Source: Sphingobium sp. EP60837 (GTDB taxonomy: Bacteria; Pseudomonadota; Alphaproteobacteria; Sphingomonadales; Sphingomonadaceae). From it: a DNA stretch of 64,000 bases. Location: positions 1,985,501 to 2,049,500 of the forward strand of contig NZ_CP015986.1 in assembly GCF_001658005.1 (NCBI RefSeq). Reading direction: 5' to 3'. The notes under the pieces are model-generated. The model did no database searches, was not told the origin of the DNA, and saw only the letters and a program-made list of their open reading frames with translations. Shown one piece after another: positions 1-64,000 of this stretch; position 1 is the first letter of the stretch; every line of letters begins with the position of its first letter. A program made the position numbers and the translations under genes.

Positions 1-1
1 C

Positions 2-31
2 GCCGTGAACCTTCAGTCGAAGGCCGACTAA
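2..31 (+). CDS. C-terminal end of an upstream gene (partial)
   Basis: Frame 2 reads AVNLQSKAD and then a TAA stop at 29-31. A rho-independent terminator follows about 35 bases later, which fits the 3' end of a rightward gene whose body lies outside the window. Nine residues are too few to name a family. Confidence 0.35.
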   Translation, partial: AVNLQSKAD

Positions 32-66
32 AAGCACACCCGACCGCTTTCGCGGAGAGGATAGAA

Positions 67-95
67 GGGGTCGCCTGCCCGGCGGCCCCTTTTTT
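67..95 (+). terminator. Rho-independent terminator
   Basis: A nine-base-pair GC-rich stem (67-75 with 81-89, loop TGCCC) is followed directly by six T residues. It closes the rightward gene ending at base 31. Confidence 0.8.
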
Positions 96-221
96 GTTGT
101 ATAGAATATCGGCGGTTGAAGGGGGATGTTGAATGAGGAGCGAGTTGCTCGATCAACCGGGATTAGGCTATCGGAATTGGCCGTTTTGATGCAGCAAGCG
201 GGGTGAAAGCTGAGCCTCTAA

Positions 222-875
222 AGTAAAGCAGACCTGTTTACCCACGCGACCTTTACGGCTCGTACGCGGGCCAAAACTATGATGCCACTCGGCCGCACGC
301 GTCTTGCCCCGCTGGTCTGCCATTATGGCCTGCTCGATCCCGACGTCGCGGTGCATCTGGAAACCGTCGAGCAGACCCCCAACATCGTGGAGAGCGGCCA
401 CGACATCGCCATCTATTTCGATCCGCCGCCGGACTCGTCGCTCAAGATGAAGTGGCTGACGGACAATCCGCGCATGCTTTGCGCCTCGCCCGCCTATCTG
501 CAGCGCCGTGGATCGCTGTCCAGCGTCAGCGACCTTGCCGTCCATGACAATGTCGTCGTCGGGCCGGTGCAGCAGGAAATCTGGCGCTCCATTGCGGGGG
601 AGGGAGCCGCGCCCCGCGTCACGCTCAGCACTAATGATGGCGAATTGGCGCGGGCCTGGGTACTGGACGGTGCGGGCATCGTGATCAAATCCTCTTGGGA
701 AGTCGCCGACGATATCCCCACCGCACGGCTGCAGCCGGTGCTGGCCGGTCTCAGCCTCCCCGCCTCCACCATCGCCGCCGTCTATCTCCGAGCGCAGGGG
801 GAGACCGCCAAGGTCCGCTCTTGCCTCGACTTCCTGGCCCGCCATCTGAAGGACCCAAAGACCGCGCTCTTGTGA
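222..875 (+). pseudogene. 5'-truncated LysR-type regulator (substrate-binding domain only)
   Basis: The frame is open from 222 and the first ATG is at 279. It encodes about 198 residues that match the effector-binding half of a LysR regulator: GRTRLAPLV at the domain entry, then SGHDIAIYFDPPP, RMLCASPAYLQRRG and GAGIVIKSSWEV. LysR proteins are about 300 residues with an N-terminal winged HTH of about 60 residues and a linker helix. Both are missing, because the frame meets a TAA at 219-221 and no HTH coding is seen in the 120 bases back to the terminator. I read it as a decayed remnant that cannot bind DNA. A short solo effector-binding protein translated from 279 is possible but less likely. 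Confidence 0.7.
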
Positions 876-931
876 AAAATAGGAAAAGTTGGATTCCAAT
901 TTCCGCCCAGAATCCCGTTTTTCTCGCTATT

Positions 932-2251
932 TCATTCACTATTTCCAGTCACCGGCGCCGTCGGCGGCACGATCTTCACCGTCTCGAACCGTTCTTTCCG
1001 CCGCACTCCGGTCAACGGCGGCGGAACATTGACCTGCTCCACCGGCACCCGCTGCCGCATACATTCCGCCTTGTTCTCCCGCGGATCCTGCTGACAATTC
1101 CAAAGCGCCCGCTGCAATCCGGTCCCGGCATTGTGGATATAAGCGAAGCTCATGCTTTCCATCTGATCGCCAGACAGCGGGAATCCGGCAGGCGCGCTCC
1201 CCGCTCGCCAAGCCATGATCCGGCATTCCGGCCGACCTGCGCAGAATGTCTGCGCCATCATCGGCCAGCTCTCTGGCGCCGCCGCCTTGCTCAGTTCGAC
1301 GAGAAAGCTCTTCGCTCCCGGAGCAATCGCGATCAACCGGACTCCGCCCATAATCCGCCCCAGGGATTCCGCCCCGATCGCCTCCTGGGGTTTGGCCGTC
1401 AAAGCCGCCAACGCATCGCCGTTCCCCGGCAGCAATATAGCCGGAAGGCCACCAATGCCCTGCTGATGCGCGATCGAGAGACGGGCGATCCGGGGGATCA
1501 TCGGCTCGATACTTTCGCGGGCCAGGCGGAAGGCGGGCGGCGTTCCCCACCATCCTCGCCAGCGGAAGAAGAGGTGTGTCCCCACCGCCGCGATCTTGTC
1601 CAGGCTCCCGCTCCAATAGGGCACCACCCAGTCGGTATGATAATGGGTGGCATAACCCACCGGCTTGAACACCTTGCCGGCCAGCGCCGCCCTGGCGATC
1701 TCCCGCGCCCGGTCCCAAGCCGCCTGCCCCGGCGTCGTCGCGAGTGCGCCATCGCAGGTGAAGGTGAACTGACAGCCCGTCGATCGCTCCTGCCCCTGGA
1801 AGACGACGCCGCACACCGTCTTAGGGAAAGCCGGATGCCTCACACGGTTCAGCACCACTTGCGCAACCGCCCGTTCCCCGACTGCGTCGTCGCCCGCTTC
1901 ATAAAGCTGCGCCGCGGCCAGGCAGTCAGTGGCCCGCGCCAGATCGGCCTCCGACCCTGCAAAGACAAAAGGCCGGGCCGCCGGGTTAGGCAGTCGCGAA
2001 AAGGGCACCGCTTCGTTGAATGCCCGCGCCTGATTACTATCGAGCGCATAAAGTTCTACCGGCTGCACAACCGGCGCAGCCGTCGTCGGCCGCTTCAGCC
2101 GCGCCTGCTGCACCAGCGCCGCTCGCGCAGCGTCGGCGGCAGGCGCGCGCGCTTCCCATCTCGCCACCAGCGCAGGCAGACCAGCGAACAGAAGGAACCA
2201 TATCAGCCACATCGCGCGATGCGGCTGGTTGCTGATGGAAGCGTTGGTCAT
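932..2251 (-). CDS. SleB/CwlJ-type cell wall hydrolase, membrane-anchored
   Basis: The 439-residue protein has one N-terminal membrane segment (about residues 14-31), an Ala-rich linker, and a Hydrolase_2 (SleB-like) domain at about 105-215. The family's catalytic Glu is E126 in GERAVAQVVLNR, and CQFTFTCDG (160-168) and the GYATHYHTDWV stretch are also typical. The family cleaves peptidoglycan (lytic transglycosylase or amidase activity); in alphaproteobacteria it is a general cell-wall remodelling enzyme, since no spores are made. The C-terminal half (about 230-439) is longer than the minimal domain and I do not recognise it. It follows cysK by 18 bases, so it is probably the last gene of the leftward block. 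Confidence 0.85.
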   Translation of the reverse strand: MTNASISNQPHRAMWLIWFLLFAGLPALVARWEARAPAADAARAALVQQARLKRPTTAAPVVQPVELYALDSNQARAFNEAVPFSRLPNPAARPFVFAGSEADLARATDCLAAAQLYEAGDDAVGERAVAQVVLNRVRHPAFPKTVCGVVFQGQERSTGCQFTFTCDGALATTPGQAAWDRAREIARAALAGKVFKPVGYATHYHTDWVVPYWSGSLDKIAAVGTHLFFRWRGWWGTPPAFRLARESIEPMIPRIARLSIAHQQGIGGLPAILLPGNGDALAALTAKPQEAIGAESLGRIMGGVRLIAIAPGAKSFLVELSKAAAPESWPMMAQTFCAGRPECRIMAWRAGSAPAGFPLSGDQMESMSFAYIHNAGTGLQRALWNCQQDPRENKAECMRQRVPVEQVNVPPPLTGVRRKERFETVKIVPPTAPVTGNSE

Positions 2252-2269
2252 GCCTGTTCCGGCGCGAAG

Positions 2270-3199
2270 CTATTCGGGCAGGAAGTCGGGAACCGACAGA
2301 TAGCGTTCGCCAGTGTCATAATTGAACCCTAGAACGCGGCTGCCCGCTGGAAGCTCCTTCAGCTTCTGCGCGATCGCGGCCAGCGTCGCGCCCGACGAGA
2401 TGCCCACCAGCATACCCTCCTCCCGCGCGGCGCGCCGCGCATATTCCTTGGCATCGGCCGGATCGACCTGGATCACGCCATCGAGTAATTGGGTGTGCAG
2501 GTTAGCCGGGATGAAGCCCGCGCCAATTCCCTGGATGGGATGCGGACCCGGCTGGCCACCGCTGATGACCGGGGAGAGGGTGGGTTCGACCGCATAGACC
2601 TTCAGGTTTGGCCATAGCTTCTTCAGCACTTCGGCAACCCCCGTGATGTGGCCGCCCGTGCCCACGCCGGTGATCAGCACGTCGATGGGGCTGTCGGCAA
2701 AGTCCGTCGCAATCTCCTGCGCCGTCGTGCGGACATGCACATCGATATTGGCGGCATTTTCGAACTGCTGCGGCATCCATGAGCCCGGCGTCTGCTCGAT
2801 CAACTCCAGCGCCCGTTCGATTGCGCCCTTCATGCCTTTCTCACGGGGGGTGAGGTCGAAGCTTGCGCCATAGGCCAGCATGAGCCGCCGGCGCTCGAGC
2901 GACATGCTTTCCGGCATGACCAGGATCAGTTTGTAGCCCTTGACCGCCGCCACCATGGCCAAACCGACGCCGGTGTTGCCCGATGTCGGTTCAATGATGG
3001 TCCCGCCGGGTTTCAGGTCGCCGGAGGCTTCGGCCGCCTCGATCATTGCCAGCGCGATACGGTCTTTAATCGATCCGCCGGGGTTGGAACGTTCCGACTT
3101 GATCCAGACCTCGGAGCCCGCAGGCGCGTCGGCGAACAGGCGGCTCACCCGGATATGCGGCGTGTTGCCGATGGTTTCGAGAATGTTGGCAGCTTTCAT
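2270..3199 (-). CDS. cysK: Cysteine synthase A (O-acetylserine sulfhydrylase)
   Basis: The 309-residue fold-type II PLP enzyme makes cysteine from O-acetylserine and sulfide in the cytoplasm. Visible signatures are the PLP lysine K45 in [13 protein letters not shown], the substrate loop [10 protein letters not shown], the phosphate-binding loop [11 protein letters not shown] and [10 protein letters not shown] near the C-terminus. Length and motifs are those of CysK; CysM or cystathionine beta-synthase-like members cannot be fully excluded without a tree. The start ATG overlaps the stop of the upstream MFS gene by four bases (ATGA), so the two are translationally coupled. The MFS protein might therefore export a cysteine-pathway metabolite, which is inference only. 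Confidence 0.93.
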
Positions 3200-4500
3200 A
3201 GGGCCTTCTCCTGGCTGATGTCCGCCTCCCTTAGGTCGGGTGGGTCAAAGGTGCGTGCAAGGCGCAGCTCGGGAAAAAGCCGTGCCCATATGAGGGTAAT
3301 GACAATCGCACCGATTCCGCCACCGATTACCGCAGCGACAGGGCCAACGAGAGCGGCGAGGAACCCTGATTCCGCCTCCCCCAACTCGTTCGACGCTGAA
3401 ATGGTGAGTTGCGACAGGCTCGACACCCGGCCGCGCATGGCATCGGGCGTATGAAGCTGGATTAGGGATTGCCGTACATAAACTGACACCATGTCCGCCG
3501 CCCCGAGCAGCAACAGCGCGGCGATACCGATCTCAACGGCAATATTCCGGGGCATGAATGCGGTGGCGCCGAAGAGAATGGTAGCGAGCCCGAAGACTAT
3601 GACTGCCGCCAGCATCTTAAGACCCACCTCCGATTTCATCGGGCGGAAGGAGAAGAACAGCGCGACAATTCCAGCACCCACTGCGGGCGAAGCGGCAAGA
3701 TGCCCCAAACCTGTGGACCCGACCTTTAATATATCCCGGGCGTAGACCGGCAGCAGCGCCGTTGCCCCTGCCAGCAGTACCGCAAACAGATCGAGCGTAA
3801 TGGTGGACAGCACCAGGCGGTTGGAACGGACATAGGTCAGGCCATCGACCATCTGGCGAACGGGATGGCGGCTCGTGTCGCGTGGCGGTTGCGGCACCGG
3901 GCCGATCAGCAGCATCCCGCCCAGCGCTACGGCGAACAGCGCCGACGCCATGGCATAAGCGCCCCAGGGGGTCATCGCATAAACATATCCGCCCAAGGCT
4001 GGACCGATGATCATTCCTGCCTGCCATGCAACGCTCGACATGGCGATGGCATGCGGCAGCACGTCGCGCGGCACCAGGTTTGGCGCGAGGGCGCTATAGG
4101 CGGGTCCGTTGAACGCGCGTGCGACGCCCACGATGGCGGCGATGCCGAAGATCAGCGGAAGGCTGACCCACCCTTCATAGGTCGCGAACGCCAGCAGTGC
4201 CGACGCCGTCATCAGCATCGCTAGCGTCAGCCGCGCGATCATGCGCCGGTCGAAATGATCCGCGATCCAGCCTGTGACGGGGGTGAGGAAAAAGAGGGGT
4301 ACAAACTGCGCCAGCCCAATCAGGCCCAGCTGCGCGGCGGCACCGGATGTGCTCATGCTTTCCCGGGCGACGTTATAGGCCTGCCATCCGAGGACCGTCA
4401 TCATCCCATATTGCGCCAGCACCCCGGCTAGCCGCCCCAGAAGATAGGCCCGGAAATCGCCGAAGCTCAGCGGATGACGGGGATGGGCAGGGGCCTTCAT
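3196..4500 (-). CDS. Major facilitator superfamily transporter (MFS_3/EntS-like)
   Basis: The 434-residue polytopic protein has about twelve hydrophobic segments. The MFS motif A region [14 protein letters not shown] lies after the second helix, and [18 protein letters not shown] is typical of the MFS_3 subfamily, which includes the enterobactin exporter EntS. MFS_3 proteins are proton-driven exporters of siderophores or small drugs; the substrate here is unknown. The gene is coupled to cysK by a 4-base overlap. Upstream, 106 bases separate it from a small secreted protein gene. Confidence 0.85.
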
Positions 4501-4606
4501 GTGAATTCCTTAGCGCCTGCACCACGATACGCAACTATGCGGGTAGAGAATAAGGACAGCAGTTTTTGGAACCGCACAACCGCTGCTTTGTGCTCCCTTC
4601 CATCGC

Positions 4607-5011
4607 TCAGCGGTCTGGATCGAGCAGGATGCCGCTCACCGACCCGTTCCGTACCGAGCAGACGAAAGGCACCCAGCGTTGATCGTCAAAGGGGCCGACT
4701 TCGCCTTCGACTTCCCAGCCGGTGGACATGGAGCTGGCGGTAATTCTTCCCCGGATGTTCGAGCCGCGTCCGACTTCTTCGCGGGCCTTGGCCGCGCACG
4801 CGCTCCGCGCTGCTGCAGCGGTGCGGATGGGGCCGTATCCGGGCGAGCCATAGGGTTGCCGTTTCGCATCACGCTCCGCCTGTTGGTCGCGCACGATATC
4901 GCTGGCAATAGCAGCGTCGGCGGCGCGGTGAAGGTCGCGATAGTCCTGCGCATGCCCGGGCAGGGCAAGCGCCAGGGTCGTGACGCAGACGGCGAATCTT
5001 GCGCTAGACAT
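4607..5011 (-). CDS. Hypothetical secreted protein
   Basis: The 134-residue protein has a clear Sec signal (residues 1-21, cleavage after GHA) and a mature domain with two cysteines (SACAAK and PFVCSV) that could pair in the periplasm. I do not recognise the family. The C-terminal half (WEVEGEVGPFDDQRWVPFVCSVRNG) looks like a small beta-rich domain. The gene lies 17 bases after the HerA-like gene, so the two are probably cotranscribed. Confidence 0.7.
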   Translation of the reverse strand: MSSARFAVCVTTLALALPGHAQDYRDLHRAADAAIASDIVRDQQAERDAKRQPYGSPGYGPIRTAAAARSACAAKAREEVGRGSNIRGRITASSMSTGWEVEGEVGPFDDQRWVPFVCSVRNGSVSGILLDPDR

Positions 5012-5028
5012 TCTCTTCCTCCCACGCC

Positions 5029-6657
5029 TTATTTGAACAGGCTGCCCAAAATGCCGCGAACCAGTTGCCCGGCCAAGCCTCCCGATGAACGACGGCTCGA
5101 CCCGCCGAAGACGGCGCGGCCAAGTTCATTGGCCACCTGCCGTCCCACAGATGATGCTGCAGAGCGCGTGGCCGACTGTACTGCCCGATCAAGGGAAGAG
5201 GGCTTTTCTGCCTCCCGAGCGGCAACTGCATCACGCTTTGCCTGCTCCCTCAACTCCGCTTCGCGCTGCTTCGCCTCAAGCTTCGCCTGGGTGGCGGCAG
5301 CCTTGTCAGACGCCTCTTTGGCTTTTGCAGCCTGCACTGCTGCGGCGGCGGCCTGACCTCGGGCGGCGAGGATTTCTTCTGCGGACTCCCGATCAATCGC
5401 CTCGTCATATTTGCCCGCACAGGGTGAAATACACTGGATGATGGCACGTTCCTTCGCATCGACCGGTCCCAAACGGGAGCGCGGCGGCGCGATAAGGGTG
5501 CGCTGGACGATGCCGGGTGATCCATCCTCCTGCAACAGCGAAACCAGCGCTTCGCCGATCTTCAGTTCGGTGACCGCGGTCTCGACATCTAGATCTGGGT
5601 TGACGCGGAAGGTTTCGGCCGCAGCCTTGATCGCCTTCTGATCGCGCGGAGTGAAAGCGCGCAGGGCGTGTTGAACGCGGTTGCCAAGTTGCCCTGCCAC
5701 GTCCTCGGGAATATCGATCGGGTTCTGAGTGACGAAATAGACGCCGACCCCCTTCGACCGGATCAGGCGGACGACCTGCTCGATCTTGTCGGTCAGCGCG
5801 CCTGGCGCGTCCTCGAACAAGAGATGCGCCTCATCGAAGAAGAAGACCAGCACCGGCTTTTCGGGGTCGCCAACTTCAGGAAGCGTCTCGAACAGCTCAC
5901 TCAGCAGCCATAAGAGGAAGGTGGCGTAAAGCTTTGGGCTCTGCATCAGCTTGTCAGCCGCCAGGACATTCACATATCCCCGGCCCCGATCGTCCGCCTT
6001 CAGGAAATCATGAATGTCGAGCGCCGGCTCTCCAAAGAAGTGCGCGCCGCCCTGGCTTTCCAATTGCAACAACTGACGCTGGATTGCGCCGACGCTCGCC
6101 TTGGTTACATTGCCGTAGCGGGTTGATAGCTCATCGGCATTTTCCGCGCAGTAGGCGAGCATCGACTGAAGGTCGCCAAGGTCGAGCAGTAGCAACCCTT
6201 CCTCATCGGCATATTTGAAGGCGATGGAAAGCACGCCCTCCTGCGTTTCGTTGAGGCCCATCAGGCGGGCCAGCAGCAGCGGGCCCATCTCGCTGACGGT
6301 GGTGCGGATCGGATGTCCCTGCTCGCCATACAGGTCCCAGAAGATGGCGGGATTGTCGGCGTAGCTGTAATTGTCGATGCCGATCTCTTTCGCACGGGCC
6401 ACCAGCTTGTCGGCATTTTTCGCAGTGGGCGATCCGGCCATCGAAATGCCCGACAGGTCGCCTTTCACATCGGCGAGGAAGACAGGTACGCCGCGCGCGG
6501 AGAAACTTTCGACGATCCCTTGCAGCGTCACTGTCTTGCCGGTGCCCGTGGCGCCTGCAATCAGGCCGTGTCGATTGGCTCTGCGCAGATCCAGTGTCTG
6601 AGGAATGCCGCCATCCTTGCCGGGTGCGCCAAGGCCGATAAAAATGCCGTCGCTCAT
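5029..6657 (-). CDS. HerA-like ATPase (DUF853 family)
   Basis: The 542-residue cytoplasmic P-loop ATPase of the HerA/FtsK superclass has Walker A GATGTGKT with K41, Walker [12 protein letters not shown] near residue 265, and the family's [24 protein letters not shown] sensor region. About 50 Ala/Glu/Lys-rich residues (about 440-490) form a predicted coiled coil, followed by a Ser/Gly-rich tail. DUF853 proteins are widespread in proteobacteria, usually annotated as helicase HerA-like, and their role is poorly defined. No NurA nuclease partner is adjacent, which argues against a HerA-NurA end-resection pair. The start is preceded by a GGGGAG element. Confidence 0.85.
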
Positions 6658-6771
6658 TGCGTCATGCTCCCCAAAAGCTTCGGGCCGCGCCCGCCGGAGT
6701 CTGCCTGCACTCTAGTGGTGAGACAGGGCTTCCGGCAAGCGCGGCCCGTAACGATCCGCGATTCGAGGGGT

Positions 6772-8283
6772 TTATTTGTTGCGAAGGCGCACCGGCAGGA
6801 AAACGGCGGGCTGGCCACGGCGCAGAACCTGCAGCAGGATCGCATTGCGGCCCTGCGAGGACACTTGCCGTACCGCCGCATCCAAATCCGCCTGACTTGC
6901 GACCGGACGGTTGTTCGCGGTGATAATCACATCCCCCCGGCGGAGGCCCTTTGCGCCTGCGTCGGTAGAGGAATCGACCGCCGTAATGACAATGCCGCGC
7001 GTGTCGGCGGCTATGCCCAGCTGGCGGACGATGTTGGGGGTCAGCGGGATGGCTGAGATGCCCAGCGACTGCTGTGTCGCTTGGCCACCACCGGATTGAT
7101 CGTCCTGTTGCTGGCTGAAGTCGTCATCCTGCTGCTGGGCGAAGCTGTTCAGCTCATCCTCAGAGGGGCGTTGGCCGACAATCGCCGTCACAGTCTGGCG
7201 CTGACCATTGCGGAGCAGCACGATCGGCACGCGCGACCCAATGGGCTGTGACGCGACGATGGACGACAGATTCTGGTCCGGCGTCACTTCCTGACCGGCC
7301 ACGCTGACGATCACATCGCCAGCCTTGATCCCGGCCCGATCTGCCCCCTTGCCAGGTTCGACGCCCTGCACGAACTCGCCCCGATTTTTGGCAAGGCCCA
7401 GGGAGTCTGCTAGATCTTCGCCCAGCGGGCTGATCTGGATGCCCAAATAACCGCGCTTCACGCTCTGACCCCGGCGCAGCGTATCGACGATCGGCGCGGC
7501 CTGTTCGGACGGGATGGCGAAGCCGATGCCGACATTGCCGCCCGAAGGAGACAGGATCTGGCTGTTGATGCCGATCACATTGCCGCGCATGTCGAACATT
7601 GGGCCGCCGCTATTGCCCTGATTGATCGACGCGTCGGTCTGGATGAACTTGTCATAGGTACCGCCGGTGCCGCGATGGACGGCGGAGATGATGCCCGCCG
7701 TAACCGTGCCTGACAGAGCGAAGGGATTGCCGATAGCGATCACCCAGTCGCCGACGCGCGCTTTGGTGCTGTCGCCGAACTTGACGAACGGCAGCGCTTT
7801 CTTCGGCTCAATCTTCAGGACCGCGATATCGGTCGCGGGATCGCGGCCGATCAACTTGGCGGGATATTCCTCGCGATTAGTGAGGGTGACGGTGATCGAA
7901 TCCACAGATGCGCCTTCGGCACCGGCCGATACGACATGGTTGTTGGTGACGATATAGCCGTCCGCCGAAATGATAAAGCCGGAGCCGAGTGACTGCGCTT
8001 GGCGAGTCTGAGGCTTCGTGCCCTGGCCTTGGCCGAACAGATCCCCAAAAGGAGTGCCCGCAAACGGGTTCTGCACCTGAACTCGCTGCCGTGTCGAAAT
8101 GTTGACGACTGCCGGCTGCAGCTTTTCAACCATGTCGGCAAGGCTGGCGGGCGCGCCAGCTGGAGCAGCGGCCTGCATCCCTTCATTCTGCGCGATTTGC
8201 GCGCCGACATTCGGGCTGGAGGTGACAGCGATGGCGGTGCCACCGAGCAGCAGGGCGCCGGTAAGGGCATAAGCGTAACGCAC
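6772..8283 (-). CDS. degP: Periplasmic serine protease Do/HtrA (DegP family)
   Basis: This envelope quality-control protease and chaperone has a signal or anchor segment at residues 5-25, a trypsin-like domain with the triad H116 (TNNHVV), D152 (ATDIAVLK) and S225 (QGNSGGP), then two PDZ domains. A Gln/Asp-rich linker (QQQDDDFSQQQDD) separates the PDZ domains. I start it at the GTG at 8283, numbering the residues from there: AGAGGA lies about nine bases upstream and the hydrophobic segment comes at once. An ATG at 8367 would add 28 basic residues ahead of the signal. The length of 503 residues fits DegP/DegQ/MucD. It lies downstream of hflKC, another membrane quality-control system. Confidence 0.9.
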   Translation of the reverse strand: MRYAYALTGALLLGGTAIAVTSSPNVGAQIAQNEGMQAAAPAGAPASLADMVEKLQPAVVNISTRQRVQVQNPFAGTPFGDLFGQGQGTKPQTRQAQSLGSGFIISADGYIVTNNHVVSAGAEGASVDSITVTLTNREEYPAKLIGRDPATDIAVLKIEPKKALPFVKFGDSTKARVGDWVIAIGNPFALSGTVTAGIISAVHRGTGGTYDKFIQTDASINQGNSGGPMFDMRGNVIGINSQILSPSGGNVGIGFAIPSEQAAPIVDTLRRGQSVKRGYLGIQISPLGEDLADSLGLAKNRGEFVQGVEPGKGADRAGIKAGDVIVSVAGQEVTPDQNLSSIVASQPIGSRVPIVLLRNGQRQTVTAIVGQRPSEDELNSFAQQQDDDFSQQQDDQSGGGQATQQSLGISAIPLTPNIVRQLGIAADTRGIVITAVDSSTDAGAKGLRRGDVIITANNRPVASQADLDAAVRQVSSQGRNAILLQVLRRGQPAVFLPVRLRNK

Positions 8284-8358
8284 TCGTGACGGTCCTCTCG
8301 TGAACTTGGCAAAGGAAAGGGCGGGCCTCTGCGGGAGTCGGATGCGCCGCCCATCCTT

Positions 8359-8384
8359 AACCCTCATTGAATGACGCTGGTTCC
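8359..8384 (-). promoter_or_regulatory. Possible ECF (EcfG/RpoE-type) promoter for degP
   Basis: On the minus strand GGAAC is followed after 17 bases by GGTT, close to the alphaproteobacterial general-stress consensus GGAAC-N16/17-CGTT with one mismatch in the -10. If real, transcription starts near 8352. That supports the GTG start at 8283 and excludes the ATG at 8367. Confidence 0.25.
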
Positions 8385-8424
8385 GAAATGATCTATAGTC
8401 TTGTTTTCCGGGATTTTGCGCCGA

Positions 8425-9276
8425 TCACTGCCTCCCCTGAAACTGCTTCAGGAAATCATTGTCTCGCGACAACAGCATCGTCGTTGCCCCTTGCCGATCC
8501 GGCGCGAAGGTGAAGCGATACGCCTGCATCGCCCTGTAGAAATCGTAGAATTGCGGATCCTTGCCGAAGCTTTCCGCATAGATGCGGGCGGCATTGGCAT
8601 CAGCCTCCGCGCGGATGATCTGCGCCTGCTTCGCGCCCTGCGCCCGGATCGTCAGCGCTTCTTGCTCGCGCGCCGTGCGCATACGAGTGAAGGCGCTTTC
8701 CAGCGGGGCGCCATCGGGCAAATCGGCACGTTTGATCCGGACATCGACGATCTGCGCGCCATATTGACGGGCCACGCGGTTAAGCCCGGCCTCGATATTG
8801 TCCATCACCTGCCCGCGCTCGGGCGAGAGCAAAGCCGCAAAGGGTCGTTTGCCCAGTTCATTGCGCAGCGCCGACCCCAGGATCGGCCGCAGCGCGTCCG
8901 ACACGCGCTCCTCATTACCCGCGGCGATATACATGCGCAGCGGATCGACGATGCGATAGCGGGCAAAGGCATCTACCTGCAGTCGTAGCTGGTCGGTGGA
9001 CAGCACCTGCTGCCGCTCCATTTCGACGGACAGGACGCGCTTGTCGATCCAGACGATCTGGTCGATGAACGGCCAGCGAAGGATGACGCCCGCGCCAGTT
9101 TCGCCGAAATCTTCCTTCGGGCGATAGCGGTTGACGATCTTCTTGGGATCACCAAAGCGAACGATCACGCCCTGCTTCGTTTCTGGGACGATGGCGACCG
9201 TGCTGCCGATGAGCAGCAGCAGGGCGATCACGGATAGGGCGAGCGCTACAGGATGGCGGACAAGCGTTGGCATCAC
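8425..9276 (-). CDS. hflC: Protease modulator HflC
   Basis: The 283-residue SPFH/prohibitin-domain protein has one N-terminal membrane helix (about 10-30) and most of its mass in the periplasm. With HflK it forms the cage that surrounds and restrains FtsH. Typical signatures are GVIVRFGDPKK, a central RYRIVDPLRMY and a C-terminal coiled coil rich in Ala/Glu/Arg (AREQEALTIRAQGAKQAQIIRAEAD). Its ATG overlaps the hflK stop by four bases, the usual hflK-hflC coupling. Confidence 0.93.
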   Translation of the reverse strand: MMPTLVRHPVALALSVIALLLLIGSTVAIVPETKQGVIVRFGDPKKIVNRYRPKEDFGETGAGVILRWPFIDQIVWIDKRVLSVEMERQQVLSTDQLRLQVDAFARYRIVDPLRMYIAAGNEERVSDALRPILGSALRNELGKRPFAALLSPERGQVMDNIEAGLNRVARQYGAQIVDVRIKRADLPDGAPLESAFTRMRTAREQEALTIRAQGAKQAQIIRAEADANAARIYAESFGKDPQFYDFYRAMQAYRFTFAPDRQGATTMLLSRDNDFLKQFQGRQ

Positions 9277-10403
9277 TGACCCTCCCCGGTGGTGGCGGGG
9301 CCAGAAGAGGCGCTGGCCCCTTGGGCGCGGCGCTTCAGTTCCGGGAGGGGCAAGAAGGGGGTCACATTCCCGCTTTCAATGATCGTCTTATCGACGTTGG
9401 ACAGCACGCCCTCCATGGTTTCATAATACATGCGGCGGCGTGTGACGTCTGGCGCAAGCCTATATTGTTCATAAACCTTATCGAATGCCGCAGCCTCGCC
9501 TTGAGCCTTGGCCGTCACCTGCTGAGCGGCCGCACGCGCTTCGTTGAGATAGGTCTGCGCGGTCTGCTGGGCGGCCGATACGGCCTTGAACGCGTCATTG
9601 ACCGCCGTGGGCGGATCAGCCTGTTTGATGGCGACGCCCTGCACGCGGATGCCGGACCTATAGCCGTCCAATATCTCCTGCATGCGCTGCTCGACTTGCT
9701 GCTCGATCTCCGTGCGGCCTGCGCCCAGAGCATCGTCCAGACTGACGCTGGCGACCACGGATCGCATCGCGCTTTCCGCGACTTCGCGCACCGTTGCGTC
9801 CGGATCGGACAGTTGGAACAGATAAAGCTCGGGATTGCGAATATTCCAGCGCACCGAATAAGCGAGGTCGATAATATTCTGATCGCCGGTCAGCACCAGA
9901 TTTTCGCTCTGCGCGCTCGGCGACCCGATGTCGATGGCGCGGATTTCCTCAACATCGACGGTGGTGACATTTTCGAACGGCGCAGGCAGCGTCAGGCTGA
10001 TGCCCGGCGACAGGGTGCGGCTATATTTGCCGAGTAGCGTCACCACACCCCGTTCCTGCGGGCCGACCCGATGGAAGCAGGTGAGCACAAGCCACAAGAC
10101 TACAAGGATGCCGACGGCGGCAGGCCAGAGCGTCTTTCCGGTGGGGCGGGGAGGCAGATTGCCAAAGCCGCCACCGCCGCCACCCTGGCCGAAGCTTTCG
10201 CGGCTACGGCGCAGCAGTTCCTCAATAGCCGAAGGGCCCTTGCTGCCCGGAGAGCGGCCCGGCTGCGTCCAGGGATTGCGCGGCCCGCCGTCGCCACCCT
10301 TGCCCGAACCGTCATTGCCGTCTGGGCCATCGCTTTTGCCGCCCCAGGGACCCTGGACCATTGCGTCAACGATGCCAGGCATCCACCCGAAAATTCTCTT
10401 CAT
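9273..10403 (-). CDS. hflK: FtsH protease activity modulator HflK
   Basis: The protein has a Gly/Pro-rich cytoplasmic N-terminus (residues 15-70), a membrane helix (LWPAAVGILVVLWLVLTCF), an SPFH domain and a C-terminal coiled coil (TYLNEARAAAQQVTAKAQGEAAAF). It partners HflC in the FtsH-HflKC complex. I start at the ATG at 10403 (MKRIFGWMPGIV); a farther upstream ATG would place the start inside the short divergent spacer shared with mrp. Confidence 0.9.
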   Translation of the reverse strand: MKRIFGWMPGIVDAMVQGPWGGKSDGPDGNDGSGKGGDGGPRNPWTQPGRSPGSKGPSAIEELLRRSRESFGQGGGGGGFGNLPPRPTGKTLWPAAVGILVVLWLVLTCFHRVGPQERGVVTLLGKYSRTLSPGISLTLPAPFENVTTVDVEEIRAIDIGSPSAQSENLVLTGDQNIIDLAYSVRWNIRNPELYLFQLSDPDATVREVAESAMRSVVASVSLDDALGAGRTEIEQQVEQRMQEILDGYRSGIRVQGVAIKQADPPTAVNDAFKAVSAAQQTAQTYLNEARAAAQQVTAKAQGEAAAFDKVYEQYRLAPDVTRRRMYYETMEGVLSNVDKTIIESGNVTPFLPLPELKRRAQGASASSGPATTGEGQ

Positions 10404-10476
10404 TTCGTCTCTATAGGAAGGCTGGGGCGTGAAAAACAGTGCCCATCGCAACGATTATTGCCTAGGAGGCACTGTC

Positions 10477-11436
10477 ATGACCGATCTTGAGAGTTTCGCC
10501 GCGCGCCTGAAGACATTGACTGATGGGCGCGCCAGCACGCCACGGGTGAAAGATGGCGTCATGACCCTGGCGCTCGACGTGGGCGGCCTTTCCGCTGAGC
10601 GGCGCGATGCCGTCGCTGCGGCGATCAGGGAAGGCGGCTTATCGGTGCCTGGCGTGCAGGATGTACGCATCGCGATGACCGCCGAGCGCAAGGCGCCCAG
10701 GATCATCGCCGTGGCGTCGGGGAAGGGCGGTGTGGGCAAATCTACCCTTTCCGCGAACCTTGCCGTGGCGCTGAGGCGCTTGGGTTTCGCAGTGGGTCTT
10801 GTCGATGCGGACATTTACGGCCCCTCGCAGGCGCGGCTGATGGCGAGCGAGGAGAAGAAGCCGCAAGCGCGCGAGAAGCAGCTTATCCCCGTCGATAGCC
10901 CCTTTGGCGTGCCGATGCTGTCGATGGCGCATCTGGTGGAGCCGGGCAAGGCGCTCGCCTGGCGCGGTCCGATGGCAGGCAACGCGCTGTCGCAGTTGAT
11001 CGATGCCGATTGGGGTGAGGTCGAACTGCTGGTGGTGGACATGCCGCCCGGCACGGGGGACGTTCAGTTGTCCATGGTTCAAAAGCATAAGCCGGTGGGA
11101 GCGGTGATCGTTTCAACACCGCAGGATCTGGCATTGATCGATGCGACCCGCGCAGTGAGCCTTTTTGAACAAACGCAGGTGCCCCTGATAGGACTCGTCG
11201 AAAATATGGCGGGCTATAGTTGTCCGCATTGTGGTGAAATTTCCGATCCCTTCGGCTCGGGTGGAGCGGAGGCGGCCGGTTCGGCGATGGGCATGGCCTT
11301 CCTTGGGCGTATACCCCTCGCCATCGATATACGACGCCGCTCGGATGCAGGTGACCCCCCTGCGTCGGGTGACGACGCGTCGGGCAAGGCTTTCCTCGCG
11401 ATTGCAGAGAAGGTGGCGGCCTGGCTGCGCGATTGA
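10477..11436 (+). CDS. mrp: Iron-sulfur cluster carrier ATPase Mrp/ApbC
   Basis: The 319-residue P-loop ATPase receives and delivers Fe-S clusters in the cytoplasm. Residues 1-70 form a MIP18/DUF59-like domain. SGKGGVGKST (81-90) is the deviant Walker A motif of the Mrp/MinD class. GYSCPHCGEISDPFG carries the CxxC that binds the shared cluster at the dimer interface. A strong AGGAGG sits eight bases before the chosen ATG. It diverges from hflK across 73 bases, so both promoters lie in that spacer. Confidence 0.93.
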   Translation: MTDLESFAARLKTLTDGRASTPRVKDGVMTLALDVGGLSAERRDAVAAAIREGGLSVPGVQDVRIAMTAERKAPRIIAVASGKGGVGKSTLSANLAVALRRLGFAVGLVDADIYGPSQARLMASEEKKPQAREKQLIPVDSPFGVPMLSMAHLVEPGKALAWRGPMAGNALSQLIDADWGEVELLVVDMPPGTGDVQLSMVQKHKPVGAVIVSTPQDLALIDATRAVSLFEQTQVPLIGLVENMAGYSCPHCGEISDPFGSGGAEAAGSAMGMAFLGRIPLAIDIRRRSDAGDPPASGDDASGKAFLAIAEKVAAWLRD

Positions 11437-11505
11437 GGCAGGCCGTGGGAACGGTTTGATGCTATTCCGCGTCTGTTTGGTTCCGGCCATCAAGGGAGCA
11501 TGCTC

Positions 11506-11940
11506 ATGCCGCTAACCCAGCCACAGGATATTGCTGACCTGCTTCAGGAAACGCGTACCATCGCGTTGATCGGCATTTCGGACAGGCCGAACCGGCCAAG
11601 CTATGGCGTGATGAAGTTTCTTCAGGATCATGGCTATCGGGTACTGCCAGTCAATCCCCAGATAGCGGGGGAACATGTGCATGGCGAATTCGTCTGGGCT
11701 CGGTTGATGGATATTGGCGTACCGATCGATATGGTCGATATCTTCAGGCGCAGCGAGGCAGCGGGAGATGCGGTGGACGACGCCATAGCGGCGGGAGCCA
11801 AAGCAGTTTGGATGCAACTGGGCGTTGTCAACGAGTCTGCCTCCGCCCGCGCGGAAGCAGCCGGTCTGAAGGTGGTGATGGATCGCTGCCCGGCAATCGA
11901 TATTCCTCGTTTCAATATCCCGCCGATAGGCGCGCATTAG
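11506..11940 (+). CDS. CoA-binding protein (YccU-like)
   Basis: The 144-residue single-domain Rossmann protein has TIALIGISDRPNRPSYGVMKFL at the nucleotide/CoA-binding loop, VDIFRRSE in the middle and VMDRCPAIDIPRF at the C-terminus. The family resembles the CoA-binding domain of succinyl-CoA synthetase; its cellular role is not settled. The start is the second of two in-frame ATGs: AAGGGAG is seven bases upstream of 11506 but only one base from 11500. Confidence 0.85.
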   Translation: MPLTQPQDIADLLQETRTIALIGISDRPNRPSYGVMKFLQDHGYRVLPVNPQIAGEHVHGEFVWARLMDIGVPIDMVDIFRRSEAAGDAVDDAIAAGAKAVWMQLGVVNESASARAEAAGLKVVMDRCPAIDIPRFNIPPIGAH

Positions 11941-11973
11941 CGCTTTTCAGCCGCGCCAAGCCTCATTATCAGC

Positions 11974-14256
11974 ATGGTCATGGGGCGCGTACCGCGAAAG
12001 GCGGCAAACCGTAGGAAACAGGTCGGCGGCGTCAATCGCCGTACCCTGTTGGTGGGCGCCGGGGCATCGGCAGGGTTGCTGCTGGCGTGGGGGCTTTGGC
12101 CCCGCACCTATCGCACCAATCTCAACGCTGCGCCTGGCGAGACGGTCTTCAACGCCTTCCTGAAAGTCGACAGGGCCGGGCGGATCATTGTCATCGTGCC
12201 GCAGACTGAAACGGGCCAGGGCGTGACGACGCTGTTGCCGCAGGTCCTTGCTGACGAATTGGGCGCTGACTGGCGAACCGTCGGCGTACAGAGCGCTCCT
12301 ATCAGTCCGCTCTATGCCAACAGCTTGCTGGCAAAGGAGTGGCTAGCGAGCGATTGGTCGCGCTTGGTGGGCGAGGCGGGCGAATGGGCCATTGACCAAT
12401 ATGCCACCCGCCGGGCGCTGATGTTGACCGGAGGGGGCACGTCGGTGCCGATGTTTCACGACGCTTACAGGGAAGCTGGCGCGGCGGCCCGCGTGCTTCT
12501 GTGTCAGGCTGCGGCTGCACGCTGGGACGTGCCCTGGGAAAGCTGCGACATCGACAATGGCATAATTTCCGATGGTGGTCAGCGAACGCTCAAAATCGGG
12601 GAGGTGGCTGCGGAGGCTGCTGATTTTGACCTGCCGGAAATACTGCCGTTTCGGCAAGGGCAGGCCGACAGACTCGCCGGACAAGACCTGCCTCGCCTCG
12701 ACACCCCATCAAAAATCGACGGCAGCCATAATTTCGCGGCAGACATTCGCTTGCCCGACATGCTGTTCGCTTCCATCCGTCAGGGGCCGATCGGCGACGC
12801 CCTACTCAAGAGCGTCAATGAACAGGCCGCCAAATCCGTTACCGGCTTTCTCAAGCTGGTGCGGACGGATCGTTGGGTAGCCGTGGTCGCCACGAACTGG
12901 TGGGCAGCTAACAAGGCTCTGGATCTTAGTGACCCTGTTTTCGAACTGGCAGGAGCGCCGCTCAGTAGCGCCAGCATCGATGCGGCGCTCGAAAGTGCGT
13001 TTTCAGGTTCGGCCGGCCAGCGCCTTTATTCGCAAGGCGATCTCAAGTCCCTGTTCGACAACGCCACCATCCTCGCCAGCGAATTTAGCGTTGCGCCTGG
13101 CCTTCACTTGGCGCTCGAACCCATGTGCGCGACGGCTCGCATCAGCGATGGTGTCGCTGAAATATGGATGCCGACGCAAGCGCCTGCGCTCGCCCGGGCG
13201 GCTATCGCAGACGCGCTTGGTATGACGGAGCATGAGGTTACCCTCTATCCGCTTCATGCAGGCGGCTCCTTTGGCCGAAAGATGGATTTTGAAGCGGGCG
13301 TTCAGGCCGCGTTGGTCGCCCGGGACATGGGGCGTCCGGTGCAGTTACTCTGGTCTCGACTGGAGGACGTCGTCCAGGATCGGCCGAGCGCTCCGGCGCA
13401 TGCGCGGATGGCGGCAAAGCTCGGCCGCAACGGCGCCATCGAAGGCTGGCTCGCGAAGGTGGCCGCTCCTTGCGCGATGACCCAGACATGGGACCGGATC
13501 GCCCATCACAAGTTGCCGCACGAAGCGAGCCGGGACTCTGCCGGTGCGTCCACGCGTTTGGCGGTGGCTGGGATGGAACTCCCCTATGCGCTCCCCAATT
13601 GGGCGGTGGATCACTATCCTGCTTGCGCCGGTCTTTCGCTCGGCTTCACGCGCGCCAACGCTCATCTGCATGGCGCCTTCTTCACGGAAAGCTTCATCGA
13701 CGAATTGGCGCATCAGGCCGGGATTGAAGCCTTGTCCTTTCGCATACAGATGCTGGGAGGCAATCCTCGGCTGGCGCACTGTCTGACAACCGTCGGCGCG
13801 ATGGGTGGTTGGCAGGGCGGTATTGAAGGAAGCGGCCAGGGGCTGGCGGTCCATGAGATGAACGGCGCCTATGTGGCCGTCATGATCGAAGCCGCCCTTG
13901 ATGGCGGGATGCTTAGCGTTGGCCGGATCGTCGCGGCGGTCGATGGGGGTGAACAGGTCAACCCGGATATCGCGCGCCAGCAGGTGGAAAGCGGCCTAAT
14001 CTACGGACTGGCGCTGGCTATGGGCGCATCGGTTCCCTATGCCAGGGGTATGCCCACTCGCGCGATCCTTGGACGTATGGGGCTTCCCCGCTTGGCAGAT
14101 ATTGGGGAGGTGACCGTCGAGCTCATCCGCAGCACGGCGCCCCCGGCGGGGCTCAGCGACATCGGCGCTCCCCCGGTCTCTCCAGCGATCGCGAATGCGC
14201 TTTTTACCGTCACCGGACAGCGTTTTCGCCAACTGCCGATCCTGTCCAGGACATGA
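11974..14256 (+). CDS. Solo molybdopterin-binding subunit, xanthine dehydrogenase / isoquinoline 1-oxidoreductase type
   Basis: The 760-residue protein has a Tat-like leader (VNRRTLLVGAGASAGLLLAWG, residues about 20-40) and the two Mo-cofactor-binding halves of the IorB/XDH large-subunit family. GGSFGRK (about 430) is the family's cofactor loop. In relatives the catalytic Glu lies in a C-terminal GEPGxPP motif; here the aligned segment is SDIGAPP, so Glu appears replaced by Asp (D729). No 2Fe-2S (IorA-like) subunit is adjacent. The stop overlaps the hemH ATG (ATGA). It may be exported, folded, by Tat; the substrate is unknown and activity is uncertain. Confidence 0.8.
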   Translation: MVMGRVPRKAANRRKQVGGVNRRTLLVGAGASAGLLLAWGLWPRTYRTNLNAAPGETVFNAFLKVDRAGRIIVIVPQTETGQGVTTLLPQVLADELGADWRTVGVQSAPISPLYANSLLAKEWLASDWSRLVGEAGEWAIDQYATRRALMLTGGGTSVPMFHDAYREAGAAARVLLCQAAAARWDVPWESCDIDNGIISDGGQRTLKIGEVAAEAADFDLPEILPFRQGQADRLAGQDLPRLDTPSKIDGSHNFAADIRLPDMLFASIRQGPIGDALLKSVNEQAAKSVTGFLKLVRTDRWVAVVATNWWAANKALDLSDPVFELAGAPLSSASIDAALESAFSGSAGQRLYSQGDLKSLFDNATILASEFSVAPGLHLALEPMCATARISDGVAEIWMPTQAPALARAAIADALGMTEHEVTLYPLHAGGSFGRKMDFEAGVQAALVARDMGRPVQLLWSRLEDVVQDRPSAPAHARMAAKLGRNGAIEGWLAKVAAPCAMTQTWDRIAHHKLPHEASRDSAGASTRLAVAGMELPYALPNWAVDHYPACAGLSLGFTRANAHLHGAFFTESFIDELAHQAGIEALSFRIQMLGGNPRLAHCLTTVGAMGGWQGGIEGSGQGLAVHEMNGAYVAVMIEAALDGGMLSVGRIVAAVDGGEQVNPDIARQQVESGLIYGLALAMGASVPYARGMPTRAILGRMGLPRLADIGEVTVELIRSTAPPAGLSDIGAPPVSPAIANALFTVTGQRFRQLPILSRT

Positions 14257-15236
14257 TATCGAATATGGATAAAATCGGCATCCTCCTCATCAATCTGGGC
14301 ACGCCTGATGCACCGAATGCCGCTTCTGTACGCCGCTATCTGAAAGAATTTCTCTCGGACCGCCGTGTGGTGGAGATCCCGCAGCTGATTTGGCAGCCGA
14401 TTTTGCGTGGCCCCATTCTGCTGACCCGTCCTGCCAAATCGGCCAAAGCCTATAAGGAAGTCTGGCTGGAGGCGGGATCTCCGCTGGCGGTCAATACCCG
14501 TGAAATGGCGGTTAAATTGCAGGCGCTGGTTGGCCCTGATGTCTCCGTCAATTGGGCGATGCGATACGGAAAGCCGTCAATCGCCGACAGGTTGAGCGCG
14601 ATGGTCGCCGCCGGATGCGGCCGTATCCTTCTGGCGCCGCTCTATCCCCAATATTGCGCAGCGACGACCGCGACTGCACTGGACGCCTGCTATGCTGCGC
14701 TCGCGGGCATGCGCGCGCAGCCAGCCATCCGGACCTTGCCGCCTTATTTTGCAGACCCCGCTTATATCGAAGCGCTGCGCAGCTCGACCGAGCGGCAGTT
14801 GGCTGAGCTGGATTTCACTCCCGACCTGCTTGTCGCCAGCTTTCATGGCATGCCGGAACGGACCCGGACGTTGGGCGATCCCTATTATGACCAGTGCCTT
14901 GCCAGCGCGAAGCTGCTGGGGGACGCGCTGAACCGGGAGGTGCGCGTTTCATTTCAGTCACGTTTCGGACGAGCCAAATGGCTCGGCCCGGCGACAGATG
15001 AAAGCTTGCGAACACTGCCGGTGAAGGGTGTGAAGAAGGTCGCTGTTCTTACCCCCGGCTTCTCGGCGGATTGCCTGGAAACGCTGGAAGAAATCGCAAT
15101 GCAAGGTCGCGAGGAGTTTTTGGCGGCGGGCGGTAATAAATTTGCCCATTTAAGCTGTTTGAACGCCTCCCCAGAAGCTATGAATCTTTACCGCGCTCTA
15201 GCCATCCGTGAACTGGTGGGGTGGCTGGAGACTTAA
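14253..15236 (+). CDS. hemH: Ferrochelatase
   Basis: The 327-residue protein inserts Fe(II) into protoporphyrin IX, the last step of heme b synthesis. Signatures are the N-terminal GILLINLGTPDAP, the active-site His H198 in SFHGMPERT, GDPYYDQC, and the C-terminal PGFSADCLETLEEI. A second in-frame ATG at 14265 (MDKIGILL) is a credible alternative start. The 4-base overlap with the upstream oxidoreductase implies translational coupling. It lies about 1 kb from a Fur-box-controlled siderophore receptor, which fits an iron theme. Confidence 0.95.
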   Translation: MISNMDKIGILLINLGTPDAPNAASVRRYLKEFLSDRRVVEIPQLIWQPILRGPILLTRPAKSAKAYKEVWLEAGSPLAVNTREMAVKLQALVGPDVSVNWAMRYGKPSIADRLSAMVAAGCGRILLAPLYPQYCAATTATALDACYAALAGMRAQPAIRTLPPYFADPAYIEALRSSTERQLAELDFTPDLLVASFHGMPERTRTLGDPYYDQCLASAKLLGDALNREVRVSFQSRFGRAKWLGPATDESLRTLPVKGVKKVAVLTPGFSADCLETLEEIAMQGREEFLAAGGNKFAHLSCLNASPEAMNLYRALAIRELVGWLET

Positions 15237-15266
15237 GTTTCGTCCATTTGAACAGGAGGGGCTGAT

Positions 15267-15989
15267 ATGAGCAGAGTTGCTATCGTCACCGGCGGAACAC
15301 GTGGCATCGGGGAAGCGATCAGCCTGGCCCTCAAGGAACAGGGCTTCAGTGTCGCCGCCAACTATGCAGGCAATGATGAGAAGGCACGCGCTTTCACTGA
15401 AAAGACGGGGATTCAGTCATTTCGTTGGGACGTAGGTGATCATCAAGCTTGTCTGGAGGGGTGCGCAACGGTGGCCGAGAAACTCGGGCCTGTCGATATC
15501 GTCGTGAACAATGCGGGCATTACGCGCGACGGCGTTCTCGCCAAGATGAGCTTTGACGATTGGAACGAGGTGATGCGCATAAACCTTGGTGGATGTTTCA
15601 ACATGGCCAAGGCGACCTTTGGAGGCATGCGAGAAAGGGGTTGGGGCCGGATCGTCAATATCGGGTCGATCAATGGCCAGGCCGGTCAATATGGGCAGGT
15701 CAACTATGCTGCCGCCAAGTCGGGGATTCATGGCTTCACCAAGGCGTTGGCGCAGGAGGGCGCAAAATATGGTGTGACCGTCAACGCGATCGCTCCGGGC
15801 TATATCGACACTGACATGGTTGCCGCAGTGCCTGCGGCTGTGCTGGAGAAAATCGTCGCAAAAATCCCCGTCGGCCGCTTGGGCCATGCCGAAGAGATTG
15901 CACGCGGCGTCGCCTTCTTCTGCAGTGACGATGCGGGCTTCGTCACGGGCAGCACCCTGTCCATCAATGGCGGCCAGCACATGTATTGA
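15267..15989 (+). CDS. phbB: Acetoacetyl-CoA reductase (short-chain dehydrogenase)
   Basis: The 240-residue SDR enzyme reduces acetoacetyl-CoA to (R)-3-hydroxybutyryl-CoA with NADPH for polyhydroxybutyrate synthesis. It has the cofactor loop TGGTRGIGEA (8-17), NNAG (81-84), catalytic Ser134/Tyr147/Lys151 (GSINGQ...NYAAAKSG) and PGYIDTDM. Length and the NGQ-GQ-GQ-NYAAAK segment favour PhaB/PhbB over FabG, but no phaA or phaC is adjacent to confirm it. AGGAGG lies upstream of the ATG. Confidence 0.85.
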   Translation: MSRVAIVTGGTRGIGEAISLALKEQGFSVAANYAGNDEKARAFTEKTGIQSFRWDVGDHQACLEGCATVAEKLGPVDIVVNNAGITRDGVLAKMSFDDWNEVMRINLGGCFNMAKATFGGMRERGWGRIVNIGSINGQAGQYGQVNYAAAKSGIHGFTKALAQEGAKYGVTVNAIAPGYIDTDMVAAVPAAVLEKIVAKIPVGRLGHAEEIARGVAFFCSDDAGFVTGSTLSINGGQHMY

Positions 15990-16285
15990 TGAGCGAGGTT
16001 CCTGTGAGCGGTGCTTCGGGGCCGGACGCTGCATCGCCCTTCGGGCCACCCGTCAAGCGGAGCGTGACGATCGCGGGCCATCAGACCGCGATCAGCCTCG
16101 AGCCTATTTTCTGGGCCGCTTTACGCGTTGAGGCGGTTCGCCAAGAACTGCCCATAAACGCCCTTATCGCGCGTATCGACCTGGACAGAATGTCAGCTGA
16201 TCCGGCTCCAAATCTCGCCAGCGCCATCCGTTGTTGGCTGTTCGATCGGCAGGCCGCCGCAAGTGATAAGAATTATTCGCAATAG
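15989..16285 (+). CDS. Ribbon-helix-helix domain protein (RHH_4)
   Basis: The 98-residue protein has an RHH_4 domain at about 23-85: KRSVTIAGHQTAISLEPIFW begins with the beta strand that would enter the major groove, and the ALIARID and LASAIRCWLF helices follow. The family is common in alphaproteobacteria as small presumed DNA-binding proteins with unknown targets. Its ATG overlaps the phbB stop by one base (TGATG), so the pair is coupled. The stop codon lies inside the first iron box of the next gene. Confidence 0.75.
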   Translation: MSEVPVSGASGPDAASPFGPPVKRSVTIAGHQTAISLEPIFWAALRVEAVRQELPINALIARIDLDRMSADPAPNLASAIRCWLFDRQAAASDKNYSQ

Positions 16286-16309
16286 CGTTGACAGTAAGAA
16301 CGATTCGCA
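16267..16309 (+). promoter_or_regulatory. Two tandem Fur-type boxes with a -35 between them
   Basis: Two near-identical 19-base direct repeats (16268-16286 and 16296-16314, two mismatches, 28 bases apart) contain 15-mers that read TGCGAATAATTCTTA and TGCGAATCGTTCTTA on the minus strand. These resemble the 7-1-7 Fur consensus TGCGAATnATTCGCA. TTGACA (16288-16293) lies between them; the -10 near 16310 is weak. They precede the siderophore receptor by about 35 bases, so iron-dependent repression is expected. Confidence 0.6.
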
Positions 16310-16343
16310 ATAGCACGCCCCCAGCAATGAAGGGGGTTAATCC

Positions 16344-18710
16344 ATGTCTGCTCATGCGAAGTCCGCATCTTTTCTGGCGCTGAGCTGTGTTGGCGCAATT
16401 GTCAGCACGCCCGCCGCAGCGGTTGAAGCTGCTGCTACCGTTGCAACGCAAGATTCGATCGTGGTGACTGGCAGCGTCTATGCTGATGAACTGGTCAACC
16501 CGAAGAATACAGCGCCGCTGGTGGATACCCCGCAAACCATCACCATCATTTCGGATCAGACGATCAAGAAGCAGAATCTGCTGACCCTGCGTGACGTTCT
16601 ATCGACTGTGCCGGGCATTACCTTCGGCGCAGGTGAAGGTGGCGGCGGCTATGGCGACAGCATCAACCTGCGCGGTTATTCCGCCAATAATGACATCACT
16701 CAGGATGGCGTTCGTGACAGCGCGCAATATAGCCGCACCGACCCGTTCAATATGCAGCAGGTCGAAGTCTATAATGGCGCCAATTCGGTCTATAACGGCT
16801 CCGGCTCGGTAGGCGGGACGATCAATCTTGTATCGAAGACGCCTCAGCCCGAAAATCTGACGATCGCCGAGGCAGGCATCGGCACAGACGATTATTATCG
16901 CGCCACGATCGATACGAATCAGCGGGTCTCAGACTTTGTCGGCCTACGCCTGAACGCCATGTATCACCGCAACGACATGCCTGGCCGCGATGTAGAACGC
17001 TTCAAGCGGTGGGGGATCGCTCCCTCCATCAAGCTGGGGGTCGATGGACCGACCAGTCTGACACTCTCCTATTTCCACCAAGAGGACCGCAACACCCCCG
17101 TCTATGGTGTTCCCTATGTGAAGAACGCCGTCAATGACGGACCGCTTCCGGGCGTGGATGACAGCGACTATTTCGGTATCGCCAATCTTGATCGGCAGAA
17201 TGTAAACATCGATCGGTTCACTGCAATCTTCGCGCATGAGTTCAGCGATGCAGTGTCGATCCGGTCGCTGGGCCGTTGGCAGCGCGTGCACCAATATAGC
17301 GTGACCAGCGCGCCGCAGGGCACCTTCTGCCTGGCGAACGGAGTGCAGCCGATTACGGGCACGAACCTGCAGACAGCGGCAGCGTGCACCGGCGGTATGG
17401 CCGCGGGCACCTACCGGCCGTCGGGCCCACGCGGCCTTGTGCGTGATCAGATCAACGATCTTCTCTACAGTCAGACTGATTTGCGGGTTGTTACGGGAGA
17501 GGCGGGCAAGCTGCTTAATACGCTGGTGGTCGGCTTTTCGGCAATGCAGGAGGATTATCAGCTGACCACGGCAAATCTGCTTCGGGATGCACAGGGGAAT
17601 GTGCTGGCGCAGCCGGATATAAGTCTGTCCAATCCGAATACGATTTGGACGGGTGCCACTAACTACATCGTGTCCGGCAACAGCTATGGCGACAGCCGTA
17701 ATGTCGCGGTCTATGCTTTCGACACGTTGGAACTGGGCAAGTTTGAGGTGAATGGCGGCGTACGCTATGAAAATGCCCGCAATATCTTCCGCGCCGATAC
17801 TGTGGCTACCCCGGCGTCGGGCGGCGCAACGACCACGGGTCCGCGTCAGCGCAGTCAAGACAACCTCTTCTCTTATCGTATCGGCGCGGTGTTCAAGCCC
17901 GCTGAACATCTGAGCTTCTACGCCGCCTTTGCCAATAGCAAGACGCCCTCATCAGCCACAGTGCGGGCCGGCTGCACCAGCGGTTCAGCCGCGACCTTAT
18001 CAGATTACTGCGATGTGGCGCCGGAGACTGCGCGCAGTTATGAAATCGGCGCCAAGGCCAATCTGATGGGCGGTAAGCTGCTCGCAACGGCGGCGCTTTT
18101 CCGCAACGAGCGTACCAATTATCGCGTGTCGAGCAACGACCCAGTTAACCCTACACTACAGGTGCTGGACGGCCATTCCCGAGTGGATGGTGTTGCGCTG
18201 GGCCTGACCGGCAACATCACGCCAGAATGGCTGATCTTCGCCAACTATACCTATCTGGACAGCAAGATCGTCCAGGGGACTTCCGACAGCTGCGTCGCCA
18301 ATCCGCGAACGGCCTGTTCAAACAGCGTCGTCCTGCCCGATCCATCAAAGGGTGACGACCTCATCCAGACGCCGGAGCATTCGGGCAGCATCTATACCAG
18401 CTACCGCCTGCCCTTCGGCCTCGAGCTTGGCTATGGGGTCACCTATCAGGGTAGCTTCGCGCTCAATCAGAGCAACCTGTTCAACCGCACCCAATATCGG
18501 TCGGATGATTATTGGGTGCACCGCGCTTTCCTCGCGTGGAACTTCAACAACGGACTGACAGCGCAGCTGAATGTCCAGAACCTGTTCGATAAGAAATATT
18601 ATACGGGTATCCGCAACAATATCAGCGCTACGAACGGCGTAGTTTCGGGCGGTTGGGTGACGCCGGGCGAAGGTCGAGCCGCGCGACTTAGCCTTTTCTA
18701 CAGCTTTTAA
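16344..18710 (+). CDS. TonB-dependent catecholate siderophore receptor (Fiu-like)
   Basis: The 788-residue outer-membrane receptor imports ferric siderophore using TonB energy. It has a signal peptide (about 1-26), a TonB-box-like segment (DSIVVTGS), a plug domain (about 50-160, with DTPQTITIISDQTIKKQN, LRGYSANNDITQDGVRD and GSVGGTINLVSKTP) and a 22-strand barrel ending in the C-terminal aromatic SLFYSF. The plug wording and the neighbouring piuC match the Fiu/PiuA catecholate group. Two Fur-type boxes lie upstream and a strong terminator lies downstream. Confidence 0.92.
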   Translation: MSAHAKSASFLALSCVGAIVSTPAAAVEAAATVATQDSIVVTGSVYADELVNPKNTAPLVDTPQTITIISDQTIKKQNLLTLRDVLSTVPGITFGAGEGGGGYGDSINLRGYSANNDITQDGVRDSAQYSRTDPFNMQQVEVYNGANSVYNGSGSVGGTINLVSKTPQPENLTIAEAGIGTDDYYRATIDTNQRVSDFVGLRLNAMYHRNDMPGRDVERFKRWGIAPSIKLGVDGPTSLTLSYFHQEDRNTPVYGVPYVKNAVNDGPLPGVDDSDYFGIANLDRQNVNIDRFTAIFAHEFSDAVSIRSLGRWQRVHQYSVTSAPQGTFCLANGVQPITGTNLQTAAACTGGMAAGTYRPSGPRGLVRDQINDLLYSQTDLRVVTGEAGKLLNTLVVGFSAMQEDYQLTTANLLRDAQGNVLAQPDISLSNPNTIWTGATNYIVSGNSYGDSRNVAVYAFDTLELGKFEVNGGVRYENARNIFRADTVATPASGGATTTGPRQRSQDNLFSYRIGAVFKPAEHLSFYAAFANSKTPSSATVRAGCTSGSAATLSDYCDVAPETARSYEIGAKANLMGGKLLATAALFRNERTNYRVSSNDPVNPTLQVLDGHSRVDGVALGLTGNITPEWLIFANYTYLDSKIVQGTSDSCVANPRTACSNSVVLPDPSKGDDLIQTPEHSGSIYTSYRLPFGLELGYGVTYQGSFALNQSNLFNRTQYRSDDYWVHRAFLAWNFNNGLTAQLNVQNLFDKKYYTGIRNNISATNGVVSGGWVTPGEGRAARLSLFYSF

Positions 18711-18758
18711 AGTAAGTTGACGGCGCCTCCCCACCGTCCCTTGGTGAGGCGCATTGAG

Positions 18759-18804
18759 TGGCGGGCAACCGGCGATCCTCCTCGGGCCGGTTGCCCGCCA
18801 TTTT
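18759..18804 (+). terminator. Rho-independent terminator after the siderophore receptor
   Basis: A perfect 14-base-pair stem (18759-18772 with 18787-18800) with a 14-base loop is followed by four T residues. It lies between the receptor stop and piuC. A shorter hairpin precedes it (about 18723-18752). piuC is therefore read by partial read-through or from its own start. Confidence 0.7.
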
Positions 18805-18825
18805 CATGAGCGATAGAGGTGCGAC

Positions 18826-19509
18826 ATGCTTATCGCCGTTCCTAACCTACTTGATGCAACTGCCATTGCCTCCGTTCGCGCGTTGATCGATGCCGCTCAA
18901 TGGGTTGATGGAAATGTGACATCAGGCCATCAGTCCGCGTTGGCCAAGCGGAACATGCAACTGCCCGAGGATGCGCCCGAGGCGCGGCAGGCGGGACAGA
19001 TCATCCTGGACGCTCTTGGCAAATCGCCGCTGTTCATTGCGGCTGCGTTGCCGCTGAAGATATTCCCCCCACTGTTTAACAGTTACACGGGTGGGCAGGC
19101 TTTCGGTGTTCATGTCGATAACGCCGTTCGCGTTCAGGCTGGCACGGGGTTTCGCGTCCGATCCGACCTGTCGATCACGGTCTTCCTCGAAGATCCGGAA
19201 AGCTATGATGGCGGCGAATTGACGATCGAGACCAATTTCGGCGTCCAGCAGGTGAAGCTCCCGGCCGGGCATGCGGTTCTCTATCCTTCCTCATCGTTGC
19301 ATCGGGTGGAACCGATTACCAGCGGACGGCGGGTCGCCAGCTTTTTCTGGCTGCAGTCGATGGTACGCGACGATGCTGCCCGGCAGATGCTGTTCGATCT
19401 CGACAGCAGCATCCAGGTGCTGGCCGCCGAGCTTGGCCATGACAATGGGCAAGTCATCCGTCTGACGGGTCTGTACCACAATTTGCTGCGGCGATGGGCG
19501 GACGTCTGA
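18826..19509 (+). CDS. piuC: PKHD-type Fe(II)/2-oxoglutarate hydroxylase PiuC
   Basis: The 227-residue cytoplasmic dioxygenase is of the PiuC/YbiX group. The iron ligands are H96 and D98 (GVHVDNAVR) and H159 (SSSLHRVEP); R169 (TSGRR) is the 2-oxoglutarate-binding Arg. PiuC genes travel with Fiu/PiuA receptors and are iron-repressed, though the hydroxylated substrate is not known. AGAGG lies upstream of the ATG. It converges on apbE with a 15-base gap. Confidence 0.92.
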
Positions 19510-19524
19510 GCGCGTCCAAGTCGG

Positions 19525-20424
19525 TCATTCCAGCATCGCGGCCAAAGCAGGGCTCATATATTCTTTTGCCCCTTGCCGGGTGCGAAGGACAAGATGGGCA
19601 GCAAGGTTTTCGCGCGTGGCGAGGGTCATGCCGCTTTCGGGTCCTGCTACGGTGATCGCGGTGGCCCAAGCGTCAGCCAGCATGGCGGTTTCATGCAGGA
19701 CGGTGACTGACGCGACATCATTGCCTACCGGGCTGCCGGTTGCCGGATCGATGCTGTGCGACATTAGCCGGCCGCCTTCATTGCGAAAGCGGCGATAATC
19801 TCCAGAGGTCGCTGCGGCGAGATTGCATAGGGCGATGCGCAGCACCGGGATAGTAAGGCCGGGCGGTGCTTCTACATCGACCCACCAGGGTTGCAGATCG
19901 GGTCTCACGCCTTCGCCCCGCAACTCGCCGCCAATTTCGACAAGGAAGTTGGGCACGCCCAAATCGCGAAGAGCTTGGGCGACGGCATCGACGGCGAAGC
20001 CCTTTGCGATGCCGGAAAAATCCAGCGCCACATCTGCGAGCCGCCGCGCCTTTCCGCCATTGATCTCGATCTTGGTCCAAGGAGAAACGGGGGATTGCAG
20101 GGTGAGGGGGCCGGTGATGCCCGACGGGCCAAAGCCCCAGCGTTCGACCAGGCGGCCGACTGCGGGGTCGAAAGCGCCGCCAGAAAGACGCGCGACGTCG
20201 AGTCCCGTCCGCAGGACCGTCATCATGTCGCAGGGCAGCGCGGTCCAGGTGCCGACAGGCTGGGCGTTGAAGCGGCTGATGTCAGACTGCGCTTCCCAAT
20301 TGCTCATCTGCGCTATGACGCGAGCGAGTACGTCAACGATCACGGCGGCGCATCCGGAGGGCGCATCGACGATGCGCGCAGACCAGCTGGTGCCCATCGT
20401 GGGTCCGGATAATTCGGTGACCAT
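19525..20424 (-). CDS. apbE: FAD:protein FMN transferase (ApbE)
   Basis: The enzyme transfers FMN from FAD to Thr in target proteins. Family motifs are GPTMGTSW (7-14), GGAFDPAVG (82-90), DFSGIAKGFAVDAV (135-148), VEIGGELRGEG (162-172), SHSIDPATGSPV (222-233) and ADAWATA (250-256). The start is uncertain. The ATG at 20424 gives 299 residues but lacks a clear ribosome site. The preceding codons (RIAIPTHLSP) may also be translated, for example from a CTG at 20496 that overlaps the DUF4198 stop (CTGA). No export signal is visible with either start, although the likely targets are exported. It is last in the PepSY-DUF2271-DUF4198-apbE operon. Confidence 0.9.
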   Translation of the reverse strand: MVTELSGPTMGTSWSARIVDAPSGCAAVIVDVLARVIAQMSNWEAQSDISRFNAQPVGTWTALPCDMMTVLRTGLDVARLSGGAFDPAVGRLVERWGFGPSGITGPLTLQSPVSPWTKIEINGGKARRLADVALDFSGIAKGFAVDAVAQALRDLGVPNFLVEIGGELRGEGVRPDLQPWWVDVEAPPGLTIPVLRIALCNLAAATSGDYRRFRNEGGRLMSHSIDPATGSPVGNDVASVTVLHETAMLADAWATAITVAGPESGMTLATRENLAAHLVLRTRQGAKEYMSPALAAMLE

Positions 20425-20435
20425 GCCGGCCCGGT

Positions 20436-20461
20436 GTCGCCCGGCGAAGGTGCCGGGCGAC
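20436..20461 (-). repeat. Perfect inverted repeat at the 5' end of apbE
   Basis: Ten-base arms (20436-20445 and 20452-20461) flank a six-base loop. There is no T run, so it is not a simple terminator. It sits between the DUF4198 stop and the apbE ATG, or inside the apbE N-terminus if a non-ATG start is used, and could control apbE translation. Confidence 0.6.
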
Positions 20462-20492
20462 AGGTGGGTGGGGATAGCTATACGGAGCCCCG

Positions 20493-21362
20493 TCAGGGTG
20501 CGAGCACTTCCAGCGTGGTGACATAAGAGGCGCGACGCTGAGGTGGGGTAGCGGGGCGCGCCGCCTGCGGGCCGCTCGCGCTGGGCTGGCCAGCACCCGG
20601 GCTGCCTTCGCCGCCTTCGCGCCCGCCCCCGATGCTGGCGTTCAGCCAATACATGCCGGGCTGCGGCCAAGTGATGGAGAGCTTGCCGTCCTTGCCGGTG
20701 GTCAGGTCCTGCTGCCCAAGCGCGTCGCGATAGCGGATGCCCCCGGGAATGACGGTGACCTTGAGGCCGGCGGCAGGCTTGCCATCCAGCAGGAACTGGA
20801 AGGTCGCCGCTTCGCCCGATACAAGGTCATTGGGATGAGTGACGGGCACCAGTTCGATGCCGACGCCGGTGGACTTGAAGATAGTGGCAGTAGGTGCGCC
20901 TAGGGTCAGGAAAATCTCGTTCCGGTTGGACGCTTCGGCGGTCTGGACGTTGGTAGCGCCTGCGGGAATGGCGGCGAGATTGTCCTTGGTGGTTCCGCGG
21001 GGCAGGCGCTTGATCTCGCCATTCAGCGTGTAGCTGCCCATGACGCCAGTGGAGACGCTGGCCACGCGGTAGGTGCCGGGCTGTGTCAGATGGACATCGA
21101 AGGTTGAGCGGTACTTGCCGGTGGCGGCGTTCTCAATCTTGCCGTCCGAGCCGTCAGGTTGCGTAACGGTGACATTGTCGATGCGCATCGGCATATGTTC
21201 GAAGTAGAAAAGATCGTTCGACACCGCTGCATCGACGGTGACCCAGCTGTCGGTTCCCGACAATGTCGTGGAAGAGGGAAGCATCCATTGGCGGTGCGCC
21301 TGAGCGGCTCCGGAAGCCATCAGGGCGGCGAGGGCGCCTGCGATCAGATATTTGGCTTTCAT
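20493..21362 (-). CDS. DUF4198 periplasmic protein
   Basis: The 289-residue protein has a signal peptide (1-22, AQA/H), so the mature chain begins HRQWMLPS. An N-terminal His right after the leader is typical of DUF4198 proteins, some of which (NikK/CbiK type) bind nickel or cobalt. Two beta-sandwich-like parts follow, the second with EATFQFLLDGKPAAGLKVTVI and GKLSITWPQPGMYWL. The C-terminus has a Gly/Pro/Ala-rich insert before YVTTLEVLAP. The gene order PepSY-DUF2271-DUF4198-apbE suggests it assists metal handling in the periplasm. Confidence 0.85.
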   Translation of the reverse strand: MKAKYLIAGALAALMASGAAQAHRQWMLPSSTTLSGTDSWVTVDAAVSNDLFYFEHMPMRIDNVTVTQPDGSDGKIENAATGKYRSTFDVHLTQPGTYRVASVSTGVMGSYTLNGEIKRLPRGTTKDNLAAIPAGATNVQTAEASNRNEIFLTLGAPTATIFKSTGVGIELVPVTHPNDLVSGEAATFQFLLDGKPAAGLKVTVIPGGIRYRDALGQQDLTTGKDGKLSITWPQPGMYWLNASIGGGREGGEGSPGAGQPSASGPQAARPATPPQRRASYVTTLEVLAP

Positions 21363-21373
21363 GATAATCCCCT

Positions 21374-21895
21374 TTATTTGCCGAAGCTGAGGCTGACCGC
21401 CCCCAATTCAGTGCTGCCCTTGGCGCGGATAACGGCGCCGGGCTTGGGCGGCCAGTTGAAGGGCAGGCGGACCAGTTCGCGGCCGCCGACTTCGCGGGCG
21501 GCTTCGACGACGAGTGTGTAGCTGCCCGGCGACAGCGGACCCAACGGACCTTTTCCTGCGGTGAAGGCGATCTTCTGGTCGCCGGGCGCGCGCGTGGCGC
21601 CGGTGATGCCGTCGGCGGGGAAGCTCATGGAACGGCCCGAGGTCCGCCACCATTGGCGGACGTCGCGGAGCCATTTGGTGCCTTCGCCCTTCGCCTTATC
21701 GACATCGTACCAGACCGACAGGGTGCGAGGCGTTGTGCCTTCCTTTTCGAGCCAGATTGCGACGTAGGGGCGGTGATATTCGGCGACCGGCAAGCGGGGA
21801 ATGGCGACGCTGACACTGAGTGTCTGGGCGGTGGCTGGCATGGCTGCGCCGAGCGCTGCGCCGGTGCCGAGGATGAGTTTATAGCCACTTGGCAT
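21374..21895 (-). CDS. DUF2271 periplasmic flavoprotein (ApbE substrate)
   Basis: The 173-residue exported protein has a leader at 1-23 (ATAQ). The DUF2271 domain follows, with YVAIWLEKEGTTPRTLSVWYD and KWLRDVRQWWR. Residues 95-101 read DGITGAT, matching the ApbE flavinylation motif DxxTGAT, so FMN would be attached to T101. DUF2271 has been reported as an ApbE-modified domain linked to iron uptake. It lies between the PepSY membrane protein and DUF4198-apbE, and probably carries electrons from the membrane to a periplasmic acceptor such as ferric siderophore. The role is inferred; the motif is direct. Confidence 0.88.
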   Translation of the reverse strand: MPSGYKLILGTGAALGAAMPATAQTLSVSVAIPRLPVAEYHRPYVAIWLEKEGTTPRTLSVWYDVDKAKGEGTKWLRDVRQWWRTSGRSMSFPADGITGATRAPGDQKIAFTAGKGPLGPLSPGSYTLVVEAAREVGGRELVRLPFNWPPKPGAVIRAKGSTELGAVSLSFGK

Positions 21896-21913
21896 CGCTG
21901 CTGTTCCCCTGAA

Positions 21914-22552
21914 TTAATGAATGAAAAGAAGAATTAAAATGGTTGGGATGATGAAGCCCGCCCCGACCAGGGGCCAGGTGCTGCGGCGCTTGGCGGCGTG
22001 GAGCTGGAGGAGGAGCAGGCCGGTCATTGCGAATAGGAAACAAGCGGCGGCGAAAATGTCGATGAACCATTTCCAGGCGGCGCCGGTATTGCGGCCCTTG
22101 TGGAGGTCGTTGAGATAGCTGATCCAACCACGGCTTGTGCTTTCGCTGGTGAGCTGGCCGCTCTGCCGGTCGATCGAGACCCAGCCGTCGCCGCCGGGGC
22201 GAGGGAGGGCGAGGTAGATTTCGTCCGCGGACCATTCGGCCTCGCCAGCGACGCGAGCGCCGATTTCCTTTTCAACCCAGGCGGCGATAGGAGCGGGAAG
22301 GGGCTTCTTGCTGTCGGGAGCGTTATCCGGCGCGACCTGCGTGCGCAGGGCAGCGGGCAGGGTTGCGGACTTTTCAACCGTCTGCAGAGAGCCCTCCACA
22401 TCGGCGGCATGGTTGAGGGTGATGCCGGTGAAAGCGAAGAGCAGCAGGCCGATAAGGCTGATCGCGGAGCTGATCCAATGCCAGCTGTGCAGTTGCTTCA
22501 GCCAGAAGGCTTTCTTCTTTTTCTTGGGCTGAACGCGAACGGGAGCGTGCAT
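21914..22552 (-). CDS. PepSY-associated membrane protein
   Basis: The 212-residue protein (start MHAPVRVQPKKKKK, ATG at 22552) has a lysine-rich cytoplasmic N-terminus. TM1 carries histidines (KQLHSWHW and ITLNH); the periplasmic PepSY-like domain covers about 60-145, and two more TM segments follow, with QLHAAKR between them. The paired histidines could ligate heme, as in electron-transfer PepSY proteins that pass reducing power to periplasmic flavoproteins. An ATG at 22792 would run back through a palindromic repeat and is rejected. A Fur-type box lies 38 bases upstream, so this is the first gene of the operon. Confidence 0.85.
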   Translation of the reverse strand: MHAPVRVQPKKKKKAFWLKQLHSWHWISSAISLIGLLLFAFTGITLNHAADVEGSLQTVEKSATLPAALRTQVAPDNAPDSKKPLPAPIAAWVEKEIGARVAGEAEWSADEIYLALPRPGGDGWVSIDRQSGQLTSESTSRGWISYLNDLHKGRNTGAAWKWFIDIFAAACFLFAMTGLLLLQLHAAKRRSTWPLVGAGFIIPTILILLFIH

Positions 22553-22589
22553 GGGTTGGATCGGTCCTGGCAATGACGCGTCCGCATAA

Positions 22590-22604
22590 CGCGAACGACT
22601 CGCA
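22590..22604 (-). promoter_or_regulatory. Fur-type box upstream of the PepSY-apbE operon
   Basis: The minus strand reads TGCGAGTCGTTCGCG. It shares the core GAAnnAyTCGCAA (plus-strand sense) with both boxes before the siderophore receptor at 16267-16309, 6 kb away. The position, 38 bases before the PepSY ATG, suits repression. Confidence 0.5.
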
Positions 22605-22708
22605 ATTGCAAACCGAGGCGGCGGGAAAATTGTATCAAAATGTATGGGGTTGATGCCTTGTGGGGACTGTTTTGAGGCCCTTGTCGGATCGGCTCTTATT
22701 GAGGAGAG

Positions 22709-22740
22709 GAGCCCTTCGACAGGCTCGGGGCGAACCGAGG
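22709..22740. repeat. Half copy of the FGLSLSKP/RPEPVEG-type palindromic repeat
   Basis: The core AGCCCTTCGACAGGCTCGGG matches the arms of the ~106-bp palindromes at 39942-40053 and 60294-60399. It is intergenic between gdh and the PepSY gene. Confidence 0.6.
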
Positions 22741-22785
22741 TGAGGAGCGGGGGCTGTAATGCCCTGCCTAGAGTTCGCGGTCGAA

Positions 22786-22815
22786 CCGTCATTCCAGCTT
22801 TTGCTGGGATGACGG
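22786..22815. repeat. GTCATTCCAGC-type inverted repeat
   Basis: Thirteen-base arms (one G-T pair) flank a TTTT loop, eight bases after the gdh stop. This is a common intergenic palindrome type, with relatives at 47434-47465 and 50604-50684. In the RNA it could serve as a 3' stabilising or termination hairpin for gdh, although no U run follows. Confidence 0.65.
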
Positions 22816-22822
22816 GTGGGCG

Positions 22823-25800
22823 TTATTTGGCGAGCAGCCCTCTTGCCTGCCCCGCTATTTCGGCGAGCATGGCCACATTGGGGGCTGCGGCGGTCTTGGC
22901 GCGTTGAACCAAGGCGCGGAATTGATGGATGCGGGGCTGCTTTTCGGCGAGCCAGGCGTCCACATGGGCGATGATATCCTTGCCATGGCCTTTGCCGCCC
23001 TGCTCCAGAAAGTCGAGCCGGACCTGCTGCATGTCGCGGGCGACACCTGAGATGAGCAGTCTTTCCCAAGGATCGGAGGGGGTCATTCGCGCGGCGGTGG
23101 ATTGGACCCAGTCGATGCCGACCGCTTCGCCCAGATGGGTGAAGGCGCGCGTCAGCGCGACTTCATCGACCTTCAGCCGTCCGGCAAGGGCGGCGATGCC
23201 GACCGCGCCATCGAGCTTGAACAGGCCCGCCGTGCGGCGGACGAGATCTTCGGGCGCACCGAGGATGAGCAGGCGATCAACAACGGCGTTGGTTCGACGC
23301 AAGGCTTCGCTGGTGAGCAGGTCATCGACCTGGGTAGCGAGCTTTTCGACGCCCTTCGCCAGCAGGGCATGGCCCGCGCCGGGAAGTGTGCCAGCGGGCA
23401 GGCTGCGCAATATATCGGCGATCTGCGCCCGGACGCCGCTCGCTATATCGGCGAACAGCGCAAGCCGTGCGGCTTCGGACATATCGGCGGCGTCGATCGC
23501 CGCCCAGAGCGTGCCGATGTCATAGAGCCGTTCGGCAATCAGGAAGGCGCTGGCGAGGTCGGCGAGCGAGCAGCCTTCCTCTTCCGTCAGCTCGAACGGG
23601 TGGATGAGGCCGAGGCGGTTGACGATACGGTTGGCGACTTTTGTTGCGACGATTTCCTTCGCAAGCGCATGGGCGGCGATCGCGTCTGCTTCCTTCTTGC
23701 GCATCGCAGGGGGGAAAGCGGCGGCCAGTTCGGCAACCATAGTGGGATCGGAGGCAAGTGCGCCATGTTCGATGGCATCCTGCAGCGCGAGTTTGGCGGT
23801 CGAGAGCAGCACCGCGAGTTCTGGGCGGGTGAGGCCAAGCCCGTCCTGCCCGCGGCGGAGCAGCTGGTCGTTGGAGGAAAGTCCTTCGACCTGACGGTCC
23901 AGCCGGCCGCTTTCCTCAAAGGTTTCGATGAGGCGGACATAGCTGGCGAGGTCGGCAGCACCGCCTGTTTCGGCGATGGAAAGGCCGAGAACCTGGAGGC
24001 GATTATCCTCCAATACGATATCGGCGACGGCGTCGGTCATGCTGTCGAGCAGCTTGTTGCGCGCATCGAAGTTCAGCCGCCCTTCGATCATTTCCTTGTT
24101 GAGGGCGATCTTGATGTTCACCTCATTATCCGAGCAATCGACGCCAGCCGAATTGTCGATGAAGTCGGTGTTGATGCGGCCGCCGCGCAGCGAAAAAGCG
24201 ATGCGCGCGGCCTGGGTGACGCCCAGATTGGCGCCTTCACCCACGACCTTGACGCGCAAGTCCTCCGCATTGACGCGCAGGCGGTCATTGGCAGGGTCAC
24301 CGACGTCGCCCTGGCTTTGGGAAGCGGCCTTTACATAAGTGCCGATGCCGCCGAACCAGAGGAGATCGACGGGGCTTTTGAGGATCGCGCCGATGAGCGC
24401 TGCGGGCTCCATTTCCGTGGCGGTCACGCCGAGGATGGATTGGACCTGCGGGGTGAGCGGGATGCTCTTCAGCGTGCGCGGAAAGACGCCGCCGCCTTTG
24501 GAAATCAGCGATTTGTCATAATCTTCCCAGCTCGACCGGGGGAGTTGGAACAGGCGATTGCGTTCTTCCCAGCTCTTGGCCGGTTCGGGATCGGGATCGA
24601 GGAAGATGTGGCGATGATCGAAGGCTGCAAGCAGCCGGATCGACTTGGACAGCAGCATGCCATTGCCGAACACGTCGCCCGACATGTCGCCGCAGCCGAC
24701 GACGGTGACAGGCTCGCTTTGCACGTCGATGCCCATTTCGGCGAAATGGCGGCGGACGCTGATCCACGCGCCGCGCGCGGTGATTCCCATCGCTTTATGG
24801 TCATAGCCGTGCGAGCCGCCGCTGGCGAAGGCATCGCCCAGCCAAAAGTCCTGATCGAGCGCGATGGCGTTGGCGACGTCACTGAAAGAAGCCGTGCCCT
24901 TGTCGGCGGCGACGACAAAATAGGGATCGTCGCCGTCATGGATGACGGTTTGCGGGGGATGCCGCACCTTGCCGCCGACAAGATTGTCGGTCACCGACAG
25001 CAGGGCGCGGATGAAGATGCGGTAGCTTTCCGTTCCTTCCGCCATCCACGCGTCGCGATCGATCTGCGGGCTGATCAGCTGCTTGGGGTAAAAGCCGCCC
25101 TTGGCCCCGGTGGGAACGATGACGGCGTTCTTGACTCGCTGCGCCTTCATGAGGCCGAGAATTTCTGTTCGGAAGTCGTCGCGACGGTCGGACCAGCGGA
25201 TGCCGCCGCGCGCGATCGGCCCGGCGCGCAGGTGGATGCCTTCGACCCGAGGCGAATAGACCCAGATTTCGCGCCAAGGCAGCGGTGCGGGCAGGCCGGG
25301 GATTTGCGCACTGTCGAGTTTGAAGGCGAGCGCCTCGGCGGCGGCGTTGCTGAAGAAATTGGTACGCAGCGTGGCGGTGATGACGGCGCGCAGCAGGCGC
25401 AGCACGCGGTCCTCGTCGATGGCGCTGACCTTTTCCAGGCCCGCATTGATCGCGGCCTGCGCCTGCTCGGCGCAGGCGGAGCCATCCTTGCCGGCGGGAT
25501 CGTGCAGCGCTTCGAACAAAGTGATGAGCTGACGCGCGATTTCCTGCTCGCGCCGCAGCGTTTCGGCGAAGGTCGCCATGCCATAGGCCATGCCGGTCTG
25601 GCGCAGATAGCGGAAGAGAGCGCGGAACAGAACGACCGCCCGAGGAGCGAGGCCCGCGGTCACGATCAGTTCGTTGAAGCGGTCATTTTCCGCCCGGCCT
25701 TCCAGCACCTGGGCGATGGCTTCGGTGACGACGGAAGCGCGCGAGACCACGGCTTCCCCATCACCGCCAGCGGGCAGTTCCAGGACGAAACGCTGGACAT

Positions 25801-27493
25801 GGCCCTGCGCGCCATTGTCGATCGCGGTCGTCATTTCATCGATGACGCGGAAACCGAAATTCTCGAATGCCGGGACGACTTCCGAAAGGGCGATCACGTT
25901 TTGGCTGTAGAGTTTTAGCCGCAATTGTTCGGGCGTGTCTTCGCCATTGCGATAGATGCGAATCGATTTGTCCCCGGGGCCTGCAAGACCGTGCAGCAGG
26001 CGAATGTCGATCGCGGCTTCGGCGGGGCCTGCGCCGTTGCGGTAGGCCATGGGGAAGCCGGGTGCGTAACGCTGGGCAAGGGCGGCGGCGCGGCCGGGTT
26101 CTTCAGTTTCGGCAAGCGCCGCCTCTACGGCCGGGAGCCAGCCGCGCACCATCTGCTTGAGCTGCCGGTCGAGCGGCGCTTCGTCGGGCACCACGCCGCC
26201 GTCGCGCAGGTCGAGCGTTATGCGGAGCAGCGCAAGGCCGCTTTCCTCCAGTGCAATGGACCAGCTGAGCACCGGCGCCTTGGCGGCGTGGGAGAGCATG
26301 TCCTGAACGGCGACGCGGCGGGCGGTGGTCAACTCTTCGCGCGGGAGCCAGGCGAAGGCGTAGAGGTGGCGGGCGAGCGCGCTGGTGCCGAGCGCCAGCT
26401 TCGGACGCGGCCGATCGGTGAGCGACATGAAGGTGAGGGCCAGCCGCTCCAGCGTTTCATGATCGAAGCCGATCAATATGTCGTGGGGCAGGGCGGTGAG
26501 CGCATGGGCGAGGACCTTGCCTGCATGGCCGCCGGGGTCGAAGCCGAACTTGTCCATCAGTGCAGACAGGGCCGAGCGCAGCAGCGGCACCTTGTCAGGG
26601 CTGGCGGCGAGTGCGGCGCTGGTCCACATGCCGGTATGGATGGACAGCGCGGCGACTTCCTTGCCTTCCCGCACGGGCACGATGATGAGGTCGAGCAGTA
26701 CGGCGCGATGGACGCGCGACAGATGGTTCGATTTGATGATGAGCGGGTTGCGCTTACCCTCCTCGAACCAGGCGAAGGCGGCTTCGAGCGAGGCCGGGGA
26801 CAGCAGCGGGGCCTCCTCCAGCGTGCAGATGCCGAGCTGATCCTCGGCGGAGCCGTCGCGGCGGCGGCGTTCATGGCCGGTCTGGGTGAAATGACGGGCG
26901 AGGAACCAGCGGAGCAGGGCGGCGCCTTCGCCATCGGGAATGGCGTCGGCATCGCGGGCCATGGCGTCACGCATCTTGGGCCAGTCGGCGACCGCGACGC
27001 GGACGTCGGCCAATGTTTCGCTCAGCGCCTTTTCCAGTGCGCGGCGGCCCCTGGCATCGGCGCGGTCCGCCTCGATATAGATCAGGGATTCACGCCGGGC
27101 GCCGGGGGCTTCGTCGTCGAGGATGGCGGTAAGCGTGCCGTTCTCACCGCGATCGACCGACAGGACGGGATGCAGCAGGCGATGGATGGTGATGTCCTGA
27201 GCGGCGAAGACATTCGCGATCGAATCCACCAGGAACGGCATGTCGTCATTGATGATCGCGACCCGCATGTAGCGGCCGGTTGCGCCTTCCCCCAAAGTTT
27301 CGATAGCGATGGCGAGTTGGCCGGGTTTACGCGCGCTGGCGGTGCGACCCAGGAAAGCGGCGGCGGCCGATGCGGCGTCATGATCGAAATCGTCGCTCTC
27401 GCCAGGAAGCGCGCCTCGCTCAAGCGCCGCCTCCAGCGCCTGGCGGATCGATGCATCGACTTTCTTGGTCTTGGGCTCAGCCAGTGCCGTCAT
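22823..27493 (-). CDS. gdhB: NAD-specific glutamate dehydrogenase (large GDH-180 type)
   Basis: The 1556-residue protein belongs to the Bac_GDH family, which deaminates glutamate to 2-oxoglutarate with NAD+. The N-terminal ~700 residues hold the regulatory ACT-like regions. The catalytic core follows, with RGGIRWSDRRDDFRTEILGLMKAQ, VPTGAKGGFYPKQL (Lys-containing substrate loop), GGSHGYDHKAMGITARGAW and VVGCGDMSGDVFGNGML (NAD fold). A helical C-terminal domain of about 500 residues ends the protein. Length matches the family (~1500-1650). It stands alone; no amino-acid transport genes flank it. Confidence 0.95.
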   Translation of the reverse strand: MTALAEPKTKKVDASIRQALEAALERGALPGESDDFDHDAASAAAAFLGRTASARKPGQLAIAIETLGEGATGRYMRVAIINDDMPFLVDSIANVFAAQDITIHRLLHPVLSVDRGENGTLTAILDDEAPGARRESLIYIEADRADARGRRALEKALSETLADVRVAVADWPKMRDAMARDADAIPDGEGAALLRWFLARHFTQTGHERRRRDGSAEDQLGICTLEEAPLLSPASLEAAFAWFEEGKRNPLIIKSNHLSRVHRAVLLDLIIVPVREGKEVAALSIHTGMWTSAALAASPDKVPLLRSALSALMDKFGFDPGGHAGKVLAHALTALPHDILIGFDHETLERLALTFMSLTDRPRPKLALGTSALARHLYAFAWLPREELTTARRVAVQDMLSHAAKAPVLSWSIALEESGLALLRITLDLRDGGVVPDEAPLDRQLKQMVRGWLPAVEAALAETEEPGRAAALAQRYAPGFPMAYRNGAGPAEAAIDIRLLHGLAGPGDKSIRIYRNGEDTPEQLRLKLYSQNVIALSEVVPAFENFGFRVIDEMTTAIDNGAQGHVQRFVLELPAGGDGEAVVSRASVVTEAIAQVLEGRAENDRFNELIVTAGLAPRAVVLFRALFRYLRQTGMAYGMATFAETLRREQEIARQLITLFEALHDPAGKDGSACAEQAQAAINAGLEKVSAIDEDRVLRLLRAVITATLRTNFFSNAAAEALAFKLDSAQIPGLPAPLPWREIWVYSPRVEGIHLRAGPIARGGIRWSDRRDDFRTEILGLMKAQRVKNAVIVPTGAKGGFYPKQLISPQIDRDAWMAEGTESYRIFIRALLSVTDNLVGGKVRHPPQTVIHDGDDPYFVVAADKGTASFSDVANAIALDQDFWLGDAFASGGSHGYDHKAMGITARGAWISVRRHFAEMGIDVQSEPVTVVGCGDMSGDVFGNGMLLSKSIRLLAAFDHRHIFLDPDPEPAKSWEERNRLFQLPRSSWEDYDKSLISKGGGVFPRTLKSIPLTPQVQSILGVTATEMEPAALIGAILKSPVDLLWFGGIGTYVKAASQSQGDVGDPANDRLRVNAEDLRVKVVGEGANLGVTQAARIAFSLRGGRINTDFIDNSAGVDCSDNEVNIKIALNKEMIEGRLNFDARNKLLDSMTDAVADIVLEDNRLQVLGLSIAETGGAADLASYVRLIETFEESGRLDRQVEGLSSNDQLLRRGQDGLGLTRPELAVLLSTAKLALQDAIEHGALASDPTMVAELAAAFPPAMRKKEADAIAAHALAKEIVATKVANRIVNRLGLIHPFELTEEEGCSLADLASAFLIAERLYDIGTLWAAIDAADMSEAARLALFADIASGVRAQIADILRSLPAGTLPGAGHALLAKGVEKLATQVDDLLTSEALRRTNAVVDRLLILGAPEDLVRRTAGLFKLDGAVGIAALAGRLKVDEVALTRAFTHLGEAVGIDWVQSTAARMTPSDPWERLLISGVARDMQQVRLDFLEQGGKGHGKDIIAHVDAWLAEKQPRIHQFRALVQRAKTAAAPNVAMLAEIAGQARGLLAK

Positions 27494-27668
27494 GCGTAAC
27501 CTTCTCCCGGTGCGGGATTTTCCCGCTTCTGCTTGAACGGAGAAGACGCTGGAACGCCGCCATGCGACTCCTCGGCTATACCGTTTCTTATGCGCTACCG
27601 CCCGATAAGGCTCAACATGGAGTTGGAAATAAAGTTACGTGTGATCGAAATAAAATGATGGGGCGCGG

Positions 27669-27688
27669 CATGAGAAGCGGTTCTCATG
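27669..27688. promoter_or_regulatory. Perfect 8+8 palindrome upstream of gdh
   Basis: CATGAGAA and TTCTCATG arms flank GCGG. It lies in the 269-base spacer between the gdh start and the end of the PAS_5 gene, about 175 bases from the gdh ATG. The arms resemble Fur/Irr half-sites (ATGAGAA..TTCTCAT) but the spacer is one base longer than in the Fur 9-1-9 site. I see nothing else definite in this spacer. Confidence 0.4.
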
Positions 27689-27762
27689 GCGTAACAGCCG
27701 AGCCCGGAGGATGATCCCGTTCTGGCGCGGCGCGGCGGCCGTTCCTGCCGATCCGGCGGGGA

Positions 27763-29037
27763 TCAGCCTGCGGCGGCGGCGATGACGCGCTGGCCGAGGT
27801 CCGAACCGTCGGGCAGGGCGCCTACGATCGCGATCGTGCCGTCGGCTTCACGCCGGGCGATGACGACGGCCAGGCCATCGGTGTCGGTGGGAATGGCCGC
27901 GGGGTCGATCGGCGCGGCAGCCTTCAGCGCGGCGCGGGCGCTCTGGCGCGGGTCCGGGCGGTCGGGCAAGGCGGCGCGGCGCTGAGCGCGCTCATCGCGC
28001 ACAAGGGCCTTTAGACCGCCGGGATATTGGTCCAGATAATCGCCCAGCGCGCCGAGGCCAAGTTCGGCAGCCTTCGCATGTTCGAGTGCGGTCGCATATT
28101 CGGTGATGCGCGTCTTGTCATAGGTTGAGCCGAAAACCAGCTTCACCACGGCGGTCAGCGGGCTGCGCGCCTGCGCCTTGATCCCGGCGTCGGCCAGCAT
28201 CTCAGAATAGTCCTCAGGGGCGGCTTCGGTCATCAGCGCGAAGTCATAAGCGAGGCCGATGGCGCGGTAGAGCGCGCTGTGGGTGCGCGCTTCGCTGGTG
28301 CGGGCCTGTTCGGCGCCGTCGCGGGCAAGAGCCAGCCAGTCGGCAAGCGGGGCGTCTTCTGCTGGGCTTTCCATGCCGGCAAGATCCAGCGTATCGCCAT
28401 CTTCACCTGCAGCCGGACCGTCTGCCCAGATCGGCGCGACATCGCGTGGCTGAGCGCTGCTGCGCAGGGCGGCATCCACCTCACGGCCAAGTTCGTCCGC
28501 TACCGCCTGGCTCGCCAATTCCTTCCAACTGATGACGCCGAAAACGAAATCGATCGTCTCCCCATCGGAGGAGAAGGGCATCAGGATGCCGCGATAGAGG
28601 ATATCCGCGCCGCGTTGGTTGACGAATCCAGCCTCGAAGCCGATCGGCGCGGCGTTGGCAATGATCTGGAGATAATGGTCGGTCAGTCGCGACAGCAGCG
28701 AGCGGGAGGGCACATCGTTGATGAACTGGATGGCCCCCGTAACTTCGCACTCGCGGCGCAGCGCCGTGCCGAGATAGACGACCGCAGGATTGTCGAGACC
28801 GGTGCTGAAGTCGAGGAGGACGCTGTTGGGACCGAAATCTTCCAGCTGATCGGGAGACAGGTCCTCGATCGAGGGAAGCGCGCGGTCGCTGAGCAGGGAC
28901 GCCCAATAATTATAGGCGCGGACCTGCATGCGCCGCTCGTCGGAGCCGACACTGGGCGGCGCTTCGATCGCCCCGTTATCGGCATAATCGAAATCATCCT
29001 GTTCGTTGGAGATTTCCTGCCCCCGCAGAGTGTCCAT
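27763..29037 (-). CDS. PAS_5 domain protein
   Basis: The protein is 424 residues from the ATG at 29037, which has AAGGA eight bases upstream. Residues about 38-155 form a PAS_5 (DUF1457-type) domain: RAYNYWASLLSDRALPSIED, then LLDFSTGLDNPAVVYLG and FEAGFVNQRGADILYRGILMPF. PAS_5 proteins of alphaproteobacteria are typically ~170-residue sensory proteins; here a long acidic and helical C-terminus (about 200-424) is added that I do not recognise. It has no kinase, GGDEF or HTH domain, so the output is unknown. An upstream ATG at 29199 would add 54 unlikely residues. Confidence 0.75.
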   Translation of the reverse strand: MDTLRGQEISNEQDDFDYADNGAIEAPPSVGSDERRMQVRAYNYWASLLSDRALPSIEDLSPDQLEDFGPNSVLLDFSTGLDNPAVVYLGTALRRECEVTGAIQFINDVPSRSLLSRLTDHYLQIIANAAPIGFEAGFVNQRGADILYRGILMPFSSDGETIDFVFGVISWKELASQAVADELGREVDAALRSSAQPRDVAPIWADGPAAGEDGDTLDLAGMESPAEDAPLADWLALARDGAEQARTSEARTHSALYRAIGLAYDFALMTEAAPEDYSEMLADAGIKAQARSPLTAVVKLVFGSTYDKTRITEYATALEHAKAAELGLGALGDYLDQYPGGLKALVRDERAQRRAALPDRPDPRQSARAALKAAAPIDPAAIPTDTDGLAVVIARREADGTIAIVGALPDGSDLGQRVIAAAAG

Positions 29038-29222
29038 CCGGCCGGTCCTTAACCCAGTAGAAAAGCTTTCCTGAGAATCGACACTGCCATGGGATGGTAA
29101 ACATGCTGTGAAGAAGCGATCGCGCGAATGACGGCGCTTGGCGAGGGCTTTGCGAAAGTGATGCGCGAGGATGCATTGCCCGCTTGTCCTGCGCATCAAC
29201 CGCTGTTATCTGGCCCCCGAGC

Positions 29223-29298
29223 GCCGCTTTAGCTCAGTTGGTAGAGCATCGCATTCGTAATGCGGGGGTCACAGGTTCGAGTCCTGTAAGCGGCACCA
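29223..29298 (+). tRNA. tRNA-Thr (anticodon CGU)
   Basis: The 76-nt cloverleaf has an acceptor GCCGCTT/AAGCGGC, D arm GCTC..GAGC, an anticodon stem TCGCA/TGCGG around loop TTCGTAA (anticodon CGT), T arm CAGGTTCGAGTCCTG and an encoded ACCA end. It reads ACG codons. Confidence 0.95.
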
Positions 29299-29744
29299 CG
29301 ATTTCTGACATTTCGGAACGGAATGAGGCAGGCCTACCCATGCGGTGCGGCATGCTTCGCCGCGCATTCAAATCCTGATGGTGAATGTACGGCCGCCAGA
29401 AGGGCCGCTTTCCTGCTTGATTTGTTCCAGCCGCTGGCGAATTTGACGGCGACGGCTGAACGCGCGGAGTGCTTTTCTTACCAAGCTTGTCACGACCCCT
29501 CCTTTTGATTTGGAGGGAATTTAGCGGCAGCTTTGGCCGCTGCAATATGTCGTTCGGCATGCGGAATCAGTGAGAGGTAGAATCCGTCGAAAGATGGATT
29601 TGGCCCGCCGAGTGTAGGGGAACGTCCTACTTCTTTAGAAGAAAACCGTCGCTGCGGCAGCCTTGTTACGAACAGCGCAAGGCAGGTACCGAGCAGAGAA
29701 ACTTCTCGCTCAAGGCCGACGTGAATGAGAGGTCGAGAGAAATC
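29299..29744. other. 446-base spacer between two tRNA genes; no gene recognised
   Basis: Short frames exist on both strands but none has a plausible start, ribosome site or recognisable protein. A 108-codon minus-strand frame runs through tRNA-Thr and is an artefact. Small hairpins occur (for example 29524-29543 around GCGGCAGC...GCCGCTGC). A small RNA cannot be excluded. Confidence 0.5.
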
Positions 29745-29818
29745 TGGATGCCCGACAAGGATTCGAACCTTGATTGACGGAGTCAGAGTCCGCTCTCTTA
29801 CCATTAGAGGATCGGGCA
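29745..29818 (-). tRNA. tRNA-Gln (anticodon CUG)
   Basis: The 74-nt cloverleaf on the minus strand has an acceptor TGCCCGA/TCGGGCA, D arm CTCTAATGGTAAGAG, an anticodon stem GCGGA/TCCGT around loop CTCTGAC (anticodon CTG), T arm CAAGGTTCGAATCCTTG, then T and CCA. The U1-A72 start is a Gln feature; the discriminator base is U. It reads CAG codons. Confidence 0.93.
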
Positions 29819-29916
29819 CCAAGGCGGGTGTCACCCGCATCGGAAGCGCGCAGATAGGCTGGTTGGACCGGCTGGTCAAGGGGCTTGCGCCGGAAAAATC
29901 CGCCCCTTGGGCCATG

Positions 29917-29953
29917 AAAAAGCCCGCCGGACATGCTGTCGCGTCCGGCGGGC
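29917..29953 (-). terminator. Rho-independent terminator of rpoBC
   Basis: Read leftward, an 11-base-pair GC-rich stem (29943-29953 with 29922-29932, 10-base loop) is followed by five T residues. It lies 80 bases after the rpoC stop and ends the rpoBC transcript before tRNA-Gln. Confidence 0.9.
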
Positions 29954-30033
29954 TCTTTCATCTTCCCATGCAGGATCGATGGGCTTGGGAGCCGCTGCTG
30001 ATGTAGGGAGCGGCGCCCTTTATTTCAAAGGTC

Positions 30034-34290
<4,257 letters not shown>

Positions 34291-34365
34291 CTTGTCATTC
34301 CCTCTAGAGGGTAAAATTTTTGGGGCGAAGGAGGAGGGCACTGCCGAAGCAGCGCCCCGCAACTC

Positions 34366-38529
<4,164 letters not shown>

Positions 38530-38630
38530 TGCGTATCCTGCCTGTTGTTCGTCGCATTTTTTCGCATCACAGCGAAAATTCAGCCTGACGGAGCAAGCGA
38601 AAGGGGTGATTCGTCCTTCCGCTGCCACGC

Positions 38631-38665
38631 AAAAAAGTGCGGGCCGGGACTGTCCGATCCGCACT
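38631..38665 (-). terminator. Terminator-like hairpin in the rpoB leader (possible attenuator)
   Basis: Read leftward, AGTGCGG (38665-38659) pairs with CCGCACT (38642-38636) and is followed by five or six T residues. It is about 100 bases before the rpoB ATG. A second AAAGTGC at 38676-38670 can pair with the 3' arm plus T run instead, giving an alternative fold. Another small hairpin (38540-38570 region, TTTTCGC..GCGAAAA) lies next to the ribosome site. Confidence 0.55.
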
Positions 38666-38800
38666 GTCAGCACTTTGTGACCCGCCGTTTTCCGCCCAAT
38701 CCCGCCAGTTTCGCGCGCTAATCAAAACCGGTCCCCGGGCGATCCGGGGGACGGCGCTCATCATACCGGAAGGATGACGAGTGCCGGATTTCCAAGAAGC

Positions 38801-38829
38801 CATATAGAACTGGCACAGCCCTTTGTGAA
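38801..38829 (-). promoter_or_regulatory. Candidate sigma-70 promoter of rpoBC within a palindrome
   Basis: On the minus strand TTCACA (38829-38824) and TATATG (38806-38801) are 17 bases apart, so transcription would start near 38794 and leave a ~265-nt leader. The -35 sits in the loop of a 28-base inverted repeat (38812-38839; arms GGCACA/TGTGCC and CCCTT/AAGGG), which may be an operator or the 3' hairpin of the pit operon. The remaining spacer 38530-38913 holds no gene. Confidence 0.5.
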
Positions 38830-38913
38830 GGGGTGTGCCCTCCGATGATTGAGATTGTTGCCGTGCCGCCTGATGGCTCTGGGCCAGCCGGCATCTAGAA
38901 TTGCAGCCGTCGG

Positions 38914-39915
38914 TCAGAACAGGCGCGTGAGCCAGTAGAAAGCCGCGCCGATCACGCCAGCGGCGGGTAGCGTCACAACCCAGGCGATAACGATGCTGGA
39001 GGCTACGTTCCAGCGCACCGCTGACAAGCGGCGCGACGCGCCGACGCCGACGATAGCGCCGGTGATGGTGTGGGTGGTCGATACCGGTACACCCAGATGC
39101 GTCGCCAGGAACAGCGTCATCGCTCCGCCGGTTTCCGCGCAGAAGCCCTGCGCCGGGGTGAGCCGGGTGATCTTCGATCCCATCGTATGGACGATCTTCC
39201 AGCCGCCGAGCAATGTGCCGAGGCCCATCGCCGCCTGACAGGAAATCACAACCCAGAAGGGAACGTGAAAGCCGCCGGTCAGCATGCCCTGGGAATAGAG
39301 CAGCACGGCGATGATCCCCATCGTCTTTTGTGCGTCATTGCCGCCATGGCCGAGCGAATAAAGTGACGCCGAGACGAGCTGGAGCTTACGGAAGACGCGG
39401 TCGGCGCCTTGCGGCGTGAAGCGGCGAAAGACCCAGCTGATGATCAGCACTAGCAGCAGCGCCAGGACAAGGCCGATGGCAGGCGAGAGGACGATGGCGG
39501 CGCTGGTCTTGAAGACTCCGGTCCACACGACGGCGCTAAGGCCCGCCTTGGCGGTGCCCGCGCCCAGCAGCCCGCCGATGAGCGCATGGCTGGAGGAGGA
39601 GGGGATGCCGAGCCCCCAGGTGATGAGGTTCCAGGCGATGGCCCCCATCAGCGCGCCGAAGATCACCTGCGGATCTATGATACTGGCATCGACAATGCCC
39701 TTGCCCACGGTTTCAGCCACATGAAGGCCGAAGAAAAGGAAGGCGATGAAATTGAAGAAAGCCGCCCAAGCCACCGCATATTGCGGCTTCAGCACGCGCG
39801 TCGAAACGATCGTCGCGATCGAATTGGCGGCATCATGCAGGCCGTTCAAAAAGTCGAAGGCGAGCGCGATGCCGATCAGGGCGACGAGCAGCGGGAAGGC
39901 GAGATGGGCTTCCAT
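38914..39915 (-). CDS. pit: Inorganic phosphate transporter, PiT family
   Basis: The 333-residue protein has about ten membrane segments and the two PiT signatures GLHDAANSIATIVSTRVL (N-terminal half) and VSTTHTITGAIVGVG (C-terminal half). It is a low-affinity phosphate (metal-phosphate) symporter in the inner membrane. It follows the NUDIX-DUF47 gene by 156 bases that contain a long palindromic repeat. DUF47 proteins are the usual partners of PiT transporters. Confidence 0.93.
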   Translation of the reverse strand: MEAHLAFPLLVALIGIALAFDFLNGLHDAANSIATIVSTRVLKPQYAVAWAAFFNFIAFLFFGLHVAETVGKGIVDASIIDPQVIFGALMGAIAWNLITWGLGIPSSSSHALIGGLLGAGTAKAGLSAVVWTGVFKTSAAIVLSPAIGLVLALLLVLIISWVFRRFTPQGADRVFRKLQLVSASLYSLGHGGNDAQKTMGIIAVLLYSQGMLTGGFHVPFWVVISCQAAMGLGTLLGGWKIVHTMGSKITRLTPAQGFCAETGGAMTLFLATHLGVPVSTTHTITGAIVGVGASRRLSAVRWNVASSIVIAWVVTLPAAGVIGAAFYWLTRLF

Positions 39916-39941
39916 AAAAACTAATGTCTATCCTTCAAATC

Positions 39942-40053
39942 CCGTTCGTCCTGAGAGCCGCTGAGTTTGTCGAGGCGGTGTATTGAAAGAGAGGTTGCGC
40001 CCACCCTTCGATACGAGCCTTCGTCAGGCTCAGGCCCTACTCAGAGCGAACGG
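39942..40053. repeat. 112-bp palindromic repeat element
   Basis: The ends CCGTTCG and CGAACGG frame an imperfect full-length palindrome whose arms contain CTGAG..TTGTCGAGG and CCTTCGTCAGGCTCAG. It matches the 106-bp element at 60294-60399 over most of its length. It lies between the DUF47 stop and the pit start, and the RNA would form one long hairpin. Confidence 0.8.
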
Positions 40054-40071
40054 TAAGATGGAAGTCCTGCA

Positions 40072-41187
40072 TCAAGCGTGGTCGATGACCAGGCCGGAGA
40101 TTTCGTTGGCGACGTCTTCGAAACGGTCGGTCACCTTCTCCAGATGGGCGTAGATTTCATTGCCAACGACGAAGTCCATGGGGTTGCCCTGACGCGCCTG
40201 ATTGTAGAGCGCCTTAAGGCCCGCTTCGTGCAGGATGTCGGCATGGCCTTCCAACTTCACCAGCCGTTCGGTGAGGTCATGGAGACGCACGGAATTGAGA
40301 TTGAGCGAACGCAGCAGCGGCATGGCTTCGGCGGTGATGCGGGCGCATTCGACGATCAGCGCGCTCATGTCCTGCATTTGCGGCGCGAATTCCTTGACCT
40401 CGAACAGCGCGATGGCTTTGGCGGTCTGGTTCATCTGGTCGATGGCGTCGTCCATGACGCCGATCAGGCCGGTGATGGCGCTGCGGTCAAAGGGGGTGAC
40501 GAAGATGCGGCGAACGTCCTGCAGCACTTCGCGGATGATGTCGTCCGCCTCATGTTCGCGCGCGGAAATCTCCTGAATGTGCGCATCCATGTCCGGGCCG
40601 CCCTTCAGCAGCTTCGCAAGCGCATCAGCGCCCGCAACAAGGGTGTCTGCATGATCTTCGAACTGTTCGAAGAAGCGCCCCTGCTTGGGCATCAGCGCGT
40701 GAAACCACCGCAGCATTCCAGTCCTTTCGCTTTGCCATTCCTTGACCCGCAGCAGCATTCGGATGAACCAGCCGGGATCACGCGGCGGTTCGCGAAAGGC
40801 CGCGATAATGGTCTGAAGATCGGGTTCATCGACCGCCTTCGCGGCCTCTGAGACCGGAAACCAGCGCAGTTCCCTCTGCCCCTGCTCGGGCCATTGCGAC
40901 AACTGGCCGGTGACTGCAAGGGGGAAAACTTCGACCGTGGCTTCGCGGGAGCCGCCCTTCCGGCGGCGCTTGTCATAACGGTAGCGTCCCAACGGAGCAG
41001 GGCAGGCGATGCCGTGAATGCCCGCTTCTTCAAAGGCTTCGACTTCGGCGGCGCGGTGACCGGCCAGGCCCTTGATAGGGTTGCCTTTCGGGATCACCCA
41101 GCGCCGTGTTTCACGCGACGTGATCAGCAGGATCCGCATCGAACCATCGGGGCCGGTGGCATAGGGCAGCGCGGCGATCTGGCGCAT
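40072..41187 (-). CDS. NUDIX hydrolase fused to DUF47 (PiT accessory) protein
   Basis: One uninterrupted frame encodes 371 residues. Residues 1-140 are a NUDIX domain (RRWVIPKGNPIKG, box glutamates E50, E53, E54 and G56; the box Arg is V49) of the diphosphoinositol/Ap4A-hydrolase-like group. Residues 158-371 are a complete DUF47/PhoU-like helical protein (MLRWFHALMPKQGRFFEQFEDHA onward), the usual regulator of PiT transport. At that internal Met (ATG at 40716) AAAGGA stands six bases upstream, so a free DUF47 protein is probably also made. In most bacteria these are separate proteins. An ATG at 41271 is possible but has a poor context. Confidence 0.85.
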   Translation of the reverse strand: MRQIAALPYATGPDGSMRILLITSRETRRWVIPKGNPIKGLAGHRAAEVEAFEEAGIHGIACPAPLGRYRYDKRRRKGGSREATVEVFPLAVTGQLSQWPEQGQRELRWFPVSEAAKAVDEPDLQTIIAAFREPPRDPGWFIRMLLRVKEWQSERTGMLRWFHALMPKQGRFFEQFEDHADTLVAGADALAKLLKGGPDMDAHIQEISAREHEADDIIREVLQDVRRIFVTPFDRSAITGLIGVMDDAIDQMNQTAKAIALFEVKEFAPQMQDMSALIVECARITAEAMPLLRSLNLNSVRLHDLTERLVKLEGHADILHEAGLKALYNQARQGNPMDFVVGNEIYAHLEKVTDRFEDVANEISGLVIDHA

Positions 41188-41245
41188 TACCAGTCCGCCC
41201 CCACAGCCCCGCTTGTTGTCGATCGCCCCTGTTCCATGAGCGCCT

Positions 41246-41263
41246 TGTAACGAAAACGTCACA
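41246..41263. promoter_or_regulatory. 18-base palindrome upstream of the NUDIX-DUF47 gene
   Basis: TGTAACG and CGTCACA arms (one mismatch) flank AAAA, 59 bases before the chosen ATG. It could be an operator for the phosphate operon. It does not match the PhoB direct-repeat consensus. Confidence 0.3.
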
Positions 41264-41284
41264 TGGCGCAATCAACAAGGTTGA

Positions 41285-43396
41285 TCAGATCGATAGGCGC
41301 GCGGTCACTCGAATGTCCCGCCCAGCCAGCGGCGCATAATCCTTGAGGAAGCTGGCGTGCCGCCGCGCCTCCACATCGAAGATATTGTTGGCCGACAGGC
41401 TGATGGTCGTGCGGTCATTCCCCTTGAGCGGTTTGAACGACAGCGATGCGTTGACCAGAGTGAAGCCGTCAGTGCGGGTCTCGGTGGCGGCCGTCCGGTC
41501 TTGCGCGAAACTATGTTCGATCTCACCGCGAAGCGTCAGCCGATCGCCCTGGGCCTCGATCCCGCCCAGCAGGCGGAGCGGCGGGATGCGCGGGGCGGGT
41601 CCGGAACCGGTGATGGTGGCGCGGACATAATCGGCCATGCCGTCCAGATTGACCTTGTATCCACCGACCTCACCCAGCTTGATCGAGGCTTCGGCCTCGA
41701 ACCCAAGATAGCGCGCGTCCGCCTGGGCATATTGGAAGCAGGGGAAGTCGAGTGGCTCGCCGCCATTCGCCGCCATGCAGGCGGAGTCATTGACGAGGGC
41801 GTCGTAGATATAGCCGTTGAACCAGTTGTGATAGGCGGACAGGGAGAAGTTGTATCCGGTGCCTTGGCCCCGCAGCGTTGCTTCGACGCCCCAGCTTTTT
41901 TCAAGGCCGAAGTCGGGGTTGCCGAGTTCGAACGCCTGGGTGCCCGCATGATTGCCGCGCGCGAACAATTCTTCGGCAGAGGGCGCGCGTTCGGTCCGGG
42001 CCAGGTTCAGGCCCAGCCGCCAGCCGCGCGTGATTTCCTGGCTCGCGCCGATGGAGGCCGAAAAGGCGTCGAAGCTGCGATGATAAGCGGGGTTGAACAG
42101 CGTCGCGTCGGCATCCGCTTCCACCTGGCTATGTTCATATCGGCCGCCCAGTTCGATCCGCGTGGTGCCGAAGTCCAGCGATTGCAGCGTGAAGAAGCCA
42201 AGCTGCTCGGTTCGGTTGCGCGGCAGGAATTTTTCCTCGCCCTCGACATGGAAATTGCGGGCGAAAAATTGGGCTCCGACCGCGCCGTCCCAACCGCCGC
42301 GTTTTGCCTGCACCAGTTCAAGCCGGGATTCGATCGACTCATTGTAGAAGGTGGTGCCGACCGCGCCGGATTCTTCGATTTCCTGATGTTGATAATCAGC
42401 GAAGCCGGCGCGCAGACGGATGGATTCGAGGATGCCGCCGTTGACCGGCAATTCAGCGCGCAGGTCGGCGCGGTCTTGCTTCATGTGCAGCCGGACCTGC
42501 TCGGTTTCCGATCCGGGCTCCAGTGAATAGCGCGCGGGAACGCCATAAAGATTGTCGGTATGGGCCACCGAAAAGCCGAGGTTACCCCCGTCGGTGACCA
42601 GCCCGGCACCGCCGGCCACTTCCCAACTGCGAGCGGCGCTGTTGGGCAGCTTGCCGCGTAGGTCAGCCAGAGCAGCGATAGCGGGGTCGCCGCTCGCCGC
42701 CGCCTGGGCGCGCAGGGCTGGGGTTAGGATGTAGGCGCCGGTGTCGAGATCAGCGCTCCTGGAATAGCTGCCGTCGAAATGGACGACCAGCTTGTCCGTG
42801 ATCGGAGCCTCGATCTCCGCCGATCCGGTGCGCTCGTTGGCGGCGCTGCCATAGGTGGCGATTCCGTCGATATGGACAGGCTCATCGGGCACGCGGCGAG
42901 GGATGCGGCTGTCGATCACATTGACTACGCCGCCGATCGCGGACGAACCGTATAGAAGCGCAGCGGGGCCGCGCAGCACCTCGATCCGGTCGGCGGTGAG
43001 CGGGTTGATCGCGACCGCGTGGTCCACCGAGGTGTTGGATACGTCGAAACTGCCGATGCCGTCGGTCAAGATGCGCACCCGCTCGCCCTGAAAACCGCGC
43101 AGGACTGGACGGGAGGCGTTAGGGCCGAAGGAGGTGGCCGAAACGCCGGGCTGATGCGCTAGCGTATCGCCGATCGTCGGGCGTAGCGCGCGGGTCAGTT
43201 CTGCTCCCGCGATGACGGAGGTGCCTGACAGGATGTCGCCTTGACGGCGCGGAACGATGGCGGTGACGATGATGTCGGATTGTTGGTCATGATAGCCCTG
43301 GAGCTGTGTCGCGGTGGCCTGTGCGGCGGCGGGGAAGGCGAGGCAGAGCGCGGCGACAGCGCAACCGGCGCGGAGCAGCGGCAGAGGCGAAATCAT
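41285..43396 (-). CDS. TonB-dependent receptor, ZnuD-like
   Basis: The 703-residue outer-membrane receptor starts at the ATG at 43396, with AAGGA eight bases upstream. It has a signal peptide (to AAAQA), the TonB-box region DIIVTA, and a plug with PTIGDTLAHQPGVSATSFGPNASRP, then SFDVSNTSVDHAVAINP and LRGPAALLYGSSAIGGVVNV, as in the ZnuD zinc/heme receptor group. The barrel ends RVTARLSI, without the usual terminal aromatic. Zinc is the best guess, because of the family match and the AT-rich palindrome in its promoter; heme or another metal is possible. Confidence 0.85.
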   Translation of the reverse strand: MISPLPLLRAGCAVAALCLAFPAAAQATATQLQGYHDQQSDIIVTAIVPRRQGDILSGTSVIAGAELTRALRPTIGDTLAHQPGVSATSFGPNASRPVLRGFQGERVRILTDGIGSFDVSNTSVDHAVAINPLTADRIEVLRGPAALLYGSSAIGGVVNVIDSRIPRRVPDEPVHIDGIATYGSAANERTGSAEIEAPITDKLVVHFDGSYSRSADLDTGAYILTPALRAQAAASGDPAIAALADLRGKLPNSAARSWEVAGGAGLVTDGGNLGFSVAHTDNLYGVPARYSLEPGSETEQVRLHMKQDRADLRAELPVNGGILESIRLRAGFADYQHQEIEESGAVGTTFYNESIESRLELVQAKRGGWDGAVGAQFFARNFHVEGEEKFLPRNRTEQLGFFTLQSLDFGTTRIELGGRYEHSQVEADADATLFNPAYHRSFDAFSASIGASQEITRGWRLGLNLARTERAPSAEELFARGNHAGTQAFELGNPDFGLEKSWGVEATLRGQGTGYNFSLSAYHNWFNGYIYDALVNDSACMAANGGEPLDFPCFQYAQADARYLGFEAEASIKLGEVGGYKVNLDGMADYVRATITGSGPAPRIPPLRLLGGIEAQGDRLTLRGEIEHSFAQDRTAATETRTDGFTLVNASLSFKPLKGNDRTTISLSANNIFDVEARRHASFLKDYAPLAGRDIRVTARLSI

Positions 43397-43442
43397 GAAG
43401 GAAATCCTTGAATGAAAGAGATTTGGCCCTCCCGTAACCAAA

Positions 43443-43454
43443 ATGATATATCAT
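43443..43454 (-). promoter_or_regulatory. AT-rich palindrome, candidate Zur box
   Basis: ATGATATATCAT is a perfect 12-base palindrome inside the AT-rich tract 43441-43468 (minus strand TTGTTATGATATATCATTTT), 47 bases before the receptor ATG and overlapping possible -10 hexamers. It resembles the GTTATnnnATAAC style of Zur sites only partly. Confidence 0.4.
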
Positions 43455-43535
43455 AACAATATATTTTGTATGCGGCGTTGCTCCGGGCGCCGTGGCCGAG
43501 GCTCGCTTTGTCGTGGGGAGTGAGGCTGCTCTAGC

Positions 43536-44459
43536 TCAGAGAAAGAGGAATTCGGCTAGGGCAGCGACGGCCGAGTTCGCCTCTGCCTGGGGCGCGATGG
43601 CTTGGCGAACCTCAATCGCGGGCAGGGGCTGTTCCAGCGCTAGGCGGCGAATGCCGGACATTCGGCCAAGGTCGCGCGCCAGCGGGCCGAAAGCCGCGAA
43701 ACAGCCAGCGCCTTCGCGAAGAATGGTCATGATATCGAACATATTGTCGGTTTCGATGACCGGCGCGCCTATGCTGATCCCGTCCCGTTCGAACGCCGCG
43801 TCAATGATGCGGCGCAGGGCGTTGTGCGGCTCCATCGCGAGCGTGGGGCTGATCCGCAATTCTTCGGGCGTGACGCAGTCGCGGCGGGCCAGGGGATGAT
43901 CGGTTCCCGCATACAGATTGATCTGCTCCGACCAGCCATAGCGGGAGGGAAGTTCGGGCGGTTCGCCCAGGGCAAAGAAATAGGCGATATCAACGCGCCC
44001 CTGATCCAGCGCGCGCCGTGCTTCCTCGGCCAGGTGAATGGAGAGGTCGAGCGTGATGGCGACGTCATCGTTCGCCGCCTCGAAGGCTGCAAGCGCCTCC
44101 TGAAAATGCCCGAAAACCGGAGCGGGAGCGGCGAGCGTGATGGATTGGCGCGGGGCGGAGCGCTCAATGGCGGGCGGCGGCTCGCTGGCCTCTGGCGCTG
44201 GCTCATCCAGGCTCCAGCTTTCCGGCTGGTCCTGGGACAGCAGGGTCATGGCCTCGGCCGTCTTGCGGCCCGCAGGGGTCAGCCGCTTGCGTTCGGGAAG
44301 ATCCTCAAACAGGCGATAGCCCAGGCGCATTTCCAGCGACGCAATATCTTGTGCGATCTCCTCGACCGGCAGACCGAGGTCGCGCGCGCAGCGCGAGATG
44401 CCGCCAGCCACCACCATCTGCGCGAATATGTCCAGTTGGCGCAGAGAGGGTTTGGCCAT
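43536..44459 (-). CDS. LysR family transcriptional regulator
   Basis: The 307-residue regulator (MAKPSLRQLDIFAQM) has an N-terminal winged HTH (about 5-63: GGISRCARDLGLPVEEIAQDIASLE, RLFEDLPERKRLTPAG), an unusual Pro/Glu/Ala-rich linker (about 80-105) and an effector domain (IHLAEEARRALDQGRVDIAYFF, FDIMTILREGAGCFAAFGPLARD). It is complete, unlike the remnant at 222-875. It lies upstream of the ZnuD-like receptor in the same orientation with a ~140-base gap. Its effector is unknown. Confidence 0.9.
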   Translation of the reverse strand: MAKPSLRQLDIFAQMVVAGGISRCARDLGLPVEEIAQDIASLEMRLGYRLFEDLPERKRLTPAGRKTAEAMTLLSQDQPESWSLDEPAPEASEPPPAIERSAPRQSITLAAPAPVFGHFQEALAAFEAANDDVAITLDLSIHLAEEARRALDQGRVDIAYFFALGEPPELPSRYGWSEQINLYAGTDHPLARRDCVTPEELRISPTLAMEPHNALRRIIDAAFERDGISIGAPVIETDNMFDIMTILREGAGCFAAFGPLARDLGRMSGIRRLALEQPLPAIEVRQAIAPQAEANSAVAALAEFLFL

Positions 44460-44679
44460 GCCGGGGTGATAGTGCAATTACCGCGCCGGGTTAAGCGCCA
44501 TCTTCGCGCTCGCGACATTGCTGATATTGCCGAAGCCGGTAAAATGCTTGCAGGCGTTCAATCTGGAGATCAGGCATCGCTCCATCGTGAGCACTGGCTG
44601 CCTCACCTTGCGGGGCGGGCTCGATGCCCGCTACCCGCTCACCGTCCTTTTAGCAGGACTGCTGCATAAGGGAGCAGGC

Positions 44680-44874
44680 ATGGCCGACATCATCAACTTC
44701 AGGCAGGCACGAAAAGCGAAGGCGCGGGCGGATAAGGAGCAGGCGGCTGCGGCCAATCGCGCGAAGTTCGGGCGGACGAAGCCGGAGCGGCAGGCAAGCC
44801 TTCAGGAAGAAGCACGGCTGGAGCGGCAGCTTAAGGGTGCTCGTCGCGAATTGGGAAAAGACGAAACTGAATAA
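44680..44874 (+). CDS. DUF4169 family small protein
   Basis: The 64-residue, highly charged, Lys/Arg/Ala/Glu-rich helical protein begins MADIINFRQARKAKARADKE, the DUF4169 hallmark. AAGGGAG precedes the ATG. Function is unknown. The open frame continues upstream to 44518 but that part (44460-44679) shows no protein character and holds two small hairpins. Confidence 0.85.
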   Translation: MADIINFRQARKAKARADKEQAAAANRAKFGRTKPERQASLQEEARLERQLKGARRELGKDETE

Positions 44875-45042
44875 TGGTGGTGTCAGTAAGCAGACCTGAC
44901 TGGCCTATGGCTATATCGGTAGATTAACAGCCATTCATATAGACTTTGTAGGAAACGATCCGCCGGACTGCTGCGTCGGTTTATCTCAAAGATTAACATG
45001 AGTTTGAGGTGGATTGTCCGCTTCGTCGGTTAAGCTCTGACT

Positions 45043-46008
45043 ATGAGAAGATATAGCCAATATATTCGTCCGGCCGGTGCCGCGATTGCCGCTGTTCTGG
45101 CCATTGGTCCCACCTATTCTTACGCGCAGGAAGCGGCCGCTCCAGCAGCATCTGCCCCCGCGGAAGTCATGGCCGCATCGCCGCCTGCGTCAGCGCCTGT
45201 GATCGTCCCGTCTCAGCCGGTGGTTCAGCCGACCCAATCGGTTGATGAGAGGATCGCTGCGGCGGTTGCAGCGTCGCAAGCTGAAACCGCGTCTGCGTCA
45301 ACGGAGGCGCCGGCAAAACGTGTCGAGCGCCGGGCCGAGCCTCAGCGGCAAAAGGCGGCCCACAGCCCGACAGCCCGTGCGCAGCGTGAGGCGGCAACGC
45401 CCGCTCCTACAGCGCAGCGAGAGCAGGCTAATCCTGCTCCCGCGCCGGTGGAGACGGTGGGCCCGACCGCACGCGAAGCCGCGCCGGTAGCGCCTCCAGT
45501 GGAGGAGCAGCCTGCGACGGCCAGCAATGCGCCGAACGAGGCGCTTTATTGGGCGCTGGGCGGCGGCGCTTTGCTGCTATTGGGCTTGGGAGGCGCGGCC
45601 GCCTTCCGCCGCCGCCGCACCGATGAGGAGGTTTTGGCTGTTGCACCGACCGCTCCTGTCGCCGCCGAGCCGGTGGTGACGGAGCGAGTTCCAGTGGTGG
45701 AGCCTGTGGTACAGCGCGCTCCGGCTGCTGCTTATACGCCGACTAAGCGGGCGCCGCAGATTGGCAGCTTGGAAGCCATGGCCGCCGCGCGGCCAAGTCC
45801 GGAAAATCCCTTCCTCACGCACAGCAAACGCATGCGGCGGGCGCGCTTCCTGCTCGCCCAGGCGGAACGGGGGGATGCCGCGCTGCATACGCCAACCGCC
45901 GCGCCCGTACCGCCGCAGACGATCCATGCCGAGCCGAAGATGCAGACGGTTTACAGGCTGGGCGGCGACCGGGGCCGTCAGATGGGGTTCAAGCCGCAGA
46001 CGCGCTGA
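45043..46008 (+). CDS. Hypothetical Pro/Ala-rich single-span envelope protein
   Basis: The 321-residue protein has a signal or anchor at 8-28 (AAIAAVLAIGPTYSYAQ) and a low-complexity Ala/Pro/Glu region to about 160. One clear TM segment follows (EALYWALGGGALLLLGLGGAAAF, ending in FRRRR), and then a second disordered tail with the conserved-looking ENPFLTHSKRMRRARFLLAQAE. The layout (periplasmic disordered part, one helix, RRRR stop-transfer) suggests an inner-membrane protein with a cytoplasmic basic tail. I do not recognise a named family. Confidence 0.7.
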   Translation: MRRYSQYIRPAGAAIAAVLAIGPTYSYAQEAAAPAASAPAEVMAASPPASAPVIVPSQPVVQPTQSVDERIAAAVAASQAETASASTEAPAKRVERRAEPQRQKAAHSPTARAQREAATPAPTAQREQANPAPAPVETVGPTAREAAPVAPPVEEQPATASNAPNEALYWALGGGALLLLGLGGAAAFRRRRTDEEVLAVAPTAPVAAEPVVTERVPVVEPVVQRAPAAAYTPTKRAPQIGSLEAMAAARPSPENPFLTHSKRMRRARFLLAQAERGDAALHTPTAAPVPPQTIHAEPKMQTVYRLGGDRGRQMGFKPQTR

Positions 46009-46165
46009 ACGCCATGGCCTTGGCCATCAACCAGTGAACGGGCGGCGGCTTTCACCGTCGCCCTTTTGCTCGCCTGCTTTTTCTCGACTCGGTTGCACTT
46101 GGAGCCCACCCCTGATACCGGCGCGCCGGTAATTTCGCGCCAGTTTGAAGGAAGGCCGCTCCACC

Positions 46166-47383
46166 ATGTCCGATAAGATCAACCGCATTGTCCTTGCCTT
46201 CTCAGGAGGGCTCGACACAAGCGTGATCCTGAAGTGGCTGCAGCAGACCTATAATTGTGAGGTCGTGACCTTCACCGCCGACCTGGGTCAGGGCGAAGAG
46301 CTGGAGCCCGCGCGGCAGAAGGCCAAGCTGATGGGCGTCAGGGATGAGCATATCTTCATCGACGACCTGCGCGAAGAGTTCGTCAAAGACTATGTTTTCC
46401 CGATGATGCGTTCCAACGCGCTGTATGAGGGGCTGTATCTGCTCGGCACATCGATCGCGCGGCCGTTGATCGCCAAGCGGCAGATCGAGATCGCGAAGAT
46501 GGTGGGCGCTGACGCCGTGTCGCATGGCGCGACCGGCAAGGGCAATGACCAGGTCCGCTTCGAGCTGGGCTATTATGCATTGTCGCCCGACATCAAGGTG
46601 ATCGCGCCGTGGCGCGAGTGGGATTTGACCAGCCGTACCAAGTTGATCGAGTTCGCCGAGCAGCACCAGATTCCTATTCCCCGGGACAAGCGCGGCGAAA
46701 GCCCCTTTTCGACCGATGCGAACATGCTGCACACCTCGTCCGAGGGGAAGGTGCTGGAAGATCCGTGGGAAGAAACCCCGGATTATGTCTATTCGCGCAC
46801 CGTCAACCCGGAGGATGCGCCGGACGCCCCCGAATATATCACGATCGATTTCGAGCGGGGCGATGGCGTGGCGATCAACGGCGTGGGCATGAGCCCGGCG
46901 ACGCTGCTGGAAACGCTCAATGAATATGGCCGCAAGCATGGCATCGGGCGGCTCGATCTGGTCGAGAACCGCTTCGTCGGCATGAAGTCGCGCGGCATGT
47001 ATGAAACGCCGGGCGGCACCATCTATCACCTCGCGCACCGGGGCATTGAGCAGCTGACGCTTGATCGCGGCGCGGCGCATCTGAAGGATGAACTGGCGCC
47101 CAAATATGCAGAGCTGATCTATAACGGCTTCTGGTTCTCGCCGGAGCGCGAGATGTTGCAGGCGGCGATCGACCATAGCCAGGAGAAGGTGACAGGCACC
47201 GTCCGGCTGAAGCTGTACAAGGGCGGCGTCTATGTCGTCGGGCGCAAGTCGCCCTATTCGCTCTACAGCGAGAAGGTCGTGACGTTCGAGGATGATGCGG
47301 GTGCCTATGACCAGCGCGATGCGGCCGGGTTCATCAAGCTGAATGCGCTGCGGCTGCGCTTGCTGGGGCGGCGGGACGGCTGA
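46166..47383 (+). CDS. argG: Argininosuccinate synthase
   Basis: The 405-residue enzyme joins citrulline and aspartate with ATP in arginine synthesis. The N-terminal P-loop-like [18 protein letters not shown] is the PP-motif of the N-type ATP pyrophosphatases. [20 protein letters not shown] and [14 protein letters not shown] are family hallmarks. The start MSDKINRI has AAGGAAGG upstream; an ATG 21 bases earlier is weaker. No other arg genes are adjacent. Confidence 0.96.
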
Positions 47384-47433
47384 GGCTGATCCGTCATTCG
47401 GGCGCGCGCTTGAGGTCCTGGGCGATGTCGTCT

Positions 47434-47465
47434 CCCGTCATCCCGGCTTCCGCTGGGACGACGGG
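47434..47465. repeat. GTCATCCCGGC-type inverted repeat
   Basis: Arms of about 14 bases (CCCGTCATCCCGGC / GCTGGGACGACGGG, two mismatches) lie 50 bases after argG. It belongs with the elements at 22786-22815 and 50604-50684. Confidence 0.6.
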
Positions 47466-47469
47466 CGTT

Positions 47470-47517
47470 ACAAATTGCGACACAATCCTGCGTGACATGA
47501 CAAAGTTGCGGGACAAG
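47470..47517. promoter_or_regulatory. Direct repeats ACAAA(G)TTGCGnnACAA, 30 bases apart
   Basis: Copies start at 47470 and 47500, three helical turns apart, just upstream of the EF-hand gene leader. They could bind the OmpR-type regulator encoded downstream. This is inference from position and periodicity. Confidence 0.35.
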
Positions 47518-47532
47518 TCTTCCTCATAAGGG

Positions 47533-47573
47533 TTCCAAGGACGGCGCTGCCGTTCGTCACCCTTGGAAGGAAG
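47533..47573 (+). promoter_or_regulatory. Structured leader with ribosome-site hairpin before the EF-hand gene
   Basis: TTCCAAGG (47533-47540) pairs perfectly with CCTTGGAA (47561-47568). Inside it ACGGC/GCCGT (47541-47553) forms a second stem. The ribosome site GGAAGGAAG (47565-47573) overlaps the outer 3' arm, so folding could limit translation. Confidence 0.5.
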
Positions 47574-47580
47574 ATATTAG

Positions 47581-48222
47581 ATGATCCGCAAATATATGGG
47601 CACGGTTGCCCTCGGCGCGCTGTTCGTTGGCGGGCTGGCCGCGTCCCATCTGGCGCTGGCGCAGCCGGGCGATCGCGGGCCTCATGATCGCAACGGCGGT
47701 CTGATCGCCATGGCCGATGCGAACAAGGACGGGAAGGTCAGCAAGGCCGAACTGACGACCGCGCTCGATGCGCGCTTCGTCAAGATGGATGCCAATCGCG
47801 ACGGCAAGCTGACCAAGGAAGATCGTGAGATGCGCCGTCGGGCCCGGCTGGACGAGCGTTTCGCGGCGCTCGACCGTGACCGCAACGGCCAGATCAGCAA
47901 GGCGGAGTTCGCCGCCGGACATCAGGGTCGCCCGGATGGAGACGGGCCGCGTGGACGCGACGGGCATCGTTTCGGGCGCGGCGGCGACCATGGCTTTGGC
48001 GGCGGGATGATGTTCCGCGGTCGCGGCGGCGCAAGGGGCGAGGCGATGCAGGATGGCGTGGTGACCCGCGCCGAGTTCCTGGCGCGACCGCTCGCCATGT
48101 TCGACAAGGCCGATGCGAACAAGGACGGCTTTGTTACCGCCGACGAGATGAAGGCCGCGCGGGAGGCCATGCGTGATGCGTGGCAGGCCCGCCGTGGGTC
48201 CGACGCAAGCCCGAAGAACTGA
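47581..48222 (+). CDS. Exported EF-hand calcium-binding protein
   Basis: The 213-residue protein has a signal peptide (1-28, LALAQ) and four 12-residue EF-hand loops: D46-E57 (DANKDGKVSKAE), D70-D81 (DANRDGKLTKED, Asp at position 12), D98-E109 (DRDRNGQISKAE) and D178-E189 (DANKDGFVTADE). A half loop lies at 158-165. A Gly/Arg/His/Asp-rich stretch (about 115-152) separates hands 3 and 4. It is probably a periplasmic Ca2+ buffer or sensor. It lies 70 bases before a two-component pair, which suggests a shared cation theme. Confidence 0.88.
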   Translation: MIRKYMGTVALGALFVGGLAASHLALAQPGDRGPHDRNGGLIAMADANKDGKVSKAELTTALDARFVKMDANRDGKLTKEDREMRRRARLDERFAALDRDRNGQISKAEFAAGHQGRPDGDGPRGRDGHRFGRGGDHGFGGGMMFRGRGGARGEAMQDGVVTRAEFLARPLAMFDKADANKDGFVTADEMKAAREAMRDAWQARRGSDASPKN

Positions 48223-48292
48223 CCGCAAGCGAAGGGTGGGGGACATGTCCTTCACCCTTCCAAGCTGCTGATAGTCGTGACAGATATCCTTT

Positions 48293-49012
48293 ATGAGTGA
48301 AAAACCCCATCTGCTGCTCGTCGATGATGAGCGTTCGATCCGCGAGCCGCTGGCGCAATATCTCTCGCGCAACGGCTTTCGCGTGACTGCGGTCGAAAGT
48401 GCGGCCGAGGCGCGGATGCGGCTCAACGCCAATGCGATCGACCTCGTGATCCTGGACATCATGATGCCGGGCGAGGATGGGCTGTCGCTGTGCCGTCACA
48501 TCCGCGAGACCAGCGAAATCCCGGTGATCCTGCTCACCGCCAAGTCCGAGGAGACGGACCGGATCGTGGGGCTGGAGATGGGGGCGGACGATTATGTGCT
48601 GAAGCCCTTTTCCCCGCGCGAGCTGGTGGCGCGGATCAAGGTGATCTTCCGCCGGGTGGCGACGGGCGGCCAGCGCGTGACGGCTCCGGATGGTGCGACC
48701 TACGCCTTCGCCGGCTGGCTCCTGAAAACGCAGGAGCGGGTGCTGGTGGATCAGGAAGGCGTGGTGCTGCCGCTGTCCACGGCCGAATATAATCTGATGA
48801 TGGCCTTTGCGACGCGGCCGAACCAGGTGTTGAGCCGCGACCAGCTGCTCGACATCACCCAGGGGCGGGAGGCCAATGCGTTCGACCGGGCGATCGACAA
48901 CCAGATCAGCCGGTTGCGCAAGAAGATCGAACCGGACCCGAAGAGCCCGACGCTGATCAAGACGGTGTGGGGTGGAGGCTATACGCTGTCCGCGGATGTG
49001 AGAAAGCTGTGA
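48293..49012 (+). CDS. OmpR-family response regulator
   Basis: The 239-residue protein has a receiver domain (D12/D13 acid pocket in LLVDDERSIRE, phosphoacceptor D55 in LVILDIMMPGEDG, K in VLKPFSPREL) and a winged-helix output domain (about 135-235) ending in KTVWGGGYTLSADVRKL. It would bind DNA as a dimer at direct repeats; repeats upstream of the EF-hand gene are candidates. Its stop overlaps the GTG of the kinase gene (GTGA). Confidence 0.93.
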   Translation: MSEKPHLLLVDDERSIREPLAQYLSRNGFRVTAVESAAEARMRLNANAIDLVILDIMMPGEDGLSLCRHIRETSEIPVILLTAKSEETDRIVGLEMGADDYVLKPFSPRELVARIKVIFRRVATGGQRVTAPDGATYAFAGWLLKTQERVLVDQEGVVLPLSTAEYNLMMAFATRPNQVLSRDQLLDITQGREANAFDRAIDNQISRLRKKIEPDPKSPTLIKTVWGGGYTLSADVRKL

Positions 49013-50352
49013 GGCGGTTTCGCCTTTGGCCCCAAAGCCTGGTCGGCCAGATCATCATGCTGGTCGCGATTGCTCTGTTCGTGGCGCAGGCGATCAATTT
49101 CGGCCTATTGCTGCAGGAGCGCAACCGGCTGACGCTGACGGCGCAGACGGCGCCGGGCGTCTATCGCATCGTCGATGCGCTGGACAACCGGGGAGAGCCG
49201 CCCGCAGGCAACCGCCCGCCAAGAGCGCGCTTTTTCAATGCGCCGCCGGTGCTGAAGGGCGACAGGCGGCCTGAGATCGAGCGGCGGGCCCTGGCGATGT
49301 TTGCCGATATCGGCATCCCCGTTCTTTCGGTGCAGGTTGTGGAGCAGAGCCAGACCGTGCCGATGCGCCGGTGGGAACGGGCCCGCATGCGGTCGCTGGA
49401 CGACCCGCGTGGACCCAGGGGCAGAAGGCTGACGATGGCCGCGCAATATCAGCCGGGCAAATGGGTCGTGGCGCAATCGCGCATGGGCGACCGGCCGCCG
49501 CGCTTTGGCGGCTGGCTGATCGCGCAGACGCTGATCCTCTATGCGATCGTGCTTCTGCCGCTGTTGTGGGTGGGGCGCAGGCTGGCGCGGCCGCTGGGGC
49601 AGCTGACCCGATCGGCGCAGCAATTTGCGCGGACGGGATCGGCCGATGCGGTTGAGGAGCGGGGGCCGGGCGATGTACGCGACCTGACTACTGCCTTCAA
49701 CGCGATGCGCAGCCGCATTATCGTGATGTTGGATGAAAAGGACCGCATGCTGGGCGCGATCGGCCATGACCTGCGCACGCCGCTGGCGTCGCTGCGGGTG
49801 CGTGCAGAATCGGTCGAGGATGACGGCGAGCGCGCACGCATTTCGCAGACGATCGACGAGATGAATCGGATGCTGGAGGATATCCTCTCGCTGGCGCGGG
49901 CAGGGCGGAGCAGCGAGGCGGCGCAGAAAGTGGATATCGCAGCGCTGGCCGATGCGGTGGTGGAGGATTTCATCGAACTCGGATCGCCCGCAGAGATGGC
50001 GGATAGTGAGCGTGCGGTGGCGTCGGTAAGGCCGCAGCAGATCCGCCGCGCGCTGCGCAACCTGATCGAAAATGCGATCGTCTATGGCGATCGCGCGCAT
50101 GTTTCCGTGGCCCGCGAGGACGGCGCGATCCGGCTGATCGTCGCGGATGAAGGACCGGGCATCGCCGAAGAGCGGATGGAAGAGATGATGGAGCCCTTCA
50201 CCCGGCTGGAAGGGTCCCGCAATCGGGAGACGGGCGGCGCGGGCCTCGGGCTGGCGCTGGTCCGCGCGATCATGGCGGAGCATGGCGGCGCGCTGAAGCT
50301 GGTCAACCGGGCTGGCGGGGGGCTGGAGGCGAGCCTGCTGCTGCCGGTTTGA
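49009..50352 (+). CDS. Sensor histidine kinase (EnvZ/OmpB type)
   Basis: The 447-residue membrane kinase starts at GTG 49009. TM1 is at about 11-35, and an Arg/Pro-rich periplasmic sensor follows (about 36-163). TM2 (LIAQTLILYAIVLLPLLWVG) leads into HAMP, the dimerisation helix with H253 (GHDLRTPLASL), and a HATPase domain with N-box ENAIVYG, DEGPGI and GGAGLGLAL. It partners the regulator just upstream, which it overlaps by four bases. The signal is unknown; the nearby EF-hand protein makes a divalent cation plausible. Confidence 0.93.
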   Translation: MRRFRLWPQSLVGQIIMLVAIALFVAQAINFGLLLQERNRLTLTAQTAPGVYRIVDALDNRGEPPAGNRPPRARFFNAPPVLKGDRRPEIERRALAMFADIGIPVLSVQVVEQSQTVPMRRWERARMRSLDDPRGPRGRRLTMAAQYQPGKWVVAQSRMGDRPPRFGGWLIAQTLILYAIVLLPLLWVGRRLARPLGQLTRSAQQFARTGSADAVEERGPGDVRDLTTAFNAMRSRIIVMLDEKDRMLGAIGHDLRTPLASLRVRAESVEDDGERARISQTIDEMNRMLEDILSLARAGRSSEAAQKVDIAALADAVVEDFIELGSPAEMADSERAVASVRPQQIRRALRNLIENAIVYGDRAHVSVAREDGAIRLIVADEGPGIAEERMEEMMEPFTRLEGSRNRETGGAGLGLALVRAIMAEHGGALKLVNRAGGGLEASLLLPV

Positions 50353-50849
50353 CGGTTGGGAGATGCCGGAAAACGGCCATTTTCGGTCGAAGTTCACACC
50401 ATATGCGCGCGCGTGCGCGACCGCGCGTAGGCGTCGTGGAAAGCAGGTTGGACATTTCAAAGACGGGCCGGAGTAGGCAGGCCGAAGGAATGTAGGACAG
50501 CGAAAAGCGGAGTCACGACGGAAAATAGGATGGTTTTTGCGTCGGTTGTGGCCTGGAGGTTACAATTGGTCGCGCGATTTCGGCTAACGGGTCGCCGGTT
50601 CTTCGTCACCCGGACTCGATGCGGGGTCCGCTTAACTTTGCTGATTAGAAGAAGCGGGATGCCGGCTCAAGGCCGGCATGACGGTAGAGTTTTTCGGTTA
50701 GCGACCAAAAGTCGCCTCTCCTGCATATGTAGACGCTTGCTGATTGAGGACGTTCGCACGGAGGCGTGGCTCCCCTAAAGATTCACCCCCATCGGTCTGG
50801 AACGGGGCATAGTGGAACAACGACGAGTGGCGCGGTGTCATCAGCTGCG
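50353..50849. other. 497-base spacer with a repeat; no gene recognised
   Basis: It lies between the kinase gene and the convergent DUF2279 gene. It contains a CG-alternating tract (about 50403-50430), the repeat at 50604-50684 and scattered short frames that lack ribosome sites. I see no protein-coding signal. Confidence 0.55.
50604..50684. repeat. GTCATCCCGG-type composite palindrome
   Basis: CGTCACCCGGACTCGATGCG at the left and the perfect hairpin GATGCCGGC..GCCGGCATGACGG at the right form an ~80-base imperfect palindrome. It is a familiar intergenic repeat type in sphingomonads. Confidence 0.6.
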
Positions 50850-51938
50850 TCAGTCGTCAAATGCATGAGTAGCCGTGTAAGGTATCTGAAAATAATCGAG
50901 ACCTGCACCGATCGCCCGGCCGGCAAAGGAACGACTGTTCTTGAAGAAAATTTCCTTGAGATTGAGCGCAACACCGAAGAAAATGTCACGATCGGGCTTG
51001 ATGCCCATCGCGCGGTCGCGGTTCGAAAAGTTCTTGCCGCGATAGCCCACTTGTATTTCTACAAATCGCAGCGGACTGTTTTCCAACGTCTTGAAGCCAG
51101 CGAGCTCCAGCGACAGCAGGAAGCGCTGCTGCTCATAATGCTTTTTGCCACTGCGCGAAAAACCCCTTTTATTGGGCATGAGCATCAGGCGGAAGTCGAG
51201 TTTACTTGCGAGACCAGGCACAATATGCCTCACTGCCGAGAGGCTTGCACCCAATCCGTTGAAGACGACGTCCTGTACAGAAAAGCCGCTACTGGTCTTG
51301 AAGGCGTCAAACATCTCACCGTATAGCTGGAGTCCGAAACCCATCATCGCCGCGGGCACTGCCGCACGCGCGCGATCACCCGTTTTGCGCGCTATGCGCC
51401 ATCCCAAAAATTCCGAAAACAGATAACCGTTGAACGCGTGCGTCAACTTATCGATGCCCAGATTGGCTGTGTCCCTTCCGAACCATCCTTCATCGTGAAA
51501 GTGAAAGCCGGTGTTGAGATTTGTAAGCTGTGTCTGGATCGTGGTCGTGTACGCCATGATTCCAAGCGCTTCCCACTTGGCTGCACCCATACGGCTACCT
51601 AAAGATCGATATTCCCGTCGCCGTTCAGTATCGATTGTCCGTTCCTCGACATTCTCCGCAAAGGCAGCAGTCGGGGACATGAGGGCCCAAGCGAGCGGGA
51701 CTGGCTCAGACGCGGTGAACGCCTGATGCGTCTGCCAAGCTTGGATTGGATCTGAAGCAGTCGGATCCGCGATCACTGCGGGTGGCGATTTTGAACGGTA
51801 TGTAGCTAAATCAAAAAGCGCAGCATTTTCGTCCGATATGCCGCCAAGGTCCGTGGAAAGAGGGTCAGCGAGAGCGGCATGTGCAGACGAAATAGTCGTA
51901 AGTAAGACGACACCCCCCAAGGCAATCATTGTGCGCAT
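50850..51938 (-). CDS. DUF2279 (YfiM-like) protein
   Basis: The 362-residue protein (ATG at 51938, AGGAGGGGG upstream) has a signal peptide (to AHAALA) and a DUF2279 region at about 110-215: WEALGIMAYTTTIQTQL, FHFHDEGWFGRDTANLGIDK and LTHAFNGYLFSEFLGWRIARK. The family comprises envelope proteins of unknown function with a conserved LGxDKxxH-like signature (here LGIDKLTH). The last ~130 residues (RFLLSLELAGFKTL, FVEIQVGYRGKNF) read like beta strands of an outer-membrane protein. GC looks lower than in the flanking genes, a hint of separate ancestry. Confidence 0.75.
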   Translation of the reverse strand: MRTMIALGGVVLLTTISSAHAALADPLSTDLGGISDENAALFDLATYRSKSPPAVIADPTASDPIQAWQTHQAFTASEPVPLAWALMSPTAAFAENVEERTIDTERRREYRSLGSRMGAAKWEALGIMAYTTTIQTQLTNLNTGFHFHDEGWFGRDTANLGIDKLTHAFNGYLFSEFLGWRIARKTGDRARAAVPAAMMGFGLQLYGEMFDAFKTSSGFSVQDVVFNGLGASLSAVRHIVPGLASKLDFRLMLMPNKRGFSRSGKKHYEQQRFLLSLELAGFKTLENSPLRFVEIQVGYRGKNFSNRDRAMGIKPDRDIFFGVALNLKEIFFKNSRSFAGRAIGAGLDYFQIPYTATHAFDD

Positions 51939-52077
51939 GATCCCCCCTCCTGCAACCTTAGATAATCGTATCGACCGCATCCAAGAGTGTCGCAAGAGCG
52001 AAGAGGAGGTAGAAACGGAATTGAAGCTCAAGGCGATCGGGATGGAGGGCTGCGAGCCGCCCAACTCCGCGGCCCCG

Positions 52078-53133
52078 TCAATGCTTGCCCGGCTTGCTCG
52101 ATGTGCCTGGCGCTGTGGGGTTTAGCAGTTGCACGCCGGCGGGGAGGCCGGTGCCGCCCATGTCGATCCTGGTCGCTTCGACGCGGGCGACGCGGGCCGG
52201 ATCGTCGCGCTCGCGGATCGCGGCCTTGGTTTCCTCATCCACGCCCGGCTCCTCGCCGCCGCTGCTGCCGCCCTGGCTCCAGCCGAGGATGATCGACATG
52301 CGCCGGTTGCGCGGGTCATAGGCATTGCCCTTGGCGAAGGGCTCGCGGTCGGCGACGCCTTCGATCCGGGCAAAACGATCATTGCCGATGCCGCTGGCCG
52401 CCAGCGTCTTGCGCGTGGCTTCGGCGCGGGCGGAGGAAAGCATCCAATTGTTCATGCTCTGACCAGAGCTGTAGGGCAGGCCATCGGTATGGCCGCGCAC
52501 GATCAGCGGATTGGGCATGCCGCGCACGACGCCAGCCACTTCGCTTACCAGGTCGCGGGCCTGGGGCAGCAGCCGGTCGGTGCCCATCGCGAACATGGCG
52601 AAATTGGCCTCGTCGATGAGGTCGATGCGCAGTCCTTCGCGCGTTTCGGTGAAGCGGACGTTGCGGCGCAGCTTGTCCATGCCCTTCTTGCGGGCCATGC
52701 GCGCTTCCAATTCCTTCTTCACCGCCTCGAACTTGGCGCGGTCGGCGGCGCGGGTGGCCTTGCCGCCCTGGTCCTTCGTTCCGGTGGCGTCGCGCGGAAT
52801 GGTGATGGCGAGATTGCCCTGACCGCCGGTCGTCGGGTAATTTTCCTTGCTGACCATTGAGTCGCCGCCGAACAGGCCGCTTGAACCGGCCGAAGCCATC
52901 TTCAGTTCGACCAGCGTCGGCGTGAAATAGTCGGCCAGGCCCTTGCGCTGCTTTTCGGTGGTCGCACCCAACAGCCACATCAGCAGGAAGAAGGCCATCA
53001 TTGCCGTCACGAAGTCGGCATAGGCGACCTTCCACGCGCCGCCATGATGGCCGCCATGCCCTTCGACGATGATCTTCTTGACGATGATCGGCCGGGGTTC
53101 GGGCTCGTTCGCGCCGCGCTTCTTGTCCGACAT
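52078..53133 (-). CDS. motB: Flagellar motor stator protein MotB
   Basis: The 351-residue protein has one TM helix with the proton-binding Asp (WKVAYADFVTAMMAFFLLMWLL, about 33-54), a plug and linker, and a C-terminal OmpA-like peptidoglycan-binding domain (VRGHTDGLPYSS; SSARAEATRKTL; YDPRNRRMSIIL). With MotA it forms the proton channel that turns the flagellum. It follows motA by three bases and ends the flagellar operon. Confidence 0.95.
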   Translation of the reverse strand: MSDKKRGANEPEPRPIIVKKIIVEGHGGHHGGAWKVAYADFVTAMMAFFLLMWLLGATTEKQRKGLADYFTPTLVELKMASAGSSGLFGGDSMVSKENYPTTGGQGNLAITIPRDATGTKDQGGKATRAADRAKFEAVKKELEARMARKKGMDKLRRNVRFTETREGLRIDLIDEANFAMFAMGTDRLLPQARDLVSEVAGVVRGMPNPLIVRGHTDGLPYSSGQSMNNWMLSSARAEATRKTLAASGIGNDRFARIEGVADREPFAKGNAYDPRNRRMSIILGWSQGGSSGGEEPGVDEETKAAIRERDDPARVARVEATRIDMGGTGLPAGVQLLNPTAPGTSSKPGKH

Positions 53134-53136
53134 GGC

Positions 53137-54000
53137 TTATTTGCCCCGCATACCGTCGAAGACTTCGGCGAAGGCCGGCTGATTCGCATGGGTGAGGCTG
53201 GAGCGCGCGGCTTCGATGACGAGCGGCTGCGGGTGGCCGTGTAGCGATGCGATGATGATCTGCTTGACGACATGGTACATCGACCCGTCGGCCTCGATCA
53301 CCGCGCGGCAGCGATTGGCGAAGGGATTGACCATTCCATAGGCGAGCAGCACGCCCAGGAAGGTGCCGACCAGCGCCGATCCGATCATGCCGCCCAGGAT
53401 CGCGGGCGGCTGGTCGATCGAGCCCATGGTCTTCACGACGCCCAGAACCGCCGCGACGATGCCGAGCGCGGGAAGGGCGTCGGCAAGGCCCTGGAGGTTG
53501 TCGGCGGGCTTCAGCGATTCGTGATGATGCGTCTTGAGGGCGTTATCCATGACCTCTTCGACCGCGTGCGGATCGAGCGTGCCGGAGGAGACGACGACCA
53601 GACGCAGCGTATCGCTGATCAGGTGGATCAGCGTCTTGTCGCCCATCAGGCGCGGATATTCGGAGAAGATGGTCGAGCTGGCCGGGTCCTCGATATGGGG
53701 CTCCAGCGCCACCGGACCTTCGACACGCAGCGTCTTCATGAGGCGCGAGACGAGGAAGATGCAGTCGAGAAAGTCCTGCTTCTTATATTTGGGACCCTTG
53801 AACACCTTGCCCAGGCCGCCGCCGAGCGCCTTGAGGTCCGCGCCGGAGTTTCCGATGATGAGCGCGCCGACCGCCGCGCCGCCGATGATGATCATTTCAT
53901 GGGGCAAGGCGTGAAGAACGGGGCCGATGTCGCCGCCCGTGAAGATGAAGCCGCCGAAAACCATGGCGAGCAGCACGACGAGGCCAATGATTGCGAACAT
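53137..54000 (-). CDS. motA: Flagellar motor stator protein MotA
   Basis: The 287-residue protein has four TM helices (1-20, 33-52, about 170-190 and 202-222), a large cytoplasmic loop (about 55-165) and a C-terminal tail. AVLGVVKTMGSI and the preceding ADALPALGIVAA form the conserved third helix. A 197-base spacer without a clear promoter separates it from flgL, so it may be transcribed with flg or from a weak promoter of its own. Confidence 0.95.
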   Translation of the reverse strand: MFAIIGLVVLLAMVFGGFIFTGGDIGPVLHALPHEMIIIGGAAVGALIIGNSGADLKALGGGLGKVFKGPKYKKQDFLDCIFLVSRLMKTLRVEGPVALEPHIEDPASSTIFSEYPRLMGDKTLIHLISDTLRLVVVSSGTLDPHAVEEVMDNALKTHHHESLKPADNLQGLADALPALGIVAAVLGVVKTMGSIDQPPAILGGMIGSALVGTFLGVLLAYGMVNPFANRCRAVIEADGSMYHVVKQIIIASLHGHPQPLVIEAARSSLTHANQPAFAEVFDGMRGK

Positions 54001-54197
54001 GTGTATCCCCGAAAATTCCGCCCGTGGGCATTCATTCGACAGCGCCGGCGCGACGCTTTCGTCAGATGGTTAATGTGGAATGGTTAGCGCGAGGTTTAGG
54101 ACGAGCGATTTTTTCGTCGTTTTCGGTTTATTGGGAGGAGGTTCCCCCCGTTTCGCTCCACACGAAGGGAGGAAATAAGATCGCTTGAACCCCGGAC

Positions 54198-55043
54198 TTA
54201 CCGGATCAGATCGAACAAGGTCTGCTGGTTGATGCGCGCGAAAGCCGATTGGGCGGCTTCGAGCTGGAGCAGCTTGCTCTTCACGGAAGAGATGACTTCG
54301 GAAAGATCGGTCGATTCGAGGTCCTGTCGGCGCTCCGTCAGGTCCAGATCGATGGTCGTCAGCCGCTCGCCGATCACATCGAGCCGGTCGCCGCGCACGC
54401 CCTGCTTGGCCTGTTCGATGGCGACATGGGCCTGACCGATCTTGATGCTGCCAAGGGCGGTGACAAGGTCGGCGTCGGTGCCGCTCTGCAGGGCGGTAAG
54501 ACCCTGGCCCAGAATATCGTCGATCGACATGGGCGTGCCGCCGACGTCGATGCCTTCGGACACTTCCTGACGGGTGCCGACCACCGCGAGATTGAGCCCG
54601 CGGCTGACCGGGACCAGCACGCTCTGCGTGTCGTCGAATACCGGCACGCCCTGATAGTCGGTCTGGTTCAGCAGCGATGCGACGGTCGCGCGGATCGTGC
54701 TCATTTCCTCAACGATCGCCGTGCGGTTCGAATCGTTCAGCGACCCGTTGCGCGCGGAGGTCACAAGTTCCTGGGCGCGGACCAGCAGGGTGTTGACCTG
54801 CTCCAGATTGGCTTCGGCGTTGGCGGCGCGGCTTGCGCCATAGCTGACATTGGCCTGCCAGGAGGATTGCTGCGCCTGCGCCTTGCCGATTTCCGACACC
54901 TGCACCCAGGCGAGCGCATTGTCGGAAGGCTTGTTCAGCGTGATGCCGGTCGAAATGGCGGTCTGCCCCTCGACGATGCTTTGCGAAAGCTGCTGCTGCC
55001 GGCGGATTTCGGCGATCAGCGTCTTGTTGGTGATGCCTACCAT
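54198..55043 (-). CDS. flgL: Flagellar hook-associated protein 3 (FlgL)
   Basis: The 281-residue flagellin-like junction protein has the N-terminal helix region NKTLIAEIRRQQQLSQSIVEGQTAISTGITLNKPSDN and a C-terminal helix (LESTDLSEVISSVKSKLLQLEAAQSAFARINQQTLFDLI). It joins hook and filament with FlgK, which precedes it by 13 bases. The outer D2-like domain is short compared with the enteric protein (~317 residues). Confidence 0.9.
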   Translation of the reverse strand: MVGITNKTLIAEIRRQQQLSQSIVEGQTAISTGITLNKPSDNALAWVQVSEIGKAQAQQSSWQANVSYGASRAANAEANLEQVNTLLVRAQELVTSARNGSLNDSNRTAIVEEMSTIRATVASLLNQTDYQGVPVFDDTQSVLVPVSRGLNLAVVGTRQEVSEGIDVGGTPMSIDDILGQGLTALQSGTDADLVTALGSIKIGQAHVAIEQAKQGVRGDRLDVIGERLTTIDLDLTERRQDLESTDLSEVISSVKSKLLQLEAAQSAFARINQQTLFDLIR

Positions 55044-55056
55044 GGGTCAGCCCTTT

Positions 55057-56391
55057 TCAGATGATCTGCAGGATCGCATCGACGGTTTCCTTGGCGATCT
55101 GCAATATTTTCGCCGAACCCGAATAAGCCTGCTGCAAGCGGAGAAGCTCGGCGGCTTCCATGTCGAGATCGACGCCACTGACGGCCTCGCGAGCGGCGAT
55201 CGCCTGGTCGCTGCGGCTCTGCGCGGTGGATTGCTCGGCCTTCACGGAAGCCAGCAGATTGCCCTGAGTGGCGATCAGCGACGTCCAGCCCTGTTCGACG
55301 CTGCCATTGCCGCGCAGTACGGTGCTGGCGGTCAGCAGATTGCCGTTGAGCGTGCCGTCCGCCGATTTGGTCGCCAGCGCGGCAGGATCGGTGATCAGCG
55401 CTGTGACGCTTGCGGCGCTCGTGCCGGACAGGAGCGCGCCGCCCGCCGCATTGGCGTCGGTGCGGCCCTGTGCATGCCAGGCGTTCATGTCCGTGACGAA
55501 CTGCTGCGCCAATGTGTCGAGGCTAGTGCGGCGCTGCGCCGTGGTGGAGGCGGCGGAAAACAGGCCGCCCAACGTGCCGTTGGCAGGCGCGGTAAGGGCG
55601 GTGCCGCCGCTGGTGGCCAGCGCCAGCGTGCCGTTGGCGTTGACGGTCAGGGCAACGGTCGTCGCCGCATTGCCCTGGACCAGGCTCTGGCCGTTGAAGC
55701 TGATCTGCGCCTGATCATGCGCGCCGAAGCTGATATCGACATTGAGATTGGCCGACAGCGTGTTGAGCGCAGCGTCCCGGCTGTCGAGCAGCTGAGCATA
55801 GGCGGAGGTGCCCGGCTGCGAGCGCAGCAGGCTGTTGTTGATATTGGCAAGCTGCGAGAGCGAGCGATTGATGGTTTCGACCGACGCCTGCGCTTCCGTG
55901 CCGATGCCCGCGGAGACCTGGGCGAGATCGGCCGAGGTGCGCTGAAAGGCTTCGGCGACGCGGCTGATGCTGTCCAGCGTCGTGACGCGCAGCGAACGGT
56001 CGTTGGGGCTGGCCGCGAGCTTGTCGATATTCTGGAACATGCCCGTCATCAGCTTGCCGATGCCGGTATCCGTATCGTTGAGCGCGCCTTCGATATCGCT
56101 CATCCAGCGCAGGCGCGCCGTCGAACTGCTGAGCGCCATGCCGGTATAGCGAACCGTTGCGTCCAGATAGGGATCGGCGGCGCGGACGACGCCCGATACT
56201 TCGGTGCCGCCGAAATTCGCGCGCGAGATATAGGTCGCCATCGTGGCGGTGGACGAACCGGATTCTACGGTGGTCAAGGACCGGCGCGAATAGCCGTCGG
56301 TGCTGGCATTGGCGATATTCTCGGAAATCGCCGCCATCGCTTGCCGATAAGCGCGCGTGCCCGACGCGCCGATGATGAAGAGATCGCTCAT
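55057..56391 (-). CDS. flgK: Flagellar hook-associated protein 1 (FlgK)
   Basis: The 444-residue protein begins with the rod/hook N-terminal motif AYRQAMAAISENIANASTDGYSRR and ends with GVDLDMEAAELLRLQQAYSGSAKILQIAKETVDAILQII. The middle (INRSLSQLANINNSLL; LLDSRDAALNTLSANLNVDI) is typical of FlgK. It is about 100 residues shorter than the enteric form. Its start overlaps the rod-binding gene by four bases. Confidence 0.93.
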   Translation of the reverse strand: MSDLFIIGASGTRAYRQAMAAISENIANASTDGYSRRSLTTVESGSSTATMATYISRANFGGTEVSGVVRAADPYLDATVRYTGMALSSSTARLRWMSDIEGALNDTDTGIGKLMTGMFQNIDKLAASPNDRSLRVTTLDSISRVAEAFQRTSADLAQVSAGIGTEAQASVETINRSLSQLANINNSLLRSQPGTSAYAQLLDSRDAALNTLSANLNVDISFGAHDQAQISFNGQSLVQGNAATTVALTVNANGTLALATSGGTALTAPANGTLGGLFSAASTTAQRRTSLDTLAQQFVTDMNAWHAQGRTDANAAGGALLSGTSAASVTALITDPAALATKSADGTLNGNLLTASTVLRGNGSVEQGWTSLIATQGNLLASVKAEQSTAQSRSDQAIAAREAVSGVDLDMEAAELLRLQQAYSGSAKILQIAKETVDAILQII

Positions 56392-56699
56392 GCGCTCTTG
56401 CCCGGCGCGGGAGCGGCGGGCGCGGCAGGCGTGCGGCTTTCATATTGGCGCAGCAGCATCTCCGCGATGCCGAGCGCGCCTTTTTCAGCCATGGTGTCGG
56501 CGGTGCGCGCGTCGGACATGTCGCGGAACTGATCGGTCGCGCTGGAATCGAAGACGCCTTCGCCGCCGCCGGATTGGCGCATGGTGCCGATCATCTGGCG
56601 CAGGAAGATCGCCTCGAACTGTTTGGCGACCTTTTCCAGTTGCGCCTTTTCCGGCGATGCGGTGGGCTGCGCGCCCAGGGAAACCGAGTTGATCTGCAT
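56388..56699 (-). CDS. flgJ: Rod-binding protein (FlgJ N-terminal domain only)
   Basis: The 103-residue protein matches the rod-capping domain of FlgJ (EKVAKQFEAIFLRQMIGTMRQS, then DQFRDMSDARTADTMAEKGALGIAEMLLRQY). The C-terminal muramidase domain of enteric FlgJ is absent, as in many alphaproteobacteria, so another enzyme must open peptidoglycan for the rod. The start is either ATG 56699 or GTG 56702, both overlapping the flgI stop. Confidence 0.88.
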   Translation of the reverse strand: MQINSVSLGAQPTASPEKAQLEKVAKQFEAIFLRQMIGTMRQSGGGEGVFDSSATDQFRDMSDARTADTMAEKGALGIAEMLLRQYESRTPAAPAAPAPGKSA

Positions 56700-57946
56700 C
56701 ACAACACCACCAATTCAGCCTTCATCGCGCCTGCCTGCTTCAAGGCTTCGAGGATCGCGACCATGTCGGCGGGAGACGCCCCGATGGCGTTCACCGCTTT
56801 GACTATATCGGCCAAAGAGGCTCCACCTTTAAAATTAACCATTGGTTTCTTTTCCTGCTCGATCGAAATCGAGCTGGATGGCTCCATCGCGGTGCGGCCT
56901 TGCGAGAAGGGGGCGGGCTGGACCACGCGCGGGGATTCGTTGACGCTGACGGTCAATTTGCCGTGCGCGACGGCGGCCGGATGGATCTTGACCGCGCCGT
57001 TGATGACCACGGTGCCGGTGCGGGCGTTGACGATGACCTTTGCCGGAGCATCGGCGGGCTTGATCTCGATATTCTCGATCATGCCCATCATCATGATGCG
57101 ATCGGTCGCGCCGGGCGCGGCGGTGATGTTCACCGAAACGGCGTCCGTGGCGCGGGCGCGCTGGTCGCCAAAGGTGCGGTTGATGCCGTCTGCCACGCGC
57201 AGGGCGGTCGTGAGGTCGGCCTCTGCGAGGTTGAAAGTGAGGGTGGGCGCAGTGTCGAAGCCGGTGGCGACCGCGCGCTCGACCGTGGCACCACCGGGGA
57301 TGCGGCCCGCGGACGGGATGTTGACCGACACCTGGCTGCCGTCCGCCCCGGAAACGCCGAGGCCGCCTACGGCCAGATTGCCCTGCGACATGGCGTAAAT
57401 CTCGTTATCCGCGCCGCGCAGCGGCGTCATGATCAGCGTGCCGCCGCGCAGCGACTTGGCCTTGCCGAGCGCGGAGACGGTGACGTCGAGCCGCTGGCCG
57501 GGCTTGGAGAAAGCGGGAAGGTCGGCCGTCACCAGCACGGCGGCGGCGTTCTTGAGCGCGGGGTTGATCCCCTGCGGCAGCGTGAGGCCGAAGCGCGAAA
57601 CGACGCCCTTCATGCCCTGCGTCGCATAGTCGAGGCTGTCGTCGCCGGTGCCAGCGAGGCCCACGACGATGCCATAGCCGGTCAGCTGGTTGGGACGCAC
57701 GCCCTGGAAGGTGCCGAGGTCCTTGATCCGCTCGGCATGGGCAGGAGAGGCGAAGGCGAGGAGGGCCGCGACGGCGAGAACCGCGCGGCGTGCAAAATCC
57801 GCCGCTGCAAGGGGAGCTGGCGGCGCGAAGCGCTGACGGAGGGGTGTATGCCCCGTCGAGAGGGCGCTACCCCTCCACCACCGCTTCGCGGCGGTCCCCC
57901 TCCCCTTGAAGGGGCGGATCTGGGAGATGCGATTGAAGATGTTCAT
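56699..57946 (-). CDS. flgI: Flagellar P-ring protein FlgI, with an in-frame repeat insertion in its leader
   Basis: The 415-residue periplasmic P-ring protein has a normal mature part (RIKDLGTFQGVRPNQLTGYG onward; GGTLIMTPLRGADNEIYA; IVKAVNAIGASPADMVAILEALKQAGAM). The start at 57946 has GGAG seven bases upstream. Residues 10-50 are encoded by a 123-bp palindromic repeat (57797-57919). Removing those 41 codons gives MNIFNRISQ-FARRAVLAVAALLAF..AHA, an ordinary Sec signal. No alternative ATG, GTG or TTG exists between the insert and the hydrophobic core, so the extended leader must be translated. Confidence 0.93.
   Translation of the reverse strand: MNIFNRISQIRPFKGRGTAAKRWWRGSALSTGHTPLRQRFAPPAPLAAADFARRAVLAVAALLAFASPAHAERIKDLGTFQGVRPNQLTGYGIVVGLAGTGDDSLDYATQGMKGVVSRFGLTLPQGINPALKNAAAVLVTADLPAFSKPGQRLDVTVSALGKAKSLRGGTLIMTPLRGADNEIYAMSQGNLAVGGLGVSGADGSQVSVNIPSAGRIPGGATVERAVATGFDTAPTLTFNLAEADLTTALRVADGINRTFGDQRARATDAVSVNITAAPGATDRIMMMGMIENIEIKPADAPAKVIVNARTGTVVINGAVKIHPAAVAHGKLTVSVNESPRVVQPAPFSQGRTAMEPSSSISIEQEKKPMVNFKGGASLADIVKAVNAIGASPADMVAILEALKQAGAMKAELVVL
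57797..57919. repeat. 123-bp palindromic repeat inserted in flgI
   Basis: The ends read ATCCGCCGCTGCAAGGGGAG and, from the other side, ATCCGCCCCTTCAAGGGGAG (18 of 20 identical). The similarity continues inward through GCGCGAAGCG and GGAGGGGT, so the whole element is a near-palindrome. Its length is exactly 41 codons. It resembles in behaviour, not in sequence as far as I can tell, the Rickettsia palindromic elements found inside genes. Confidence 0.85.
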
Positions 57947-57957
57947 GGCAATCTCCA

Positions 57958-58683
57958 TCAGAAGGGGCTGATCATCGAGAAGAAGCGCTGCAGCCAGCCC
58001 TGGCGGCTTGCGCGGGCGATTTCGCCCTTGCCGGTGTAGATGATCTTGGCGTCGGCCACGCGGGTCGATGCGATGCGGTTGTCCGGGCTGATGTCGGCCT
58101 GGCGGACGAGGCCGCTGATCTGGATGAACTCGTCGCCGCGGTTGAGCGTCAGGGCCTTTTCGCCCCTCACCAGCATCGTGCCGTTGGGATAGACCGCCGC
58201 GATCGTCACGGTGATCTCGCCGGAGAGCGCGTTGGACTGAGTAGCGTTGCCCTTGCCGGTAAAGCCTTGCTCGCCGCTCGCGGCAATGTCGCTGGCGGAG
58301 AAGAGCTTGGACAGCGGGCCGGTCGAGGGCGGCGTCAGGCCGATGCTGCCGCTGCGGTTGGTGTCCGCGCTGTTGCTCTTCGTCGCCTGCGTGCGTTCGA
58401 CCAGGACGATGGTGATGATGTCGCCGACGCTCTGCGCGCGCGCGCCGCTGGTGAGGGGGGTGTAGCCCATGGACGCCTGGAAGATCGAACCGTTCGCTTG
58501 CGGAGCGGCAGGGGCGGCAATAACGGTGGGGGCATAAAATTGCCGCTCGGCATCGCGCTTTTTGCCGGCCATTGCCGGGGTGGCGGTGAGGGCGATGAGC
58601 CCCATGCCAAAGAAGATGGCAGGGAGGGGCTTCGACAAGCTCAGCCCGAACGGAGTATGGGGCGCGATCATCGTCAACCTCAC
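57958..58683 (-). CDS. flgH: Flagellar L-ring protein FlgH
   Basis: The 241-residue protein has the FlgH core (SVGDIITIVLVERTQATKSNSADTNRSG; GKGNATQSNALSGEITVTIAAVYPNGTMLVRGEK; ISGLVRQADISPDNRIASTRVADAKIIYTGKG). The GTG at 58683 overlaps the flgG stop (GTGA); an ATG at 58671 is an alternative. FlgH is normally a lipoprotein, but no lipobox Cys is present (TATPAMAGKKRD) and I find no Cys anywhere in the chain. Residues PFGLSLSKP at the leader are encoded by a repeat half element. Confidence 0.92.
   Translation of the reverse strand: MRLTMIAPHTPFGLSLSKPLPAIFFGMGLIALTATPAMAGKKRDAERQFYAPTVIAAPAAPQANGSIFQASMGYTPLTSGARAQSVGDIITIVLVERTQATKSNSADTNRSGSIGLTPPSTGPLSKLFSASDIAASGEQGFTGKGNATQSNALSGEITVTIAAVYPNGTMLVRGEKALTLNRGDEFIQISGLVRQADISPDNRIASTRVADAKIIYTGKGEIARASRQGWLQRFFSMISPF
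58627..58653. repeat. Half copy of the FGLSLSKP-type repeat inside flgH
   Basis: GGGGCTTCGACAAGCTCAGC followed by CCGAACGG matches the arm of the palindromes at 60294-60399 and 39942-40053. It encodes PFGLSLSKP on the minus strand within the flgH leader. Confidence 0.75.
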
Positions 58684-59468
58684 AGCTGCTGGTTGACGTA
58701 CTGGAGCATTTCGTCGGTCGCCTTGATCATCTTGGAATTGACCTCATAGGCGCGCTGGGTTTCGATCATATCGACCAGTTCTTCGACGACATTGACGTTG
58801 GATGTTTCCAGATTGCCCGCGCGGATGACGCCACGGCCCTCCAAGCCAGCAACGCCGACCTGGGGCGTGCCGCTGGCGGCGCTTTCGGCAAGCAGGTTGC
58901 CGCCGATCGGCTGCAGGCCCGCCGGGTTCATGAAGCTTGCCAATTCGATCTGGCCGAGCTGCGTCGGTTCGCTCTGGCCCTGCAGCGTCGCGGTGACAGT
59001 TCCGTCATTGCCGATGGTGACGCCGGTCGCGCCCTGCGGCACGGTGATCTGGGGCACGAGCGGCATGCCGTCGCTGGTGACGAGGGCGCCTTCCGCCGTG
59101 GTGCTGAAATTGCCCGCGCGGGTATAGGCGATCGTGCCGTCCGGACGCTGGACCTGGAAGAAGCCGGAACCTTCGATCGCCATGTCGAGCGCGTTGCCGG
59201 TCTGCTGCAGCGTGCCCTGCGTGTTGATCTTGCTGGTGCCCTGCATCGACACGCCCGAGCCCAGGTTCAGGCCGGTGGCGAACTTGTTCTCTGCGTCCGA
59301 ATTGGCGCCCGCCGCGATCATCTGCTGATAGGCGAGCGTTTCGAAATCGGCGCGGTCGCGCTTGAAGCCGGTCGTGTTGACGTTCGCCAGATTGTTGGCG
59401 ATCACGCGCATCTTCGTGTTCTGCGCGTCAAGGCCGGTGCGGGCGACGTGAAGGGCTGCGTTGCTCAT
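58680..59468 (-). CDS. flgG: Flagellar distal rod protein FlgG
   Basis: The 262-residue protein (ALHVARTGLDAQNTKMRVIANNLANVNTTGFKRD at the N-terminus; EGSGFFQVQRPDGTIAYTRAGNF in the middle; SNVNVVEELVDMIETQRAYEVNSKMIKATDEMLQYVNQ at the C-terminus) is a full-length FlgG, identical in length class to the enteric form (260). It is 57 bases after flgF. Confidence 0.97.
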   Translation of the reverse strand: MSNAALHVARTGLDAQNTKMRVIANNLANVNTTGFKRDRADFETLAYQQMIAAGANSDAENKFATGLNLGSGVSMQGTSKINTQGTLQQTGNALDMAIEGSGFFQVQRPDGTIAYTRAGNFSTTAEGALVTSDGMPLVPQITVPQGATGVTIGNDGTVTATLQGQSEPTQLGQIELASFMNPAGLQPIGGNLLAESAASGTPQVGVAGLEGRGVIRAGNLETSNVNVVEELVDMIETQRAYEVNSKMIKATDEMLQYVNQQL

Positions 59469-59525
59469 GGTCTAACTCCGTAATGCCGTTAGGCTTGCAC
59501 AACGAAAAGCAAGGTTCGTGCCAAA

Positions 59526-60269
59526 TCAACCATCAAGCCGCATGAGCGACGCGCCGCCGTCGTCCAGCTGCTTGGCGGTGTCGATCAGCTTGACCTGCGT
59601 TTCCCATGCCCGGCTGGCCTCGATCATCTGAACGAGGGCCGAGGTCGCGTTGACGTTGGACCCTTCGATCGAACCGCCGGTCACGGTGGCCAGCGGGTCC
59701 TGCGGCAGCGCGCCGCCATTGGTTTCGCGGAAGAGGCCGTCTGTGCCCTTGGAAATGCTGGAGCCGACCGGACGGACGAGCTTCAGCTTGTCCACCTGCT
59801 GTGGATTGGCGGGATCGCCGCCCTGGGGCACGCCCCAAATGCTGCCATCCTGCGCGATGGAGATGCTGTCCATGGCGGGCAGGGTGATGGGGCCGCCTTC
59901 GCCCACGACGGGCAGGCCGTCGCCGGTTGTCAGCAGGCCGCTGTCGCTGACCTTGAGGTCGCCCCGGCGCGTATAAGCTTCGTTGCCGTCGGCGGCCTGA
60001 ACGGCGAGCAGAGCATCGCCGTTCATGGCTACGTCCAGCGGATTGCCGGTTTCGGTGACCGCGCCTTGCGCCATGTCGGCGGCGATCACCTGTTCGGACT
60101 GCTGCGCCCGCGTGTCGAAGCCGTCGCCCTTGATCCAGCGCGTCTCGGCATTGGCGATTTCCGCCCGGAAGCCAACTGTGTTGACGTTCGCGAGATTGTT
60201 GGAAATCGCCGCCTGCCGCGCCATCGCGCCGCGCATCGCGGTGAGAGCCGTGTTGACGAGCCGGTCCAT
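59526..60269 (-). CDS. flgF: Flagellar proximal rod protein FlgF
   Basis: The 247-residue rod protein (MDRLVNTALTAMRGAMARQ, AAISNNLANVNTVGFRAE) starts at the ATG at 60269 with AAGGA upstream. The open frame extends to 60314 into a palindromic repeat and is not used. The C-terminus (SNVNATSALVQMIEASRAWETQVKLIDTAKQLD) is typical of rod proteins. Confidence 0.95.
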   Translation of the reverse strand: MDRLVNTALTAMRGAMARQAAISNNLANVNTVGFRAEIANAETRWIKGDGFDTRAQQSEQVIAADMAQGAVTETGNPLDVAMNGDALLAVQAADGNEAYTRRGDLKVSDSGLLTTGDGLPVVGEGGPITLPAMDSISIAQDGSIWGVPQGGDPANPQQVDKLKLVRPVGSSISKGTDGLFRETNGGALPQDPLATVTGGSIEGSNVNATSALVQMIEASRAWETQVKLIDTAKQLDDGGASLMRLDG

Positions 60270-60293
60270 GGGTATCCTTCTTTTCAACCCTCG

Positions 60294-60399
60294 CCGTTCG
60301 TCCTGAGTAGCCACTGAGCTTGTCGAAGTGGCGTATCGAAGGAGACATGTGCTTCGATACGGGGCTTCGACAGGCTCAGCCCCTACTCAGCACGAACGG
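60294..60399. repeat. 106-bp palindromic repeat element between flgE and flgF
   Basis: CCGTTCGTCCTGAGTAGCC at one end and the inverted CCGTTCGTGCTGAGTAGGG at the other frame a palindrome with ~53-base arms. It matches 39942-40053. It lies within the flagellar operon, so the mRNA would carry a long hairpin between flgE and flgF. Confidence 0.85.
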
Positions 60400-60432
60400 T
60401 TGGTTCAGTGGATTGTGTTCAGGCTATCGAAC

Positions 60433-61281
60433 TTACGTCCGCATATTCACGATGGTGGTCGACAGCGTGTTGGCCGCTTCGATCGCCTTCGAGTTCGCCT
60501 GGAAGTTGCGCTGGGCCGAGATCAGGCTGACCAGTTCTTCGGTGATGTCGACGTTGGAGCGCTCCAGCGCGCCCGAGCGGACGGCGCCGTAAAGGCCGCT
60601 ATTGCCGGTGCCGAACATCGGGGTGCCGCTGGCCGAAGTCGAGGTCCAGTGGGCGTCGCCGCCTTGGCGCAGACCTTCCTGGCTGTTGAAGGCGGCGATC
60701 GCCGTGGCGCCCAGATAGACGGTCGAACCGTCGGCATAGACGCCGGTGATCATGCCGTTCTGGCCGACGCCGACGCTGGTCAGCTGATTGGTGGTGCCGC
60801 CTGCCGGCCAGTTGGTCGGGACCTGGAGGTCCACCAGCGAGGCGGAAGTGAGGCTGTTGTTGACCGTCACGGTGGGAACGCCGGTGGTGGGATTGACCGG
60901 GATCACCTGAAGGTGGGCGCCGGTGGTATCGACGACGTTGCGGTTTTCATCCACCGAGAAGGCACCGTTGCGGGTGAAGCTGACCTGATTGTCGCCCACG
61001 CGCTTGACGGTGAAGAAGCCTTCGCCGGTGATGGCGAGGTCCAGCGTCTTGTCGGTCGTTTCGATCGTGCCCTGCGTGAACTGCTGGCTGATGCCCTGCA
61101 CGCGCACGCCCTGGCCGGCGACCTGGGTGGTCGTCTGCATCGGCGCGGCGGCGAAGATGTCGCCGAACACGGCATTGCTCTTCTTGAAGGCGGTCGAGTT
61201 CACGTTCGACACGTTGTTGGCGATGGTCGACAGGTCGGCCTGGGCGGCCTTGAGGCCGGAAAGCGAGATGTAGAAGGACAT
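60433..61281 (-). CDS. flgE: Flagellar hook protein FlgE (short form)
   Basis: The 282-residue protein has the FlgE N-terminus (SFYISLSGLKAAQADLSTIANNVSNVNSTAFKKSNAVFGDIF), EGFFTVKRVGDNQVSFTRNGAF and the C-terminal ERSNVDITEELVSLISAQRNFQANSKAIEAANTLSTTIV. It is markedly shorter than typical FlgE (~400). The middle that forms the surface domain of the hook is reduced. Position between flgD and flgF supports the FlgE call over a second FlgG-like rod protein. Confidence 0.88.
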   Translation of the reverse strand: MSFYISLSGLKAAQADLSTIANNVSNVNSTAFKKSNAVFGDIFAAAPMQTTTQVAGQGVRVQGISQQFTQGTIETTDKTLDLAITGEGFFTVKRVGDNQVSFTRNGAFSVDENRNVVDTTGAHLQVIPVNPTTGVPTVTVNNSLTSASLVDLQVPTNWPAGGTTNQLTSVGVGQNGMITGVYADGSTVYLGATAIAAFNSQEGLRQGGDAHWTSTSASGTPMFGTGNSGLYGAVRSGALERSNVDITEELVSLISAQRNFQANSKAIEAANTLSTTIVNMRT

Positions 61282-61338
61282 GGCGTTGCTCCTTGGGTGA
61301 AAAGGATTTTGGGGGTGAAAAGGATGGGTTGGTTGAGG

Positions 61339-61998
61339 TTAGGAGAGCGAAAGGGCGTCGGACGGGCTGTAGGTGCCGAGCGCGGTGATGAGTTTCGAGG
61401 CGCTGCCGTCGGCGGGTGACTGGACGGCGGCGATCGTCGCCCAACTGGCGACGCGGGTTGGAGACGCGCCATTGACGCGGATCTTGAGCGCGTCCGTAGC
61501 GACGGTGTTCCCACTCTCGTCCTTGCCGTCCCAGTAGAAGTTGACGTCGCCAGCTTCCTGATTGCCCAGATCTATGGTCTTCAGGACATTGCCGTTGCCG
61601 TCGAGCAGATCGACGGTCGCGCCGCTGGTGGCATCCTTGAACGTCACCTGGCCGGTATATTGGCCGTAGGCGTCGGGTGCGATGATGTTGCTCTGGACCA
61701 GCATCGACTTGCCGATCCAGCTGGCCGCATCGCCAAGGCGCGAGCCGGTGAGCGAGGACGCCAGACCCTTGAGCGTCTGGTTCATTTCCGCGATGCCGCT
61801 GGAGTTGGTGATGGTCGCCATCTGCGAGACCATCTGCGCGTTATCCATGGGTTCGAACGGATCTTGCGTCTGCATCTGCGTGGTGAGCAGGCGCAGGAAA
61901 TCCGCCTGGCCCATTTCCGACTTGCCGGTTCCCACATTCTTGTAGGGATTATAGACGGACAGGCCCGCGCTGTCGGTGACAGTGGAGGTCGTGCTCAT
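61339..61998 (-). CDS. flgD: Flagellar hook assembly (cap) protein FlgD
   Basis: The 219-residue protein has the conserved N-terminus (MGQADFLRLLTTQMQTQDPFEPMDNAQMVSQMA) that marks FlgD, then the FlgD Ig-like and tudor-like parts (NVLKTIDLGNQEAGDVNFYWDGKDESGN). It scaffolds hook polymerisation. Its start overlaps the flgC stop by four bases. Confidence 0.95.
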   Translation of the reverse strand: MSTTSTVTDSAGLSVYNPYKNVGTGKSEMGQADFLRLLTTQMQTQDPFEPMDNAQMVSQMATITNSSGIAEMNQTLKGLASSLTGSRLGDAASWIGKSMLVQSNIIAPDAYGQYTGQVTFKDATSGATVDLLDGNGNVLKTIDLGNQEAGDVNFYWDGKDESGNTVATDALKIRVNGASPTRVASWATIAAVQSPADGSASKLITALGTYSPSDALSLS

Positions 61999-62405
61999 TT
62001 GCCGATCCTTATGGTTTCGAGCATGAGGGATTTGGCGGTGTTCAGCACCTGCACATTGTTCTGGTACATGCGGGCGGTCTCGATCATGTCGACCAGCTCG
62101 GCGCTGCTATCCACCGCCGCTTCCCAGACGTCGCCATTCTTGTCGGCGAGCGGATGGTTAGGGTCGTGGCGCTTGGTCGGTTTGGCGTCGGTGGTGAGGA
62201 CATTGGCGACCTTCACCGTGGACACGCCGGGCTTGTCGGTGACCGACTGGAATACAGGCTTGATGGCGCGATAGGCTTCCGCCTCGCTGCCGGTGACATT
62301 GCCAGCATTCGCCATGTTGGAGGCGGTGGCGTTGAGGCGCACCAGCTGCGCGCTCATGGCGCGGCCGGCGATATCGAAGACGTTCATGGGACCCGAGCCG
62401 CTCAT
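61995..62405 (-). CDS. flgC: Flagellar proximal rod protein FlgC
   Basis: The ~136-residue rod protein (FDIAGRAMSAQLVRLNATASNMANAGNVTG; C-terminus DSSAELVDMIETARMYQNNVQVLNTAKSLMLETIRIGK) is of usual length. AAGGGAG stands seven bases before the ATG at 62405. The ATG at 62411 overlaps the flgB stop (ATGA) but is one base from the ribosome site. Confidence 0.94.
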   Translation of the reverse strand: MSGSGPMNVFDIAGRAMSAQLVRLNATASNMANAGNVTGSEAEAYRAIKPVFQSVTDKPGVSTVKVANVLTTDAKPTKRHDPNHPLADKNGDVWEAAVDSSAELVDMIETARMYQNNVQVLNTAKSLMLETIRIGK

Positions 62406-62407
62406 GC

Positions 62408-62776
62408 TCATTCTCCCTTCAGCGCGCGAGTGATGGTGTTGATACGGCCCTCCAGAAAGGAGAGGGTCGTGCGATATTTGACGGCGTTTTCAGCGAACAG
62501 CGTCTGTTCGGTGCTGAGTTCGACGGTGTTGCCATCAAGGCTGGGCTGCAGCGGGACGCGATAGCCCATGCTGTCATCGACGGCTTTGGACACGTCCGCG
62601 ATGGACCTGTTCTGTTGAGCCGAGGCTTCCTTGAGCGCGGACTCGAAGTCGATGTCCCGCGCCTTGTAGCCGGGGGTCGAGGCGTTCGCGATGTTGGACG
62701 CGAGCAGGGACAGGCGCTGCGAGCGAAGTGCCAGCGCCTTCCCATGTATCCCGAACAATCCGTCTTCCAGCGACAT
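62408..62776 (-). CDS. flgB: Flagellar proximal rod protein FlgB
   Basis: The 122-residue first gene of the operon (GIHGKALALRSQRLSLLASNIANASTPGYKARDIDFESAL) ends with TLFAENAVKYRTTLSFLEGRINTITRALKGE. It is of usual FlgB length. A sigma-54 promoter lies about 100 bases upstream. Confidence 0.94.
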   Translation of the reverse strand: MSLEDGLFGIHGKALALRSQRLSLLASNIANASTPGYKARDIDFESALKEASAQQNRSIADVSKAVDDSMGYRVPLQPSLDGNTVELSTEQTLFAENAVKYRTTLSFLEGRINTITRALKGE

Positions 62777-62877
62777 TGTCTCTTTTCCGTCTTTTTGCCC
62801 AAGGGCCTAAAAGTTGCGGTTCAATCGCCGTTCTGATGCCTGAAGGCGTGAACCGCGGGTGATCCGAACGGGTATTC

Positions 62878-62892
62878 GCAAGAGCCGTGCCA
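62878..62892 (-). promoter_or_regulatory. Sigma-54 (RpoN) promoter of the flagellar operon
   Basis: The minus strand reads TGGCACGGCTCTTGC, a full match to TGGCAC-N5-TTGC with GG and GC ten bases apart. Transcription would start near 62866, about 90 bases before flgB. Class II flagellar genes in alphaproteobacteria are commonly RpoN-dependent, so an FlbD/FleQ-type activator is expected elsewhere. Confidence 0.88.
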
Positions 62893-62968
62893 ATTTGCGT
62901 GGGTGACGCATCGGCAAAGGCAGGAATGGCGGAAAACCCCCGTGTTGCGTGAGCGGGACGGCATGGAC

Positions 62969-63003
62969 GGCAAGATTTTGCCGCCTGCTGGCAAGGCTTT
63001 GCC
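62969..63003. promoter_or_regulatory. Two tandem 14-base palindromes upstream of the second motA
   Basis: GGCAAGATTTTGCC (62969-62982) and GGCAAGGCTTTGCC (62990-63003) start 21 bases apart, two helical turns. Each is followed by GCC. They end 33 bases before the chosen motA start, a good operator position. Confidence 0.45.
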
Positions 63004-63035
63004 GCCGCTCTTTTGGGTGAATGGGGGATTTGTTG

Positions 63036-63704
63036 ATGATCGCGATATTGGCGCAGCTATTTGATCCCCTTACCCTGGTCGTGATGATCGCGGGTGTGGG
63101 CGCAGTCGCGCTGTTCCAGAATGGCGTATCGGCTCTAGGAAGCGCGTTCGCCGCCCTGCCGCTGCTATTCCGTGCCGATCCGGACAGGGATCAGACCGCA
63201 GCGCGTGCAGCCATGCTGAAGATCGATCAGGTCGCGCAATTGCGCGGGCTTGCCTGCACGGACCGGGTGAAGACCGCCAACCCCTTCCTGGCGGAAGCGG
63301 CGCGGCGGCTTGCCAATAGCGAGCGGACCGAACAGTTCGAAAGCTGGGCGGCGCAGGCGCTGGCCGATCGCGCGCGGCGTCATGCAAGCGCGCGCAATGT
63401 CTGGCTGTCGGTCGCCGACGCTGCGCCCGCACTGGGCATGGCCGGGACCATCCTTGGCCTGATAGGCATGTTCGCGGCGATGGATGATCCGGCGGCATTG
63501 GGTCCGTCCATGGCGCTGGCGCTGCTGACGACGCTTTATGGCGTGGTCATCGCTAATCTGGTGGCGGCTCCCATCGCAGCGCGGCTCGCCGATCTGTCGG
63601 AGCGGGAACTCGCCTGGCAGAAGGAAGCCGCTGGGCGCATGCTGGCGATCGCTCGGCGGGAAAATGTGCCGATGCGCCGGGCGTCGATCCGCGAGGTCGC
63701 ATGA
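63036..63704 (+). CDS. Second MotA-like stator protein (MotA/TolQ/ExbB channel family)
   Basis: The ~222-residue protein starts MIAILAQLFDPLTL with GGGGGA seven bases upstream; an ATG at 63021 is the alternative. TM1-2 lie at about 5-45, a cytoplasmic loop at 50-120 (DRDQTAARAAMLKIDQVAQLRG), then the MotA-type pair SVADAAPALGMAGTILGLIGMF and MALALLTTLYGVVIANLVAAP. It is smaller than the MotA at 53137-54000 and clearly a different paralogue. Its stop overlaps the next ATG (ATGA). It diverges from flgB. Confidence 0.85.
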   Translation: MIAILAQLFDPLTLVVMIAGVGAVALFQNGVSALGSAFAALPLLFRADPDRDQTAARAAMLKIDQVAQLRGLACTDRVKTANPFLAEAARRLANSERTEQFESWAAQALADRARRHASARNVWLSVADAAPALGMAGTILGLIGMFAAMDDPAALGPSMALALLTTLYGVVIANLVAAPIAARLADLSERELAWQKEAAGRMLAIARRENVPMRRASIREVA

Positions 63705-64000
63705 TGACGGCCATCACATCCCAGGCCCGGCGCAATCGCTGGGCGGTCAGCTTCGCCGACCTGCTGATGCTGCTGCTCAGCTTTTTCATATTGTTGCAGG
63801 CGAGCGGGCAGAAGCGGGACGCGATGCTGGCGCAGGTGCGTCAGCAATTTGGCGGGCGCGCGATCGCCAAAGACATGGAATTGCACGCGGCGGAGCTGTT
63901 CCTGCCGGGCGAAGCGCTGCTGTCTGATGCGGGCAGGGTGCAGCTGGCGCGGGTGGTGGCGGGGTTGCGGCCGGGCAGGGATGTGCTGGACCTCACCAGT
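63701..64000 (+). CDS. Second MotB-like stator protein (partial, runs off the window)
   Basis: The first 100 residues show a short cytoplasmic N-terminus and a TM helix with the channel Asp in RWAVSFADLLMLLLSFFILLQ, as in MotB. The periplasmic linker (KDMELHAAELFLPGEALLSDAGRVQLARVVAGLRPG) reads like the start of an OmpA-type domain (ELFLPGEALLSDAG matches the entry strand). It is coupled to the second motA by a 4-base overlap. The C-terminus lies beyond 64000. Confidence 0.85.
   Translation, partial: MMTAITSQARRNRWAVSFADLLMLLLSFFILLQASGQKRDAMLAQVRQQFGGRAIAKDMELHAAELFLPGEALLSDAGRVQLARVVAGLRPGRDVLDLTS

Follow-up and report, generated by a model that had tools for sequence, protein, structure and literature searches.

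The signal peptide of the flagellar P-ring protein FlgI in Sphingobium sp. EP60837 contains an in-frame palindromic repeat of 123 bp, which is probably a copy of a dispersed sphingomonad repeat that landed behind the flgH stop codon and is translated in a tolerant leader, an entry that has recurred with other repeat families and in the flgH and fliP leaders. The window analysed is a stretch of 64,000 nucleotides (contig NZ_CP015986.1, positions 1,985,501 to 2,049,500), to which coordinates refer unless another locus is named. The palindrome was first reported in an initial annotation made from the DNA letters alone; its presence in the flgI signal peptide is confirmed, and the interpretation offered there is partly supported. 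The insert is not an isolated oddity: unrelated repeat families, here termed B and C, occupy the flgI leader elsewhere, and the flgH and fliP leaders are also affected.

A palindromic element in the FlgI leader

The flgI gene (minus strand, 56699..57958; Pfam FlgI) and flgH, encoding the L-ring protein (minus strand, 57958..58683; Pfam FlgH), overlap in the sequence TGATG (minus strand, 57956..57960), where the flgH stop codon overlaps the first flgI ATG at 57958. The second ATG, at 57946, is the likely flgI start, since it has GGAG upstream and agrees with the start position in relatives. Counted from this ATG, the leader read from the frame comprises 71 residues up to AHA (minus strand, 57734..57946), after which cleavage is predicted, or 75 residues counted from the first ATG. 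It is made up of nine codons, the 123-bp element and then 21 codons with an ordinary hydrophobic core ending in AHA, in keeping with the annotated insertion into a signal peptide and with a leader of about 70 residues with which FlgI would be exported.

The element (minus strand, 57797..57919), recognized by its sequence, pairing, recurrence and fold, is 41 codons long (IRPFKGRG...PLAAAD) and open in the flgI frame from end to end; coordinates, length, frame and the lack of a stop had all been given correctly. Its end arms, 57797..57816 and 57900..57919, pair at 18 of 20 positions (90% complementary across 20 nt), which bears out the near-identical inverted ends described earlier, and enclose an inner stem (57821..57893) with arms of 25 nt at 57821-57845 and 57869-57893 that are 84% complementary. 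The further description of the element as palindromic throughout holds for the fold, the transcribed strand folding as RNA to -85.5 kcal/mol where shuffled sequences average -57.5 (z -6.9; none of 200 shuffles as good), but not for an ungapped mirror, since only 70 of 123 positions are symmetrical in that sense. A known RNA family was ruled out, as no Rfam model matched above its gathering score and those that matched at all were miRNA models far below gathering.

Family A as a dispersed repeat

The search covered three repeat families, A, B and C (locus L052, with no usable element, was excluded from the profile). Family A, defined here, is a dispersed repeat matched at the DNA level (E <= 0.001) in 69 out of 94 Sphingobium genomes, and among the matches listed per genome many span positions 1-123 with identical ends; the consensus of the aligned copies runs ATCCTCCCCTGCAAGGGGAGGTGG...GGTCCCCCTCCCCTTGCAGGGGAGGAT. 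Because a unit with identical ends recurs elsewhere in the genus, the element is more than a chance palindrome, an explanation ruled out by this recurrence together with the fold (z -6.9). Family A was also found at 177 places in 16 plasmid records from Sphingomonas, Sphingobium and Novosphingobium, and Sphingobium sp. RAC03 (G071) carries at least 40 copies, of which 30 were examined and one, that in the flgI leader, read as coding. In the EP60837 genome the element occurs once in full and once as a partial match of 47 bp, and a search of this genome with the exact pattern of the inner stem found no copy besides the one in flgI. Used as a protein query, the insert matched 2 proteins out of 12 candidates, both of them FlgI, so that in that frame the search turned up no further protein of comparable length.

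Filled and empty FlgI leaders across Sphingobium

Stretches containing flgI were obtained from 93 Sphingobium genomes and 92 were read (G086 had no flgI match and G092 was unparsed); those of G019 and G082 end at contig ends, in G019 within the leader. An intact palindrome of family A, B or C occurs in 14 of the 92 flgI leaders, scattered over the gene tree, whilst the other 78 lack an intact element and have a median length of 29 residues (56 of them measured). The extended leader is thus confined to a minority of relatives, and an old conserved FlgI extension is ruled out. Family A lies in the flgI leader of G000, in which it is read in one orientation, and of G003, G019, G041, G071 and G091, in which it is read in the opposite one; family B (VIPAKAGIH...SRLRGND) lies in that of G011, G043, G047, G055, G065 and G076, and family C (PFGLSLSKP...) in that of G009 and G105. 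Stumps of elements are present in two more leaders, G051 and G060, the latter seen by eye alone.

The comparison of close relatives proposed in the initial annotation yielded empty leaders in most of them. The flgI leader of S. soli (L072) represents the empty site of the filled leaders of S. abikonense (L080) and S. lactosutens (L074), with a net difference of 126 nt, the copies in these two species being opposite in orientation to that of EP60837. The nearest species on the tree (G010 and G054) are also without the element, their leaders being too divergent for the exact site to be placed. In all 13 measurable inserted leaders the frame is continuous with the start at the flgH stop, and all 27 profile matches over the 92 flgI/flgH stretches fall in those two leaders. 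Twelve of the 13 inserted leaders are 69-75 residues long from the first in-frame start, that of G091 being 83, and these lengths are similar despite family cores of about 41, 29 and 27 codons for A, B and C, respectively.

A quick maximum-likelihood tree was built from flgI and flgH, 26 of its 92 rows being without the flgH part; on it, the minimum number of leader-state changes was at least 12 for flgI, 7 for flgH and 16 for fliP (61 rows). A single clade was rejected for the five A+ rows (p 3.6e-5) and the six B rows (p 1.9e-5) of flgI, groups that were named after the data had been seen. Part of the changes may represent losses, conversion or gene transfer and the count of insertions is not fixed by them; two orientations of A, together with B and C, amount to four distinct events at minimum.

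Compared with S. tyrosinilyticum (P0002), the EP60837 insert shows differences at 5 of 32 residues and a 9-residue gap, reflecting an internal 27-bp deletion in the S. tyrosinilyticum copy that retains the frame, against 1 of 344 residues in the mature part. Compared with P0001 the figures are 3 of 41 and 19 of 344, respectively. At the residue level, the insert has thus changed fast relative to S. tyrosinilyticum and not relative to P0001, with the frame kept both times. The frames used in flgI have net charges of 0 to +7; unused open frames are equally positive, so that charge gives no sign of selection.

The flgH and fliP leaders and other sites

Family C, whole or partial, is present in 12 of 92 flgH leaders, EP60837 included, where profile and site reading place an arm within the flgH leader at 58631..58653 that reads PFGLSLSKP. 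In Blastomonas aquatica (L118) the flgH leader contains family A. The fliP leader (Pfam FliP) was read in 61 genomes (60 plus EP60837) out of 93 with a match, and carries family B or C in 28 of these, counting weak and partial copies and the studied genome. Across 80 named loci of 5-9 kb we found 21 copies, seven in the flgI leader, five in the flgH leader and nine between genes, with none outside these leaders and gene gaps, the flgI-flgJ junction included. By position and neighbouring stops, six of the nine intergenic copies lie between flgE and flgF and three behind flgL (a weak copy at L080 1392-1474 was placed from position alone). The flgE-flgF gap, with a B or C copy in L063, L071, L075, L076, L080 and L127 (6 of 80), is a recurrent non-coding landing place.

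A genome-wide search for further copies inside genes, also suggested in the initial annotation, was productive for family C. The 51 family-C sites of EP60837 gave nine candidate frames by positional GC (scoring by codon usage, over 49 sites, was weak and left one true gene near zero). Three of the nine read as coding and L147 may do so; in the others the start lies past the element or the frame is spurious. The coding copies lie in the flgH leader, the fliP leader and an acyltransferase in L182. In the last case (L182:1189-2505, outside the window) the protein is a 2-oxoacid dehydrogenase acyltransferase, and family C is read in frame in the linker that joins its lipoyl domain to its E3-binding domain, a second kind of tolerant place for coding repeats. 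As the coding sites among the 51 comprise flagellar leaders and one linker only, a general favouring of signal peptides does not follow. Six weak family-B-like sites, with 2-3 mismatches, are also present in this genome.

Translation and possible use of the element

According to the initial annotation no start codon lies downstream of the insert and the cell must translate the repeat. The first statement is borne out for the four codons checked: ATG, GTG, TTG or CTG occurs in the EP60837 flgI frame at codons 1 and 5 and not again until codon 87, within the mature protein, so that the element would be translated unless initiation relies on a rarer start codon. The flgI of S. lactosutens (G003) resembles that of EP60837 in having no ATG, GTG or TTG within or past its element, and for these two genes translation of the repeat is strongly indicated. 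The second statement applies less firmly to G041 and G071, where flgI has one or two ATG/GTG/TTG codons inside the element and none behind, to G091, where an ATG directly follows the element, and to family B copies, which have in-frame ATG codons in several flgI leaders, some of which may therefore start inside the element. In G091 flgI (L237) the in-frame ATG directly follows GGGGAGGAT, the terminal sequence of the family-A element, which looks like a ribosome-binding site. In G003 fliP (L326) a stop closes the frame just ahead of a family-B copy; the start must fall inside that element, barring a sequencing error.

These cases bear on the alternative that the element is untranslated, with the start of FlgI lying within the element or past it and the long leader being a wrong start call. 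Wrong start calls are argued for many 5'-terminal REPs in PMC3733652, and would suit the in-frame ATG codons found within the family B copies of several flgI leaders, right behind the G091 element and further on in G009, as well as the closed G003 fliP frame; yet with no ATG, GTG or TTG in or past the element of EP60837 and G003 flgI, and with the upstream start still in frame in each of the 13 inserted leaders that could be measured, we consider this explanation improbable.

It also seems rather unlikely that the insert is useful, whether as an RNA hairpin between flgH and flgI or as a charged peptide that tunes ring-protein coupling, expression or export. A very stable fold, the presence of three families at one place and leader lengths as alike as 69-75 residues in 12 of 13 all point towards such a role, but an intact element is missing from this leader in 78 of 92 congeners, and the insert differs from that of S. 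tyrosinilyticum at 5 of 32 residues and by a 9-residue gap, set against 1 of 344 in the mature part. Flagella can be lost and a 41-codon insert is unusual for a signal peptide, so the insert might instead mark the decay of a flgI gene heading for loss; with the frame open, the FlgI domain whole and the mature part 343/344 identical to that of another species bearing the same insert, we regard decay as highly improbable.

A proposed route into the leader

We favour a dispersed repeat tolerated in the FlgI leader, for which the position of family A relative to genes suggests a route. In RAC03, using a crude gene caller and 30 of the at least 40 copies (29 measurable, flgI copy included), the median distance to the facing 3' end is 21 bp, and 16 of 29 copies lie within 50 bp of it compared with 14% of random intergenic points; copies are also found near 5' ends, 9 of 26 within 50 bp compared with 17% of random points. 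The flgI element starts 38 bp past the flgH stop in EP60837 and 41 bp past it in RAC03. Palindromic repeats would thus settle mostly between genes, shortly behind stop codons, and since family A sits near stops and the flgH stop codon shares bases with the flgI start in a packed flagellar operon, a settling copy would enter the first codons of flgI. Copies that keep the frame would survive, the n-region of a Sec signal peptide tolerating added residues that are removed after export; the cell would translate the repeat and export FlgI with its 71-residue leader, and unrelated families would enter recurrently, also into the flgH and fliP leaders. Forty-one extra N-terminal codons may be hardly bearable for a cytosolic protein and bearable for a signal peptide.

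More tentatively, n-regions at overlapping gene junctions could be a standing refuge that palindromic repeats keep entering, rebuilding leaders and sometimes supplying a start codon. Were this so, the similar length of inserted FlgI leaders across three families would mark a limit or an optimum of the export machinery. Three repeat families and three flagellar genes, with filled and empty sites, provide a natural experiment on Sec n-region capacity, which bears equally on how selfish repeats enter genes. Inserted leaders also urge caution in start-codon annotation. N-terminal copies are often dismissed as wrong start calls, according to PMC3733652, and at least two flgI genes with no ATG, GTG or TTG in or past the element run counter to this as a routine view.

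Comparison with known systems

Among titles and abstract openings, with few subscription papers covered, we found none dealing with palindromic repeats located in signal peptides of bacteria or in flagellar genes of Sphingobium, and a joint search on Rickettsia palindromic elements and signal peptides found nothing. Like the FlgI leader, the extended signal peptide region (ESPR) found in type V secreted proteins places a long n-region before an ordinary Sec hydrophobic core. The ESPR is a conserved motif, whereas the FlgI extension is a repeat that differs between species.

GTAG- and CGTC-tagged REPs, as described in PMC3733652, are small palindromes shortly behind stop codons, some within ORFs and more commonly at the NH2 end; the genomes covered there include those of Sphingomonas wittichii and Sphingopyxis alaskensis, and the paper makes no mention of secretion, the periplasm or flagella. 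Family A, by contrast, has ends ATCCTCCCC / GGGGAGGAT that bear neither tag, and family B, a separate element, resembles CGTC-tagged REPs in beginning, by eye, with CGTC in L071, L075 and L127. A RAYT gene (PF01797) is present in 23 of 94 Sphingobium genomes, with none in EP60837 or in G071 with its at least 40 family-A copies, and four RAYT loci scanned had no A, B or C copy beside them; a RAYT-driven REP is unsupported on these grounds. Bacterial MITEs (ERIC, QMITE and others) are non-autonomous elements whose ends are inverted and which in some cases form in-frame fusions with genes (PMC10969869). The family-A element shares with them its terminal inverted repeats (18/20), but no parent transposase was found for it, and no clear target-site duplication was seen by eye at the filled and empty flgI leaders compared, few sites being comparable.

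Palindromes that lie within coding sequence have been described in Rickettsia and in some REP-rich genomes, and the Rickettsia palindromic elements are in-frame palindromes of about this size in functional genes (PMC10969869 and PMC3733652). The parallel drawn in the initial annotation holds for behaviour, the FlgI element likewise being an in-frame palindrome of similar size inside a coding gene. The organism differs, as does, as far as is known, the sequence family, and in Sphingobium the coding copies sit in flagellar signal peptides and most copies are intergenic.
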